DNA of 50,158 bases from the NCBI GenBank assembly GCA_001771535.1, contig MEUB01000031.1:1-50158 (forward strand). The letters are read 5' to 3'. Within the stretch, counting starts at the first letter, position 1, and each line of letters opens with the position of its first letter. Shown here one piece after another: positions 1-50,158 of the stretch. A program made the position numbers and the translations under genes. A model generated the notes under the pieces. It worked only from the letters and a program-made list of their open reading frames with translations. It was not told the DNA's origin and did not search any database. This DNA comes from a candidate division WOR-1 bacterium RIFOXYB2_FULL_37_13 (GTDB lineage Bacteria; Margulisbacteria; WOR-1; XYC2-FULL-46-14; XYC2-FULL-37-10).

Positions 1-257
1 TCATAAGCCGAAGCATGTCCTATTGCTTCAAGGTGATCCCTTAACGGCTTGCCTCCGATGGTTATTCCGTCTTCTATGACAACCTTTGTTTCTGATTCGG
101 TTAAAGAATTTCCCTCAATTGCATTGCTTGTGTATGTTAAGTTAATCTTATAGTATTCTTTAAGTTGGGTTATGACAGAGGGAGGAAAAGGGCGAAAAGA
201 ATCCAATTCATTTTTTAGCTTATCGCATTCTTCTGTTTTGTTTGTAAATTCAAACAT
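1..257 (-). CDS. Fic-family protein, N-terminal part (runs off the window start)
   Basis: Reading the minus strand from the ATG at 257 gives an open frame of about 85 codons to the window edge. It contains TYTSNAIEGNSLT followed by ETKVVIEDGITIGGKPLRDH. The S/T-x-x-x-E-G/N core (SNAIEGN) is the inhibitory helix of N-terminally autoinhibited Fic AMP-transferases, and the ITIGGKP stretch is typical of the family. The catalytic HPFxxGNG motif would lie beyond the window and cannot be checked. Known Fic proteins transfer AMP or similar groups to target hydroxyls. The gene is divergent from the UDP-glucose dehydrogenase gene, and a TATAAT box lies 8 bases before the ATG with no Shine-Dalgarno between them. 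Confidence 0.85.
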   Translation of the reverse strand, partial: MFEFTNKTEECDKLKNELDSFRPFPPSVITQLKEYYKINLTYTSNAIEGNSLTESETKVVIEDGITIGGKPLRDHLEAIGHASAY

Positions 258-265
258 TAATTAAT

Positions 266-274
266 ATTATAGCA
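266..274 (-). promoter_or_regulatory. Extended -10 promoter of the fic gene
   Basis: On the minus strand TGCTATAAT is an extended -10 box. The fic ATG follows after only 8 bases, so transcription should begin about 2-3 bases before the start codon. No ribosome-binding site fits in that space, so the mRNA is probably leaderless. No convincing -35 box is visible. Confidence 0.55.
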
Positions 275-314
275 CGAAGGCGGTAGCAATAAATCGGGAT
301 TTTGATAATAGATA

Positions 315-323
315 TGGTAAAAT
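315..323 (+). promoter_or_regulatory. Probable extended -10 promoter of the UDP-glucose dehydrogenase gene
   Basis: TGGTAAAAT resembles an extended -10 element. It would give a leader of roughly 28 bases containing the GGAGG Shine-Dalgarno at 348-352. No -35 box is seen at normal spacing. It may drive the start of the polysaccharide cluster. Confidence 0.4.
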
Positions 324-358
324 AAAACTAAAGAGCGGAGAAACTTTGGAGGCATTTA

Positions 359-1672
359 ATGAAACTAGCAGTCATCGGCACAGGTTATGTTGGTCTCGTA
401 ACAGGAGCATGCTTTGCAAATCTTGGAAACGATGTAATTTGTGTTGATAAAGACTTAAAACGCCTTGAGACTTTATCAAAAGGTGATGTCCCTTTCTATG
501 AGCCGGGACTTCCCGAGCTTGTTTCAAAAAACCATAAGGCAAAAAGACTTGTTTTTAGCCATGATATTTCATCTGCTGTCCTAAATTCTGAAGTTATTTT
601 TATAGCTGTCGGAACTCCACCCAAATCAAATGGTCAAGCAGATATTTCTGCTGTTATTTCTGTAGCTCAAAGCATTGCAAAAACTTTGAAGTCAAAAAAG
701 AAAAATAAATCAGGGAAATTTAAAGTCATTGTAAATAAAAGTACTGTTCCTGTTGGAATGGGTGACATTGTTACTAAAATTTTAATTGAAAATAAAATAT
801 CTGAAAAAGATTTTTCTGTTGTATCAAACCCTGAATTTTTAAGAGAAGGTTCCGCAATCTCTGACTTTATGAACCCTGATAGGATTGTAGTTGGGGCTTC
901 TAATAACCGTGCTTTCAATTTGATAACAGAGCTTTATAGACCGCTCAATGCTCATGTAATATTTACGTCAGTTAAAAGCGCCGAGCTTATAAAATATGCT
1001 TCAAACGCATTTCTTGCCACGAAAATATCTTTTATAAACGAGATTGCAAATATATGCGAAAGGGTAGGCTCTGATGTTTTGGAAGTTGCAAATGCAATGG
1101 GACTTGATAAGCGCATAGGCAGGCAGTTTCTTAATGCTGGAATTGGGTATGGTGGAAGTTGTTTTCCAAAAGATGTTCTAGCATTAATGCATTTAGCCCG
1201 TGAACAAGGGTATGATCCTCAAATATTGTCTTCAGTTACCGAAGTTAATGATTTTCAATCTGATGCTTTTGTGGGCAAAATTTTGAAGGAATTAAAAAAT
1301 TTAAGAGGGAAACGCATTTCCGTTTTAGGTTTATCATTTAAGCCTGATACGGATGATTTAAGAGAAGCTCCATCACTTAAAGTAATTAATTCTTTGCTTA
1401 AGAAAGGAGCCCAGATAACAGTTTATGATCCGGCTGTTTCTTCTAATTCTAAAAAAGAATTGAAAGAACTATCTTTTGCTGACGGAGTTTATGAAGCAAT
1501 AGACGGGGCTGATGCCATAATTGTTGTTACCGAATGGGCGGAATTTAAAGAAATTGATTTTGATAGAGCAAAAAAACTTGTAAAAGGCAGGATCATTTTT
1601 GATGGCAGAAATATCTATGATCCAAAAAGGGTAAGGGAGTCAGGGTTTAAGTATATAGGTGTTGGGCGGTAG
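359..1672 (+). CDS. ugd: UDP-glucose 6-dehydrogenase
   Basis: This enzyme oxidises UDP-glucose twice with NAD+ to give UDP-glucuronate, a cytosolic precursor of surface polysaccharide. The N-terminal Rossmann motif GTGYVG is at residues 7-12. The catalytic cysteine is C268 in GGSCFPKD, and the helix containing K212 and N216 (IKYASNAFLATK) matches the family active site. The C-terminal UDP-binding domain includes LSFKPDTDDLREAPS. At 437 residues it has the usual length. The ATG has GGAGG six bases upstream. A UDP-glucuronate decarboxylase gene lies about 0.7 kb downstream, so the pair should supply UDP-xylose, with a toxin-antitoxin pair wedged between them. Confidence 0.96.
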   Translation: MKLAVIGTGYVGLVTGACFANLGNDVICVDKDLKRLETLSKGDVPFYEPGLPELVSKNHKAKRLVFSHDISSAVLNSEVIFIAVGTPPKSNGQADISAVISVAQSIAKTLKSKKKNKSGKFKVIVNKSTVPVGMGDIVTKILIENKISEKDFSVVSNPEFLREGSAISDFMNPDRIVVGASNNRAFNLITELYRPLNAHVIFTSVKSAELIKYASNAFLATKISFINEIANICERVGSDVLEVANAMGLDKRIGRQFLNAGIGYGGSCFPKDVLALMHLAREQGYDPQILSSVTEVNDFQSDAFVGKILKELKNLRGKRISVLGLSFKPDTDDLREAPSLKVINSLLKKGAQITVYDPAVSSNSKKELKELSFADGVYEAIDGADAIIVVTEWAEFKEIDFDRAKKLVKGRIIFDGRNIYDPKRVRESGFKYIGVGR

Positions 1673-1691
1673 AGAATTTGTTTTGTTAATG

Positions 1692-1700
1692 TGCTAAAAT
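1692..1700 (+). promoter_or_regulatory. Possible extended -10 promoter of the VapBC-like pair
   Basis: TGCTAAAAT matches the extended -10 pattern seen elsewhere in the window and lies about 30 bases before the antitoxin ATG. There is no clear -35 box. It would let the toxin-antitoxin pair be transcribed separately from the sugar genes. Confidence 0.35.
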
Positions 1701-1730
1701 AATTTAAACAGATAAAAAGGGGTGAAAGCG

Positions 1731-1967
1731 ATGAAAGAGGTTGATAGTAAAATATTAGAAATAATTTCTTATGCTAAAAAACTGTCAGCGCCTAAGCAGG
1801 AAGAAATATTAGATTATGTCAAATGGATATGGTTGAATATTGGTAAAAATAATGGAAAAGATATTAAAAAAGCAATTTTAAAAATTAGAGATATTCAAAT
1901 GAAACATAAAGCGCCAAAAAATTGGGATAGTGTGGAAGTTCTTAGGAAATGGAGGGAAAGCCGTTGA
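1731..1967 (+). CDS. Small helical antitoxin-like protein upstream of a PIN toxin
   Basis: A 78-residue, lysine-rich, predicted mostly helical protein. Residues near EEILDYVKWIW resemble the N-terminal helix of DUF2281-type antitoxins that precede PIN toxins. The C-terminus carries PKNWDSVEVLRKWRE, plausibly the toxin-binding tail. I place the start at the ATG preceded by AGGGGTG with good spacing; an in-frame GTG lies three codons upstream inside that Shine-Dalgarno. Its TGA overlaps the TTG start of the PIN gene (TTGA), so the two are translationally coupled. The antitoxin role comes from context and size, because no classical AbrB or ribbon-helix-helix fold is obvious. Confidence 0.7.
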   Translation: MKEVDSKILEIISYAKKLSAPKQEEILDYVKWIWLNIGKNNGKDIKKAILKIRDIQMKHKAPKNWDSVEVLRKWRESR

Positions 1968-2362
1968 GCGTTCTTGATGCGTCAGTTGTATTGAAGTGGT
2001 TTGTGCAAGAAAATGGCAGTGATAAATCACGGGAAATTCAAAATAAATATCTTGCCGGGTCAATTAAAATTATAGTTCCTGATTTACTCCTTTACGAAAT
2101 TTCAAATGTTTTAAGATATAACAAATCTTTTAGCAAAAAAGAGATAGATGAAATTTTAACCTCTCTTTCAGAGATGGGGATTGAAGTGTTTCCGATAAAT
2201 TATAATTTAATAAAGGATGCGGTAAATCTTGCATATAAGTTTGATATTACTGTATATGATGCGTGTTATGTGGCATTGGCATTAACACTTTCTACAAATC
2301 TTATTACTGCGGATGCAAAACTGCTTAAAAAAGCCGATATTCCTGAAATTGAATTATTATGA
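1964..2362 (+). CDS. PIN-domain ribonuclease toxin (VapC-like)
   Basis: PIN-domain toxins are Mg2+-dependent ribonucleases that cleave tRNA or rRNA when their antitoxin is lost. From a TTG start (132 residues) the acidic residues fall where expected: D5 in [11 protein letters not shown]45 in LYEISN, D99 in [10 protein letters not shown] and D117 in ITADAKL. The TTG has GGAGGG eight bases upstream and overlaps the antitoxin stop. An in-frame ATG five codons earlier lies inside that Shine-Dalgarno and is less likely. The last codons overlap the ATG of the next sugar gene by four bases, so the toxin is embedded in the polysaccharide transcript. Confidence 0.85.
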
Positions 2363-3291
2363 AAATTTTAATCACAGGCGGCGCCGGTTTTATCGCCTCT
2401 CATTTAACTGATCTTTTGTTGCAAGAAGGCCATTTTGTTATTTGTGTTGACAATTTAATTACCGGCTCACTCCATAATATAAAACATCATGAAGGGAATA
2501 AAAGTTTTAAGTTTATAGAACATGATATCTCGTCTCATTTAGATTATAAAGATAAACTTGATTTTGTCCTTCATTTAGCATCTCCCGCAAGTCCTGTCGA
2601 TTATATGGAACTGCCTATTGAAACGCTTGAGGTCGGGTCTCTTGGCACTTTTAACGCTTTGGAGCTTGCCAAAGAAAAGGGAGCGAAATTCTTATTTGCA
2701 TCGACATCTGAAATCTATGGAGATCCTCTGGTTTCTCCTCAAAAAGAAGAATACTTCGGGAATGTCAATTCAATAGGACCTCGAAGTGTTTACGATGAAG
2801 CAAAGCGTTTTGCAGAAGCAACAACCATGGCTTATCGGCGACATTACGGATTGGATACGAGGATTATCAGGATATTTAACACCTATGGACCAAGAATGCG
2901 CAAAAATGACGGGAGAGTTGTCCCTAATTTTATCAATCAGGCTTTAAATGGCAATCCGTTCACAATTTATGGAGATGGCAGGCAGACGAGAAGTTTTTGT
3001 TATGTTTCAGATTTAGTTGATGGAATTTATCGAGCGATGAAATCTGACATTCATACCCCGATTAATCTTGGGAATCCTAATGAGTTTACAATGATTGAAC
3101 TTGCGGAAGTGGTCTCTCGTATTGTTGCGATTCCTCTTGAAATGATTTCAAAACCTCTTCCGGAAGATGATCCCAAGCAACGAAGACCTGATATTTCAAA
3201 AGCAAAAAAAGAATTAGGATGGGAGCCTGTTGTTCAATTAGAGGAAGGCATTTTAAAAACTGTGAAATGGTTTAAGGATAACGGCAAATAA
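2359..3291 (+). CDS. UDP-glucuronate decarboxylase (UDP-xylose synthase)
   Basis: A short-chain dehydrogenase/reductase with the NAD-binding motif GGAGFIAS starting at residue 7, a catalytic T116/Y145/K149 set ([10 protein letters not shown] and [12 protein letters not shown]) and the family signatures [10 protein letters not shown] and [11 protein letters not shown]. These are characteristic of UDP-glucuronate decarboxylases, which make UDP-xylose from UDP-glucuronate using bound NAD+. The 310-residue length is typical of soluble bacterial forms. The ATG overlaps the PIN gene stop (ATGA). With Ugd it makes a two-step UDP-xylose route for the polysaccharide cluster. A related dTDP- or UDP-sugar epimerase activity is a less likely alternative. 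Confidence 0.88.
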
Positions 3292-3306
3292 TAAAGTTTT
3301 TGATAC

Positions 3307-3335
3307 TTGACAATATGTACGTAAAAGCGTACAAT
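3307..3335 (+). promoter_or_regulatory. Promoter with embedded operator for the RelBE-like pair
   Basis: TTGACA at 3307-3312 and TACAAT at 3330-3335 are separated by 17 bases, a near-consensus sigma-70 promoter. A perfect inverted repeat TGTACG-TAAAAG-CGTACA at 3316-3333 fills the spacer and overlaps the -10 box. This is the classic place for autorepression by a toxin-antitoxin complex. The repressor identity is inferred from the adjacent Phd/YefM-like gene. Confidence 0.7.
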
Positions 3336-3362
3336 TAGGGATATTATAGGGGGTCTATTTAC

Positions 3363-3641
3363 ATGAAAAACAATAGCGATACATTGTCTGTTACTAAAGC
3401 AAGAGAAGCGTTGCCTTCTTTGGTTCAAAATATAACAAAGTTACACAGCCATTATTTTATTACAAAAAGGGGCAGGGTTGACGCAGTTATAATGGGCATT
3501 GAAGAATTTAACGGATGGGAGGAGACTTTGGACATAATATCCAATAAGGCGGAGCTGAAAACATTGAGAAGCGCTTTGAGTGACTTGAGAAATGGCAGAG
3601 TGAAATCCTTTAAGTCTGTGTTTGGTGAGGATTTGCAATAA
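3363..3641 (+). CDS. Phd/YefM-family antitoxin
   Basis: A 92-residue protein. Its N-terminal VTKAREALPSLVQNI, then HYFITKRGRVDAVIMGIEEFNGWEETLDI, match the Phd/YefM (RelB-type) DNA-binding antitoxin fold: a small sheet-helix dimer domain followed by a toxin-neutralising tail. It is preceded by a run of G residues as ribosome-binding site and by its own strong promoter with an operator-like palindrome. The RelE-like toxin follows six bases downstream. The complex should repress its own promoter. Confidence 0.85.
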   Translation: MKNNSDTLSVTKAREALPSLVQNITKLHSHYFITKRGRVDAVIMGIEEFNGWEETLDIISNKAELKTLRSALSDLRNGRVKSFKSVFGEDLQ

Positions 3642-3647
3642 AAAGCA

Positions 3648-3902
3648 ATGTATAAAGTTTTTCTAACAAATGAAGCCCAAAAAAATATAAAGAAACTGCC
3701 TAAAAATATTGTTGAAAATGTAAAAAATGTTGCAAAAGAAATAGCAAAATCCCCTTATGATTGCGCCAAATCATTAAGAGGAATATTAAAAGGTCAATAT
3801 TCTTATAGAATTGGAGCTTATAGATTGATATATATTATTGCAAGGGAAGAAAAATCTGTTTACATTTTATACATTAGGCATAGAAAAGATGTTTACAGGT
3901 GA
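3648..3902 (+). CDS. RelE/ParE-family toxin
   Basis: An 84-residue basic protein, MYKVFLTNEAQKNIKKLP at the start and SYRIGAYRLIYIIAREEKSVYILYIRHRKDVYR at the end, matching the RelE/ParE fold. The arginines of YRIGAYRLIY and the final RHRKDVY are where RelE-type mRNA interferases bind RNA. The sequence alone does not separate a ribosome-dependent RelE nuclease from a gyrase-targeting ParE. The RHRKDVYR ending favours RelE. It forms an operon with the upstream antitoxin. Confidence 0.85.
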   Translation: MYKVFLTNEAQKNIKKLPKNIVENVKNVAKEIAKSPYDCAKSLRGILKGQYSYRIGAYRLIYIIAREEKSVYILYIRHRKDVYR

Positions 3903-3934
3903 AATGATGCAGACAAAATCGTGGAATATAATAC

Positions 3935-5803
3935 ATGAATAAAAAAGAATTAGAATTTATCTTGCAGGAAGGGGAAGGCTTTAAGCTGGAGTTTAAAGAG
4001 GGGCTTTCTGGTATAGATAAGGATATAGTTGCTTTTGCCAATGCTAATGGTGGGAGAATATTTTTAGGAATTGATGATTCAAAAAAAATCAAAGGAATAA
4101 AGCTTACAAATAAATTAAAGTCTGAAATAATTGATGTTGCTAGACATTGTGATCCATCTATTAATAATTTAAAAATATCTTATTTTGATAACATCGTTGT
4201 TATTGATGTTTCTGCATCTTCAAACAAACCGCATAAATGCTCTTCTGGGTTTTATCTAAGGAAAGATGCGACTTCTCAAAAGATGAGCAGAGATGAAATT
4301 GTTGATTTTGTTTATGATCAAGGAATGCGACAGTTTGATTCTCAAAGCTGTGCCAAATTTAATATGAAAGATTTGGATAAAAATTTTATAAAAGAATATC
4401 TTTCAAGAAGTGAGATTAGCGCAAAAACCTCCATAGAAAATATTCTTTTTAATTTGGGAGTTTATGGGAATAATAAAATAAATAATGCTGGAGTTCTGTT
4501 TTTTTCAAAGGCGCCTAAAAAATATTTTATAAGTGCTTATATTACATGTGCGAGATATTTGGGATTTGAAAAAGTCAATGTTTTGGATAGAGCTGATTTT
4601 GAAGGAAATGTTGTCTATCAAATTGAAGAGGCTTTGAAATTCATTAGAAGGAATACTAGGCTTTCTTACAAGATAAAAGCGCTTGAGAGAGAAGAAATTC
4701 CAGAATATCCAATGGAGGCTTTAAGGGAAGCTATTGTAAATGCCGTAATGCATAGAAATTATTTTGAAAGAGGGGCAAATGTACAGATTGATATTTTTGA
4801 CGATAGGGTTACTATAACCAATGTTGGAGCTTTGATTAAGCCGTTAACTCCTCAAAATCTGGGGGAAATCTCTGTTAGAAGGAACCCTTTAATTGCAGAT
4901 TTGTTTCATCGGATAAATTATGTAGAAAAAATGGGTACAGGACTTAAAAGAATTAAAGATGAAGCAAAAAAACACAACACAAAAGTAAAGGTTGAAGCCG
5001 ATGGCTTTTTTATTGTCACATTTCAAAATAAAAAGCCTTTTGGCGTAGTAAATGTCCCTGTAAATGTCCCTGTAAATGTCCCTGTAAATGTCCCTGTAAA
5101 TGATAGGCAGAAATGGTTTTTAAATTTACTTTTCAAAAATAACAAGGGTATTATTATGAATTTTGCCAAGAATTTTCCTGATATTACAATAAAAACAATA
5201 AAGAGAGACATTGCCTATCTTACAAAAAACAAAATCATTGAATTTGTCGGGGCTCCTAAAACTGGATATTATGCTCTAATGAATGTCCCTGTAAATGTCC
5301 CTGTAAAAGCTCCTCCAAGCGCAATTTTCCTAGATCGAGATGGTGTTATAAATAGAAAAATAGATAATGATTATGTCAAAAAATGGGAGGAGTTTGAGTT
5401 TTTACCTTATGCAATTGCGGCTATTAAGATTTTAAACGAAAAGAAGATCCCTGTTTATATAATAACCAATCAATCAGGAGTCGGTCGCGGTAAAATGACA
5501 GAAAACGATTTGAAAGTTGTCCACGATAAAATGATTTCCGAATTTAAAAGAGCCGGAGTTTATGTTGATGATATTTTTGTATGTACGCACAAGCCCGAAG
5601 ATAAATGCGATTGCAGAAAACCAAAGCCAGGGCTTTTGCTTCAAGCTAAAGCAAAATATCCTCAGATTGATTTTAAAAATTCTTGGGTTATTGGCGATTC
5701 GCAGATTGATATGGAGGCGGGGAAGGCTGTGGGGTGTAGGACTTATTTGCTTGGCAAGAAAAAGAATCTATTTAACGTCATGAAAAATATTTTAAAAAAC
5801 TGA
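3935..5803 (+). CDS. AlbA_2/RecG-like ATPase regulator fused to a GmhB-type HAD phosphatase
   Basis: One uninterrupted 622-residue frame carries two normally separate proteins. Residues 13-125 are an AlbA_2 (Schlafen-like) domain (FKLEFKEG, AFANANGGRIFLGIDD). Residues 255-365 resemble the RecG C-terminal/GHKL ATPase domain (ALREAIVNAVMHRNY, KMGTGLKRI). Residues 372-389 are a VPVN tandem repeat, 390-449 a winged helix and 450-457 a second short VPVN repeat. Residues 462-622 are a complete HAD phosphatase of the GmhB/histidinol-phosphatase type: D467/D469 in FLDRDG, T511 in ITNQSG, a zinc loop C550-H552-C558-C560, and D588/D592 in GDSQIDME. The C-terminal half would remove the 7-phosphate of heptose bisphosphate. 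The joining of regulator and enzyme is unusual. A TATAAT two bases before the ATG looks coincidental. Confidence 0.85.
   Translation: MNKKELEFILQEGEGFKLEFKEGLSGIDKDIVAFANANGGRIFLGIDDSKKIKGIKLTNKLKSEIIDVARHCDPSINNLKISYFDNIVVIDVSASSNKPHKCSSGFYLRKDATSQKMSRDEIVDFVYDQGMRQFDSQSCAKFNMKDLDKNFIKEYLSRSEISAKTSIENILFNLGVYGNNKINNAGVLFFSKAPKKYFISAYITCARYLGFEKVNVLDRADFEGNVVYQIEEALKFIRRNTRLSYKIKALEREEIPEYPMEALREAIVNAVMHRNYFERGANVQIDIFDDRVTITNVGALIKPLTPQNLGEISVRRNPLIADLFHRINYVEKMGTGLKRIKDEAKKHNTKVKVEADGFFIVTFQNKKPFGVVNVPVNVPVNVPVNVPVNDRQKWFLNLLFKNNKGIIMNFAKNFPDITIKTIKRDIAYLTKNKIIEFVGAPKTGYYALMNVPVNVPVKAPPSAIFLDRDGVINRKIDNDYVKKWEEFEFLPYAIAAIKILNEKKIPVYIITNQSGVGRGKMTENDLKVVHDKMISEFKRAGVYVDDIFVCTHKPEDKCDCRKPKPGLLLQAKAKYPQIDFKNSWVIGDSQIDMEAGKAVGCRTYLLGKKKNLFNVMKNILKN
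5048..5102 (+). repeat. Tandem 12-base repeat encoding VPVN
   Basis: Four exact copies of GTAAATGTCCCT plus a 7-base partial copy, in frame within the AlbA-HAD fusion gene. They encode repeated NVPV and probably form a flexible linker between the ATPase-like domain and the winged helix. The copies are identical at the DNA level, so copy number may change by slippage without breaking the frame. Confidence 0.95.
5282..5307 (+). repeat. Second block of the same 12-base repeat
   Basis: AATGTCCCT, one full GTAAATGTCCCT and a trailing GTAAA recur about 180 bases after the first block, exactly at the junction between the winged helix and the HAD phosphatase. The two blocks bracket the winged-helix segment like a cassette. 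Confidence 0.9.
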
Positions 5804-5805
5804 AT

Positions 5806-7242
5806 ATGCAAGCTGCTATTATACGCAACATATTTAAAAACACTTTATCTCTGCTTTTTGGAGGTATAATTTCTCAGCTTTTGGCTTTTATTGCAACTAT
5901 TTATTTGGCTAGAATTTTAGGTCCTACGGATTTTGGGAAAATAAACTTTGCATTAGCAATAGTGCTATATTTCTCTCTTTTTTCTAATTGGGGTCTTTCT
6001 ATTTATGGAACGCGCGGTGTTGCCAGGGAACAGTATATGGCAAGGTATTATGTTGGAGATATTTTGTTTTTAAGAACTGTTTTTTCTGTTTTAAGTTTTT
6101 CTGCTCTTTTATTGTTGGCTTTTTTTCTGAATAAACCAATTGATATAAAATTTCTGGTAATTATTTATGGATTAGGAATATTCCCTTCATCTTTGTTTCT
6201 TGATTGGTTATTTCAGGGTGTTCAAAAAATGAAGAATATTGCATTTGCACGCATTTTAAATTCCTTGGTATACTTGTGCTTAATTTTGTTTTTTATTAAA
6301 AGTTCTAGCCAATTGTTATTTATTCCATGGTTTTACGTTATTGGAAGCCTTTTCGCCTCACTTATTCTTTTTTTGATTTTTATATATAAATTCGGCATGC
6401 CAAAATGGAAGTTTGATCCTTCCTCATGGAAAAGAATTATAAGAAAAGCATTTCCTATGGGTTTATCATTAATAATGATTCAGATATATTACAACATGGA
6501 TATTGTTATGTTGGGTTTCATGAAAGGGGAAAGCGAAGTTGGTTTTTACAGTGCGGCTTATAAAATAATACTTTTTATTTTAATGATTGGGGGAGCTTAC
6601 CATGATTCGGTCTTCCCTGTAATTTCAAGTTTTTTCAAAGAATCTTTAGAGGATTTCAAAAAACTTCAAGAAAAAACATTAAAATTAATGGCATTAATTG
6701 CTCTTCCTTTGATTGTTGGCGGCATGATTTTAGCTGTGCCTATATTAACTTTTGTTTATGATGCATCTTATTTTGTTTCTGTTGGCATTTTCCAGATTTT
6801 AATTTGGGTTGTATTTTTTATATTTTTTAATACCACGTATAGCAGAGGATTATTAACTTGCAATAAAGAAAATGGATACCTTTTAGGCGTTGCATTTGCA
6901 GCTTTTATGAATTTGCTTTTAAATTTTATTTTAATTCCTTTTTGGGGCGCAAAAGGTGCAGCTATAGCAACAGTCTTTTCTGAGTTTTTTGCATTGATTG
7001 TTTTCTATGTCGAATTTAATAAAGTCTGTAAATTAAAATTTATTAACTATTTATTTATTCCTGTGATATCTTGTCTTATAATGGGCATCTTCTTATGGTT
7101 TGGATTAAATATTTTCAACCTTAATTTATTTATATTGATATTTTTAGGAACTATTGTTTATTTTCTTGCTGTTTTTTTGTTGAAGGGAATTACTTTGGAT
7201 GAAGTGAGATCGTTTAGAGATATGATGATTTTAAAAAAGTAA
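5806..7242 (+). CDS. Wzx-type polysaccharide flippase
   Basis: A 478-residue, strongly hydrophobic protein with about 12-14 predicted membrane segments. The N-terminus (NTLSLLFGGIISQLLAF, YLARILGPTDFGKINFA) is characteristic of the polysaccharide biosynthesis/MOP exporter family (PF01943 type). These flip undecaprenyl-linked oligosaccharide units across the inner membrane. The start lies two bases after the preceding stop. With the Wzy-like and sugar phosphotransferase genes further along, it indicates a Wzx/Wzy-dependent pathway. Confidence 0.92.
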   Translation: MQAAIIRNIFKNTLSLLFGGIISQLLAFIATIYLARILGPTDFGKINFALAIVLYFSLFSNWGLSIYGTRGVAREQYMARYYVGDILFLRTVFSVLSFSALLLLAFFLNKPIDIKFLVIIYGLGIFPSSLFLDWLFQGVQKMKNIAFARILNSLVYLCLILFFIKSSSQLLFIPWFYVIGSLFASLILFLIFIYKFGMPKWKFDPSSWKRIIRKAFPMGLSLIMIQIYYNMDIVMLGFMKGESEVGFYSAAYKIILFILMIGGAYHDSVFPVISSFFKESLEDFKKLQEKTLKLMALIALPLIVGGMILAVPILTFVYDASYFVSVGIFQILIWVVFFIFFNTTYSRGLLTCNKENGYLLGVAFAAFMNLLLNFILIPFWGAKGAAIATVFSEFFALIVFYVEFNKVCKLKFINYLFIPVISCLIMGIFLWFGLNIFNLNLFILIFLGTIVYFLAVFLLKGITLDEVRSFRDMMILKK

Positions 7243-7281
7243 TAATTTATGATAAATTTAAGGGCGTAGTAGGAGGAAATG

Positions 7282-8475
7282 ATGGAAAATATAAAGAAAG
7301 TATTTTATCGATCCGGAATATTAGCTGTTTTAAGGGTTATATATCATTTTTTTAGAGTAACAAATTTGATGTTTAGCCATTATGGAGCTGTATTACATTT
7401 TATATTAAAGAAAAGGGGTATTATTGGTTTATTTAGATATCTTAGGGTTAGATATTTGGTAAAAGAGGTGGAAGGAGGAATTTTTGATCCCTTATATCGT
7501 ATATATCCAAACTTAGCCCCTTATCCTCGTTGGATAGAATTGGAACCTACAACTATTTGTGATAAGAAATGCACCATTTGTGAACATACTTATTGGAAAG
7601 AAAAACCACAAAGTATGCCTTTTGAAAAATTCAAACAGATTATTGATAATTTCCCAAAATTGATATGGTGCGGGCCTACAGGCCAAGGATCATCATTTTT
7701 AAATAAAGATTTCTTAAAAATGATAAGACATCTTAAATCTAAAAATGTTTTTGTGGATTTTGTGGACACTTTTGAAAGTATTGAAGGTGATATTGCCAAT
7801 GAATTGATCGAGCTTGGAGTAGAAAGAATCTGGACGTCTTTTGATGGAGCAAACAAAGAAACTTATGAAAAAGTAAAAGTAGGTTGTAGCTTTGAAAAGG
7901 TTGTAAAAAATATAAAAGAGTTTATAAGACTTAAAGAACAAAAAGGATCTCCCTTGCCTGAAATTTGTTTTAGCTATGTTATTACTAAACTAAATGTTGA
8001 TCAAATTATTTCTTTTTTAGAATTAGTTCATTCTTTTAGTGATAAGCATTGTCATGTAGAACTTAGAGGATTAATGGAATTTGATAACATAAAAGACCTT
8101 ATTGCAGAAGTACCAAAAGATTTAATGCAAAAAGTTGAAAAAAAAGCCAAAGACTTAAATCTCTTTATTGAATGGGTTCATCCTAGTCATGTGTCAAGAC
8201 CTCCTATTGCGAATTGTTCTGCATGGACAGTTCCGTATTTTCTTGTAGATGGAACAGTTCAACCTTGTTGTTCTGTTCTTCAGGCTTGTGAGAGAAACTT
8301 TGTGCGCGATCATAAGTTAGGGAATATTTTCGAGAAACCTTTCAAGGGAATATGGTATTCAGAAAAGTATAAAAAATTTAGGAATCGCGTCCCACGTTTC
8401 TATGGGGATATCCCAGAACCTTGTAATTTATGCAGAACCTTTGATTTGTGTTTGAGGGAGCGTGGAAATGGATAA
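7282..8475 (+). CDS. Radical SAM/SPASM protein of the polysaccharide cluster
   Basis: The radical SAM cluster motif is C93-x3-C97-x2-C100 (ICDKKCTIC) in LEPTTICDKKC. The C-terminal half has a SPASM-type auxiliary cluster pattern: C312, C329/C330, C336 and C381-x2-C384-x5-C390 with the typical LGNIFEKPFKGIW. Family members oxidise peptides or modify sugars, and the substrate here is unknown. The first about 60 residues are hydrophobic/basic and may bind the membrane. I chose the second of two adjacent ATGs because AGGAGG is five bases upstream of it. The next gene, a Gfo/Idh oxidoreductase, overlaps by eight bases, so the two may act on the same sugar. Confidence 0.85.
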   Translation: MENIKKVFYRSGILAVLRVIYHFFRVTNLMFSHYGAVLHFILKKRGIIGLFRYLRVRYLVKEVEGGIFDPLYRIYPNLAPYPRWIELEPTTICDKKCTICEHTYWKEKPQSMPFEKFKQIIDNFPKLIWCGPTGQGSSFLNKDFLKMIRHLKSKNVFVDFVDTFESIEGDIANELIELGVERIWTSFDGANKETYEKVKVGCSFEKVVKNIKEFIRLKEQKGSPLPEICFSYVITKLNVDQIISFLELVHSFSDKHCHVELRGLMEFDNIKDLIAEVPKDLMQKVEKKAKDLNLFIEWVHPSHVSRPPIANCSAWTVPYFLVDGTVQPCCSVLQACERNFVRDHKLGNIFEKPFKGIWYSEKYKKFRNRVPRFYGDIPEPCNLCRTFDLCLRERGNG

Positions 8476-9607
8476 AGGCAAATTGAGGCTAGGATTGGTT
8501 GGATGTGGCAATTCTATAAAATATATGTTTGGGCCTTATTTTAGATATGTATCCAATTGTGACTTTTATGGGGCATTTGATATTGAAGAAGAAAAGGCAA
8601 AAGAAGCTCAAAAGCTTTACGGCGCTAAAGTTATCTACAAAACATATGACGAATTATTAAAAGATACCAATATAGATGCGGTTATGATATGTACTCCAAC
8701 TCATTTGCACAAGCAACAGGTTGTAATGGCAGCGAAAGCTAAAAAACATATTTTTTGCGAAAAACCCATGACTATAAATATTAAAGACGCTGATGAAATG
8801 ATTGCAGCTTGTAACGCAGTTGATGTTAAATTAATGATAGGTTTCAATCGACGATTTAACAAAGGATATATTAAAGTTAAAAAAATTATTGAAAAAAAAG
8901 AGCTTGGCGATGTTTTTGAAATTAGAGCTAGATGGGATAAAGCTCATGCAAAACCTACAGGTTACAGAGAAAAAGTTTATGCCGGAGGTGGTTTTCTCCA
9001 AGAAGATGGATCCCATCCTATAGATTTGTTAAGTTGGTGGCTGGGTGATGTGGAAGAAGTTAGCGCAAATATTTTGTTGGTAGCTTCAAACATGTTTGAA
9101 AATGAAGATGTTGCTCAAATCATGCTAAAACACAAGACTGGACAAATAAGCAGTTTAAATGCTTCTAGACTAACTCATTTATTGGGTGAAGAGGTTTACG
9201 AAATTTATGGGACTAGAGGAACCTTGATTGTTAAGGTTCTTGGACATGATAGCCCATGGACACAACCACCTCAAATGTATATTTATAGAAAAGGGAAGTT
9301 TGTAGAAGACATAACTTTATACAACAGTTGGAGTCTAGATGAAGAATTGAAAGAAAATTGGCAGTACTCAAAAGAATTGGAACATTTTTGTGATTGTGTT
9401 TTAAGCAACAAAGAACCTGCAATAAATGGAGTAAAAGGACGCAATGTTGTTGAAATAGTAAATGCGGCTTATTTATCTCATTTCTACGGTAAAAAGATAA
9501 CCTTGCCAATAAGCGAATTTCCTGATTTTGAAAAAATATTTAAAGACCTTTCAAAAAAATCCAAATTGCGCATTGGCTGGTTTGATGGATGGTGGGCAGG
9601 ATATTAG
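8468..9607 (+). CDS. Gfo/Idh/MocA-family sugar oxidoreductase
   Basis: The N-terminal Rossmann fold begins LRLGLVGCGNS. CEKPMT supplies the catalytic lysine of the EKP motif, and DGSHPIDLLSWWLGD supplies the active-site histidine and aspartate. Members use NAD(P) to oxidise or reduce sugars, often on nucleotide-sugars. Length is 379 residues from an ATG with GAGGGAG seven bases upstream; a GTG two codons earlier is possible. It overlaps the radical SAM gene, and a glycosyltransferase follows immediately, consistent with making an unusual sugar for the repeat unit. Confidence 0.88.
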   Translation: MDKGKLRLGLVGCGNSIKYMFGPYFRYVSNCDFYGAFDIEEEKAKEAQKLYGAKVIYKTYDELLKDTNIDAVMICTPTHLHKQQVVMAAKAKKHIFCEKPMTINIKDADEMIAACNAVDVKLMIGFNRRFNKGYIKVKKIIEKKELGDVFEIRARWDKAHAKPTGYREKVYAGGGFLQEDGSHPIDLLSWWLGDVEEVSANILLVASNMFENEDVAQIMLKHKTGQISSLNASRLTHLLGEEVYEIYGTRGTLIVKVLGHDSPWTQPPQMYIYRKGKFVEDITLYNSWSLDEELKENWQYSKELEHFCDCVLSNKEPAINGVKGRNVVEIVNAAYLSHFYGKKITLPISEFPDFEKIFKDLSKKSKLRIGWFDGWWAGY

Positions 9608-9610
9608 TTA

Positions 9611-10867
9611 ATGAAAGTTTTCCACTTTACGAATTATTATCCTAATCTGCATAGCATTTGGGGTGGGGCAGAGCGAGCTTGCCAACAAACAGTAACTCTT
9701 CTGAAAAATAAAAATGTAACAAATTATATTGCAACTCTATCTCATAAACAAGCATCCCAATCGAATTTTTTTATTATTCCAACTTTAGAGCATTTCCTTC
9801 CCCTGCTTCTTAAAGATATTTGTAAGAATTTTAAGTTATTAATCTTTCCATTTGATTTTATAGCGTTTATATCCTCTTTCATATTTTTCAAAAAAATCAA
9901 ACCGGATATTATTCACCTGCACAACTTCAATTTGATGTCGTTTGCACCGCTGGTTGCTGCAAAATTTTTAAAAATTCCGACAGTTTTATCTATTTACGAT
10001 TACTGGTATTTTTGCCCGCAAGAGATGTTGATGAAGAAAGATGGAACTATTTGCCATGAATTTCAGGGCTTTCGATGTTTAAGTTGTTATGAACCAGGCC
10101 GTTTTGCTTTAATTAAGAAATTTTCCCTGTTTTTTAGAAAGCATATATTCAATTTTTTTCTCTCGTTTGTTGATCAGTTTATTGTTTTGTCCAATGCTTC
10201 AAGAAAAATTCTTCTTTCTTATGGAATTAAAGACTCAAAGATAACCATTTTGAAACAACCAGTAGAAGTTAACCTTAAAAAAGTTGATTTTTCTAAAATT
10301 GAGGAAGGGTTAATTCTTTTTGTGGGTTGGAAGGTTAAAAGAAAAGGGCTGCATTTACTTCTCCATGCTTTTAAATTGATCGCAAAAGAGATGGAAAATG
10401 TAAAATTAATTGCTATAGGAAAAAATATTGACAAAGAACATCTAAAATCAGTAAATGATTATATAAATAATAATGGATTATCAGATAAAGTAAAGATGTT
10501 TGACAGAATATCTCAAGAAGAATTAGACTCTTACTGGGAAAAAGCAAATGTTTTTGTTGTTCCGGAGCAATGGGAAAACATGTCTCCTCTTGTTGTTTTA
10601 GAGGCTATGGCAAATGGGCGGGCAATTGTTGCAAGTAATTTGGGAGGGATTCCTGAGTTTATAGAAAATGGGAAGACAGGTTTTCTTGCTGAGTATAATA
10701 ATCCTCGCGATTTTGCAGATAAAATTGTAAAATTATTAAAAGACAGAAGTTTGGTTGAAAAGATAGGAAAAGCTGCAAATGAAAAGATAAGAGATTTTTG
10801 TGAGCCTGAAACTTTTGTTAATGATCAGATCAAATTATATGAGAGGATAGTTAATAATGCAAAGTAA
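9611..10867 (+). CDS. GT4-family glycosyltransferase
   Basis: A GT-B fold retaining glycosyltransferase of 418 residues. The N-terminal acceptor-side domain starts MKVFHFTNYYPN and contains a GGAERACQQ loop. The C-terminal donor domain has GWKVKRKGLHLLLHAF and the E-x7-E signature region (ENMSPLVVLEAMANGRAIVASNLGGIPE). Donor and acceptor cannot be read from sequence. It acts on the cytoplasmic face and lies three bases after the Gfo/Idh gene without an obvious Shine-Dalgarno, so translation is probably coupled. Confidence 0.88.
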   Translation: MKVFHFTNYYPNLHSIWGGAERACQQTVTLLKNKNVTNYIATLSHKQASQSNFFIIPTLEHFLPLLLKDICKNFKLLIFPFDFIAFISSFIFFKKIKPDIIHLHNFNLMSFAPLVAAKFLKIPTVLSIYDYWYFCPQEMLMKKDGTICHEFQGFRCLSCYEPGRFALIKKFSLFFRKHIFNFFLSFVDQFIVLSNASRKILLSYGIKDSKITILKQPVEVNLKKVDFSKIEEGLILFVGWKVKRKGLHLLLHAFKLIAKEMENVKLIAIGKNIDKEHLKSVNDYINNNGLSDKVKMFDRISQEELDSYWEKANVFVVPEQWENMSPLVVLEAMANGRAIVASNLGGIPEFIENGKTGFLAEYNNPRDFADKIVKLLKDRSLVEKIGKAANEKIRDFCEPETFVNDQIKLYERIVNNAK

Positions 10868-11567
10868 ATGGTTTAAATCAAACCCGAAATGCGTGATTAT
10901 ATGTGGGGGAAGAGGAACAAGGCTTGATCCTCATACTACAGATAAAGCAAAATCTATGATTGAAATAAAAGGAAAACCAATTATTGATTATGTTATAGAT
11001 TACTGGAAACAATTTACTTCCGATTTTGTTTTTATATTAGGTTATCGGGCCTTGGATATAAAAGAACACGTGAGCAATATGTCGATTAATTGTGAATTTG
11101 TCATAGAGCAAGGAGCTCCTAACGGAATTGCAAAAGCTTTGTTGTTGGCAGAACAATTTGCAAGTAAAAATTTTATTGTAGTTTTGGGAGATTGTTTGTG
11201 TAGCGGCAAATTTTCTTTTCCAGTTGATTTTGTACATGGGGTGGGTGTATGGGAAACTGAAAATGATGAAGATATTAAACGAAGTTATTCGGTGGAATGT
11301 TCTGATAATAAAATAGAAAAAGTAATAGAGAAACCTCAACTGCTGGTTAATAGATTGTGCGGGCTTGGATTTTATTTCTTTAATGGAGCTGTTTTTGAAT
11401 ATATAAACAAAACTCCGCAATCACTAAGAACCAGCAATATTGAATTAACTGATGTTATTCAGAAAATGATAGATGAAGGGGAATTAATTTCTCCAATTAA
11501 ACTGGAGGGAAAATATTTAAACGTAACATATCCTGAAGATTTAAAAAGGGCTGAAGATATTGTATAA
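10857..11567 (+). CDS. Sugar-1-phosphate nucleotidyltransferase
   Basis: It would activate a sugar phosphate as an NDP-sugar. GGRGTRLDPHTTDKAKSM holds the nucleotide-binding loop (G17-L23); the usual KPM is here KSM. D112 in VVLGDCL is the expected metal-binding aspartate. At 236 residues it is a short single-domain form resembling HddC or short RfbA/MPG-type enzymes. The GmhB-like domain in the fusion protein makes a heptose product conceivable, but the other heptose genes are not in the window, so the substrate is open. It overlaps the preceding glycosyltransferase by 11 bases. Confidence 0.82.
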   Translation: MQSKWFKSNPKCVIICGGRGTRLDPHTTDKAKSMIEIKGKPIIDYVIDYWKQFTSDFVFILGYRALDIKEHVSNMSINCEFVIEQGAPNGIAKALLLAEQFASKNFIVVLGDCLCSGKFSFPVDFVHGVGVWETENDEDIKRSYSVECSDNKIEKVIEKPQLLVNRLCGLGFYFFNGAVFEYINKTPQSLRTSNIELTDVIQKMIDEGELISPIKLEGKYLNVTYPEDLKRAEDIV

Positions 11568-12672
11568 AGTTGCAATTGATGCTAGAGAGCTTTCAAATAA
11601 TGGGGGAATTGCAACTTATATTTTAAATCTGCTTCGCCATATAGACGAAAGAGATATGGATCTTTCCCTTCTTGTAAGAGAAGAAAAGACAATATTGGAT
11701 TCAAAATTTAACATCAGCAAACTGTATATTCCGGATTTTATTTATTCTAATTTTACTTGGACAAATTTTGTTATTCCAAAATACCTAAAAGAAAATAAGA
11801 TAGATCTATATCACTCTCCTTTTTTTACTTTGCCTTTGACCAAGCCTTGTAAAATGGTTGTTACTATTCACGATGTTATTTTTAATGTGAATTCTTCGTG
11901 GTTCCCTCTAAAAAATCTTTTGTCTTTTAAACTTTTTACCAATATAGCAGTTAAAATGGCTGATAAAATTATTACAGATTCAGAAGCGTCAAAACATGAT
12001 CTGATAAAATATTATTCAATTAATAGTAATCTTATTAAAGTCATCCCGCTTGCGGCATCAAGTGACTTTATTCCCCTTGGCGATAGATCCGTAATAGACA
12101 AAACTTTAACCTTGTTTAATATAAAAAAGCCGTTTATTCTTTATATTGGCACCCTTGGAAATAGAAAAAATATAGATAGATTGATTTTGGCTTTTGAGAG
12201 ATTAAAATTAAAGTCAAAAATTCCACATGATTTAGTTCTTGTGGGCAGCCCAGGGTATAAGGGAGATAAAGTGTTAAAAATGATTTCAAAATCTAAAGTA
12301 AGTGAGAATATAGTACATATCAATTCAGTTGATTTACATAAAATGGTTTGTTTATATAATGCAGCAGATATTTTTGTTTATCCTTCATTATATGAAGGGT
12401 TTGGCTTACCTGTGTTGGAAGCTTTTTCTTGCGGAACTCCTGTTGCGACATCAAATACTTCCTCACTAAAAGAAATTTCAGAGAATGCCGCTATATTATT
12501 TAATCCTGAGGATATAAATGATATAGCGTTGCAAATAGAAAAAGTTCTATCTGATAAAAGCTTAGCTGATTCTTTGATTCAAAAAGGGCTCAATCGTGCA
12601 AAAGAATTTTCCTGGCAGAAAGCCGCTATAGAGACAATCCAAGTATATAAAGAGGTCTTAAATGCAGCCTAA
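11560..12672 (+). CDS. GT4-family glycosyltransferase
   Basis: A 370-residue GT-B protein starting with YKVAIDARELSNNGGIATY, the mannosyl/rhamnosyl GT4 opening. The donor-side motif YPSLYEGFGLPVLEAFSCGTPVATS carries the E-x7-E pair. The start is TTG, with AAGGG nine bases upstream, and it overlaps the nucleotidyltransferase stop by eight bases. Specificity is unknown. Confidence 0.88.
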   Translation: MYKVAIDARELSNNGGIATYILNLLRHIDERDMDLSLLVREEKTILDSKFNISKLYIPDFIYSNFTWTNFVIPKYLKENKIDLYHSPFFTLPLTKPCKMVVTIHDVIFNVNSSWFPLKNLLSFKLFTNIAVKMADKIITDSEASKHDLIKYYSINSNLIKVIPLAASSDFIPLGDRSVIDKTLTLFNIKKPFILYIGTLGNRKNIDRLILAFERLKLKSKIPHDLVLVGSPGYKGDKVLKMISKSKVSENIVHINSVDLHKMVCLYNAADIFVYPSLYEGFGLPVLEAFSCGTPVATSNTSSLKEISENAAILFNPEDINDIALQIEKVLSDKSLADSLIQKGLNRAKEFSWQKAAIETIQVYKEVLNAA

Positions 12673-13567
12673 AGTAACAATAATAATCCTAAACTGGAAT
12701 CAAGAAAAAGATACTATGGAATGCTTAAATTCCATTGCAAATATTACCTATGTTAATTATGGGATTATTTTAGTTGATAATGGATCAAAAGATGGATCGC
12801 CTGATAATATCCATAAAAAATTTCCGGACATTGAAATTATAAGAAATACTTATAACGTTGGCTTTGCTGAAGGGAATAATATTGGGATAAGAAGAGCGTT
12901 GGAATTAAAGAATGATTTTATATTGCTATTAAATAACGACACTGTTTTAGAACCTGAGTTTCTTGATGTTTTAGTTAATTTAGCGATAAATAGTGAGTCA
13001 GGAATTTCCTCGCCTAAAACAATGTTTTATCATAACAGGGAAAAAATATGGTTTGTTGGCGGAGGGTATCTCCCTATAATTAAAAAACCTTTTCATTATT
13101 ATTATAACCAAAAAGATATTGGTCAGGTTGAAAACATAAAGGAGATCGAATGGGTTTCAGGCTGCTGTATGTTAATAAAAAAAGCCGTTTTTGAAAAAAT
13201 AGGATTGCTTGATTCGGATTATTTCAACAATTATGAAGATGTCGATTTTTGTAAACGCGCTCAAATGGCTGGATTTAAAATAATGATTGTGCCAAAAGCT
13301 AAAATTTATCATAAATTTGCAGCTTCTATGGGAGGGAAATTTTCTCCTTTTTATACGTATTTTAGGACAAGAAATAATTTACTGTTTTTCAAAAAAACAA
13401 AGCAATTTATTCCACTCATTCTAAATCTTTTGATTTTTTCCTGTTATTCTATTCTTGAATCTTTTAAGAACTATAATTTTCAAAGTATAAAAGCTACTTT
13501 TGTCGCAATTTTTGATTTCTTTGCCGGTAGATATGGAAAAGGCTCCGCGGAAGAGTTTGTTAAATAA
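12662..13567 (+). CDS. GT2-family glycosyltransferase (rhamnosyltransferase-like)
   Basis: A 301-residue GT-A enzyme. It starts KVTIIILNWNQEKDT and contains DNGSKDGS, LLLNNDT in place of the DxD metal motif, and VSGCCMLIKKAVFEKIGLLD with YEDVDFCKRAQMAG, typical of WbbL-like rhamnosyltransferases. A C-terminal hydrophobic stretch near residues 245-270 may contact the membrane. It overlaps the preceding gene by 11 bases. An RfbD-like gene later in the cluster fits a rhamnose or related 6-deoxysugar donor, which is inference. Confidence 0.88.
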   Translation: MQPKVTIIILNWNQEKDTMECLNSIANITYVNYGIILVDNGSKDGSPDNIHKKFPDIEIIRNTYNVGFAEGNNIGIRRALELKNDFILLLNNDTVLEPEFLDVLVNLAINSESGISSPKTMFYHNREKIWFVGGGYLPIIKKPFHYYYNQKDIGQVENIKEIEWVSGCCMLIKKAVFEKIGLLDSDYFNNYEDVDFCKRAQMAGFKIMIVPKAKIYHKFAASMGGKFSPFYTYFRTRNNLLFFKKTKQFIPLILNLLIFSCYSILESFKNYNFQSIKATFVAIFDFFAGRYGKGSAEEFVK

Positions 13568-13571
13568 AACA

Positions 13572-15224
13572 ATGTTTATTTTAAATGGGAAACGCAAATT
13601 ATTTGTTTTTTTATTTATATCAATAATGATCTTGGCATCCTATTTGCGCTTGAATAATTTAACTTCCCGTTCTCTTTGGGGGGATGAGGCTCACAGTCTT
13701 TACAGTATTTGTGATTTCTATTCTTCTGGTTTTCATTTTGTTAAAGCAGATTTTCCAGAAGTTTTTGGACGGTCTCTAAAGGCAGCAATAGGTCCATTGA
13801 TCTTAGATTCTCATCTTCCTGTTTATTTTGTCGGACTTTCTTTTTGGACTAATTATTTGGGGATAAGCGAATATAGTTTAAGATTATATTCTGTGATAAT
13901 TGGTATTTTGTGTGTAGTGATTTTGTTTTTCTTTGCCAGGCAGCTTTTCGATAATAAGACCGCCCTGATAAGCTCTTTTTTTCTTGCGATTTCTCCTCTT
14001 GCAATAATGCATTCCCAGGAAATACGCGTTTATGGCTTATTGATGCTCTTTTCGCTGCTTTCCTCTTTTTATTTCTGGAAATTGATTTTCAAAGAAAAAA
14101 CTTTTTTGAATAGTATCCTATATATTGTTTTTAGCGTTTTATTTTTGTCGGTTCATATTTATTCTCTTCTTATTGTATTATCTCAATTTATTTTTCTTTT
14201 ACTTGTTTATTTCCATAAAAAAAACATAAAACAATTCTTTGGTATGTTTGTTTTACAACTTATATCCGGATTACTTGTATCTTATTTTTATATAAAAATG
14301 CTTCTTTTAAACTTTGCTGCGGTTATGCAGTCGACAACTGAAATGGCTTTTGGTGTTTTCCCTTGGTATCTAAAAGGGCCTCTCTTTATTTTTGTTTTAT
14401 CTTTGGGTGAGACTGTTGCCCCATGGAATTTTGCTGTAGTTATTCCGGCCTGTCTGGCGTTTGGCTTTCTTTTTGTCAGGAGTTTTACAAAAATAAAGGA
14501 TTTAAATGTTTCATTCCTTCTGGTCTTATCTTTATTTCCTGTCATATTTTCTGCTCTTTTGTTGAAACCGACAATGCCTAAATATCTTATTATATCCCTT
14601 CCTTTTTATCTGTTGCTTGTCGGGTTTTCTTTGACGCAAATCAAACAAAGACTGGGGTTTTATATTCTCTTTTTAACGATTGTTATTGTGCAATTGGCGT
14701 CTGTAAGTAATTATTTCAACTTAAAGGAATATCATAATTCCAACCAGCTTGAACCCTGGCGCGAGGTCAGCGGGATTATAAAAAAACAATATCAGAGCGG
14801 GGACGCAATATTGACGACGAATCATTACATAAATTACAGGTTGATGGCGTATTATTTAAATATTTTGAATAATGGCGGCTATAAAATATATACCTTGCAG
14901 AAAGACTTTGTAACTCCCGTTGTTTTTAATAATAGGGCTGTTTTAATTTATGGAAATAGCCAGTCCGTATTTTCTTTGACGAAAACAAAATTTCATCGAA
15001 TATGGTTTGTGGAGCATATTGGGGATGATCGGGCATTTCCTGTCGGTTATGTGGACAAAATAAATTCGTTCATAAAAAAGAGGTATTTCCTGCAACAAGA
15101 AGAAAGATTTGTCCCGTATTCACAGACTTTGGCTGCCCATTTGCCAATTAAAAGGCATGATATTCAATTGCCTCGTGTTAAAATCAGCCTGTATACCCTA
15201 AAAGGAGAAACTGAGTTAAAATAA
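13572..15224 (+). CDS. GT39/ArnT-like membrane glycosyltransferase
   Basis: A polytopic protein of about 550 residues. LTSRSLWGDEAHSLYSI near the N-terminus is the first periplasmic loop of PMT/ArnT-type GT-C transferases, whose acidic DE pair is catalytic. These use polyprenyl-phosphate sugars on the periplasmic side. At least nine hydrophobic segments follow, then a soluble C-terminal region. I place the start four bases after the preceding stop because the frame upstream overlaps the GT2 gene. An ATG at 13533 is an alternative, and neither has a good Shine-Dalgarno. The GtrB-like gene downstream could supply its polyprenyl-phosphate donor. Confidence 0.8.
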   Translation: MFILNGKRKLFVFLFISIMILASYLRLNNLTSRSLWGDEAHSLYSICDFYSSGFHFVKADFPEVFGRSLKAAIGPLILDSHLPVYFVGLSFWTNYLGISEYSLRLYSVIIGILCVVILFFFARQLFDNKTALISSFFLAISPLAIMHSQEIRVYGLLMLFSLLSSFYFWKLIFKEKTFLNSILYIVFSVLFLSVHIYSLLIVLSQFIFLLLVYFHKKNIKQFFGMFVLQLISGLLVSYFYIKMLLLNFAAVMQSTTEMAFGVFPWYLKGPLFIFVLSLGETVAPWNFAVVIPACLAFGFLFVRSFTKIKDLNVSFLLVLSLFPVIFSALLLKPTMPKYLIISLPFYLLLVGFSLTQIKQRLGFYILFLTIVIVQLASVSNYFNLKEYHNSNQLEPWREVSGIIKKQYQSGDAILTTNHYINYRLMAYYLNILNNGGYKIYTLQKDFVTPVVFNNRAVLIYGNSQSVFSLTKTKFHRIWFVEHIGDDRAFPVGYVDKINSFIKKRYFLQQEERFVPYSQTLAAHLPIKRHDIQLPRVKISLYTLKGETELK

Positions 15225-15306
15225 AAAATCAACTAGATTAAATTTGTAAATTTTTGTATATTGTTTATTATATAAGGCGTCCAATATTAAATAAAAAAAG
15301 GAATTT

Positions 15307-16239
15307 ATGAAAATGAAGCTTATAAGTATTGTTACACCCTGTTATAACGAAGAAGAAAACATAGAAGCCATTTATACAAAAATAAAAGAGATTTTTTCCC
15401 GCCTAGATTATTCTTATGAGCATATTTTTATTGATAATGCTTCAAAAGATAGAACAGTTGAAATCTTAAAAGAGCTTGCCAAAAAAGATAAGAATTTGAA
15501 AATTATAGTTAATACCAGAAATTTTGGGCATATTCGTTCTCCTTTTTACGGGTTCATTCAAACAAAAGGAGATGCTGTTATTTCTATTGCAGCTGATTTT
15601 CAGGATCCGCCGGAGATGATAATTGATTTTATTAAAAAATGGGAAGAAGGTTATAAGATTATAGCGGCGGTAAAAAAAAAGAGCAAAGAAAGTCCTCTAA
15701 TGTTTGGTGTTAGGGGTCTTTTTTATGAAATTATAAGCCGATTGTCTGATATTGATCAAATTAAAGGATTTACCGGTTTTGGCCTTTATGATAAAAAAGT
15801 GATAGATATTTTAAGGACAATAGATGATCCTTATCCATATTTTAGGGGGCTTATTAGTGATTTGGGTTTTGATATTGCTAAAATAGAGTATACTCAGCCA
15901 AGAAGAGAAAAGGGGATAACAAAAAACAACTTTTACTCTCTTTACGATATGGCAATGCTTGGAATTACCAACCATTCAAAAGTTCCTCTTCGATTGGCGA
16001 CAATGCTTGGATTTTTAATATCAATGTTAAGCATATTGGTTGCTACGGGATACTTTATTTATAAATTGATATTTTGGAATAATTTTAATATTGGAATAGC
16101 TCCTCTTGTCATAGGCTTTTTCTTTTTCGCGTCTGTGCAACTTTTTTTTATAGGTATTCTTGGCGAATATATCGGGTCTATTCACACCCAGGTGTTAAAA
16201 AGGCCGCTGGTTATTGAAAAAGAACGGGTTAATTTCTGA
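15307..16239 (+). CDS. GtrB/DPM-like polyprenyl-phosphate glycosyltransferase
   Basis: The N-terminal GT2 domain has SIVTPCYNEEENIEA, DNASKDRTVEIL and ADFQDPPEMI with the acidic metal motif. Two hydrophobic segments follow (around residues 230-255 and 265-290). This layout is that of bactoprenol-phosphate glucosyl- or mannosyltransferases, which charge undecaprenyl phosphate with one sugar in the cytoplasm. A GtrA-like flippase gene follows directly. The start has AGGA four bases upstream. It is preceded by 82 bases with only a weak promoter candidate (TTGTAA at 15245, TTATAT at 15269). Confidence 0.9.
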   Translation: MKMKLISIVTPCYNEEENIEAIYTKIKEIFSRLDYSYEHIFIDNASKDRTVEILKELAKKDKNLKIIVNTRNFGHIRSPFYGFIQTKGDAVISIAADFQDPPEMIIDFIKKWEEGYKIIAAVKKKSKESPLMFGVRGLFYEIISRLSDIDQIKGFTGFGLYDKKVIDILRTIDDPYPYFRGLISDLGFDIAKIEYTQPRREKGITKNNFYSLYDMAMLGITNHSKVPLRLATMLGFLISMLSILVATGYFIYKLIFWNNFNIGIAPLVIGFFFFASVQLFFIGILGEYIGSIHTQVLKRPLVIEKERVNF

Positions 16240-16243
16240 TTTT

Positions 16244-16648
16244 ATGAATCTTTTTTTAAATGCCCACCATGAAAAAATCAGATATCTTGTAGCCGGCGCC
16301 TATAACACAATATTCGGGTTTTTATCCTTTGCTCTTTTATATCTTTTTTTTGGGAAAATTATTCATTATATGATATTGTTTTTTATAAGCAATATTATAG
16401 GCATAACCAACGCTTATATAAGTTATAAGTTTTTTGTTTTTAGAACCAGGGGAAATTACTTGAAAGAATATTTGAGGTTTTATATTGTATATGGGTTTTC
16501 AATGCTTTTTGGCTTTTTCCTTTTGCCTTTTAGTGTTGAAGTATTGCGCGTAAGCCCATTAATTGCTCAGGGGATTATAATTATTATTACTATCCTAATA
16601 AGCTACATTGGACACAAAAATTTTTCATTTGGAGTAAAAAATGCTTAA
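16244..16648 (+). CDS. GtrA-family membrane protein
   Basis: About 134 residues with four hydrophobic segments. IRYLVAGAYNTIFGFLSFALLY and the ending ILISYIGHKNFSF match the GtrA family, thought to flip polyprenyl-phosphate sugars made by GtrB. I use the ATG just after the upstream stop; an in-frame TTG at 16214 overlaps the previous gene and is less convincing. With the GtrB-like gene and a GT-C transferase, the three could form a periplasmic sugar-modification module. Confidence 0.88.
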   Translation: MNLFLNAHHEKIRYLVAGAYNTIFGFLSFALLYLFFGKIIHYMILFFISNIIGITNAYISYKFFVFRTRGNYLKEYLRFYIVYGFSMLFGFFLLPFSVEVLRVSPLIAQGIIIIITILISYIGHKNFSFGVKNA

Positions 16649-17237
16649 AAAACTGTTTATTTGTTTTGTAGTTTTTATTATTTTATTTGTCTTTTTTTAT
16701 TCTTTTATTTTTCAAGGCATGGCTTCTTTTTTGAAAGTTCAGGATAAGCTTGAAAAGGCTGATATTGTTTTAACTTTAGCAGGCGACAGCAACGGAGAGC
16801 GTGTAGCTCAAGCCGTAGTGCTCTATAAGCAGGGTTATGCCCCCAAAATATTAATGAGCGGAGGGCCTGCTGTGTGGAATTTAACATATGCCCAAAATAT
16901 GCGAAGACAGGCGACAAGCCTCGGTGTCCCCTCAAAAGATGTTATTCTCCAAGACAGGTCAAAATCAACTTTGGAGGATATAAAATTTTCTTTGCCGATC
17001 CTAAAGAAGCTGTCTGCAAAAAAGTTGATCCTTGTAACCTCTCCCACCCACATAAGAAGAGCAACTCTTGTTGCTCGCAAGTATTATGGCAGAGAAGGGA
17101 TAAAGGTAATTGCTTATCCTGTGCAGGAAAGCGACTTTAACCCAGATCGATGGTGGACTCGGCATGAAGATTTACAGCTTGTTGTTTGGGAATATATTTC
17201 GCTTGCCGGTTATTTATTGAAGGGAGAGTTGTTTTGA
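16641..17237 (+). CDS. DUF218/YdcF-SanA-like membrane-anchored protein
   Basis: One N-terminal membrane segment (residues 5-28) precedes a DUF218 domain: DIVLTLAGDSNGERVAQAVVLYKQGYAPKILMSGG, then VILQDRSKSTLEDIKFS and TSPTHIRRATLVARKYYG. Family members such as ElyC and SanA affect envelope biogenesis; the reaction is not established. The position inside the polysaccharide operon supports an envelope role. The ATG overlaps the GtrA gene by eight bases and has GGAG upstream. Confidence 0.85.
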   Translation: MLKKLFICFVVFIILFVFFYSFIFQGMASFLKVQDKLEKADIVLTLAGDSNGERVAQAVVLYKQGYAPKILMSGGPAVWNLTYAQNMRRQATSLGVPSKDVILQDRSKSTLEDIKFSLPILKKLSAKKLILVTSPTHIRRATLVARKYYGREGIKVIAYPVQESDFNPDRWWTRHEDLQLVVWEYISLAGYLLKGELF

Positions 17238-17266
17238 TATAGAATGAAGAAAAAAGAGGAGTTTGC

Positions 17267-18292
17267 ATGTTAAAAGATGTTATTCTAGTAACCGGTGGTG
17301 CAGGATATATTGGAGCTGTTCTTGTTCGTGAACTCCTGGCAAAGGGAGAAAAGGTTCGTGTTTTTGATAAGCTTTATTTTGGATCTGCTTCCCTTGAAAG
17401 CGTAAAAGCTCAAATTGATTTAATTCAAGGGGATGTCAGGCACTTTCCTGCTAGTGCGTTAGATAATGTTAAGGCGGTTATACATCTTGGTTCATTAAGC
17501 AACGATCCTACTGCCGAATTTGACCCCAAAGCCAATAAAGAAATAAATTTTGAAGGTACAATGCGTGTAGCTGAGGCTTGCAAAAAGAAGGGGGTCCCTC
17601 GCTTTACTTTTGCAAGTTCTGCGGCGATTATTGGGTTTCATGTTGATACAATTGCGGATGAAAATTACACGCCAAATCCCCAATCAGAATACGCGCAATC
17701 AAAGTTAGATGCTGAAAACGGGCTTCTTTCACTTGTTTCAGATAAATTTTCTCCTGTTATTTTTAGACAGGCCACAGTGTTTGGATTTTCGCCACGCATG
17801 CGATGGGACCTTGTTGTAAACACCATGACCAAAGATGCCTTTTCAAAAGGAAATATTTTTGTTTATTGCGCGGGGGACAATTGGCGCCCTCTTGTCCATG
17901 TAAAAGATATAGCTTTGGCGCATATTGAGGCAATTATGGCTCCAAAAGACAAAGTAAAAGGAGAGATCTTTAATCTTGTCCACAAAAATTACAGAATATT
18001 GGAACTTGGGCATTGGGTAAGGGAAATTTTAAAAGAAAAAGCTCCGGTTAATGTTGAAGTTTTGTTTGGTTCAAAAGAGGCAAGAAGTTACAGGATTTCG
18101 GGAGAAAAGTTAAAACAGAATCTCGGGTTTGAAGCAAAACATTCTGTTGAAGAAGCTGTTATTGAAATATATAATATTCTCCATTCCGGCAAATTTGTCG
18201 ATTTCCAAAATCCAATTTACTATAACATCGAATGGATGAAGCTTCTTGTAGATATGGAACAGAAGCTTAAAGTAATAGGCAAGGTGTTCTGA
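17267..18292 (+). CDS. NAD-dependent sugar epimerase/dehydratase (SDR)
   Basis: An extended SDR with VTGGAGYIGAVLVREL at the N-terminus and SEYAQSKLDAE carrying the Y-x3-K pair. FASSAAIIGF occupies the third catalytic strand, and FRQATVFGFSPRMRWDLVVN is the substrate-binding region of NDP-hexose epimerases/reductases. At 341 residues it is full length. The exact sugar is not readable. AGAGGAG lies five bases before the ATG. The gene stands next to an RfbD-like reductase, so the two may complete a deoxysugar. Confidence 0.85.
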   Translation: MLKDVILVTGGAGYIGAVLVRELLAKGEKVRVFDKLYFGSASLESVKAQIDLIQGDVRHFPASALDNVKAVIHLGSLSNDPTAEFDPKANKEINFEGTMRVAEACKKKGVPRFTFASSAAIIGFHVDTIADENYTPNPQSEYAQSKLDAENGLLSLVSDKFSPVIFRQATVFGFSPRMRWDLVVNTMTKDAFSKGNIFVYCAGDNWRPLVHVKDIALAHIEAIMAPKDKVKGEIFNLVHKNYRILELGHWVREILKEKAPVNVEVLFGSKEARSYRISGEKLKQNLGFEAKHSVEEAVIEIYNILHSGKFVDFQNPIYYNIEWMKLLVDMEQKLKVIGKVF

Positions 18293-18293
18293 C

Positions 18294-18324
18294 GTGTACA
18301 GTGTGAAGTATACAGTGTACAGTA
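18294..18324. repeat. GTGTACAGT repeat, copy group 1
   Basis: Two exact direct copies of GTGTACAGT (18294-18302 and 18315-18323) flank a related GAAGTATAC core, filling the space between the SDR gene and the RfbD-like gene. The same 9-mer recurs in a hairpin on the far side of the RfbD-like gene. Confidence 0.85.
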
Positions 18325-18338
18325 AGGACAAGACAATT

Positions 18339-19211
18339 ATGAAAATAGCTGTAATAGGTGCTGATGGGCAACTTGGAACTGATTTATGCAAGGTTATCCC
18401 TGAATCAGAACGGATCCCTTTAACTTTAAAAGATATAGATATAACTGATTTTGACAGCGCTTTAAATGTTTTGACCAGGCTCACCCCTGATGTTGTTATA
18501 AATACAGCTGCTTATCATCGGGTTGATGATTGCGAAGATAACGATCTTTTGGCGTACAAAGTCAATGCACATGGAGCCAGAAATCTGGCCTTGGCTTGTA
18601 AATTGCTCAATGCCGCATTAGTCCACATATCAACGGATTATGTTTTTGATGGAGAGAAAAAATCTCCATATGTCGAGGAAGATACACCCAATCCTAAAAC
18701 AGCTTATGGGATTTCAAAACTCGCGGGAGAAGAATTTATCAAATATTTATGGCAAAAGTATTTTATTATAAGAACCTCGGGCTTGTATGGAGTTGCGGGA
18801 TGTCTAGGCAAAGGAGGAGGAAATTTTGTCGAGAATATGATAAAACGTCAAAAAGAGGGACAAACTATAAAAGTTGTAGATGATGAAGTTTTAACTCCGA
18901 CATATACGTTCCATCTTGCAAGCCAGATTGAAAAGCTTATAAAAACAGACAAATATGGCTTATATCATATAACAAACCAAGGAGAATGTTCTTGGTGGGA
19001 ATATACGGTCAAGATTTTTGAAATGTTAAACATACGGGTTGAAGTTGCAAGGACAAAAGCAAGCGAATATAAAACAAAAGCTAACCGCCCCAAGTACTCT
19101 GTTTTAGAGAATAAGCGCTCAAAAGAGATAGGGCTTGACATCATGCCGCCTTGGGAAGTTGGTCTTGCAGAGTATCTACAAGAGAAGGGGTACAAAAGAG
19201 TGAACAGTTAA
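18339..19211 (+). CDS. dTDP-4-dehydrorhamnose reductase-like protein
   Basis: RfbD-type reductases make dTDP-L-rhamnose from dTDP-4-keto-rhamnose. The protein starts MKIAVIGADGQLGTDL (the RfbD nucleotide-binding loop). It contains VVINTAAYHRVDDCEDN, STDYVFDGEKKSPYVEED, PKTAYGISKLAGEE with Y-x3-K, and RTSGLYG, all family hallmarks. The length of 290 residues is normal. I start at the ATG with AAGGA upstream because the frame further up is only repeat DNA. RfbA, RfbB and RfbC are not in the window, so they must be encoded elsewhere, or this enzyme serves a related sugar. Confidence 0.88.
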   Translation: MKIAVIGADGQLGTDLCKVIPESERIPLTLKDIDITDFDSALNVLTRLTPDVVINTAAYHRVDDCEDNDLLAYKVNAHGARNLALACKLLNAALVHISTDYVFDGEKKSPYVEEDTPNPKTAYGISKLAGEEFIKYLWQKYFIIRTSGLYGVAGCLGKGGGNFVENMIKRQKEGQTIKVVDDEVLTPTYTFHLASQIEKLIKTDKYGLYHITNQGECSWWEYTVKIFEMLNIRVEVARTKASEYKTKANRPKYSVLENKRSKEIGLDIMPPWEVGLAEYLQEKGYKRVNS

Positions 19212-19269
19212 CAGTGTACAGTTTACAGAAAAAAACTACTAATTAATACTACTGTACACTGTTAACTGT
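19204..19269. repeat. Inverted repeat of the GTGTACAGT family (possible hairpin)
   Basis: ACAGTTAACAGTGTACAGT at 19204-19222 is perfectly complementary to 19251-19269, a 19-base stem with a 28-base loop. The right side continues into another ACTGTACAC copy to 19273. The left arm overlaps the stop of the RfbD-like gene. It could be a transcript-processing or attenuation hairpin, or a mobile-repeat remnant. There is no U-run, so it is not a classical terminator. Confidence 0.85.
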
Positions 19270-19290
19270 ACACTGTAAACTATTATTAGT

Positions 19291-20376
19291 ATGAGGATAG
19301 CAATTGTACATGATTATTTGCACCAATATGGCGGAGCGGAGCGGGTAGTTGCGGTTCTTCACGAAATGTTTCCATCTGCCCCAATTTTTACTTCTATTTA
19401 TAATCCTGAAAATTTTCCGGAAGAATTTAAATCTATGGACATAAAAACATCCTTTATGCAAAAAATGCCCTGGATATTTAGCAATTTCAGAGCTTATTTT
19501 TGGCTTTATCCTTTTGCTTTTAATAGTTTTAACCTGAAAGGCTATGATTTAATTTTGTCTTCAAGCTCGGCTTTTGCCAAAGGGGTGAGAAAAAGTAAAG
19601 GAGCCAAACATGTTTGCTATTGCTATAATCCGATGCGTTTTGTTTGGCGGTATGGAGATTACATTTCAAAAGAATCGATGCCTTGGCTTTTGAAATTTAT
19701 CTTTCCTTTGTTTTTATATCCCTTGAAAATTTGGGATTTAATGAATTCCAGAAAAGTTGATTTTTTTGTGGTTATTTCAAAAGAAATAGAAAAGAGAGTA
19801 AAGTCGATATATAACAGGGATTCTGATATAATATATCCGCCTATCGACGTTGCAAAATTTACTCTTTCTGATATAAATAAAGATTATTTTCTTATCGTTT
19901 CACGTTTGGTGGCGTATAAAAGGATAGATATTCCGGTTAGAGCTTTTTCTCAATTAAAGCTCCCCCTGAAAATAGTCGGAGATGGTCCGGCAAAGAAGGA
20001 TTTAATTGCTGTTGCAAGTGAGAATATAGAATTTTTAGGCAAGGTTTCGGATGAAAAATTGAAAATTTTATATTCCCAATGTCGAGCTCTTGTTTTTTCC
20101 GGGGAGGAAGATTTTGGCATGACTCCTTTGGAGGCTTCTGCGTCAGGCCGCCCTGCGATTGCTTTTGCAAAAGGCGGTGCGCTGGAAACTGTTGTTGACC
20201 AAAAGACAGGTGTTCTGTTTTTTGATCAAACTGTTGAGAGTTTAATGGAAGCGATTGAAAAGTTTGAAAAAATGGAGTTTGATAAAAAAGAATTGAGAGA
20301 ACACGCCAAAAAATTTGACAAGGAAGTATTTAAAGAGAAATTAAGGAGCTTTTTACATGAAAATAAAATATTTTGA
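19291..20376 (+). CDS. GT4-family glycosyltransferase
   Basis: A 361-residue GT-B enzyme starting MRIAIVHDYLHQYGGAERV. SSSAFAKGVRK and CYCYNPMRFVW are typical of the WbaZ/mannosyltransferase-like GT4 group. The donor domain ends in GEEDFGMTPLEASASGRPAIAFAKGGALE. It follows the repeat hairpin without a Shine-Dalgarno and overlaps the next gene by 20 bases. Sugar specificity is unknown. Confidence 0.88.
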   Translation: MRIAIVHDYLHQYGGAERVVAVLHEMFPSAPIFTSIYNPENFPEEFKSMDIKTSFMQKMPWIFSNFRAYFWLYPFAFNSFNLKGYDLILSSSSAFAKGVRKSKGAKHVCYCYNPMRFVWRYGDYISKESMPWLLKFIFPLFLYPLKIWDLMNSRKVDFFVVISKEIEKRVKSIYNRDSDIIYPPIDVAKFTLSDINKDYFLIVSRLVAYKRIDIPVRAFSQLKLPLKIVGDGPAKKDLIAVASENIEFLGKVSDEKLKILYSQCRALVFSGEEDFGMTPLEASASGRPAIAFAKGGALETVVDQKTGVLFFDQTVESLMEAIEKFEKMEFDKKELREHAKKFDKEVFKEKLRSFLHENKIF

Positions 20377-22726
20377 CCGTGCGATTGAATGGTTGTTTTT
20401 TGCTTTAATGTTTTTGTCTCCTGTTATATTTGATCGTCGAATTGGGATTGTTTTTTCCGGCACAAAATCATGGATTATACGCCTTTTCTTACTGATAATT
20501 CTTACAATTTGGGCAATAAAGCTTTTAGTCGGAGGTCGCCACAATTTCAAGAGAACAATTCTTGACTGGCCGATTTTATCTTATCTTTTATGTATAACAG
20601 CTGCTACCATTACTTCTCTGCAGGTTCTTATAAGTTTCTTCGGGTTTTATGGACGTTATGAAGGGCTAATCACCTGGTATTCCTATGCTTTGATGTTTTT
20701 TATCGCGGTTAATTACCTGCGCGGGTTCGATAAACTTAAAAATTTTATTGCTCTTATAATACCTGTGTCAACCGCAATGTCAATTTATGGTGTTATCCAG
20801 CGGCAGGGAACAGACCCTTATGTTTGGGGCGGGGTTGTAACATGGCAAAGGGTTATAGCTACAATCGGCCAGCCAAACTTTTTGGCCGCATATGTGTGCA
20901 TGGCTTTCTTTATTTTGATGTTTTTCATTTTGACTCACAACAATAGTGGCAATAATAATGTTTTACACAATGAAAAAAAGAACAAAAAGAATATGCTCCC
21001 ACAAAAGCAGGGATTAGGAGATATATATTTTATAAGTGAGACGCTCCTTCCTGTTGTTTATTATTTTGCTGTTCCGTTGCTTTTTATTGTTATGATATAT
21101 TCTCAATCAGGGCAAAATGTTTTTTTCTGGTATTTGTTTTTTGCAGCTATGACTTTTGCCGGATTAAGGTTTGCCTATACCTATAATAAATTGCCTGATA
21201 TTGTATTGAAAGTTTTGGTTTTAATCAGTTTGGGATTGAATTATATCTGCCTTTTTTATACTCAAAGCCGCGGGGGTTATTTGGGGTTTGCGGTTGGTAT
21301 GGTCTTACTGATTGTATTTATTCCGCGAAAACGTTTTTTGAGTAATTGGAAGATACTTTTGGCATTGGCTGTTATTATTTCAGTTATAACTATTGCCACG
21401 GCAATTGATCCTGATTTTTCGCCGTTTGCCAGATTCGGCAGCGAAATAAAAACTAATACGGATGTTTCAAGTGATACAGCTGATAAACCCGATGAATCGG
21501 GCGATCATCTGGAATTTGGAGGGGCGGCCGGTTCACGGGGCGAAACATGGAAAAGTGCTTTGGGGATTATTGCCGATATGCCTGTATTTGGAGCTGGCCC
21601 TGAAGTTTTAAAAATGGTTTTTCCTCGTTATGAAACAAACCTGTTTCGTTTTAAAGAGGGTTTTCATGTAAAACAGGATCGCTGCCATAATGAAACATTT
21701 GATGTGCCGGCTACAAAAGGGTTAATAGCTTTTTTTGTTTATATTTTTATCTTGTTTTTGGTTTTTCAATATGGATTTCGCAAAATAAAAGTTGTTGATG
21801 ATGATAAAAAGGTCTTTTTAGTTGCTCTTCTTGCCGCGATAACTTCGTACCTTATACAAAACCAGTTTAGCTTTGGAGTTGTTGCGATTACTTCTCTTTT
21901 TTGGGTTATGTGGGCGCTTATAATGAATATTGAGTCTAATCCATTTAAAGAGGATGAACGTGAAATAACATTTGAAAATATTCCCTGGTTTTATGCGGCA
22001 GTCCTTTTGGTTGTGGTTTTTATTTTGGGTTATGTTTTTATCCTTCAGTTTGAAGCAGATAAATATTTTAAAACAGGAAAAAATTATATGGATTTCAAAC
22101 GTTATGAAGAGTCTTTGTCATGGTTTAAAAAATCTTTAGATACCTTTCCGATTGAAGGGGGTACTATTACTTATCAGGGGATCTCTACTTTAAACTCATC
22201 ATTTTCAGCAAAACCTGAAGACAGAGACAAAATACTTGAAAAATCCTTGCAAATATTTAAGTACGGAATGCAGGTTGATCCTTACAATGCTGACAATTTA
22301 TACATTACAGCAAGAATATACATGATAAAAGGGGACGCAAAAAAAGCTGAAGAATTCACGCGAAAAGCATTAAAAATTGATCCCTATTACGCGGAGGCCC
22401 ATCTGATTTTGGCGTCAATAAAAGAAATGCGGGGGGATTTTAAAGCCGCGCAAGCAGATTATAAGGAGGCTAATCGTATTAACCCGAATCTTGTGGAGCC
22501 AAAAATAAAAATTGCTTTTGAGCAGATGAGCCAAGGAAATTTTCAGGAGGCTTTTAAAATATTCCAGGATGTTTTAGTAATTGACCCTAAAAATATTCAA
22601 GTGCACAACGGCTTGGGTGCCATTTACGCAAAAACAGGGAACAGCCCAAGGGCCAAAGAAGAATTTGAACAGGTTTTGGAATTGGATCCAAACAATGCTT
22701 ACGCGAAGATGATGTTGAAAAAATGA
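20357..22726 (+). CDS. Wzy/O-antigen ligase-like membrane protein with C-terminal TPRs
   Basis: A 789-residue protein. Residues 1 to about 590 hold roughly a dozen membrane helices with the Wzy_C (O-antigen ligase/polymerase) region FYTQSRGGYLGFAVGMV and a large periplasmic loop containing ETWKSALGIIADMPVFGAGPEV. The last 180 residues are TPR repeats (for example AEEFTRKALKIDPYYAEAHL, AFKIFQDVLVIDPKNIQVHN, AKEEFEQVLELDPNNAYAKM). It should polymerise or ligate lipid-linked repeat units on the periplasmic side. TPR-tailed versions are known and may bind partners. AAGGAG lies eight bases before the ATG; the stop overlaps the next ATG. Confidence 0.88.
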   Translation: MKIKYFDRAIEWLFFALMFLSPVIFDRRIGIVFSGTKSWIIRLFLLIILTIWAIKLLVGGRHNFKRTILDWPILSYLLCITAATITSLQVLISFFGFYGRYEGLITWYSYALMFFIAVNYLRGFDKLKNFIALIIPVSTAMSIYGVIQRQGTDPYVWGGVVTWQRVIATIGQPNFLAAYVCMAFFILMFFILTHNNSGNNNVLHNEKKNKKNMLPQKQGLGDIYFISETLLPVVYYFAVPLLFIVMIYSQSGQNVFFWYLFFAAMTFAGLRFAYTYNKLPDIVLKVLVLISLGLNYICLFYTQSRGGYLGFAVGMVLLIVFIPRKRFLSNWKILLALAVIISVITIATAIDPDFSPFARFGSEIKTNTDVSSDTADKPDESGDHLEFGGAAGSRGETWKSALGIIADMPVFGAGPEVLKMVFPRYETNLFRFKEGFHVKQDRCHNETFDVPATKGLIAFFVYIFILFLVFQYGFRKIKVVDDDKKVFLVALLAAITSYLIQNQFSFGVVAITSLFWVMWALIMNIESNPFKEDEREITFENIPWFYAAVLLVVVFILGYVFILQFEADKYFKTGKNYMDFKRYEESLSWFKKSLDTFPIEGGTITYQGISTLNSSFSAKPEDRDKILEKSLQIFKYGMQVDPYNADNLYITARIYMIKGDAKKAEEFTRKALKIDPYYAEAHLILASIKEMRGDFKAAQADYKEANRINPNLVEPKIKIAFEQMSQGNFQEAFKIFQDVLVIDPKNIQVHNGLGAIYAKTGNSPRAKEEFEQVLELDPNNAYAKMMLKK

Positions 22727-24108
22727 AAGTTTTATTAGATGCGATTTTAATAAATATTTCCTTCTTGTTTGCCTACTATCTCAGATTTGAAATAATGACT
22801 TTTTTGGGGCCGGAGACTACCCCTTTATTCAACAATTATTACGGTACGTTGATTTTTATTACTTTATTGTGGCTTGCTATTTTTAAGTTGTTTGGTTTGT
22901 ACGACAAAAAGATCAATGATTTTATAGATGAGATGGCTCTTTTGTTTGGGTCTGTCACTTTTTCTTCGTTATTTCTTTTTGGGCTCTTGTTTTTATATAG
23001 AGGGTTTTGGTTCTCGCGTTTGGTTATAGTGAACGCATGGATTATTTCTTTTTTCCTGCTTCTTGTTTTCCGGTTGATTTTGAAATTGGGGAAAAGAGCT
23101 TTACTGAAAAGAGGGATCGGAGTTAAAAAGCTTTTAATCGTAGGAGCGGGTGAGGTTGGGGAAACACTCGCGGGTCGTTTTATTTCCGATAAAACATTGG
23201 GAGGCAATCCTGTAGCTTTTTTAGATGATGATCCGGCAAATATAGGGAAGAGCCTCCATGGCATTTTTGTTATAGGCAACACTGAAGATTTAAAAAAAAG
23301 GGTGAAAGAGCTTTCTGTTGAAGAGGTTATTTTTGCAACCACCCAAATATCATATCAAAAAATACTCGACCTTATTACAGAATGCGAAACTTATGGCGTA
23401 AGCTTTAAGATTGTTCCGGGAATATTTGAAATAATAGCATCAAGGATAAGCGTTGATGAAGTGGGCGGTGTTCCTTTGATGACGATTTCTGAAATCGGGC
23501 TGGCCGGCTTTAACGCTTTTTTAAAACGCGCAGTGGATATAATTTTATCTTTTATCCTGATTATCCTGCTTTTGCCTATTTTTGCCGTTGTGGCTTTACT
23601 TATAAAATGGGACTCATCTGGTTCTGTGCTTTTTGCCCAGGCAAGAGTGGGAAAAGATGGAAATCTTTTTCCAATGCTTAAATTCCGTTCGATGGCGCAA
23701 AACGCGGAAGATGTTTTTGATAATATTAAAGAAAAATCGGAAGTTGAGGGATATATCTTTAAAATTAAAAATGATCCGCGGATGACTAGGATGGGCAAAT
23801 GGATAAGACGGCTCAGCATAGATGAGCTTCCCCAGATTTTAAATGTTTTTATGGGTCAAATGAGCCTTGTAGGGCCTAGGCCTCCGCTGCCTCGCGAGGT
23901 TGAAAAATATTCACCCTGGCATAGAAAGCGTTTGCGAATAGCTCCGGGGATTACAGGCCTTTGGCAGGTTTCAGGACGTTCTCTTTTGCCATTTGAGGAT
24001 ATGGTAAGGCTTGATATTTATTATATCGAAAACTGGTCTTTATGGCTTGATTTTAAAATCCTTTGCAGGACAATTCCTGTGGTGATAACTGCTCATGGGG
24101 CATTTTAG
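22723..24108 (+). CDS. Undecaprenyl-phosphate sugar phosphotransferase (WcaJ/WbaP-like)
   Basis: It starts repeat-unit synthesis by moving a sugar-1-phosphate from an NDP-sugar to undecaprenyl phosphate. Four N-terminal hydrophobic helices are followed by a Rossmann-like CoA-binding-type domain (LLIVGAGEVGETLAGRF). The C-terminal bacterial sugar transferase domain has FKIKNDPRMTRMGKWIRRLS, DELPQILNVFMGQMSLVGPR and APGITGLWQVSGRS. At 461 residues it is full length. It is the last gene of the cluster, and its stop overlaps that of the convergent minus-strand gene by three bases. Confidence 0.94.
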   Translation: MKVLLDAILINISFLFAYYLRFEIMTFLGPETTPLFNNYYGTLIFITLLWLAIFKLFGLYDKKINDFIDEMALLFGSVTFSSLFLFGLLFLYRGFWFSRLVIVNAWIISFFLLLVFRLILKLGKRALLKRGIGVKKLLIVGAGEVGETLAGRFISDKTLGGNPVAFLDDDPANIGKSLHGIFVIGNTEDLKKRVKELSVEEVIFATTQISYQKILDLITECETYGVSFKIVPGIFEIIASRISVDEVGGVPLMTISEIGLAGFNAFLKRAVDIILSFILIILLLPIFAVVALLIKWDSSGSVLFAQARVGKDGNLFPMLKFRSMAQNAEDVFDNIKEKSEVEGYIFKIKNDPRMTRMGKWIRRLSIDELPQILNVFMGQMSLVGPRPPLPREVEKYSPWHRKRLRIAPGITGLWQVSGRSLLPFEDMVRLDIYYIENWSLWLDFKILCRTIPVVITAHGAF

Positions 24109-26021
24109 AGAACAATAATTTTGCCTCTTTTAACTGCTTTGCCTCCTTGAGTGTCTGTTGCGATAATTATATAGGAATAAATCCCTGGAGAAACGTTTTT
24201 TCCATTTGAATTTTTTCCGTTCCAACTTATTGTTCCAGACGTTAAAGGGCTGGCTATTGTGCTTTTATACAGCAATTCTCCCGTTATTGAAAATATATAA
24301 AGATTAATATTGGCGGGGCTCGAAAGAGTATATTTAATTATTGTTTCTTCTTGAAAAGCCATGTTAAACGGGTTGGGCCCATTTTGCAGATTTGTGATGC
24401 TTAAATTGGAAGACGCGCTATTGGCATATATATTTGCGTTTGTCGATGATAATACAATTGAACAGCTTTCACAGCTTGAGGAATTACCGGCTTTATCGTA
24501 AAGCAAATATTCTATAATATATTTTCCGTCCGTTGATAGTGGTTTTAGCGGAGTAAAGCTGACAGTATTTCCGCTGCAAACAGTTTTTCCTGATACCTCC
24601 GAACTTCCTTCTGATATTTTTATGATGGTAGAGGCGGAATCAATGCCGGAGTTGGTTTCTTTTATCGGTATAATTATTTGGGTTGGGGTTGCCATTATAG
24701 ACTCTTTGACTATAGAAGGAGATTTGTTATCGATTCCAAAAGAGATTATCTCTTCTCCCATATTTCCCATTTTATCTTCAGCTTGCATCCTAAGAAGATG
24801 GCTTCCTTCTTTTAACTGATCCGGCAATAAAATAAAACCGGATACATTGTTGTTTGTAAAAGGGTAAAGTGAAAAATCGGCCATAACTTGGTCATCTATA
24901 AATATTTGAGGAGTATCTTTTAGGTCATGGTTTTTATCTATTACATTGGCGCTCAAAAAAACCGCAGCTCCTTGTTTGAACCATAAATTTTTTGACGGAG
25001 AAATGATTGTCAACTGTGGTGCATCTGGATTGTGTAAAATGGCTTTTTTGATTTCATCATTTTTATTCGCAAAAAGAATAATGTCGTTTTTATCCGTAAA
25101 GCAATCTATTGGCATTTCTCCTTGATAAAAAACATCTTTCAGGTTTGTTGTTGTATTTATAATTTTTTTATTATTTGACAATTTAATGAGGCTTTTTGTA
25201 TTTGAAGAAAACAGTTTTTGGCTAAAAGAGATAAGCGTCCATGAGCTATCTGTTTTTGAGTCTATGCTTGAAATCTCCTCTGGCGACTCATATGCCAACC
25301 AGGGAATTTTTGTGTTTGGTTGGAAACAAAATATACGGTAACCGGACGGAGATTTTTCCAGCCAGGCAAAGAAAGATTTTGCAAGTTCAATAATATCATT
25401 GTTTGAAGCGTATACTTCTTTTTTATTGCTAAAAGTTATGCCTTGGTTGTTGGATTCTGCTTTATAGATTGTTTTGTTTTCTATAAAGTACAGAGATAAC
25501 AATTGCTCGTCCCCGTAAAAGGCCCAATCTATGATATTAGGCGAACTCGCCAGCAATTGCCGCGGCGCGAAACTTTTTCCGTTGTTTTGTGAGGATATGT
25601 AATAGACATCATTGCCTTTTTTAAAAACTATATGCCATACATCTTTTATTATTTTTATAGAAAACGCGTCGGGCTCAAAATCAGAAAAAAGTTGTTTTGG
25701 TTTTGAGTAGATTTCTCCTTTGTTTCTGCTTTCTTCTACCCAAAGGGCATCATCTTTTTGCCAGAACATATATAATATGCCGTTTGAGTTTTCCTGTAAA
25801 ATGCCGGTTGATTCATAGGTTGAGTTTAAAGGAATTTTTTTCCAGGTATCTCCGAAGTTTGTGGAGCGGTAATAACCATTTTGGCTGATATAGTGTAGAT
25901 TTTTTTGTGTATCCTGAAAGATTTTGGCATGTGAAACTGCCGCGAGAATAAATAGTATTACTATTATTGAGGAAATATGCCTTGAAATTGTATAATATCC
26001 AATAACTTCCCGTAGTTTCAT
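24105..26021 (-). CDS. Secreted BNR-repeat protein with FlgD-Ig-like C-terminal domain
   Basis: A 638-residue exported protein. An N-terminal hydrophobic segment (residues 17-30) acts as signal or anchor. Four Asp-box-like BNR repeats follow at about residues 53-60 (STNFGDTW), 98-105, 144-151 and 190-197, suggesting a beta-propeller of sialidase or photosynthesis-factor type. Ig-like strands come next, and the last about 90 residues have NGPNPFN, then WNGKNSNGKNVSPGIYSY, the FlgD-Ig/sorting-like domain of many exported proteins. No sialidase catalytic set is evident. The ATG lies seven bases after a TATAAT box with no Shine-Dalgarno. Convergence with the polysaccharide cluster suggests a surface role, but this is inference. 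Confidence 0.8.
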   Translation of the reverse strand: MKLREVIGYYTISRHISSIIVILFILAAVSHAKIFQDTQKNLHYISQNGYYRSTNFGDTWKKIPLNSTYESTGILQENSNGILYMFWQKDDALWVEESRNKGEIYSKPKQLFSDFEPDAFSIKIIKDVWHIVFKKGNDVYYISSQNNGKSFAPRQLLASSPNIIDWAFYGDEQLLSLYFIENKTIYKAESNNQGITFSNKKEVYASNNDIIELAKSFFAWLEKSPSGYRIFCFQPNTKIPWLAYESPEEISSIDSKTDSSWTLISFSQKLFSSNTKSLIKLSNNKKIINTTTNLKDVFYQGEMPIDCFTDKNDIILFANKNDEIKKAILHNPDAPQLTIISPSKNLWFKQGAAVFLSANVIDKNHDLKDTPQIFIDDQVMADFSLYPFTNNNVSGFILLPDQLKEGSHLLRMQAEDKMGNMGEEIISFGIDNKSPSIVKESIMATPTQIIIPIKETNSGIDSASTIIKISEGSSEVSGKTVCSGNTVSFTPLKPLSTDGKYIIEYLLYDKAGNSSSCESCSIVLSSTNANIYANSASSNLSITNLQNGPNPFNMAFQEETIIKYTLSSPANINLYIFSITGELLYKSTIASPLTSGTISWNGKNSNGKNVSPGIYSYIIIATDTQGGKAVKRGKIIVL

Positions 26022-26028
26022 ATAAAGA

Positions 26029-26056
26029 ATTATATTGCTTTATAGATCAAAATCAA
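26029..26056 (-). promoter_or_regulatory. Promoter of the secreted BNR protein gene
   Basis: On the minus strand TTGATT (26056-26051), a 16-base spacer and TATAAT (26034-26029) form a good sigma-70-like promoter. The ATG comes seven bases later, so the transcript would be essentially leaderless. Confidence 0.6.
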
Positions 26057-26067
26057 GTAAGGAATAA

Positions 26068-26076
26068 TGGTATAAT
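26068..26076 (+). promoter_or_regulatory. Extended -10 promoter of the RNA methyltransferase gene
   Basis: TGGTATAAT ends six bases before the ATG. The expected first transcribed base coincides with the start codon, and there is no Shine-Dalgarno, so translation is probably leaderless. No -35 box is recognisable. It is divergent from the BNR gene promoter. Confidence 0.6.
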
Positions 26077-26082
26077 TACATA

Positions 26083-26856
26083 ATGAAGTTAAATCCCCGT
26101 GCAAAATTGGCCTTTGACCTTATTGCCCAAAAAAAACTTAGGCAGGAAACCCTTCTTTTTGTCGCGGAAGGGGAAAAACTTGTTTTAGAGGCGCTTACTT
26201 TTGGCAAAATAAAATTCATCCTTTTTTCAAAAGAGAGTCCCATTGTTTTGTCGGCACAAAAAAAAGGAATTGAAAACTTTAGAATCTCACAGAAAGAGAT
26301 GGACAAAATATCGTCAGTTGAAACTTCACAGGGGATTTTAGCTGTTTGCAAAAATCCATCTTATGACTTTGACTCGATTTTTAATCCGGTTCAGTCATCT
26401 GTTTCTTTAATATTATTTCCAGTAGAAATTCAGGATCCGGGAAACTTAGGTACAATGATAAGAACCGTTGACGCTGTCAACGGGTCAGGAATGATTATTT
26501 CGCGGGGAACGGTTGAGCCTTACAACCCAAAAGTTGTGCGATCGACAATGGGCTCGATTTTCAGGGTGCCGATTGTTGAGATAAAAGAAATTTCTTCTTT
26601 TTTAAAAAAGTTGAAGGATAAAGGTATTAATATTGTAGGTACAGATTTGAACACAGAAAAAACTCATTGGGAAGTTGATTTTAAGAAGCCTACTGTTTTA
26701 TTGATAGGGAATGAGTCTTCCGGTTTATCTTCCGAAGCATTAGAATTATGTGATGAAACTATAAAAATTCCAATCCCCGGGAAAGCCGAATCGCTAAATG
26801 CGGCAATGGCGGCTTCTATTATATTATATGAAGCTGTAAGGCAGAGAAACTGCTAA
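26083..26856 (+). CDS. TrmH/SpoU-family RNA 2'-O-methyltransferase
   Basis: A 257-residue SPOUT methyltransferase that transfers a methyl group from SAM to a ribose 2'-OH in rRNA or tRNA. The N-terminal substrate-binding domain (FVAEGEKLVLEAL) is followed by the three SPOUT motifs: QDPGNLGTMIRT, LLIGNESSGLS and IPIPGKAESLNAAMAASI, which form the trefoil knot. The architecture matches the RlmB/TsnR-like 23S rRNA group, with the exact site unknown. It lies upstream of pheS, a common bacterial neighbourhood. Confidence 0.9.
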   Translation: MKLNPRAKLAFDLIAQKKLRQETLLFVAEGEKLVLEALTFGKIKFILFSKESPIVLSAQKKGIENFRISQKEMDKISSVETSQGILAVCKNPSYDFDSIFNPVQSSVSLILFPVEIQDPGNLGTMIRTVDAVNGSGMIISRGTVEPYNPKVVRSTMGSIFRVPIVEIKEISSFLKKLKDKGINIVGTDLNTEKTHWEVDFKKPTVLLIGNESSGLSSEALELCDETIKIPIPGKAESLNAAMAASIILYEAVRQRNC

Positions 26857-26878
26857 CAGTACAAAGTTCCAGTTTTTT

Positions 26879-26887
26879 TGTTATAAT
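26879..26887 (+). promoter_or_regulatory. Extended -10 promoter of pheST
   Basis: TGTTATAAT, identical to boxes before dnaB, rex and the flavoprotein gene, gives a leader of about 15 bases that includes the AAGGAG Shine-Dalgarno at 26896-26901. I see no T-box or attenuator structure in the 52-base gap. Confidence 0.55.
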
Positions 26888-26908
26888 TATCTTTTAAGGA
26901 GTAAGAAT

Positions 26909-27928
26909 TTGACGTCAGGAAAAATAGAAGAGATAAAATTACAAGCTGGCAAGGATCTTGATTGTGTAAAATCGCTGCAGGAGCTTGAATTATTTCGCAT
27001 TAAATACCTTGGGAAAAACGGCTTGCTTACCGAGCTTTTGAAATCTTTACGCAATATTGATCCTTCCCAAAGGCCCGCTTTTGGCCAGGCGGTAAATCTT
27101 GCCAAAAAAGAAATAGAGTCAAAACTTACAGAAAAAAAAGTTGAGTTTGAAAACCAGGTTCTAACTAAAAAGCTTTCTGAAAAAGAGATAGACATTACTC
27201 TCCCGGGCAAAAGAATCCCTCGAGGCAAAAAGCATCCGATTACGGTTGTCATGGAAGATTTGGTGAAAATATTCAGAAGATTGGGTTTTGATATTGCTGA
27301 GGGTCCGGATGTAGAGACAGAATATTACAACTTTGAAGCGTTAAACATTCCAAAGTATCATCCTTCCCGTGATATGTGGGCCACATTTTGGCTTGAAAAC
27401 GGTCTTTTATTAAGAACACATACTTCACCTGTTCAAATTCGTATAATGGAAAAAAAAGAGCCTCCATTGGCATTTGTTGTTCCGGGACGGGTTTATAGGA
27501 GAGACGATGATATTACTCATTCCGCAGTATTTCATCAATTAGAGGGGCTTATGGTTGACTTAGATATCACTTTTGGCAACCTAAAGGGGGTATTGACTGC
27601 TTTCCTGCATGCGGTTTTTGGCAAGGATAAAAAGGTAAGGTTTCGGCCAAGTTATTTTCCTTTTACGGAGCCGTCAGCAGAAGTCGATGTTGAGTGTTCC
27701 TCTTGTAATGGTAAAGGATGCCGCCTTTGTAAAAATACGGGGTGGCTTGAAATTTTAGGAGCTGGGATGGTTGACCCCAACGTTTTTGGCTATGTAGATA
27801 TCGATCCTGAAAAATATTCAGGATTTGCTTTTGGCCTTGGTGTTGAACGTATTGCTATGATTAAATACGGGATTGATGATATAAGGCTCTTTTACGAAAA
27901 TGATTTAAAGTTTTTAAGGCAGTTTTGA
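26909..27928 (+). CDS. pheS: Phenylalanyl-tRNA synthetase alpha subunit
   Basis: It forms the catalytic half of the heterotetramer that charges tRNA-Phe. The N-terminal coiled-coil region is followed by class II motif 2 elements (LRTHTSPVQIR, VPGRVYRRDDDITHS, FHQLEGLMVD) and motif 3 (GFAFGLGVERIAMIKYGI). A C-x2-C-x4-C-x2-C cluster (CSSCNGKGCRLC) is typical of many bacterial PheS. The TTG start has AAGGAG seven bases upstream and gives the usual 339 residues. pheT follows 16 bases later. Confidence 0.96.
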   Translation: MTSGKIEEIKLQAGKDLDCVKSLQELELFRIKYLGKNGLLTELLKSLRNIDPSQRPAFGQAVNLAKKEIESKLTEKKVEFENQVLTKKLSEKEIDITLPGKRIPRGKKHPITVVMEDLVKIFRRLGFDIAEGPDVETEYYNFEALNIPKYHPSRDMWATFWLENGLLLRTHTSPVQIRIMEKKEPPLAFVVPGRVYRRDDDITHSAVFHQLEGLMVDLDITFGNLKGVLTAFLHAVFGKDKKVRFRPSYFPFTEPSAEVDVECSSCNGKGCRLCKNTGWLEILGAGMVDPNVFGYVDIDPEKYSGFAFGLGVERIAMIKYGIDDIRLFYENDLKFLRQF

Positions 27929-27944
27929 GGATGGCAGAAGAAAT

Positions 27945-29900
27945 ATGAAAGTTTCTATTGAATGGCTGAAAGATTTTGTTAATATAAATATGAAGGCCGA
28001 AGAGCTTGCTGACAGGCTTACAATGGCCGGACTTGAGACTTTTGTCCATTCTTTTAATGTTCTTGATGTTGACATCCTTCCAAACAGGGGGGACTGCCAA
28101 TCTGTATTGGGGATTAGCCGCGAAGTTTGCGCTATAACGGGCACCAAGCCGAGAGTAGATAAAATAAAAGTTAGAGAAACAAAAGAAAAAATTTCTTCCT
28201 ATCTTAAAGTTGATATAAGAGACAAAAAGCTTTGCTCTCGCTATATGGCTCGTGTTATCAAAAATGTCAAAATCAAAGAATCGCCCGCCTGGCTTAAAGG
28301 CAGATTGGAAGCATTTGGCATTAGATCGATAAATAATGTCGTAGATGTTACAAATTATATTTTATTGGGATATGGCCAGCCTATGCATGCTTTTGATGCC
28401 GACAAACTGCATTTCCGCAGCGGAGGGCTCAAACAAATTATTGTAAGAAAAGCATCTACTGATGAAGCGTTTAAAACTTTAGACGGAACAGATCATAAGC
28501 TTGCAAAAGATATGCTTGTGATTTCTGATTCCGAACGGGCAATCGCATTGGCCGGAGTTATGGGAGGAAAAAATACGGAAGTATCAGAAACGACAACTAA
28601 TATTATATTGGAATCGGCTTATTTTAACCCTGTGTCTATCAGCAGAACAGCAAAAGAAGTAAAATTAAGAACCGAATCTTCCTCCCGGTTTGAAAAAGGC
28701 GTTGACTTAAATATGGTCGAAGAGGCGTTGGATCGGGGAGCTCAAATGATCGCAGACCTTTCTGGCGGGGAAATTTTATCAGGAAGAATCGATATAAAAG
28801 AAAAAAAGCGCGATCAAAAATTGTTAGAGTTAAGATTTTCTAGAATGGATCAGGTTTTAGGCATTAAAATTTTGCCCGAGGTTGCGATTAAGATTTTAAA
28901 AAGGTTGGGATTTGAAATCATTAAAAAAGAAACTAAAAAAATAAAGGTCGGTGTTCCAAGTTTTAGGGCGGGGGATATTGAAAGGGAAATTGATCTTATA
29001 GAAGAAGTATCGCGAATAAATGATTACAATAAAATTTTGCCGACAATGCCCCGATTTGTTAAAAAAGCTTTGGGAGAAGACAGCCTGGATAAAATATCCC
29101 GTGTTAAGGATATACTTATTGGCTGTGGTTTATATGAAGCTCAAACATTTAGCATAGTACATCCGGAAAGCGCAGGCGTTGGGGCTTTGAAGATATCAAA
29201 TCCAATGGTTTATGAAGAATCTGTTATGCGGACGGATATTATTCCCGGGATTTTAAAAGTTATTTCACACAACGCAAGGCATCAAGAGGACGATATAAGG
29301 ATTTTTGAAGTGGGCAAGGTTTTTGTCCCCGGTGATCCGCATCATGAAAAAGAAATTGTTGCGGGAGCCATAACATTTGCGAATTCTTCTTATTTTTTTA
29401 TTAAGGGGGTCGTTGAAACTTTAATTTCAGAATTTATTGATGAATTTGAAGTTTCACCGGTTCAAAATAATTGGGTGCATCCAAACGAGTCGGCAAAGAT
29501 TGATAACATAGGATGGTTTGGCCTTTTGCACCCTGAAGCTGCGAAAAAATGGGATTTTGGCCAAAAGATTTTTGTTTTTCAGATTGATCTGGAGGAACTT
29601 TTAAAGGCAAAAAAAGATAAAAAATTCTCAAAACTTCCTAAATTCCCAAGAGTCAAAAGGGATCTAGCCATGTTTGTTTCACCTCAATCTTCGCACAAGG
29701 AGATAATTAACCTTATAAAAGATGTCGGCGGCGAGATTCTTGAAGAGGTAAAACTTTTCGATGTTTACAAAAACAGCCGGGCATATACGATTTCTTTTAG
29801 AGATAAAAACGCGACGTTGACTGATGATGTTGTAAGCGAAAGGTTTTTGGCGATTCAAAAAGAGTTGGAAGATAAATTAGGAGTTCAGATCAGGAAGTGA
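27945..29900 (+). CDS. pheT: Phenylalanyl-tRNA synthetase beta subunit lacking the tRNA-binding OB domain
   Basis: The N-terminus MKVSIEWLKDFVNI through MAGLET is normal. The chain then passes within about 12 residues to LDVDILPNRGDCQSVLGISREV, skipping the EMAP/OB-fold B2 domain that usually sits between these segments (about 110 residues). The B3/B4 editing region (GYGQPMHAFDADKL, SSSRFEKGVDL), B5 and catalytic-like core are present. The C-terminal FDX-ACB anticodon-binding domain (PRVKRDLAMFV, FRDKNATLTDDVV) is also present. At 651 residues it is about 150 shorter than the E. coli protein. The reading frame is clean, so this looks like real architecture rather than damage. Confidence 0.93.
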   Translation: MKVSIEWLKDFVNINMKAEELADRLTMAGLETFVHSFNVLDVDILPNRGDCQSVLGISREVCAITGTKPRVDKIKVRETKEKISSYLKVDIRDKKLCSRYMARVIKNVKIKESPAWLKGRLEAFGIRSINNVVDVTNYILLGYGQPMHAFDADKLHFRSGGLKQIIVRKASTDEAFKTLDGTDHKLAKDMLVISDSERAIALAGVMGGKNTEVSETTTNIILESAYFNPVSISRTAKEVKLRTESSSRFEKGVDLNMVEEALDRGAQMIADLSGGEILSGRIDIKEKKRDQKLLELRFSRMDQVLGIKILPEVAIKILKRLGFEIIKKETKKIKVGVPSFRAGDIEREIDLIEEVSRINDYNKILPTMPRFVKKALGEDSLDKISRVKDILIGCGLYEAQTFSIVHPESAGVGALKISNPMVYEESVMRTDIIPGILKVISHNARHQEDDIRIFEVGKVFVPGDPHHEKEIVAGAITFANSSYFFIKGVVETLISEFIDEFEVSPVQNNWVHPNESAKIDNIGWFGLLHPEAAKKWDFGQKIFVFQIDLEELLKAKKDKKFSKLPKFPRVKRDLAMFVSPQSSHKEIINLIKDVGGEILEEVKLFDVYKNSRAYTISFRDKNATLTDDVVSERFLAIQKELEDKLGVQIRK

Positions 29901-30030
29901 TTTTTTTCCAGTTTTTTTATTTTTTAAGTGAAATTTTTTAAAAATATGACGAGAAAGAATAAGAAATAGTGAGCCATTAGAATTATCTGCGAATAGTATA
30001 CAAAATACAGATAAAGAGGAAGAAAGAAAA

Positions 30031-30915
30031 ATGTACAGTTATATACAATTGCCAAAAATAGGAGTTAAAATTACTCGAGTGGGGTTTGTGGATAGGGGAC
30101 TGGAAAAAGGCCAGATAGGCAAATGGGTTTTTGGCGGAGCTAAAGGAGAAGAAGTTGAATTCTTAAAAAACACCTTGATTCCCTGCGATTCTGATAGAAC
30201 GCGCACTAAAAGCGGGCGAAAAAATGGTGTATGGCGCAGAAATTCTATTCCAACAGAAATTGAATTATTGGAATCTAACGAAGAATCTTTTACCGTTAGT
30301 ATAACAGGCTTGAGCATTAGAGCTACAGATGAGTGGATTAAATCTTTATGCGTGTGGAACCAATTAATAGGGCTTGCCGGTATTATAGATTCCAGAATAG
30401 GAGGTAGAGGCAATCCCCACACTTTAGTGCAGGATATTTTTATCCCGAAACTTTCTGATTTTAATGGTTTTATTCCTTTTAGTAAAAAGCCAGAAGCAGT
30501 TGACAGTAAGGGACATCTTGTCCCTATAAAATTTATCAGTAAAAAATATTTTGATGCTGATAATTGGGTTTTTGCTTTTCAATCGGTGCTTAGAATGGGA
30601 GGCCGATTGCCTACTACTTTAGAGTTGGCGACAATGGACTTACCTGGAACCAATTTACTGACCATGTCACCCGCGATATCTATAGGAGAAAACTTTATTG
30701 CAAGAAAATGGAATGGAGATTCCTGGGATAATTGTGATGCTGGCGATGTTTCCAGATTAAAGGGTGCCTTTGCTTTGTTTAAAGGGCATGCTGGTTCTGT
30801 TGTTTTTCCAGATGAAAGAGGAACGGAGCCCTTTCATTTTTATATTCTTTTTCCTAATGCCCTAGGCAAGCACCTTGATCCTTCAACTTCATATGAAGCT
30901 CTTTGGAGTGAATAG
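30031..30915 (+). CDS. Unrecognised 294-residue protein
   Basis: I do not recognise the family. There is no signal peptide or membrane helix. The N-terminus is MYSYIQLPKIGVKITRVGF. The C-terminal half has RMGGRLPTTLELATM, then FIARKWNGDSWDN and LFKGHAGSVVFPDERG. The GGRLPT-x-E piece recalls the RLPTEAEW motif of formylglycine-generating-enzyme/C-lectin-like folds and the GWRLPT of DUF1566, which is only a hint. AGAGGAAG precedes the ATG. It stands alone between pheT and mutS. The 130-base upstream gap has T-runs after pheT but no clear terminator stem. Composition matches its neighbours. Confidence 0.75.
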   Translation: MYSYIQLPKIGVKITRVGFVDRGLEKGQIGKWVFGGAKGEEVEFLKNTLIPCDSDRTRTKSGRKNGVWRRNSIPTEIELLESNEESFTVSITGLSIRATDEWIKSLCVWNQLIGLAGIIDSRIGGRGNPHTLVQDIFIPKLSDFNGFIPFSKKPEAVDSKGHLVPIKFISKKYFDADNWVFAFQSVLRMGGRLPTTLELATMDLPGTNLLTMSPAISIGENFIARKWNGDSWDNCDAGDVSRLKGAFALFKGHAGSVVFPDERGTEPFHFYILFPNALGKHLDPSTSYEALWSE

Positions 30916-30945
30916 GTTTATTAAACTTCCCAAATTTTGCGCATC

Positions 30946-30975
30946 TTGAAATTGAGCCCTCGTGTACTATATAAT
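30946..30975 (+). promoter_or_regulatory. Promoter of mutS
   Basis: TTGAAA (30946-30951), an 18-base spacer and TATAAT (30970-30975) give a standard promoter. The leader of about 30 bases holds GGAG seven bases before the ATG. Confidence 0.65.
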
Positions 30976-31013
30976 GATTTTACAGATAGACTGTTTATGA
31001 TTGGAGATAAGCA

Positions 31014-33524
31014 ATGATCCAAACTACCCCCATGGTAAAGCAATATCTTGAAATTAAATCTCAAAATAAAGATTCAATTATTTTTTTTCGACTTGGCGAT
31101 TTCTATGAAATGTTTTATGAGGATGCTGAGCTTGCTTCCCGCGAACTGGAACTTACTTTAACCGGCCGCGGACAAGGCGATAACCGTATGCCCATGTGCG
31201 GAATCCCTCATCACGCGGCAGAAAGTTATATAGCCCGCCTTGTTTCAAAAGGTTATAAAGTCGCGATTTGCGAACAGGTGGAAGATCCGGCTCTTGCAAA
31301 AGGTCTTGTCAAACGGGAAATTGTAAAAATCTATACTCCTGGGACTACGATTGAATCTTCAATGTTGTCACAAAAGACAAATAATTATCTTTTGGCAGTT
31401 TCTTATGAAAAAAACAGATTTGGGGTATCTTATATTGATGCTTCAACGGGAGAATTTAAAATTACAGAAATAGATGATCCTCAAACTTTATTTGATGAAA
31501 TTAACAGAATAAACCCGTCCGAAATTTTATTTTCAGACATGTGGCAGGAGAATGTTCCGGAATATTTTGCGCTGAGGATTAGCCGGTTTAAAGATAATTA
31601 TGATGTTCAGGCAGCTTCTGATAAGTTGAAAAATCATTTCAAAGTTGTTTCTCTTGCTTCTTTTGGAATAGAAACTTTTACTGTCGGGCTTTCATCCGCG
31701 GTGTATATCCTTAACTATTTGGAAGAAACTCAAAAAACAGCATTAAAGCATGTAAATAAAATAGTTCCTTACAGAATTAATCAGTATATGTTTATCGATT
31801 CACAAACCAGGAAAAATCTTGAGCTTGTGCAGACAGCCAGAGATAAATCTTTTAAAGGCTCACTCCTTTGGGTGTTGGACCATTGCAGCACAAACATGGG
31901 AAGCAGACTTCTTAGAAATTGGCTTTTAATGCCGCTAATGGATGTTGATGAGCTAAATAGCCGGTATGATGCCGTTGAAGAATTAAAAAATGATACAATC
32001 TTGCGCGCGGAACTTGTCGAAAAACTAAAGAGAGTGTTCGATATTGAACGGCTTACATCTAAAGTTGCCTCTTCGTCCGCGAATGCAAAAGATTTAATTG
32101 CCCTAAAAGAATCATTAAACGAGATACCGGGAATAAAAATGCTTACCAAAAAATTTACCTCTCTTTTATTGTCCCAAATCTCTTTGATTTCAGATTTGCC
32201 TGAAGTAAAAGAGATAATAAATTCATCAATTACCGAAAATCCCCCTTTTCAAATTAAAGATGGAGGATTGATTAAAGACGGTTATAATGCTGAATTGGAT
32301 GAATTAAGAAAAATTACCAGAGGAGGCAAAAGCTGGATCGCTGAACTTGAAAATACCGAAAGATTAAAAACCGGCATAAAGTCTTTAAAAGTCGGATTTA
32401 ATAGGATTTTTGGCTATTATATCGAAGTTACAACCGCGAATCTTCCTCAGGTTCCGCAGGATTATATAAGAAAACAAACGCTTACAAATTGTGAAAGATA
32501 TATAACACCGGAACTCAAAGAAAAAGAAACTCTTGTATTAAATGCGGACGAAAAAACAAAAGAGCTTGAATGCAATCTCTTTTGCGGGATAAGAAGTAAA
32601 ATTGCTGAGTTTACAGCAGCAATGCAGGCAACCTCGCATTTTCTTGCGATGCTTGATGTTTTAATCTCGCTCGCGGAATCTGCCGCTTTCGGCAAATATT
32701 GCCGTCCAAAAGTTTTACCCAAAGGTGACAATTTGGATTGCTGCCTTTGGGTGTCTGGTTCCCGCCATCCTGTTGTTGAAAAAAGCATAGGGGAGCATAA
32801 TTTTGTTGCAAACAATGTTGAGATGAACAGCGAAAGCAGGTTTCTTTTGATAACGGGCCCCAATATGGCAGGCAAAAGTACTTTCATGAAGCAGACAGCT
32901 TTGATTTTTATTATGGCGCAAATGGGCTCTTTTATTCCTGCGGAAAAGGGGGAGCTTCCGATTGTAGATAGGATTTTTACAAGAATCGGTGCCATGGACG
33001 ACATTTTTTCCGGCCAGTCAACATTTATGCTTGAGATGACAGAGACTGCTAATATCTTAAACAATGCCACGGAAAAAAGTTTTATTGTTTTAGATGAAAT
33101 AGGGAGAGGGACATCTACCTTTGACGGAATGTCGATAGCGGCTGCGGTGGCCGAATATATCCATAACAATATAAAAGCCAAGACGATGTTTGCGACCCAT
33201 TATCATGAAATTACGCAACTTGCGGACAAGCATCCGGGCATGAAAAATCTGAATGTTGCAGTCAAAGAGTCGGGAGATCACATTACGTTTTTACATAAAA
33301 TAGTGGATGGTCCCGCGGATAGGTCTTATGGTATTCAAGTTGCCAGGTTGGCGGGGCTTCCAAACGAAGTTGTTTCCCGCGCCAAAGAAATATACGCGAC
33401 TCTTGAAATGGTTGAAAATGATTTGGGTGAAAAATCTTCAAAATTAAAAGAGGTATCCGCCCTCAAAAAAATTCGCAGATCAAAAAATACACAGGAAGAC
33501 ACGGGACAGGTCAGCTTATTTTAA
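31014..33524 (+). CDS. mutS: DNA mismatch repair protein MutS
   Basis: An 836-residue MutS1. The N-terminal mismatch-binding domain starts TPMVKQYLEIKSQNKDSIIFFRLGDFYEMF and includes the Phe-x-Glu motif (FYEMF). Connector, lever and clamp domains follow. The ATPase Walker A is GPNMAGKST at residues 615-623, with Walker B VLDEIGRGTSTFDG and the FATHYHE switch. It recognises mismatches and signals to MutL. The C-terminal tail ends in GQVSLF, similar to clamp-binding ends. It begins a housekeeping run leading to dnaB. Confidence 0.97.
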   Translation: MIQTTPMVKQYLEIKSQNKDSIIFFRLGDFYEMFYEDAELASRELELTLTGRGQGDNRMPMCGIPHHAAESYIARLVSKGYKVAICEQVEDPALAKGLVKREIVKIYTPGTTIESSMLSQKTNNYLLAVSYEKNRFGVSYIDASTGEFKITEIDDPQTLFDEINRINPSEILFSDMWQENVPEYFALRISRFKDNYDVQAASDKLKNHFKVVSLASFGIETFTVGLSSAVYILNYLEETQKTALKHVNKIVPYRINQYMFIDSQTRKNLELVQTARDKSFKGSLLWVLDHCSTNMGSRLLRNWLLMPLMDVDELNSRYDAVEELKNDTILRAELVEKLKRVFDIERLTSKVASSSANAKDLIALKESLNEIPGIKMLTKKFTSLLLSQISLISDLPEVKEIINSSITENPPFQIKDGGLIKDGYNAELDELRKITRGGKSWIAELENTERLKTGIKSLKVGFNRIFGYYIEVTTANLPQVPQDYIRKQTLTNCERYITPELKEKETLVLNADEKTKELECNLFCGIRSKIAEFTAAMQATSHFLAMLDVLISLAESAAFGKYCRPKVLPKGDNLDCCLWVSGSRHPVVEKSIGEHNFVANNVEMNSESRFLLITGPNMAGKSTFMKQTALIFIMAQMGSFIPAEKGELPIVDRIFTRIGAMDDIFSGQSTFMLEMTETANILNNATEKSFIVLDEIGRGTSTFDGMSIAAAVAEYIHNNIKAKTMFATHYHEITQLADKHPGMKNLNVAVKESGDHITFLHKIVDGPADRSYGIQVARLAGLPNEVVSRAKEIYATLEMVENDLGEKSSKLKEVSALKKIRRSKNTQEDTGQVSLF

Positions 33525-33542
33525 GTTTGTCGGCTCTTAATG

Positions 33543-33572
33543 TTGGCTACTCCTTTAGTCCTATGTTATAAT
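33543..33572 (+). promoter_or_regulatory. Promoter of dnaB with extended -10
   Basis: TTGGCT (33543-33548), an 18-base spacer and TATAAT (33567-33572) preceded by TGT. The ATG lies nine bases after TATAAT and no Shine-Dalgarno intervenes, so a leaderless or near-leaderless transcript is likely. Confidence 0.65.
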
Positions 33573-33581
33573 TTAATTCTT

Positions 33582-34919
33582 ATGGCAGAAGAAAGGATCC
33601 CTCCACAAAATCTTCAAGCGGAACAATCAGTTATTGGTTCGATGTTAATTGATAAAAATGCCATTATTAAAGTTGTTGAATTCTTGAGACCGGACAGCTT
33701 TTATAGAGATGCACATAGGCATATTTTTGAAGCTATTCTAGAGCTTTTTGATAAAGGAGAGCCTGTAGACCTTATTACTGTGACAGAGATTTTGCGCAAG
33801 AATAATACCCTTGAACAGGCGGGCGGTTCGGTTTATGTGTCAGATCTGTTAAACTCTGTTCCAACCGCGGCCAATGTTGAATATTATGCAAAGATTGTTG
33901 AAGAAAAAGCGACTCTTCGTAAAGTTATTGATGCCGGGACAAAAATGGTTGGTGATGCTTTTGATGAGCCGGAGGATGTTGATCAGGTTTTGGACAGGGC
34001 GGAAAGTTCAATTTTTGAAATAGCGTTAAAGCGATCTCGTGAAGGGTTTCACAAGCTTGATCAGATATTAACAAAAGTTCTGGATAAAATAGACCATTTA
34101 TACGGAAAACAGGAACATATTACCGGTATTCCGACAGGATATACCGATCTTGATAAGTTAACCGCTGGATTTCAAAATTCTGATCTAATAATTATCGCTG
34201 CTCGCCCCTCTGTCGGTAAAACCGCGTTTGCTCTCAATATGGCGCAAAATATGGCAATCAAGTTTAAAGTTCCTGTAGCGATTTTTTCACTGGAAATGAG
34301 TAAGGAACAATTGGCACAAAGAATGCTTTGCGCCGAAGCGGAAATAAACGGACTACAATTAAAAACGGCATCACTTCCCGATATGGGCTGGAAAAAATTA
34401 ACAAGAGCCCTTTCCAAGCTTTCTGAAGCTCATATTTATATCGACGATACCGCGTCATTGTCTTCGATGGAAATAAGGGCAAAGTGCAGGAGATTAAAGC
34501 TTGAAAGAGGCTTGGGCCTGGTTGTGATTGATTATCTGCAGCTTATGTCCGGACGGGGAAGGGTAGAAAATCGTGTGCAGGAAATATCGGAAATATCACG
34601 CTCATTAAAGACCTTGGCGAGAGAAATAGATGTTCCTGTTATAGCTTTATCTCAGCTGTCACGCGCGGTGGAACAGAGACCCGACAGAAGGCCGAGGCTT
34701 TCTGACCTCAGAGAGTCTGGAGAAATTGAACAGACCGCTGATTTGGTTATGTTTATACATCGTGAAGATTACTATAATCCCCAATCAGAAAGAGGCAATA
34801 TTGCTGAAATCATTATTGCAAAACAACGTAATGGCCCGATTGGCAGCATAGAATTAGTTTTCAGAAAAGATGTTGCCAAGTTTTGCAACAAAGAAAGCCG
34901 ATATGAGGAAGTAGGGTGA
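33582..34919 (+). CDS. dnaB: Replicative DNA helicase DnaB
   Basis: The hexameric helicase of the replication fork. The N-terminal domain begins MAEERIPPQNLQAEQSVIG, the universal DnaB opening, which decides the start; the frame upstream overlaps the promoter. The RecA-like domain has Walker A ARPSVGKTAFALN (K213), the SLEMSKEQLAQRM helix, VVIDYLQLMSG, and ALSQLSRAVEQRPDRRPRLSDLRESGEIEQ. The length of 445 residues is normal and there is no intein. Its stop overlaps the GTG of the next gene (GTGA). Confidence 0.97.
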   Translation: MAEERIPPQNLQAEQSVIGSMLIDKNAIIKVVEFLRPDSFYRDAHRHIFEAILELFDKGEPVDLITVTEILRKNNTLEQAGGSVYVSDLLNSVPTAANVEYYAKIVEEKATLRKVIDAGTKMVGDAFDEPEDVDQVLDRAESSIFEIALKRSREGFHKLDQILTKVLDKIDHLYGKQEHITGIPTGYTDLDKLTAGFQNSDLIIIAARPSVGKTAFALNMAQNMAIKFKVPVAIFSLEMSKEQLAQRMLCAEAEINGLQLKTASLPDMGWKKLTRALSKLSEAHIYIDDTASLSSMEIRAKCRRLKLERGLGLVVIDYLQLMSGRGRVENRVQEISEISRSLKTLAREIDVPVIALSQLSRAVEQRPDRRPRLSDLRESGEIEQTADLVMFIHREDYYNPQSERGNIAEIIIAKQRNGPIGSIELVFRKDVAKFCNKESRYEEVG

Positions 34920-36445
34920 GCTTTCGGGCATATTTCAGCTTGTTTGTGTCGCCTCTTTTGCTGTTTATTGTATTATTTTCCTTCTTTTTTTGCTCTTTAT
35001 CTTTTGCAAAAGATTCCGATTTTGTTATAAACGCGGCTACATTGGAATACAGCCAAGACGGAAATTTTATAGTAGCATCCGGATCAGTTGAAATTTTATA
35101 TAAGGATTTATCCGCCTATGGCGATAAAATTTCCTATTATCCGGGAAGTAACAGGATTTTTACGGAGGCAGGCTTTAAGCTTGAATATTCGGGGCTTGCC
35201 TTTTTTGGTAAAAAACTCGATTTTGATATAAAAAACAGAACAGGTCGCGCGGATGATATAAAGCTTTTTTATGAGGATGAAAATGTTTATATTTACGGTA
35301 AACATGTGGACATCAGGAAAAATAAGATAGAATTAAATCAGGCCAATTTTACTACTTGCGGATATGACGAGCCTCATTATCATATTTATGCCGAAAGTAT
35401 TGTTTTTTATCCAAAAGACCTCTGGATTGTTTGTAATTGGGCCTCTTTTTATTTGGGGAATTTTCCTTCAATGTTTGTCCCGATTTATTTGTATGATATT
35501 AAAGCTTATAAACGAGGAGCGGTAAATACAGCTCCTTATCCCCAAATAGGATCCAATCAGGATTATGGCCTTTTTGTTTTACAAAGTTTTCCATGGTATC
35601 GGGATCAGGATTTAAACGGAAGTGTTACAGCCGGCTTTTCTGAAAAAAAATCATTTTCTGCCGGCCTTGGAGTTAATTACAGGGCAAATGAAAATAATGA
35701 AGGGAATCTTACGATTAATTATAATCCTAAAGATCCGATATTGACTGTTTTGAATCATTACACTTATTTAGGAGATAAAATAACAGATGATTCAAAGTCT
35801 AATTTGAAAATTGTTCAAAGCCCAAATCTTAGGCAATACACGTTGGAAACCAGATTTTCTTTAAATGAGAGGCTCAATTATGAAACTGTAAGCATGATTC
35901 CAAATTTGAACCTTAACATGAAAAAAGGTTTTTTTAATAATATAAATTTTGATTGGGATATTTATGCCGGCTGTATTACCGAAGAGTCAACAGGGCTTGG
36001 AACTTTGCGGGTTGGCGGATTGTTGAATGCTTCTACTCCTGTCGCAAAAGGATGGATGGGAAAATTAATTTCAAAAATTCAGATTGACGGAACATTGTAT
36101 GGGCAAGGGTCTCATTGGGCAAAAAGCGCTTTTGGCTTAAATTTGCTAAGCGATTGGTCGACCTTCCTGTCTACGGAATTAGGATATACTCACTTTTTAT
36201 CCAATAGTGGGATAAGCCCGTTTAATTTTGAAATTTATAAGTTTTCTCTTTCTGACAGGATCAACGGCAGTTTTCTTGTTTCAGAGGCATTGTTGAGTTT
36301 TGGAATGAGCGCCGATTATAACGTTACAGATTTATCTCCAGTAGATATTGATTATGTAGCGAAATTTAATATGCATTGTTTGAGTTTTGTGTTTAAATAT
36401 AGGGCAACGAGGCAGGAAGCAAATTTTAATCTCGAATTTATTTGA
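34916..36445 (+). CDS. LptD/OstA-like outer-membrane protein
   Basis: A signal-peptide-like N-terminus (residues 1-31, ending SLSFA) precedes an OstA-type beta-jellyroll: INAATLEYSQDGNFIVASG, GDKISYYPGSNRIFTEAG and FGKKLDFDIKNRTGRADD. Then come alternating aromatic strands typical of a barrel. LptD inserts lipopolysaccharide into the outer membrane. With 509 residues the barrel part is much shorter than the enterobacterial form (about 780 in total), as in many deep-branching lineages. The GTG start has GAGGAAG upstream and overlaps the dnaB stop. The TTCGYDEPHYHIYA segment is typical of LptD-like proteins. Confidence 0.78.
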   Translation: MSFRAYFSLFVSPLLLFIVLFSFFFCSLSFAKDSDFVINAATLEYSQDGNFIVASGSVEILYKDLSAYGDKISYYPGSNRIFTEAGFKLEYSGLAFFGKKLDFDIKNRTGRADDIKLFYEDENVYIYGKHVDIRKNKIELNQANFTTCGYDEPHYHIYAESIVFYPKDLWIVCNWASFYLGNFPSMFVPIYLYDIKAYKRGAVNTAPYPQIGSNQDYGLFVLQSFPWYRDQDLNGSVTAGFSEKKSFSAGLGVNYRANENNEGNLTINYNPKDPILTVLNHYTYLGDKITDDSKSNLKIVQSPNLRQYTLETRFSLNERLNYETVSMIPNLNLNMKKGFFNNINFDWDIYAGCITEESTGLGTLRVGGLLNASTPVAKGWMGKLISKIQIDGTLYGQGSHWAKSAFGLNLLSDWSTFLSTELGYTHFLSNSGISPFNFEIYKFSLSDRINGSFLVSEALLSFGMSADYNVTDLSPVDIDYVAKFNMHCLSFVFKYRATRQEANFNLEFI

Positions 36446-36456
36446 GGAGGAGCAAC

Positions 36457-37059
36457 ATGTTTATAACATTTGAAGGTTGTGAAGGTGCTGGGAAATCGAC
36501 GCAAATAAAGTTGCTTCACGAATATTTATTAACGCTTGGGCATGAAGTTTTTGTGACCAAAGAGCCTGGAGGGTCGCTTTTGGGTGAAAAATTAAGAGCA
36601 ATAATCTTTGAGAATGAACCGGAAGTTTTATCAGAAATGTTTATGTTCGCCGCAGACAGGGTGGAACACGTTGAAAGAGTTTTAAAACCTGCTTTATCTG
36701 CGGGTAAAATAGTATTGTGTGACAGGTATATTGATTCTACTTTGGCCTATCAGCTTGGGGGTAGAGGATTGCCGGAAGATTTGGTAAGATATATTAATTG
36801 GGTGTCAAGCCGAGGATTAATTCCTGATTTGACTCTTCTTCTTAATATTCCCGCGGATAAGGGCCTAAAAAGAGCAAAAGACAGGGGAAATGTTAACCGT
36901 TTTGAATCAGAAATCCTGGCTTTTCATGAGCGAGTTTATGAAAAATATATTGAAATAGCCGAAAATGACCCAGAGAGAATAAAAAAAATAAACGCGCAGA
37001 TGACTTTAGAAGAAGTTCACGCAAAAATAAAAGAATTTGTTTCAGAGATTTTAAAATGA
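36457..37059 (+). CDS. tmk: Thymidylate kinase
   Basis: It phosphorylates dTMP to dTDP. The P-loop is FEGCEGAGKST (residues 5-15), and the DR(Y/H) motif is CDRYIDSTLAYQ. The lid region is RAKDRGNVNRFE. The start is the ATG six bases after GAGGAGG; an in-frame TTG upstream is inside the previous gene. At 200 residues it has the usual size. Its stop overlaps the alaS start (ATGA). Confidence 0.95.
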   Translation: MFITFEGCEGAGKSTQIKLLHEYLLTLGHEVFVTKEPGGSLLGEKLRAIIFENEPEVLSEMFMFAADRVEHVERVLKPALSAGKIVLCDRYIDSTLAYQLGGRGLPEDLVRYINWVSSRGLIPDLTLLLNIPADKGLKRAKDRGNVNRFESEILAFHERVYEKYIEIAENDPERIKKINAQMTLEEVHAKIKEFVSEILK

Positions 37060-39716
37060 AAAGTAAAGAGATAAGGGAAAAATTTTTAAGATATTTTGAA
37101 AAACAAGGCCATAAAAGATTGGCTTCCGCTCCGCTTATTCCTTCTGATCCCACTGTTTTGCTTACTCTTGCCGGAATGCTCCCTTTTAAGCCTGTTTTTC
37201 TTGGTATGGAATCTCCCAAGTACAGCAGAGTAACAACGGCGCAAAAGTGCATACGCATGAACGATATTGACGAAGTTGGCCGCACTACTAGGCATCATAC
37301 TTTTTTTGAAATGCTGGGGAATTTTTCATTTGGGGATTATTTTAAAAAAGAGGCAATAAACTTCGCATGGGATTTGTTAACCAATGAATTTGGGTTGGAT
37401 AAGGATAAACTGGTAATAGCTGTTTACAAGGATGATGACGAGGCTTTTGAAATATGGGAAAAAGAGATAGGTGTCCCCAAGGAAAGGATATATCGTTTGG
37501 ATGAAGAGAATAACTTTTGGGCTGTTGGGCCGACAGGCCCTTGCGGACCTTGTTCGGAAATTTATTATGATTACGGTGGCGGGTGTGGGAGTAAAAAATG
37601 TGATCCTTCCTGTAATTGTGAGCGGTTTTTGGAAGTTTGGAATCTGGTTTTTATTCAATATGACCGCAAAGAAAATGGCGAATTAATTCCTCTGCCAAAT
37701 AAGAACATAGATACTGGTATGGGGCTTGAGCGCATTGCAAGAGTGCTGCAGGGGAAGCGCGATAATTTTGATACCGATCTTTTTGAGCCAATTTTTCAAA
37801 TGCTTCCCGACAAAAGCGTATCTTCAAAAATTATAGCGGATCATGCGAGAGCGATAACTCATTTGATTGCTGATTCTGTTTTACCTTCAAATGAGGGGCG
37901 CGGATATGTTTTGCGGCGATTAATTCGCAGAGCGACTCTTCACGGGCGAAAACTAAAAATTAAAACGCCATTTTTGCACAAATTCTGCAGGGTTATAGTT
38001 GAGCAAATGAAGGATGCATATCCCGATCTTGGAAAAAAACTTCTACTTATAGAAAATAAAGTTAAAACTGAGGAAGAAAATTTTGAACAAACTTTGGGAA
38101 ACGGGTTAAAGCTGATAGAAGATATTTTTGCAAAAAAAGCCGCGGACAAAAAACTTTCCGCAGAGGATGCTTTTAAACTTCACGATACTTATGGGTTTCC
38201 TTTCGAGGTTACTTCTGAACTTGCTTTGGAAAAAGGATTTTTAATTGATAAAGATGGATTTGATAAACTTATGGAAGAACAGAAGGAGCGAGGCAGGGGA
38301 AACTCCGAAAAATCTCAGGAAAACATTTTAAGGCTGAAAAATGTTTATCAGGGAAAATATGGAGGGACAAAATTTATCGGCTATGACAAGCTGGAATGCG
38401 ATTCGAAAATAGTTGCTGTTATTCCTGAAGAAAAAATTGTTATTTTAGATAAAACTCCTTTTTATCCCGAAGGAGGAGGCCAGGTTGGAGATACAGGGAT
38501 TATTCAGGATAAAATTGTTGTTGGTACATATGGTGAAATTGGAGGAATTATTATTCATCTTTTGGATAATATTGAAGGCTTAAATGAGGGGGCAAAAGTA
38601 AAGGCTCATGTGGATGAAAGCAAAAGGCAGCAATCCGCGACTCATCATACGACTACCCATTTGCTGCATGCCGCGTTAAGAAAAGTTTTAGGCGATTTTG
38701 TTTCGCAGGCTGGTTCTTATGTGGGGCCGGACTATTTTCGTTTTGATTTTACTTTTAATAGGGCTATGACCGCGGAAGAGATTGAAGAAGTTGAAGGGCT
38801 TGTTAACGAAGAAATAAAAAGAAAGCTGGCAGTTGATAAAACCAATATTTCTTATGAAAAAGCATGTGAAATGGGTGCCATGGCTCTTTTTTCTGAAAAG
38901 TATGGGGATAAAGTCAGGGTTGTTCAAATCAAGGATGTAAGTTGCGAGCTTTGCGGCGGATGCCATATAAAAAATACTTCAGAAATAGACTTCTTTAAAA
39001 TTATAAAAGAAGAGGCATTGCAAGCAGGCATTAGAAGAATTGAAGCTATTGCGGGGGAGCCTTCTAAAATATTTATAGTTTATAGAAGCAAAAACATGAA
39101 AGATCAAATTAATAATCTTATGAGGCAGCATTTGCTGCTTTCGGCAAAAAAAGATCTTTTGGGCGGCGGTAAGTTTTTGGAAGCATCCATTTTTGATATT
39201 GAACAAACGGAAATAGACAGCCTTATTAAGGCGGTTAATGAAAAAGATATTTTTAAAGTTAATAAATTTTTGGAACATTTGGAAGGGCGCCTTGCCTGGT
39301 TAAAAGAGAGAAATAAAAAATTGCAAAAGGAAATTGATGATCTTGAAACACAAAAAGCTTTAAAAGAAGCAGATTTGCTTATATCTCAAGCGAGGGATAT
39401 AAAAGAAATAAAATTTCTTTCGGCAAAGCTTTGCGAAATCCCCATGAATAATTTAAGAATAATGGCCGATAGGATCCGTAATTCTCTTAAATCGGGGATT
39501 ATAATTTTGTCTTCGATTATTTCTGATAGAGTTTTGTTTCTTGTTGTGGTAACAGATGACCTTGTGCAAAAAGGATATCATGCAGGGAAGCTGGCGAAAA
39601 TTCTTGCCGAAACCTGCGGTGGAGGAGGCGGTGGCAAGGCTGACAAATCAGAGGCAGGAGGGAAAAATCCGTCTAAAATTGATGAAGCAATTGATAAGGT
39701 TATCGCTTCTTTATGA
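37056..39716 (+). CDS. alaS: Alanyl-tRNA synthetase
   Basis: An 886-residue full-length AlaRS. The class II catalytic domain starts REKFLRYFEKQGHKRLASAPL and contains TTAQKCIRMNDIDEVGRT and DTGMGLERI. The editing domain has H531 and H535 (HHTTTH) and CELCGGCHIKNT. The C-Ala/oligomerisation region ends with CGGGGGGKADKSEAGGK. An extra Cys-rich piece, GGGCGSKKCDPSCNCERFLEVWN, matches the zinc-like insertion common in bacterial AlaRS. The start overlaps the tmk stop and its own stop overlaps ruvX. Confidence 0.97.
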   Translation: MKSKEIREKFLRYFEKQGHKRLASAPLIPSDPTVLLTLAGMLPFKPVFLGMESPKYSRVTTAQKCIRMNDIDEVGRTTRHHTFFEMLGNFSFGDYFKKEAINFAWDLLTNEFGLDKDKLVIAVYKDDDEAFEIWEKEIGVPKERIYRLDEENNFWAVGPTGPCGPCSEIYYDYGGGCGSKKCDPSCNCERFLEVWNLVFIQYDRKENGELIPLPNKNIDTGMGLERIARVLQGKRDNFDTDLFEPIFQMLPDKSVSSKIIADHARAITHLIADSVLPSNEGRGYVLRRLIRRATLHGRKLKIKTPFLHKFCRVIVEQMKDAYPDLGKKLLLIENKVKTEEENFEQTLGNGLKLIEDIFAKKAADKKLSAEDAFKLHDTYGFPFEVTSELALEKGFLIDKDGFDKLMEEQKERGRGNSEKSQENILRLKNVYQGKYGGTKFIGYDKLECDSKIVAVIPEEKIVILDKTPFYPEGGGQVGDTGIIQDKIVVGTYGEIGGIIIHLLDNIEGLNEGAKVKAHVDESKRQQSATHHTTTHLLHAALRKVLGDFVSQAGSYVGPDYFRFDFTFNRAMTAEEIEEVEGLVNEEIKRKLAVDKTNISYEKACEMGAMALFSEKYGDKVRVVQIKDVSCELCGGCHIKNTSEIDFFKIIKEEALQAGIRRIEAIAGEPSKIFIVYRSKNMKDQINNLMRQHLLLSAKKDLLGGGKFLEASIFDIEQTEIDSLIKAVNEKDIFKVNKFLEHLEGRLAWLKERNKKLQKEIDDLETQKALKEADLLISQARDIKEIKFLSAKLCEIPMNNLRIMADRIRNSLKSGIIILSSIISDRVLFLVVVTDDLVQKGYHAGKLAKILAETCGGGGGGKADKSEAGGKNPSKIDEAIDKVIASL

Positions 39717-40129
39717 GAATACTTTGTTTGGATTATGGTACAAAAAGGATAGGAGTCGCGGTTAGCGATCCTTTAGGCTTGACGGCTCAGGGTGTTCAGG
39801 TTGTAAATAAAGGGGCTTCTTTTATTGAAGATATAAAAGAGCTGGAAAAGATTATTGGAAGATATGAGGAAGTAGAAGAAATAGTGGTTGGATTGCCCAA
39901 AACAATGTCGGGTGAAATCGGCATAGCAGCGGAAAAAGTTTTGGAATTTGTCGGTTTTTTAAAAGACCATTTTAAAGGCAAAAAAATCACAACATGGGAT
40001 GAACGATTGACTACGAAAATCGCAAGCAGAATGTTTCGGGACGCGGGGATATCTACCAAAAAAAGCCGCGGCATAATAGATAAATCAGCGGCAGTTTTTA
40101 TATTGCAAAATTATTTGGATAGCATGTAG
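39713..40129 (+). CDS. ruvX: YqgF/RuvX family Holliday-junction resolvase-like protein
   Basis: A 138-residue RNase H-fold protein with LCLDYGTKRIGVAVSDPLG at the start, EEIVVGLPKTMSGEIG in the middle and TTWDERLTTKIASRMF with KSRGIIDKSAAVFILQNYLD at the end, all family motifs. It is implicated in pre-16S rRNA processing. The ATG overlaps the alaS stop (ATGA), the alaS-ruvX-mltG order seen in many bacteria. Confidence 0.94.
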   Translation: MRILCLDYGTKRIGVAVSDPLGLTAQGVQVVNKGASFIEDIKELEKIIGRYEEVEEIVVGLPKTMSGEIGIAAEKVLEFVGFLKDHFKGKKITTWDERLTTKIASRMFRDAGISTKKSRGIIDKSAAVFILQNYLDSM

Positions 40130-40141
40130 GGGCGCAAAATC

Positions 40142-41146
40142 TTGAAAAAGACAATTCCCATTATAATTTCAATATTGATGATATTTGGTTTTTTCAGTTT
40201 CATTTCGATTTTTTTTGAGACAGGCAGGAATTCTCAGTCCGTTATTATTGAAATTAGACATGGGGCTGTTGCCTCGGAAGTTTCAAACAGCCTTTTTGAA
40301 AACAAAATCATAAGAAACAGGATTATATTCAGCCTCGCTGTAAAATCGCTCGGGTTAGAGGACAAAATACAGGCAGGCAGCTATGATTTTGATAAATATT
40401 CCACGCTTTTTGATGTTCTTCTAAAACTGAAAAACGCAAAAATCAGGGAAATTGCTCCTGTTGAGGTTGTATTTCCTGAAGGAGTTTCTATTTACAAAAT
40501 GGGATCTATTTTAGAAAAAAACAAAGTTAAATGTTTTGAAGAATTTAGGGGATTGACAGAAACAAATCTGGTGAAAGCAAAAGCGCGCGATTTTTTTTTC
40601 TTAAGGCTAGTTAACTCCGATTCATTTGAAGGAGTTCTTTTTCCTGATACTTATATATTTAATACTGATATAAGTTTTGCGGCTCTTGCTGACCTGATGC
40701 TAAAAAGATTTAACCAGGTTATTTGGGTATATTGGCAGGAAAACAGAAAAAAAGCCAAACTCTCTTTCTATCAGACATTGATTTTGGCTTCTATCATAGA
40801 AAAAGAAGCGGCAATTGATTCTGAGAGACCAGTTATTTCTTCTGTTTTTTATAATAGGCTGAAAATGGGGATGGCGCTTGCTGCTGATCCTACAATTAAA
40901 TATGTGCTTGCTGATCCGACAAAAAAAGTTTATATCAAGCAACTAAAAATTGATTCGCCATATAACACTTATAAGTATAAAGGGCTGCCTCCCAGCCCGA
41001 TTTGTAATCCGGGGTTATCATCATTTAAGGCTGCCATGTTCCCGTCAGAGACAAATTATATATATTTTGTGGCTCGCAAGGATGGCTCGCATATATTTTC
41101 AACTTCGTGGAGGGGGCATCAGAAGGCGCGGTTATTAGCGCGTTAA
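40142..41146 (+). CDS. mltG: Endolytic murein transglycosylase MltG
   Basis: An inner-membrane enzyme that cuts nascent peptidoglycan strands. One N-terminal membrane helix (residues 5-22) is followed by a LysM-like region and the YceG domain. IIEKEAAIDSERPVISSVFYNRLKMGMALAADPTIKY contains the catalytic glutamate, and SPYNTYKYKGLPPSPICNPGLSS is the conserved lid. The start is TTG with TAGGGG nine bases upstream. The 334-residue length is typical. It ends the housekeeping run. Confidence 0.95.
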   Translation: MKKTIPIIISILMIFGFFSFISIFFETGRNSQSVIIEIRHGAVASEVSNSLFENKIIRNRIIFSLAVKSLGLEDKIQAGSYDFDKYSTLFDVLLKLKNAKIREIAPVEVVFPEGVSIYKMGSILEKNKVKCFEEFRGLTETNLVKAKARDFFFLRLVNSDSFEGVLFPDTYIFNTDISFAALADLMLKRFNQVIWVYWQENRKKAKLSFYQTLILASIIEKEAAIDSERPVISSVFYNRLKMGMALAADPTIKYVLADPTKKVYIKQLKIDSPYNTYKYKGLPPSPICNPGLSSFKAAMFPSETNYIYFVARKDGSHIFSTSWRGHQKARLLAR

Positions 41147-41181
41147 AAATAAAAATTCCTTGAAATTTATTTTTATTTTTA
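41144..41181. terminator. A/T-only inverted repeat at the mltG stop
   Basis: TAAAAATAAAAAT (41144-41156) and ATTTTTATTTTTA (41169-41181) are perfect 13-base complements around a 12-base loop, and the left arm includes the mltG stop codon. The stem has no G or C pairs, so as an intrinsic terminator it would be weak, although the right arm is U-rich in RNA. Confidence 0.4.
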
Positions 41182-41229
41182 AAGATAAAAACTAAGGCGA
41201 ATAAATTTTATTTTTGAAGGAGATTTGTA

Positions 41230-41916
41230 ATGGAATTGGGTAAAATGGCTGTTTCTGCGATGCACGCTGCAAGTAGGTTTTTATTAAGAGGCAGAGAGCA
41301 GGAACCGTATAAATATATTGCGCCGCAATATTCTGGGGTTCCTTGGCAGTCAGGGGATCCATGTCCTTGGGATATGCCACGATTTTCTCTTGATCCAGAG
41401 CTTGAGGCGTCAACATTGGATCCCATGGAAATTAATGCCGGCAATAAAAACTTTATAACAGCAAAGCCAGTTGTTCCTTTTGAAATTAAGGGTGTTAGAC
41501 AGAAAGGCAAATGGATTTGCGATGAATTGGTTGTTGAAAAGAGAGAGCTGTTCATTGATGTTATTCATCATGGCACGCAAAATTTGGAAAGCCGGCTTTT
41601 AAAAAAGATAGAAAATTTTATTTGTAAAACAACTGAAAGAAATGATAGAAGATTTACAAGAATTACAGTTTCATTTGATAGAACACCTGTTATTGGTTTG
41701 TGTTTGCAAATGCCTGATATCCAATCTTTTTTAATGAATACATTAGCTGGTTCTCCTAGGGTCGAAAGATCTATTTTTGTCAGATTTTTGCATTCAGAGC
41801 CTTTGGTCAAAGAAATAGAGTTTGGGGCTAGCGTAACTTTTAAAATTACCGGTGTTGAGATCTATTATGACAGCCAGCCTCTTTTGATAGAACAGCAAAG
41901 ATCAATCCGCTCTTAA
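41230..41916 (+). CDS. Unrecognised 228-residue protein
   Basis: I do not recognise the family. It is soluble, without signal or membrane segments. The N-terminal third is irregular and proline-rich (APQYSGVPWQSGDPCPWDMPRF). The rest alternates beta-like segments, for example RRFTRITVSFDRTPVIGLCLQM and SIFVRFLHSEPLVKEIEFG. AAGGAG lies seven bases before the ATG, so it is well translated. It stands between mltG and a flavoprotein gene with its own promoter, so no partner is evident. Confidence 0.7.
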   Translation: MELGKMAVSAMHAASRFLLRGREQEPYKYIAPQYSGVPWQSGDPCPWDMPRFSLDPELEASTLDPMEINAGNKNFITAKPVVPFEIKGVRQKGKWICDELVVEKRELFIDVIHHGTQNLESRLLKKIENFICKTTERNDRRFTRITVSFDRTPVIGLCLQMPDIQSFLMNTLAGSPRVERSIFVRFLHSEPLVKEIEFGASVTFKITGVEIYYDSQPLLIEQQRSIRS

Positions 41917-41918
41917 TA

Positions 41919-41927
41919 TGTTATAAT
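41919..41927 (+). promoter_or_regulatory. Extended -10 promoter of the flavoprotein gene
   Basis: TGTTATAAT is followed after 13 bases by the ATG. The predicted leader is about 6-7 bases and has no Shine-Dalgarno. It belongs to the recurrent TGnTATAAT set of this window. Confidence 0.55.
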
Positions 41928-41940
41928 AATTCATTACGTA

Positions 41941-43083
41941 ATGAAGAAAATTGAAAAATTTCCTAAGATTATAATTGTAGGTGCTGGACCGATTGGCTGT
42001 TATTTGGGTCAAATGCTCAAGCACTATGGATTTAACCCTTTGCTTTTTGAAGAGCATAAAGAAGTCGGGCTTCCTGTCTCATGCGCAGGGATTGTCGGTA
42101 AAGATGTTTTTTCTGCTACTGTTATTCCAATTTCAAAACAGTCGATTTTAAACGTAATTGACGGCGCAAAAATCAATTTTAACGATTCAGCCTTTCTGCT
42201 CAAACGCCCTTCTGTTGCCTATATAGTTGACAGGGCTGCTTTTGATAAAAATTTGAGCCTTGGCTTGGATATACAGTTTGAAACCAGGCTTGAAGACATA
42301 AAAAAAGAAGAAAACGGCTATCTCCTTAAAACTACCAAAGGAGAATATTTTGCCGAAATTTTAATAGGGGCTGATGGGCCTTATTCCAGAGTCCGAAAAT
42401 TGCTCGGATTTAACAGCAACCTGACTCTTTACAAAGGGCTGCAATATCGGATAAAAAAAGAGGTTCCTGATAAAGATCGCGTCCAGGTGAATTATATTAA
42501 ACCATTTTCTTTTTTTAATTGGCTTATTCCGGAAGGGAATGGGATTGTAAGAATTGGGACAATTTCCAACAAGCCTATTTTCGAGCTTGAAAAATTTATG
42601 GAAGAAAACGGGATAAAAGGAGAAATTATTGAAAAAAACGCGGGGCCTGTTCCTATTGGAACATGTGATCTTGTAAAAGAAAATGCCGCGCTTGTGGGAG
42701 ATGCCGCATGCCAGGTAAAGCCTATAACTGCCGGCGGCATTTTTTATGGGATCAAGTCCGCGGAAATACTAGCAAAAGCCATAAAAAACGAAAATTTAAA
42801 AAATTACGAACAGGAATGGGAAGAATCTTTTGGAAAAGAAATTAGTTTGTGCCTTTTGATTAGATATGTTATGGAAAATATTGATAATAAGGTGTTGAAA
42901 AAAGTTTTTGAATATATTAAAGAGAACGCGCCATTGATAGAAAAGATGGGTGATTTTGAAAACCATTCATCTGTTTTGTGGAGTCTTGTTGCCAACCCGA
43001 GGACATATCCGACAATCGGCTCGGTTTTTATGGGGGTTATGAAAAACCCCAAAATACTGATGCGATTGTTGCGAAGGAGATAA
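41941..43083 (+). CDS. Geranylgeranyl-reductase-family FAD-dependent oxidoreductase
   Basis: A 380-residue p-hydroxybenzoate-hydroxylase-fold flavoprotein. The FAD motif IIIVGAGPIGCYLG has G14-x-G16-x2-G19. VSCAGIVGKDVF, IGADGPYSRVRKLLG and NAALVGDAACQVKPITAGGIFYGIKSAEILAKAI match the geranylgeranyl reductase family, whose members reduce isoprenoid chains or related lipids. The substrate is not determined; quinone or polyprenyl modification is plausible. It has its own promoter and stands apart from operons. Confidence 0.87.
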   Translation: MKKIEKFPKIIIVGAGPIGCYLGQMLKHYGFNPLLFEEHKEVGLPVSCAGIVGKDVFSATVIPISKQSILNVIDGAKINFNDSAFLLKRPSVAYIVDRAAFDKNLSLGLDIQFETRLEDIKKEENGYLLKTTKGEYFAEILIGADGPYSRVRKLLGFNSNLTLYKGLQYRIKKEVPDKDRVQVNYIKPFSFFNWLIPEGNGIVRIGTISNKPIFELEKFMEENGIKGEIIEKNAGPVPIGTCDLVKENAALVGDAACQVKPITAGGIFYGIKSAEILAKAIKNENLKNYEQEWEESFGKEISLCLLIRYVMENIDNKVLKKVFEYIKENAPLIEKMGDFENHSSVLWSLVANPRTYPTIGSVFMGVMKNPKILMRLLRRR

Positions 43084-43156
43084 TCAGATTATTATTTCCT
43101 GAAATCCTAGTCCCTTTTTGTCGAAAGATTTTATAGATAGATAAGAAGGGGGAGGT

Positions 43157-44776
43157 ATGGCTCTTTTCAGTCTCTTTTTAGGTGCCGGCCCAGTACCCGT
43201 GGTTAAAGTAAAGCCGCAAAGAGCAGCAAAAAGTCCTTTTCGCCGTTTATTTAGTGGGGCTTTACGTACTGACCGGAATAATGGGCTTTTGTCAATTACT
43301 GGCGAGCATAAAATTCCAACTTCTCCAGCTTATATTCCTGTTGTTAGTGATCCAGAAGCACCTCCTGAGATAGAAGATTGTGTTTTTTCAGAAGTAGATT
43401 TAAGCAATCCTGATGTTGTATTTACAATAGCCAAAAGCCTTGTTCCTCATAACCAGAAAGAAATGATAGCTGATGCTATTTTACGACTTCTTGAAATGGC
43501 TGAGAGTTCAAAAAATACAGGCAATTTGACGGAAGCTCAAAGAGTGTTTGATATGGTAAAAGAACTTGATCCTGGCAATCCTTATTTTATAAATGAAATT
43601 GCTCAAGTTTATGTTAAAACGAGTGATATGCCTGATGCCTATCTGGAACTTGGTTCTGCTTGTATTAATGAGGCATTAAATGATAGAAGTGATTCCAAAA
43701 GACGAAAAGAATTAATGGCTGAAGGGCTAAAAGCTTTTTCTCGCGCGGTAGAATTAGATTTTTCTGTTTTAGCATATTCCCTTTTGGATGATGTAACTCT
43801 GCCTGAATTAAGAAAAAAAATTGCTGTCCCGGAAAATCTTATTAGCTTTGAAGGAAGTAAGAATGAAAATCTATTTGTTGATGAAACCCAATTACAATTT
43901 TATTCTGAGGCATTGGAAAAAGAAAGCCTTGACGGTATGTCATATATTGAAAAACTTATTGAATATTTAGAATGTTATAAAGGGGAAAACAGAGGACTTG
44001 CCTTTGTTCTTGTAAGTGAAATATATGGAAAACTTGGAGGCAAAGAAATTGCAGCTCAAAGACTTAAAACTTCCGCAGAGTTATATAAAAAATCGTGCAA
44101 AAATAAAGAAGCAGCGATTTTATATGCCAAAGCCGGAAGAGCTTATTTAGAGTTGCCTACAGATGTATTTAGAGATGAAGTTGTAAGATGCCTTGAAATT
44201 ATAGAGGGAATAGAGACAGATAATAGTTATGTTGCTGACTCTGTTAAATTGATTGGCAGAGTTTTTCGATATCAGGATATTCAGCGTGATATTGATTCTT
44301 GTTTTAGATTATTAAGAGCAGCAAATGATGTCCCAGGGATTAAAGCCTTTTTTGAGGCTTTTGCCTTTCTTGATGAAAGATGCCATTTGCTGGATGAAGA
44401 ATTTTATGCTCGTTATTCTGATGAAGATATGAAATTGGCAGATACTTATAAGGGCCGTTTATTATTGGATTCTTACCTGGGATTGCAGAGTAATATTAAC
44501 AAAAAAGAAAATCTTCTTGCAGATCTAATGAAAAACGAAGAAAGCGATTTCACAGCGGAGATAGAGGCTGCTACTCTTGAATTAAGTCCGGATGAGCTTG
44601 AATCTTATAACGAGGAAGAAGCTGGTGAAGAATACGATGCAGACGGTGTCGATGAAGAAGTCTCAGGCGAAGAAGATTTTGCAGAAGCGGTTGATGGAGA
44701 ATCTTCTCCAACTTGGGATGCTGAAGGGTATGTGCCTGGTCCTAATGATCCGAGGCGAAACCGCGAAGATACTTGA
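43157..44776 (+). CDS. Unrecognised 539-residue TPR-like protein with acidic tail
   Basis: I do not recognise a family. The N-terminal 40 residues are basic (PQRAAKSPFRRLFSGALR). Residues about 95-210 and 260-330 are helical repeats of TPR character (AQRVFDMVKELDPGNPYFIN, AAILYAKAGRAYLELP). The last 60 residues are strongly acidic (EEEAGEEYDADGVDEEVSGE) and end GPNDPRRNREDT. The opposite charges at the two ends suggest self- or partner-binding. A very strong GGGGGAGG precedes the ATG. It converges on the frameshifted orphan gene; the 64-base gap has only a weak ATAC/GTAT hairpin with a T-run at about 44790-44818. Confidence 0.75.
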   Translation: MALFSLFLGAGPVPVVKVKPQRAAKSPFRRLFSGALRTDRNNGLLSITGEHKIPTSPAYIPVVSDPEAPPEIEDCVFSEVDLSNPDVVFTIAKSLVPHNQKEMIADAILRLLEMAESSKNTGNLTEAQRVFDMVKELDPGNPYFINEIAQVYVKTSDMPDAYLELGSACINEALNDRSDSKRRKELMAEGLKAFSRAVELDFSVLAYSLLDDVTLPELRKKIAVPENLISFEGSKNENLFVDETQLQFYSEALEKESLDGMSYIEKLIEYLECYKGENRGLAFVLVSEIYGKLGGKEIAAQRLKTSAELYKKSCKNKEAAILYAKAGRAYLELPTDVFRDEVVRCLEIIEGIETDNSYVADSVKLIGRVFRYQDIQRDIDSCFRLLRAANDVPGIKAFFEAFAFLDERCHLLDEEFYARYSDEDMKLADTYKGRLLLDSYLGLQSNINKKENLLADLMKNEESDFTAEIEAATLELSPDELESYNEEEAGEEYDADGVDEEVSGEEDFAEAVDGESSPTWDAEGYVPGPNDPRRNREDT

Positions 44777-44840
44777 TTGTTTTTTCATGAAGATACGAGT
44801 GCCAAAGTATTCTTTTTAGGGATACAGTCGAGGAATGTTG

Positions 44841-45842
44841 TTATATGCACAAACCTCGATAATGCGAGCGCATAATATCTTGTAAAATCAGATAAATATC
44901 AAGCGGAACTTTTTCTTCTTCTGTGTTTGTACCAGTGCTCTCATCAAACCTGAAGCCTGCGCCAATAAGATTCCTTAAACGCAAACAAGGATCTTCGTAA
45001 GTTCTTTGCGAGTCAGGGTAGTTATTTAAGAACATAGGGTAATTATCTACAAATTCAACACTATATCGTCCGTCGCGATTTAATCTCCGAACCTCTCGTG
45101 CCAAGGCAGGCGTCCACTGGTTGCTTGCGCTATACCGAAGTGTAAGGTCTATCATTGTTTCTACCTTTATTCTATACGGAGCTCTGCTTTTATCTATCGG
45201 CTTATTATGTTTTATCGCGTGTCCTTTTTGTCCTGCCTGATCACTTGGTCCCACTAGCGCATCTTTTGGCAAATCTTTGCCGTCAACAAGATACACTTCC
45301 ATAACCTGTGGTTTATAACCCTGCCGTTTGCCAACAGCCAGAAGGTTGCGATTGTCGATTGTTTTTTGTAGTTTTTTTCTAACCGGCGATTCTTCTCCAT
45401 CCTTATAACCTATAAATTCATCAATGATCCTCATAAATTCTAATCGTTGTGTTGGCGATAAGTTATCCATAAAAAGGACAAATTCTAAAGGTTTTTTTTC
45501 AATTCTCAAGCTAAGAGATTCTATTTTTGCTACAATAATTCGAAAAAGAGGATTGCTTTCATAAATTTGGGATCGAATTGCCAATCCGTTTGCTTTTTTT
45601 TCTTCTTCTTTAAGAAGCTGTTTTTCAACATTTGAAACCTTTATGATATATTCTATAATTTTATTTATGTCTATTAAACTTTCAATTATTTGAGAAATTT
45701 CTTGATCCGGTAGTTTTTTCATATAAGCAGGATTTTGAAAGATATTGAACGCCTTTCTTATCCCTGGACGGCTAAGAATATCAGCTATTTGTTCATTGGC
45801 TAAAGTTATTAAAAAGTTGTCCCTTGCTTCTTTGTTTGGCAA
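44841..45842 (-). CDS. C-terminal open segment of the frameshifted orphan gene
   Basis: A 333-residue frame from a TTG at 45842. Coding character begins about 19 codons earlier (TDEINTIEFPTREQADFYRG), just after the second break, so this is best read as the C-terminal part of the longer gene. It is charged and helical (ANEQIADILSRPGIRKAFNI, SPTQRLEFMRIIDEFIG), then has VETMIDLTLRYSASNQW and ends in HYRGLCI. No motif or family is recognised. The TTG has a poor ribosome-binding context. Confidence 0.55.
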   Translation of the reverse strand: MPNKEARDNFLITLANEQIADILSRPGIRKAFNIFQNPAYMKKLPDQEISQIIESLIDINKIIEYIIKVSNVEKQLLKEEEKKANGLAIRSQIYESNPLFRIIVAKIESLSLRIEKKPLEFVLFMDNLSPTQRLEFMRIIDEFIGYKDGEESPVRKKLQKTIDNRNLLAVGKRQGYKPQVMEVYLVDGKDLPKDALVGPSDQAGQKGHAIKHNKPIDKSRAPYRIKVETMIDLTLRYSASNQWTPALAREVRRLNRDGRYSVEFVDNYPMFLNNYPDSQRTYEDPCLRLRNLIGAGFRFDESTGTNTEEEKVPLDIYLILQDIMRSHYRGLCI

Positions 45843-46642
45843 TCCTCTATAGAAATCGGCTTGTTCTCTGGTTGGAAACTCAATAGTATTAATCTCATCT
45901 GTTTTTGCAATTCAGAAAGATGAAGCATATCTGCCTCTGTAAGTTGATCAGGGGTTTCAGTTTGCAGGAAGAAGTTCCCAATATTTGAAAAATTCTTATG
46001 CAACACAGTGGAAACTATATCGGAACCCATTGCTATTGGTATAAAAGAGTAACTTCCTAAAAGAGCGGATTGATTCCTTAAAGCAACTTCCATAGCTATG
46101 TCGAATGCTGGTTTTATTTTGTACTCCGCAAGAGCTTGGTTTGCTTCAGATATAAGTATGTGAGCATCTTTTTTTGTGGTTTTTAAGTTTTTTGCCTTAT
46201 CTGGTTTTTCTCGAATTGCGGAAGCAATTTGTCTTTCAAGCTGTAATCTTTCAGTCTCTTCTAGAGGGATTATTAAGCTTTCTTCTCCGTTATAATCCAC
46301 AGATTGGGATGTTTTTGGGTTTTGGGGAGCGTTGACTTGTTTTTCAATTTTGCTGTTATCTAAAATGGGAGGAGAAGGATTAGACGCAGGTTCTGTTTTT
46401 TGATTTTCTTCTTGAGATTCTGGCTTATCATCGACTAAGGCGAAAAAAAACCCTACCTGCCATGCGGCTGAAAAAGCAACTCCTCCCATAAGTTCAGGCG
46501 CCCCAAGAGTGAGTGCGCTTACGCCTCCCGCAACAAACGCGGCGCTACCGTTTCTTACAACACGCAAACCATGGACAGTTGAGCCCGCACCTTGATCTAA
46601 GGCTTCAAGATAATGCGACCATAAACTTTTGGCTTCAGACAA
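45809..46642 (-). CDS. Middle open segment of the frameshifted orphan gene
   Basis: This frame is open from about 46870 down to its TAA. The first ordinary start-like codon is a TTG at 46642 (277 residues from there), but coding character continues upstream (ASPAGFYRKQFQKKIELANT), so that TTG is probably not the real start. It contains a hydrophobic stretch SAAFVAGGVSALTLGAPELMGGVAFSAAWQVGFFFAL, a Pro/Glu/Asn-rich linker and an amphipathic helical region ending DQLTEADMLHLSELQK. The last about 29 residues are likely out-of-frame nonsense following the second break. Function unknown. Confidence 0.5.
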   Translation of the reverse strand: MSEAKSLWSHYLEALDQGAGSTVHGLRVVRNGSAAFVAGGVSALTLGAPELMGGVAFSAAWQVGFFFALVDDKPESQEENQKTEPASNPSPPILDNSKIEKQVNAPQNPKTSQSVDYNGEESLIIPLEETERLQLERQIASAIREKPDKAKNLKTTKKDAHILISEANQALAEYKIKPAFDIAMEVALRNQSALLGSYSFIPIAMGSDIVSTVLHKNFSNIGNFFLQTETPDQLTEADMLHLSELQKQMRLILLSFQPENKPISIEDCQTKKQGTTF

Positions 46643-46841
46643 TCTGGCTTCAGCCTCTTTTAGTTTGCCGCTTTTTAAAGCTGTATTGGCCAGTTCTATT
46701 TTCTTTTGAAATTGTTTGCGGTAAAACCCTGCCGGGGACGCTAATTCTGATATCTTTTGTGTAACAACATTTGATTGCGTATCAAAATCATTTGATAGCT
46801 TAATAAGATCGGCTAGAGAGTCTTTAACAAGTTGCTCTCTT

Positions 46842-46856
46842 TCTCTCTCTCTCTCT
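46842..46856 (-). repeat. (GA)7 dinucleotide repeat inside the orphan gene
   Basis: Fifteen alternating bases (TC on the plus strand, GA on the coding strand), continued by a degenerate CTCTCTT at 46835-46841. Changing the tract by one unit (+2) or minus two units (-4) puts the upstream ATG in frame with the downstream coding sequence, the behaviour of a contingency locus. Confidence 0.9.
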
Positions 46857-47035
46857 GGAGGATTGAGTTAATCCTGTAGGAGAGGGGTTAACAGCTGATA
46901 CTCCTGCCATATATTAATTTATCGGATTTATAGACGGTTTTCTTGTGTGCTTATGCCTTATGGAGTGCGGCTAAATTTTCGAAAAAGCACTAAATATAAC
47001 TATCGTGATGGATCTTTTTGTTTTTGCTTGAAGCT

Positions 47036-47053
47036 TTGTGATTTGTTTCACAA
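47036..47053. promoter_or_regulatory. Rex operator
   Basis: TTGTGATTTGTTTCACAA is a perfect dyad with six-base half-sites TTGTGA/TCACAA separated by six bases. It agrees with the known Rex box TTGTGAAnnnnTTCACAA. It lies just upstream of the rex -35 box. Confidence 0.85.
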
Positions 47054-47057
47054 TTAC

Positions 47058-47104
47058 TTGACCATGTTTCACAATATGTTATAATAAATTATAATTATTG
47101 TGAA
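47058..47104 (+). promoter_or_regulatory. rex promoter with additional Rex half-sites
   Basis: TTGACC (47058-47063), a 16-base spacer and TATAAT (47080-47085), with TGT directly before the -10. A half-site TTTCACAA lies in the spacer at 47067-47074. Its inverted partner ATTGTGAA lies at 47097-47104, near the expected start of transcription. A second TATAAT is at 47090-47095. Binding here would block transcription. Confidence 0.75.
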
Positions 47105-47107
47105 GCT

Positions 47108-47764
47108 ATGAACAACTCAAATTTAGGCAAAAACTATATAATCCGTCTTTCCGAATATAAAAACGCTTTATCTCGGTTTAAAACTCTTGGATTTGTCAAA
47201 GTGTTTTCAGATAATCTTGCGGATTCGGTTGGCGTAACATCGGTGCAAGTAAGAAAAGATTTTTCCCTCTTTGGCATATCGGGCAATCGCAGAGGCGGAT
47301 ATCTTGTAGAAGAACTTATCGAAAAACTAAATGATATTTTAGGCAAAAATGAGGTTCAGAATGTTGTCCTTGCGGGAGCAGGCCACCTAGGGACTGCTTT
47401 AACAAAGTACAAAGGGCTTGAAAAAGAAGGAATCAAAATTGTCGCTTGCTTTGATATTGATCCGTCTAAAATAGATAAAAAGGCAAACCCTCCAACTCTT
47501 TCCTTTGACGAACTTTTTGAATTTATCAAAAAAAACGCGATTAAGATAGGGATTATTTCAGTTCCGGAAAATGCGGCACAGGAAGTCGCGGAAAAAATGA
47601 TGTCTGCTGGAGTCAAGGGAATACTTAATTTTGCCCCGATAAAATTAAGAGGGATTGAAGATTGCATAATAAGCTATGTAAACATAGAACTTGAACTTGA
47701 AAATTTAATTTATTTTGTAAACGCAACGCAGAAAAGCAAAAAAAATAAAGGAGGCGTAAAATGA
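47108..47764 (+). CDS. rex: Redox-sensing transcriptional repressor Rex
   Basis: A 218-residue Rex dimer subunit that leaves DNA when NADH/NAD+ rises. The N-terminal winged helix spans residues 10-80, with VTSVQVRKDFSLFGISGNRRGGYLVEEL as the conserved recognition region. The Rossmann domain has NVVLAGAGHLGTAL (G90-x-G92-x2-G95), FDIDPSKI, SVPENAAQEVAEKM and GILNFAPIKLRG, all Rex signatures. Rex boxes surround its own promoter, so it is autoregulated. The stop overlaps the next ATG, placing the redox enzymes in the same Rex-controlled transcript. Confidence 0.95.
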   Translation: MNNSNLGKNYIIRLSEYKNALSRFKTLGFVKVFSDNLADSVGVTSVQVRKDFSLFGISGNRRGGYLVEELIEKLNDILGKNEVQNVVLAGAGHLGTALTKYKGLEKEGIKIVACFDIDPSKIDKKANPPTLSFDELFEFIKKNAIKIGIISVPENAAQEVAEKMMSAGVKGILNFAPIKLRGIEDCIISYVNIELELENLIYFVNATQKSKKNKGGVK

Positions 47765-48276
47765 GTGCCACAACGGAAGATAAGATCAATCTAAAAGCGC
47801 TTGATTCTATAATAGAAAAATATCGAGAAAAACAAGGAGCTCTTTTAACTATTTTAGAAGAGGCTCAAAAAACAAACAAACATAAATTTTTATCAGATAA
47901 TGTCATGGAGTATGTTGCGAAAAAATTAAGAGTTTCTCTTTCCCAAGTTTATGGAGTTGCTACATTTTACGCTTTTTTCAATCTCAAGCCCCAGGGAGAA
48001 CATTTGGTTGTGATATGCCGCGGGACAGCCTGCCATACAAGAGGATCCAAAGACTTACTTGAAAATACAGCTGATTTTTTAGGACTTGAAAAAAATTTTC
48101 AAGAGGGTGAAACATCTTATACAACAAAAGATAACAAATTTACAATAAAAACAGTTGCATGTTTTGGTCAGTGTGCGTTGGCTCCGGTTATCGAAGTTGA
48201 TGGAATAATTTATAGTAATGTAACCACGGATAAACTTAAAAAAATAATAAATATTGCCAAAGGGGGCAAGAAGTAA
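47761..48276 (+). CDS. NuoE/HydC-like [2Fe-2S] thioredoxin-fold subunit
   Basis: A 171-residue protein. The helical N-terminus (SDNVMEYVAKKLRVSLSQVYGVATFYAFF) and the cluster ligands C86, C91, C134 and C138 (CRGTACHTRGS, CFGQCALAPV) are those of NuoE. Such subunits pass electrons to or from the NADH/FMN subunit in complex I, bifurcating hydrogenases and related transhydrogenases. It overlaps rex by four bases, and its TAA shares a base with the ATG of the NuoF-like gene, so stoichiometric expression is expected. Confidence 0.94.
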   Translation: MSATTEDKINLKALDSIIEKYREKQGALLTILEEAQKTNKHKFLSDNVMEYVAKKLRVSLSQVYGVATFYAFFNLKPQGEHLVVICRGTACHTRGSKDLLENTADFLGLEKNFQEGETSYTTKDNKFTIKTVACFGQCALAPVIEVDGIIYSNVTTDKLKKIINIAKGGKK

Positions 48277-50158
48277 TGGAAGAAAAAAACTTGCAAACAC
48301 TTAAGCAAAAAGGCCTAAAAAAACTTTTGCCGACCTCTTTTCCCCGCATTGCGGTTGGGGCGGGGACTTGCGGAATTGGAAATGATGCTGACCATTTGTA
48401 TGTTGAGCTCGAAAAAGAACTAAAAAAACAAAAAGTAAAAGCCTATCTTACAAAAACCGGATGTTTTGGATTTTGTGCGCAAGAGCCTTTGGTCAACATT
48501 TATTTGCCGGGTAATCCTCTTGTAATTTTGCATAAAGTTGAGGCAAAAGACGCGAAGCAAATTGTAAAAGATTTGTCAAAAGGAATTGTCCCAATTAAAA
48601 AGGCTCTATGCAAAATTGAAGAATGGGATCATTTAACAGCAGAATCAAAAATATTTTATGGCAAAGGTTTGCCAAGTATTCCTAATTGGAATGAAATACC
48701 ATTTTTTAAATCCCAAGTAAAACTTGTTTTAAGGGATTGTGGATTGATCAATCCGGAAGATATTGAAGAATACCTTGCAGTCGGCGGATATTCTGCCCTT
48801 CAAAAGGTTTTAGGGAAAATGTCGCAGGATGATGTCATTGCGGAAGTTAAAAAATCAAAACTTAGGGGTAGGGGGGGAGCTGGGTTTCCTACAGCAATAA
48901 AATGGCAAATCATGAAAAACGCCAAAGGAGACCAAAAATATATAATCTGCAATGCGGATGAGGGGGATCCCGGCGCTTACATGAATCGAAATGAAATTGA
49001 AAGTGACCCTCATATGATATTGGAAGGGATGATTATTGGCGCCTATGCGACAGGAGCAAGTGAAGCAATTGTTTATATAAGGGCTGAATATCCGCTGGCG
49101 GTTGAAAGGTTGAAAAAAGCATTAGAGGAGATAGAAAAACTTGGGCTTGTCGGGAAAAATATTTTAAATTCAAACTTTAGCCTTAATGTCACAATTGTTG
49201 AAGGAGCTGGAGCTTTTGTCTGTGGAGAAGAAACCTCTCTTATCGCTTCTATTGAAGGAAAAGCGGGACGACCTCGCCCTCGACCTCCATTTCCCGGGGA
49301 AAAAGGGCTTTGGGGTAAACCTACAAATATTAACAATGTTGAAACATGGGCAAATATTCCTTTGATAATTGCCCGCGGCGCAGACTTTTTTGCAAAGACA
49401 GGGACATCGGAAAGTCCAGGAACAAAGGTATTTTCACTTGTCGGTAAAATAAAAAATACAGGACTGGTTGAGCTCCCTCTGGGAACTTTATTGGAAACCA
49501 TTGTATATGAAATTGGCGAAGGTACAGGGACAAAAAGAAAAATAAAAGCAGTCCAAACAGGAGGTCCATCAGGAGGATGCATACCAGCCAGTTTATTTAA
49601 GACTCCTGTTGATTATGCTTCTCTTACAGCGTTGGGTACAATTATGGGATCGGGTGGAATGGTTGTGATGGACGAAGATAATTGTATGGTGGATGTCGCC
49701 AGATATTTTGTTGAATTTACTACCTCCGAATCATGCGGCAAATGCGTTCCCTGCAGATTGGGGCTTTACCAAGCCGGAAAAATTATAACTGGCATAACCT
49801 CTGGGATTGGTACAGAAAATGATTTGGGTCTTCTTCTTGAGCTTGGAAGGACAATTAAGCAATCAGCTTTTTGCGGATTAGGCCAAACAGGCCCCAATCC
49901 TTTTTTAACTACAATGAAATATTTTAAAGATGAATATGAAGATCATATAAAAGAAAAAAGGTGCAAATCCGGAATTTGCAAAGACTTATTCTTATCTCCC
50001 TGTGAAAACTCATGTCCTCTTCATATAAATATTCCCGGGTTTATCCAGTTATTAAAAGAGGGAAGATTGGAAGACGCGTTTGAATCTGTTTTAAGGGATA
50101 ATCCTCTTCCTGCTACAACAGGTAGAATTTGCCTTTATCATTGCAAAACAAGGTGCAG
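48276..50158 (+). CDS. NuoF/HydB-like flavoprotein fused to a GltD-type Fe-S module (runs off the window end)
   Basis: The first 627 residues are visible. Residues 23-85 form a thioredoxin-like [2Fe-2S] domain (GTCGIGN, TGCFGFCAQEPLV). The NuoF core has the FMN/NADH loop RGRGGAGFPT (197-206), then NADEGDPGAYMNR and a [4Fe-4S] site C487-x2-C490-x2-C493 plus C533. After a CKSGICK motif (C563, C568) the chain does not enter the usual ferredoxin domain. It goes to SPCENSCPLHINIPGFIQLL and GRICLYHCKTRC (C576, C580, C619, C623, C627), the N-terminal Fer4_20 module of GltD/NfnB/PreT proteins. A flavin-NADPH domain is expected beyond the edge. Such NuoF-GltD chains occur with glutamate-synthase-linked [FeFe] hydrogenases and Stn-type transhydrogenases. 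Confidence 0.88.
   Translation, partial: MEEKNLQTLKQKGLKKLLPTSFPRIAVGAGTCGIGNDADHLYVELEKELKKQKVKAYLTKTGCFGFCAQEPLVNIYLPGNPLVILHKVEAKDAKQIVKDLSKGIVPIKKALCKIEEWDHLTAESKIFYGKGLPSIPNWNEIPFFKSQVKLVLRDCGLINPEDIEEYLAVGGYSALQKVLGKMSQDDVIAEVKKSKLRGRGGAGFPTAIKWQIMKNAKGDQKYIICNADEGDPGAYMNRNEIESDPHMILEGMIIGAYATGASEAIVYIRAEYPLAVERLKKALEEIEKLGLVGKNILNSNFSLNVTIVEGAGAFVCGEETSLIASIEGKAGRPRPRPPFPGEKGLWGKPTNINNVETWANIPLIIARGADFFAKTGTSESPGTKVFSLVGKIKNTGLVELPLGTLLETIVYEIGEGTGTKRKIKAVQTGGPSGGCIPASLFKTPVDYASLTALGTIMGSGGMVVMDEDNCMVDVARYFVEFTTSESCGKCVPCRLGLYQAGKIITGITSGIGTENDLGLLLELGRTIKQSAFCGLGQTGPNPFLTTMKYFKDEYEDHIKEKRCKSGICKDLFLSPCENSCPLHINIPGFIQLLKEGRLEDAFESVLRDNPLPATTGRICLYHCKTRC

Follow-up and report, generated by a model that had tools for sequence, protein, structure and literature searches.

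The DNA analysed here, hereafter the window, is a stretch of 50,158 nucleotides from a candidate division WOR-1 bacterium (RIFOXYB2_FULL_37_13, contig MEUB01000031.1). Within a polysaccharide and nucleotide-sugar cluster, its forward strand carries a single reading frame of 622 amino acids (aa), which runs from the ATG at 3935 to the TGA at 5803 with no internal stop codon and encodes, in this order, an AlbA_2 domain, a HATPase_c_4 domain, a winged helix and a GmhB-type HAD phosphatase. An earlier note, made from the letters of the sequence, had described regulator and phosphatase as both complete and in one open frame inside a polysaccharide cluster, with intact HAD and zinc-loop residues and an in-frame ATG at 5279, and all of these observations were borne out by the Pfam and NCBIfam domains, the neighbouring genes and the sequence motifs given below. 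The features of the locus are as follows.

359..1672, + strand: ugd, UDP-glucose 6-dehydrogenase type (TIGR03026, 4.3e-145; 90.6% identical to G001, same order there)
2359..3291, + strand: uxs-like NAD-dependent epimerase/dehydratase, left flank of the insertion (86.8% and 80.3% identical in G001 and G002)
3292..5317, no strand assigned: inserted block, consisting of the Phd/ParE pair and the regulator part of the fused frame, in place of gmhB codons 1-5 (flank comparison; absent from G001 and G002)
3363..3641, + strand: Phd/YefM-like antitoxin ORF, 92 aa (reading frame, position and sequence; family by inspection only)
3648..3902, + strand: ParE/RelE-type toxin, 84 aa (PF05016, 9.8e-12)
3935..5803, + strand: fused ORF, 622 aa (reading frame)
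3983..4288, + strand: SLFN_AlbA_2 domain, aa 17-118 (PF04326, 2.7e-16)
4772..4984, + strand: HATPase_c_4 / RecG C-terminal-like domain, aa 280-350 (PF13749, 8.6e-20; fold match 3lmm, 1.5e-21)
5048..5102, + strand: hinge repeat array 1, 4.6 perfect copies of GTAAATGTCCCT, encoding (VPVN)n (pLDDT below 50 at aa 371-384)
5102..5278, + strand: winged helix-turn-helix domain, aa ~390-448 (AlphaFold secondary structure; C-termini of relatives alignable)
5279..5281, + strand: in-frame ATG, candidate separate phosphatase start (sequence; weak Shine-Dalgarno pairing, -3.1 kcal/mol)
5282..5307, + strand: junction repeat array 2, repeating 26 bp of the hinge array where the two parts join (pLDDT below 50 at aa 450-458)
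5318..5803, + strand: gmhB body, HAD-IIIA heptose 1,7-bisphosphate 7-phosphatase type, covering the sister gene from its codon 6 through the stop (identity to the stand-alone GmhB of G001 and G002)

Both N-terminal domains scored above the Pfam cut-offs (PF04326, 60.6 bits versus 25.3; PF13749, 71 bits versus 26), and aa 1-448 share domain order and fold with the COG2865 regulators, which combine SLFN_AlbA_2, HATPase_c_4 and a winged helix (3LMM, DIP2311); 3LMM was also the PDB match of this part. The winged helix was modelled at about aa 390-448, with the protein continuing past it, and gave no Pfam HTH match. The HAD part (aa 462-610) is of the GmhB/histidinol-phosphatase type (NF006506, 1.5e-47; TIGR01656, 2.3e-44, above cut-off), and its HAD-IIIA fold was recognized by TIGR01662 and TIGR01656, both above cut-off. 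Since it fell below the curated equivalog and subfamily cut-offs for GmhB (NF006506, 161.5 versus 178; TIGR00213, 118.6 versus 149.6), we call it GmhB-type. Its PDB matches were GmhB structures (4pnh, 3l8h, 2gmw) and also HisB-N structures. The motifs FLDRDGVIN, TNQSG, the CTH...CDC zinc loop, RKPKPG and GDSQID were read directly from the sequence and include the DxD, Thr/Ser, Lys and GDxxxD signatures of the HAD-IIIA fold, so that no catalytic or zinc-loop residue is missing. In most rows of alignment A1 the first HAD strand is misplaced, and residue counts there were not drawn from it. The AlphaFold model of the fusion, based on 48 sequences, had a mean pLDDT of 91 and just two stretches below 50, aa 371-384 and 450-458, which are precisely the peptides of the two 12-bp repeat arrays, with the winged helix between them. 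The model places putative flexible linkers at these arrays, and with a pTM of 0.60 domain placement and inter-domain packing are not firmly fixed.

In G001 and G002, two genomes from the family of the window bacterium, ugd, uxs and gmhB are consecutive, with nothing between uxs and gmhB. Identity to the window for the three genes in this order is 90.6, 86.8 and 69% in G001 and 80.3, 80.3 and 60% in G002, and in both gmhB starts inside the end of uxs with an 11-bp overlap (ATGGCAGATAA and ATGACAAATAG). In the window, the uxs stop codon (3289-3291) is followed by the Phd-like antitoxin ORF, the ParE toxin and the regulator, and homology to gmhB restarts at codon 6 (AGC, 5318). Sister operons without the block, together with the restart of homology at codon 6, indicate that about 2.0 kb was inserted at the uxs/gmhB overlap and that five gmhB codons including the start were lost. 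Judged from this comparison of sequences, gmhB is clearly the resident gene, and the toxin-antitoxin pair and the regulator are later arrivals; the best relatives of the regulator lie elsewhere (59-60% to a Nanoarchaeota MAG). The empty site supports the earlier suggestion of a recent fusion and turns round its polarity, in which the enzyme had hijacked the expression of the regulator, because gmhB already stood in an operon, overlapping uxs, when the other genes came.

A second toxin-antitoxin pair, VapBC-like, was observed between ugd and uxs (1673-2362; PIN toxin at 1949-2362 and a small ORF before it), two genes that overlap directly by 4 bp in G001. The PIN gene's stop codon and the uxs start share 4 bp (ATGA), which suggests that this insertion kept translational coupling too. 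Assignment of the locus to a defence system was rejected, as PADLOC gave just partial matches to pAgo-associated models.

Both linkers of the fused protein are built from the perfect 12-bp repeat AATGTCCCTGTA (5048-5102 and 5282-5307), whose period preserves the reading frame at any copy number. Positions 5282-5307 match 26 bases of the hinge array about 230 bp upstream without a difference, and the DNA pattern of the repeat peptide had no other occurrence in the window genome or across the 74 phylum genomes. Each relative examined for its hinge array has a single one, with no further copy after the winged helix. Since the second array was found only in the window gene among the copies examined, it presumably dates from the fusion event or close to it, and template switching from the hinge array would be the simplest route. 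Transposition with the 12-bp repeat at both boundaries was rejected, the left end having no nearby copy.

The window genome (about 97% complete) has no second GmhB-like gene, leaving the fused HAD as its sole copy. On its contig C58, gmhA (above cut-off) is adjacent to a 507-aa HldE-like kinase/adenylyltransferase with no gmhB (L082, G000:C58, 6939-8998); several order- or class-level relatives have gmhB between or beside these two, and gmhA, gmhB and hldE are side by side in L030, L033, L036, L092 and L094, of the same order or class. The HldE-like ORF is about 60-68% identical to ORFs beside gmhB in relatives. The grouping of the three genes in relatives ties the HAD type of the fusion to heptose, and gmhB appears to have moved beside uxs in this family. 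By gene content, no candidate other than the fused HAD is visible for the dephosphorylation of heptose 1,7-bisphosphate, and because this HAD is the sole GmhB of a genome that has gmhA and hldE elsewhere, it has probably kept its heptose phosphatase function. Histidinol phosphate phosphatase activity is possible as well, given that HisN is a paralogue of GmhB and that a fusion, HisNB, is known. Loss of GmhB is tolerated in some bacteria, so the enzyme may be non-essential here. The dN branch lengths, calculated for three taxa from pairwise dN, were about 0.11 for the window, 0.10 for G001 and 0.17 for G002. The window branch is similar to that of G001, indicating that the fused copy is not accelerated and shows no relaxation, and, since dS is saturated between the sisters, this comparison chiefly reflects the period preceding the insertion, an event that was possibly very recent.

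The account that we consider probable as a whole is that a mobile-looking block inserted into ugd-uxs-gmhB, was joined to gmhB in frame and now yields one polypeptide with a working GmhB. The block, made up of the Phd/ParE pair and a COG2865-type AlbA_2-ATPase-winged helix regulator gene, entered exactly at the uxs/gmhB overlap, and its entry removed the start and first five codons of gmhB, as the sister genomes show. At the seam made of the second hinge-repeat copy, the stop codon of the regulator would have been lost, letting its frame run into gmhB. The product would most likely be a single chain of a normal DNA-binding regulator, a short flexible linker and a working GmhB, with no allosteric link between them. 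Because the fused HAD is the only GmhB of the genome, selection for ADP-heptose would now also maintain the frame and the expression of the regulator.

Alternatively, the phosphatase could be made mainly as a separate protein by internal initiation at the ATG at 5279 (MNVPVNVPVKAPPSAIFLDRDG...), which stands in frame immediately after the winged helix, and the fusion would be a by-product. The earlier note had seen no ribosome-binding site for the phosphatase, and this is a weak argument against separate translation, because the best anti-Shine-Dalgarno pairing before this ATG (-3.1 kcal/mol, spacing 11) is no worse than that of the ORF's own start (-3.3 kcal/mol, spacing 8). In addition, gmhB of G001 and G002, which starts inside uxs via translational coupling, also appears to have no site of its own. 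However, most genes of the window have stronger pairing than the ATG at 5279, and the regulator and the phosphatase are not set apart by a stop codon in this frame, so that ribosomes translating the regulator also yield the fusion. Both the fusion and a separate phosphatase may be produced; a mainly separate phosphatase is unlikely. We regard it as very improbable that two separate genes were merged by an artefact of assembly or sequencing, whether through collapse of the 12-bp repeats or through a single wrong base near 5276. The 26 identical bases common to both arrays would favour a collapse, and a TAA in the +1 frame (5277-5279) overlaps the ATG, so that altering one base where the winged helix ends would make the phosphatase a gene of its own, overlapping the regulator by TAATG. 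Nevertheless, 12-bp units cannot shift the frame, the repeat is absent from the rest of the genome, and synteny with the sister genomes holds on either side of the block, which makes a chimeric contig unlikely, since it would require two joins.

No second protein with this domain order was found in the phylum, of which 57 + 17 genomes were searched, in a scan of GTDB species with short peptide patterns, which reaches close relatives only, or in IMG/VR, phages and plasmids, where no phage or plasmid record covered 80% of the query. The fusion is thus rare within the phylum, and the wider searches suggest the same beyond it; its component domains are ordinary, and their combination was not found elsewhere within the searches made. 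Other candidates were rejected: the long open frames with HAD matches, L029/L063 (399 aa, a nucleotidyltransferase-like part followed by the HAD) and L064 (386 aa), have no AlbA_2 match, and in G040 gmhB and the following AlbA_2 gene (L021) are two separate genes, with gmhB first. The L063 protein (2952-4151, - strand, in G025) is itself a GmhB-type HAD phosphatase fused to the C-terminal side of a nucleotidyltransferase-like part.

Compared with the known systems, the COG2865 relatives examined end a few residues past the winged helix or, in L091, after a second winged helix, and none runs into a phosphatase as the window protein does. The HAD part shares the HAD-IIIA fold, the zinc loop and the catalytic residues with GmhB (2GMW, 3L8H, 4PNH), whose operon context matches in relatives, but it differs in having no ancestral start codon, in an N-terminus formed by the regulator and the repeat linker, and in its score of 161.5 against the strict cut-off of 178. 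The HisNB protein of gamma-proteobacteria, in which the gmhB paralogue HisN is fused in frame to an operon neighbour (PMC1963479, PMC8305728), unites two enzymes of one pathway in many genomes, whereas the partner in the window is an unrelated regulator and one genome is known. The earlier note had set relatives that always encode two separate genes against its reading; the relatives are indeed of this kind, which argues against a conserved two-domain system and leaves the physical fusion in this genome standing. The locus is well documented as a one-off, lineage-specific gene fusion, and it is probably no new type of sugar sensor. The sugar-phosphate-responsive regulator proposed in that note, in which binding or hydrolysis of heptose bisphosphate in the HAD would switch the regulator's DNA binding and give feedback on the polysaccharide cluster, accords with enzyme and regulator lying in one chain inside a sugar cluster, but is hardly credible given a lineage-specific architecture that recurred in none of the phylum genomes, GTDB species, phages or plasmids searched, a HAD that is the only GmhB copy, catalytically intact and no faster evolving than that of G001, and a model with flexible linkers and no confident docking.

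A tandem peptide repeat with a period of 4 or 8 residues lies between the ATPase and the winged helix in 14 of 32 other AlbA_2 relatives, which were not selected by repeat; many COG2865 proteins share with the window protein the period of 4 residues at the hinge. At the DNA level, the units are 97-100% identical with a period of 12 (24 in one) in the twelve relatives checked, including the repeat-selected phage contig L069, and the unit varies among lineages (GEKV, TEKV, NTTP, TTSK, VPVN and others). These near-perfect repeats occupy a fixed hinge at about aa 360-410 (L002, L005, L009, L010, L011, L018, L019, L024, L025, L037, L041 and others), and no paper describing hinge repeats of AlbA_2 proteins was found in the literature. 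The phage-contig protein of L069, about 28% identical to the window protein, has at 7814-7857 a 12-bp hinge unit, GTCCCTGTAAAT, that is identical to the window unit as a rotation; it was found by searching with the window repeat peptide, and the shared unit therefore counts for little.

Several further AlbA_2 loci were observed. The window genome (1.8 Mb) has six more AlbA_2-type matches, on contigs C46, C27, C70, C16 and C11. A Nanoarchaeota MAG (L037:2092-8503) carries three AlbA_2 regulator genes in 6.4 kb, two of them near-identical in the winged-helix C-terminus with diverged N-termini, as if the C-termini had been swapped. In an E. coli IncC plasmid (L086:1417-3984), genes for a type I restriction S subunit and an anticodon nuclease come after the AlbA_2 gene, which places it in a defence-island setting. 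L091 (885-2780) is an open AlbA_2 frame of 632 aa with a winged helix, an SHSAPVT-type repeat and the second winged helix.

In the account favoured here, the locus is a clean natural case in which insertion at a point of translational coupling has joined a housekeeping enzyme to a regulator, and the ancestral operon kept in two sister genomes makes the states before and after comparable. The repeat leading to a second winged helix in L091 suggests a wider idea, which we think decidedly unlikely, that the hinge arrays are frame-safe recombination seams at which mobile-associated COG2865 genes swap C-terminal domains and can capture the frame of a host enzyme, so that their own loss becomes costly. 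The window gene, with its second hinge array lying right at the seam, would be such a capture in progress. If true, the seam idea would explain why perfect 12-bp repeats stand at one fixed place in many Schlafen-type bacterial regulators, and would provide a mechanism for domain swapping and for the retention of mobile genes through the capture of host genes.
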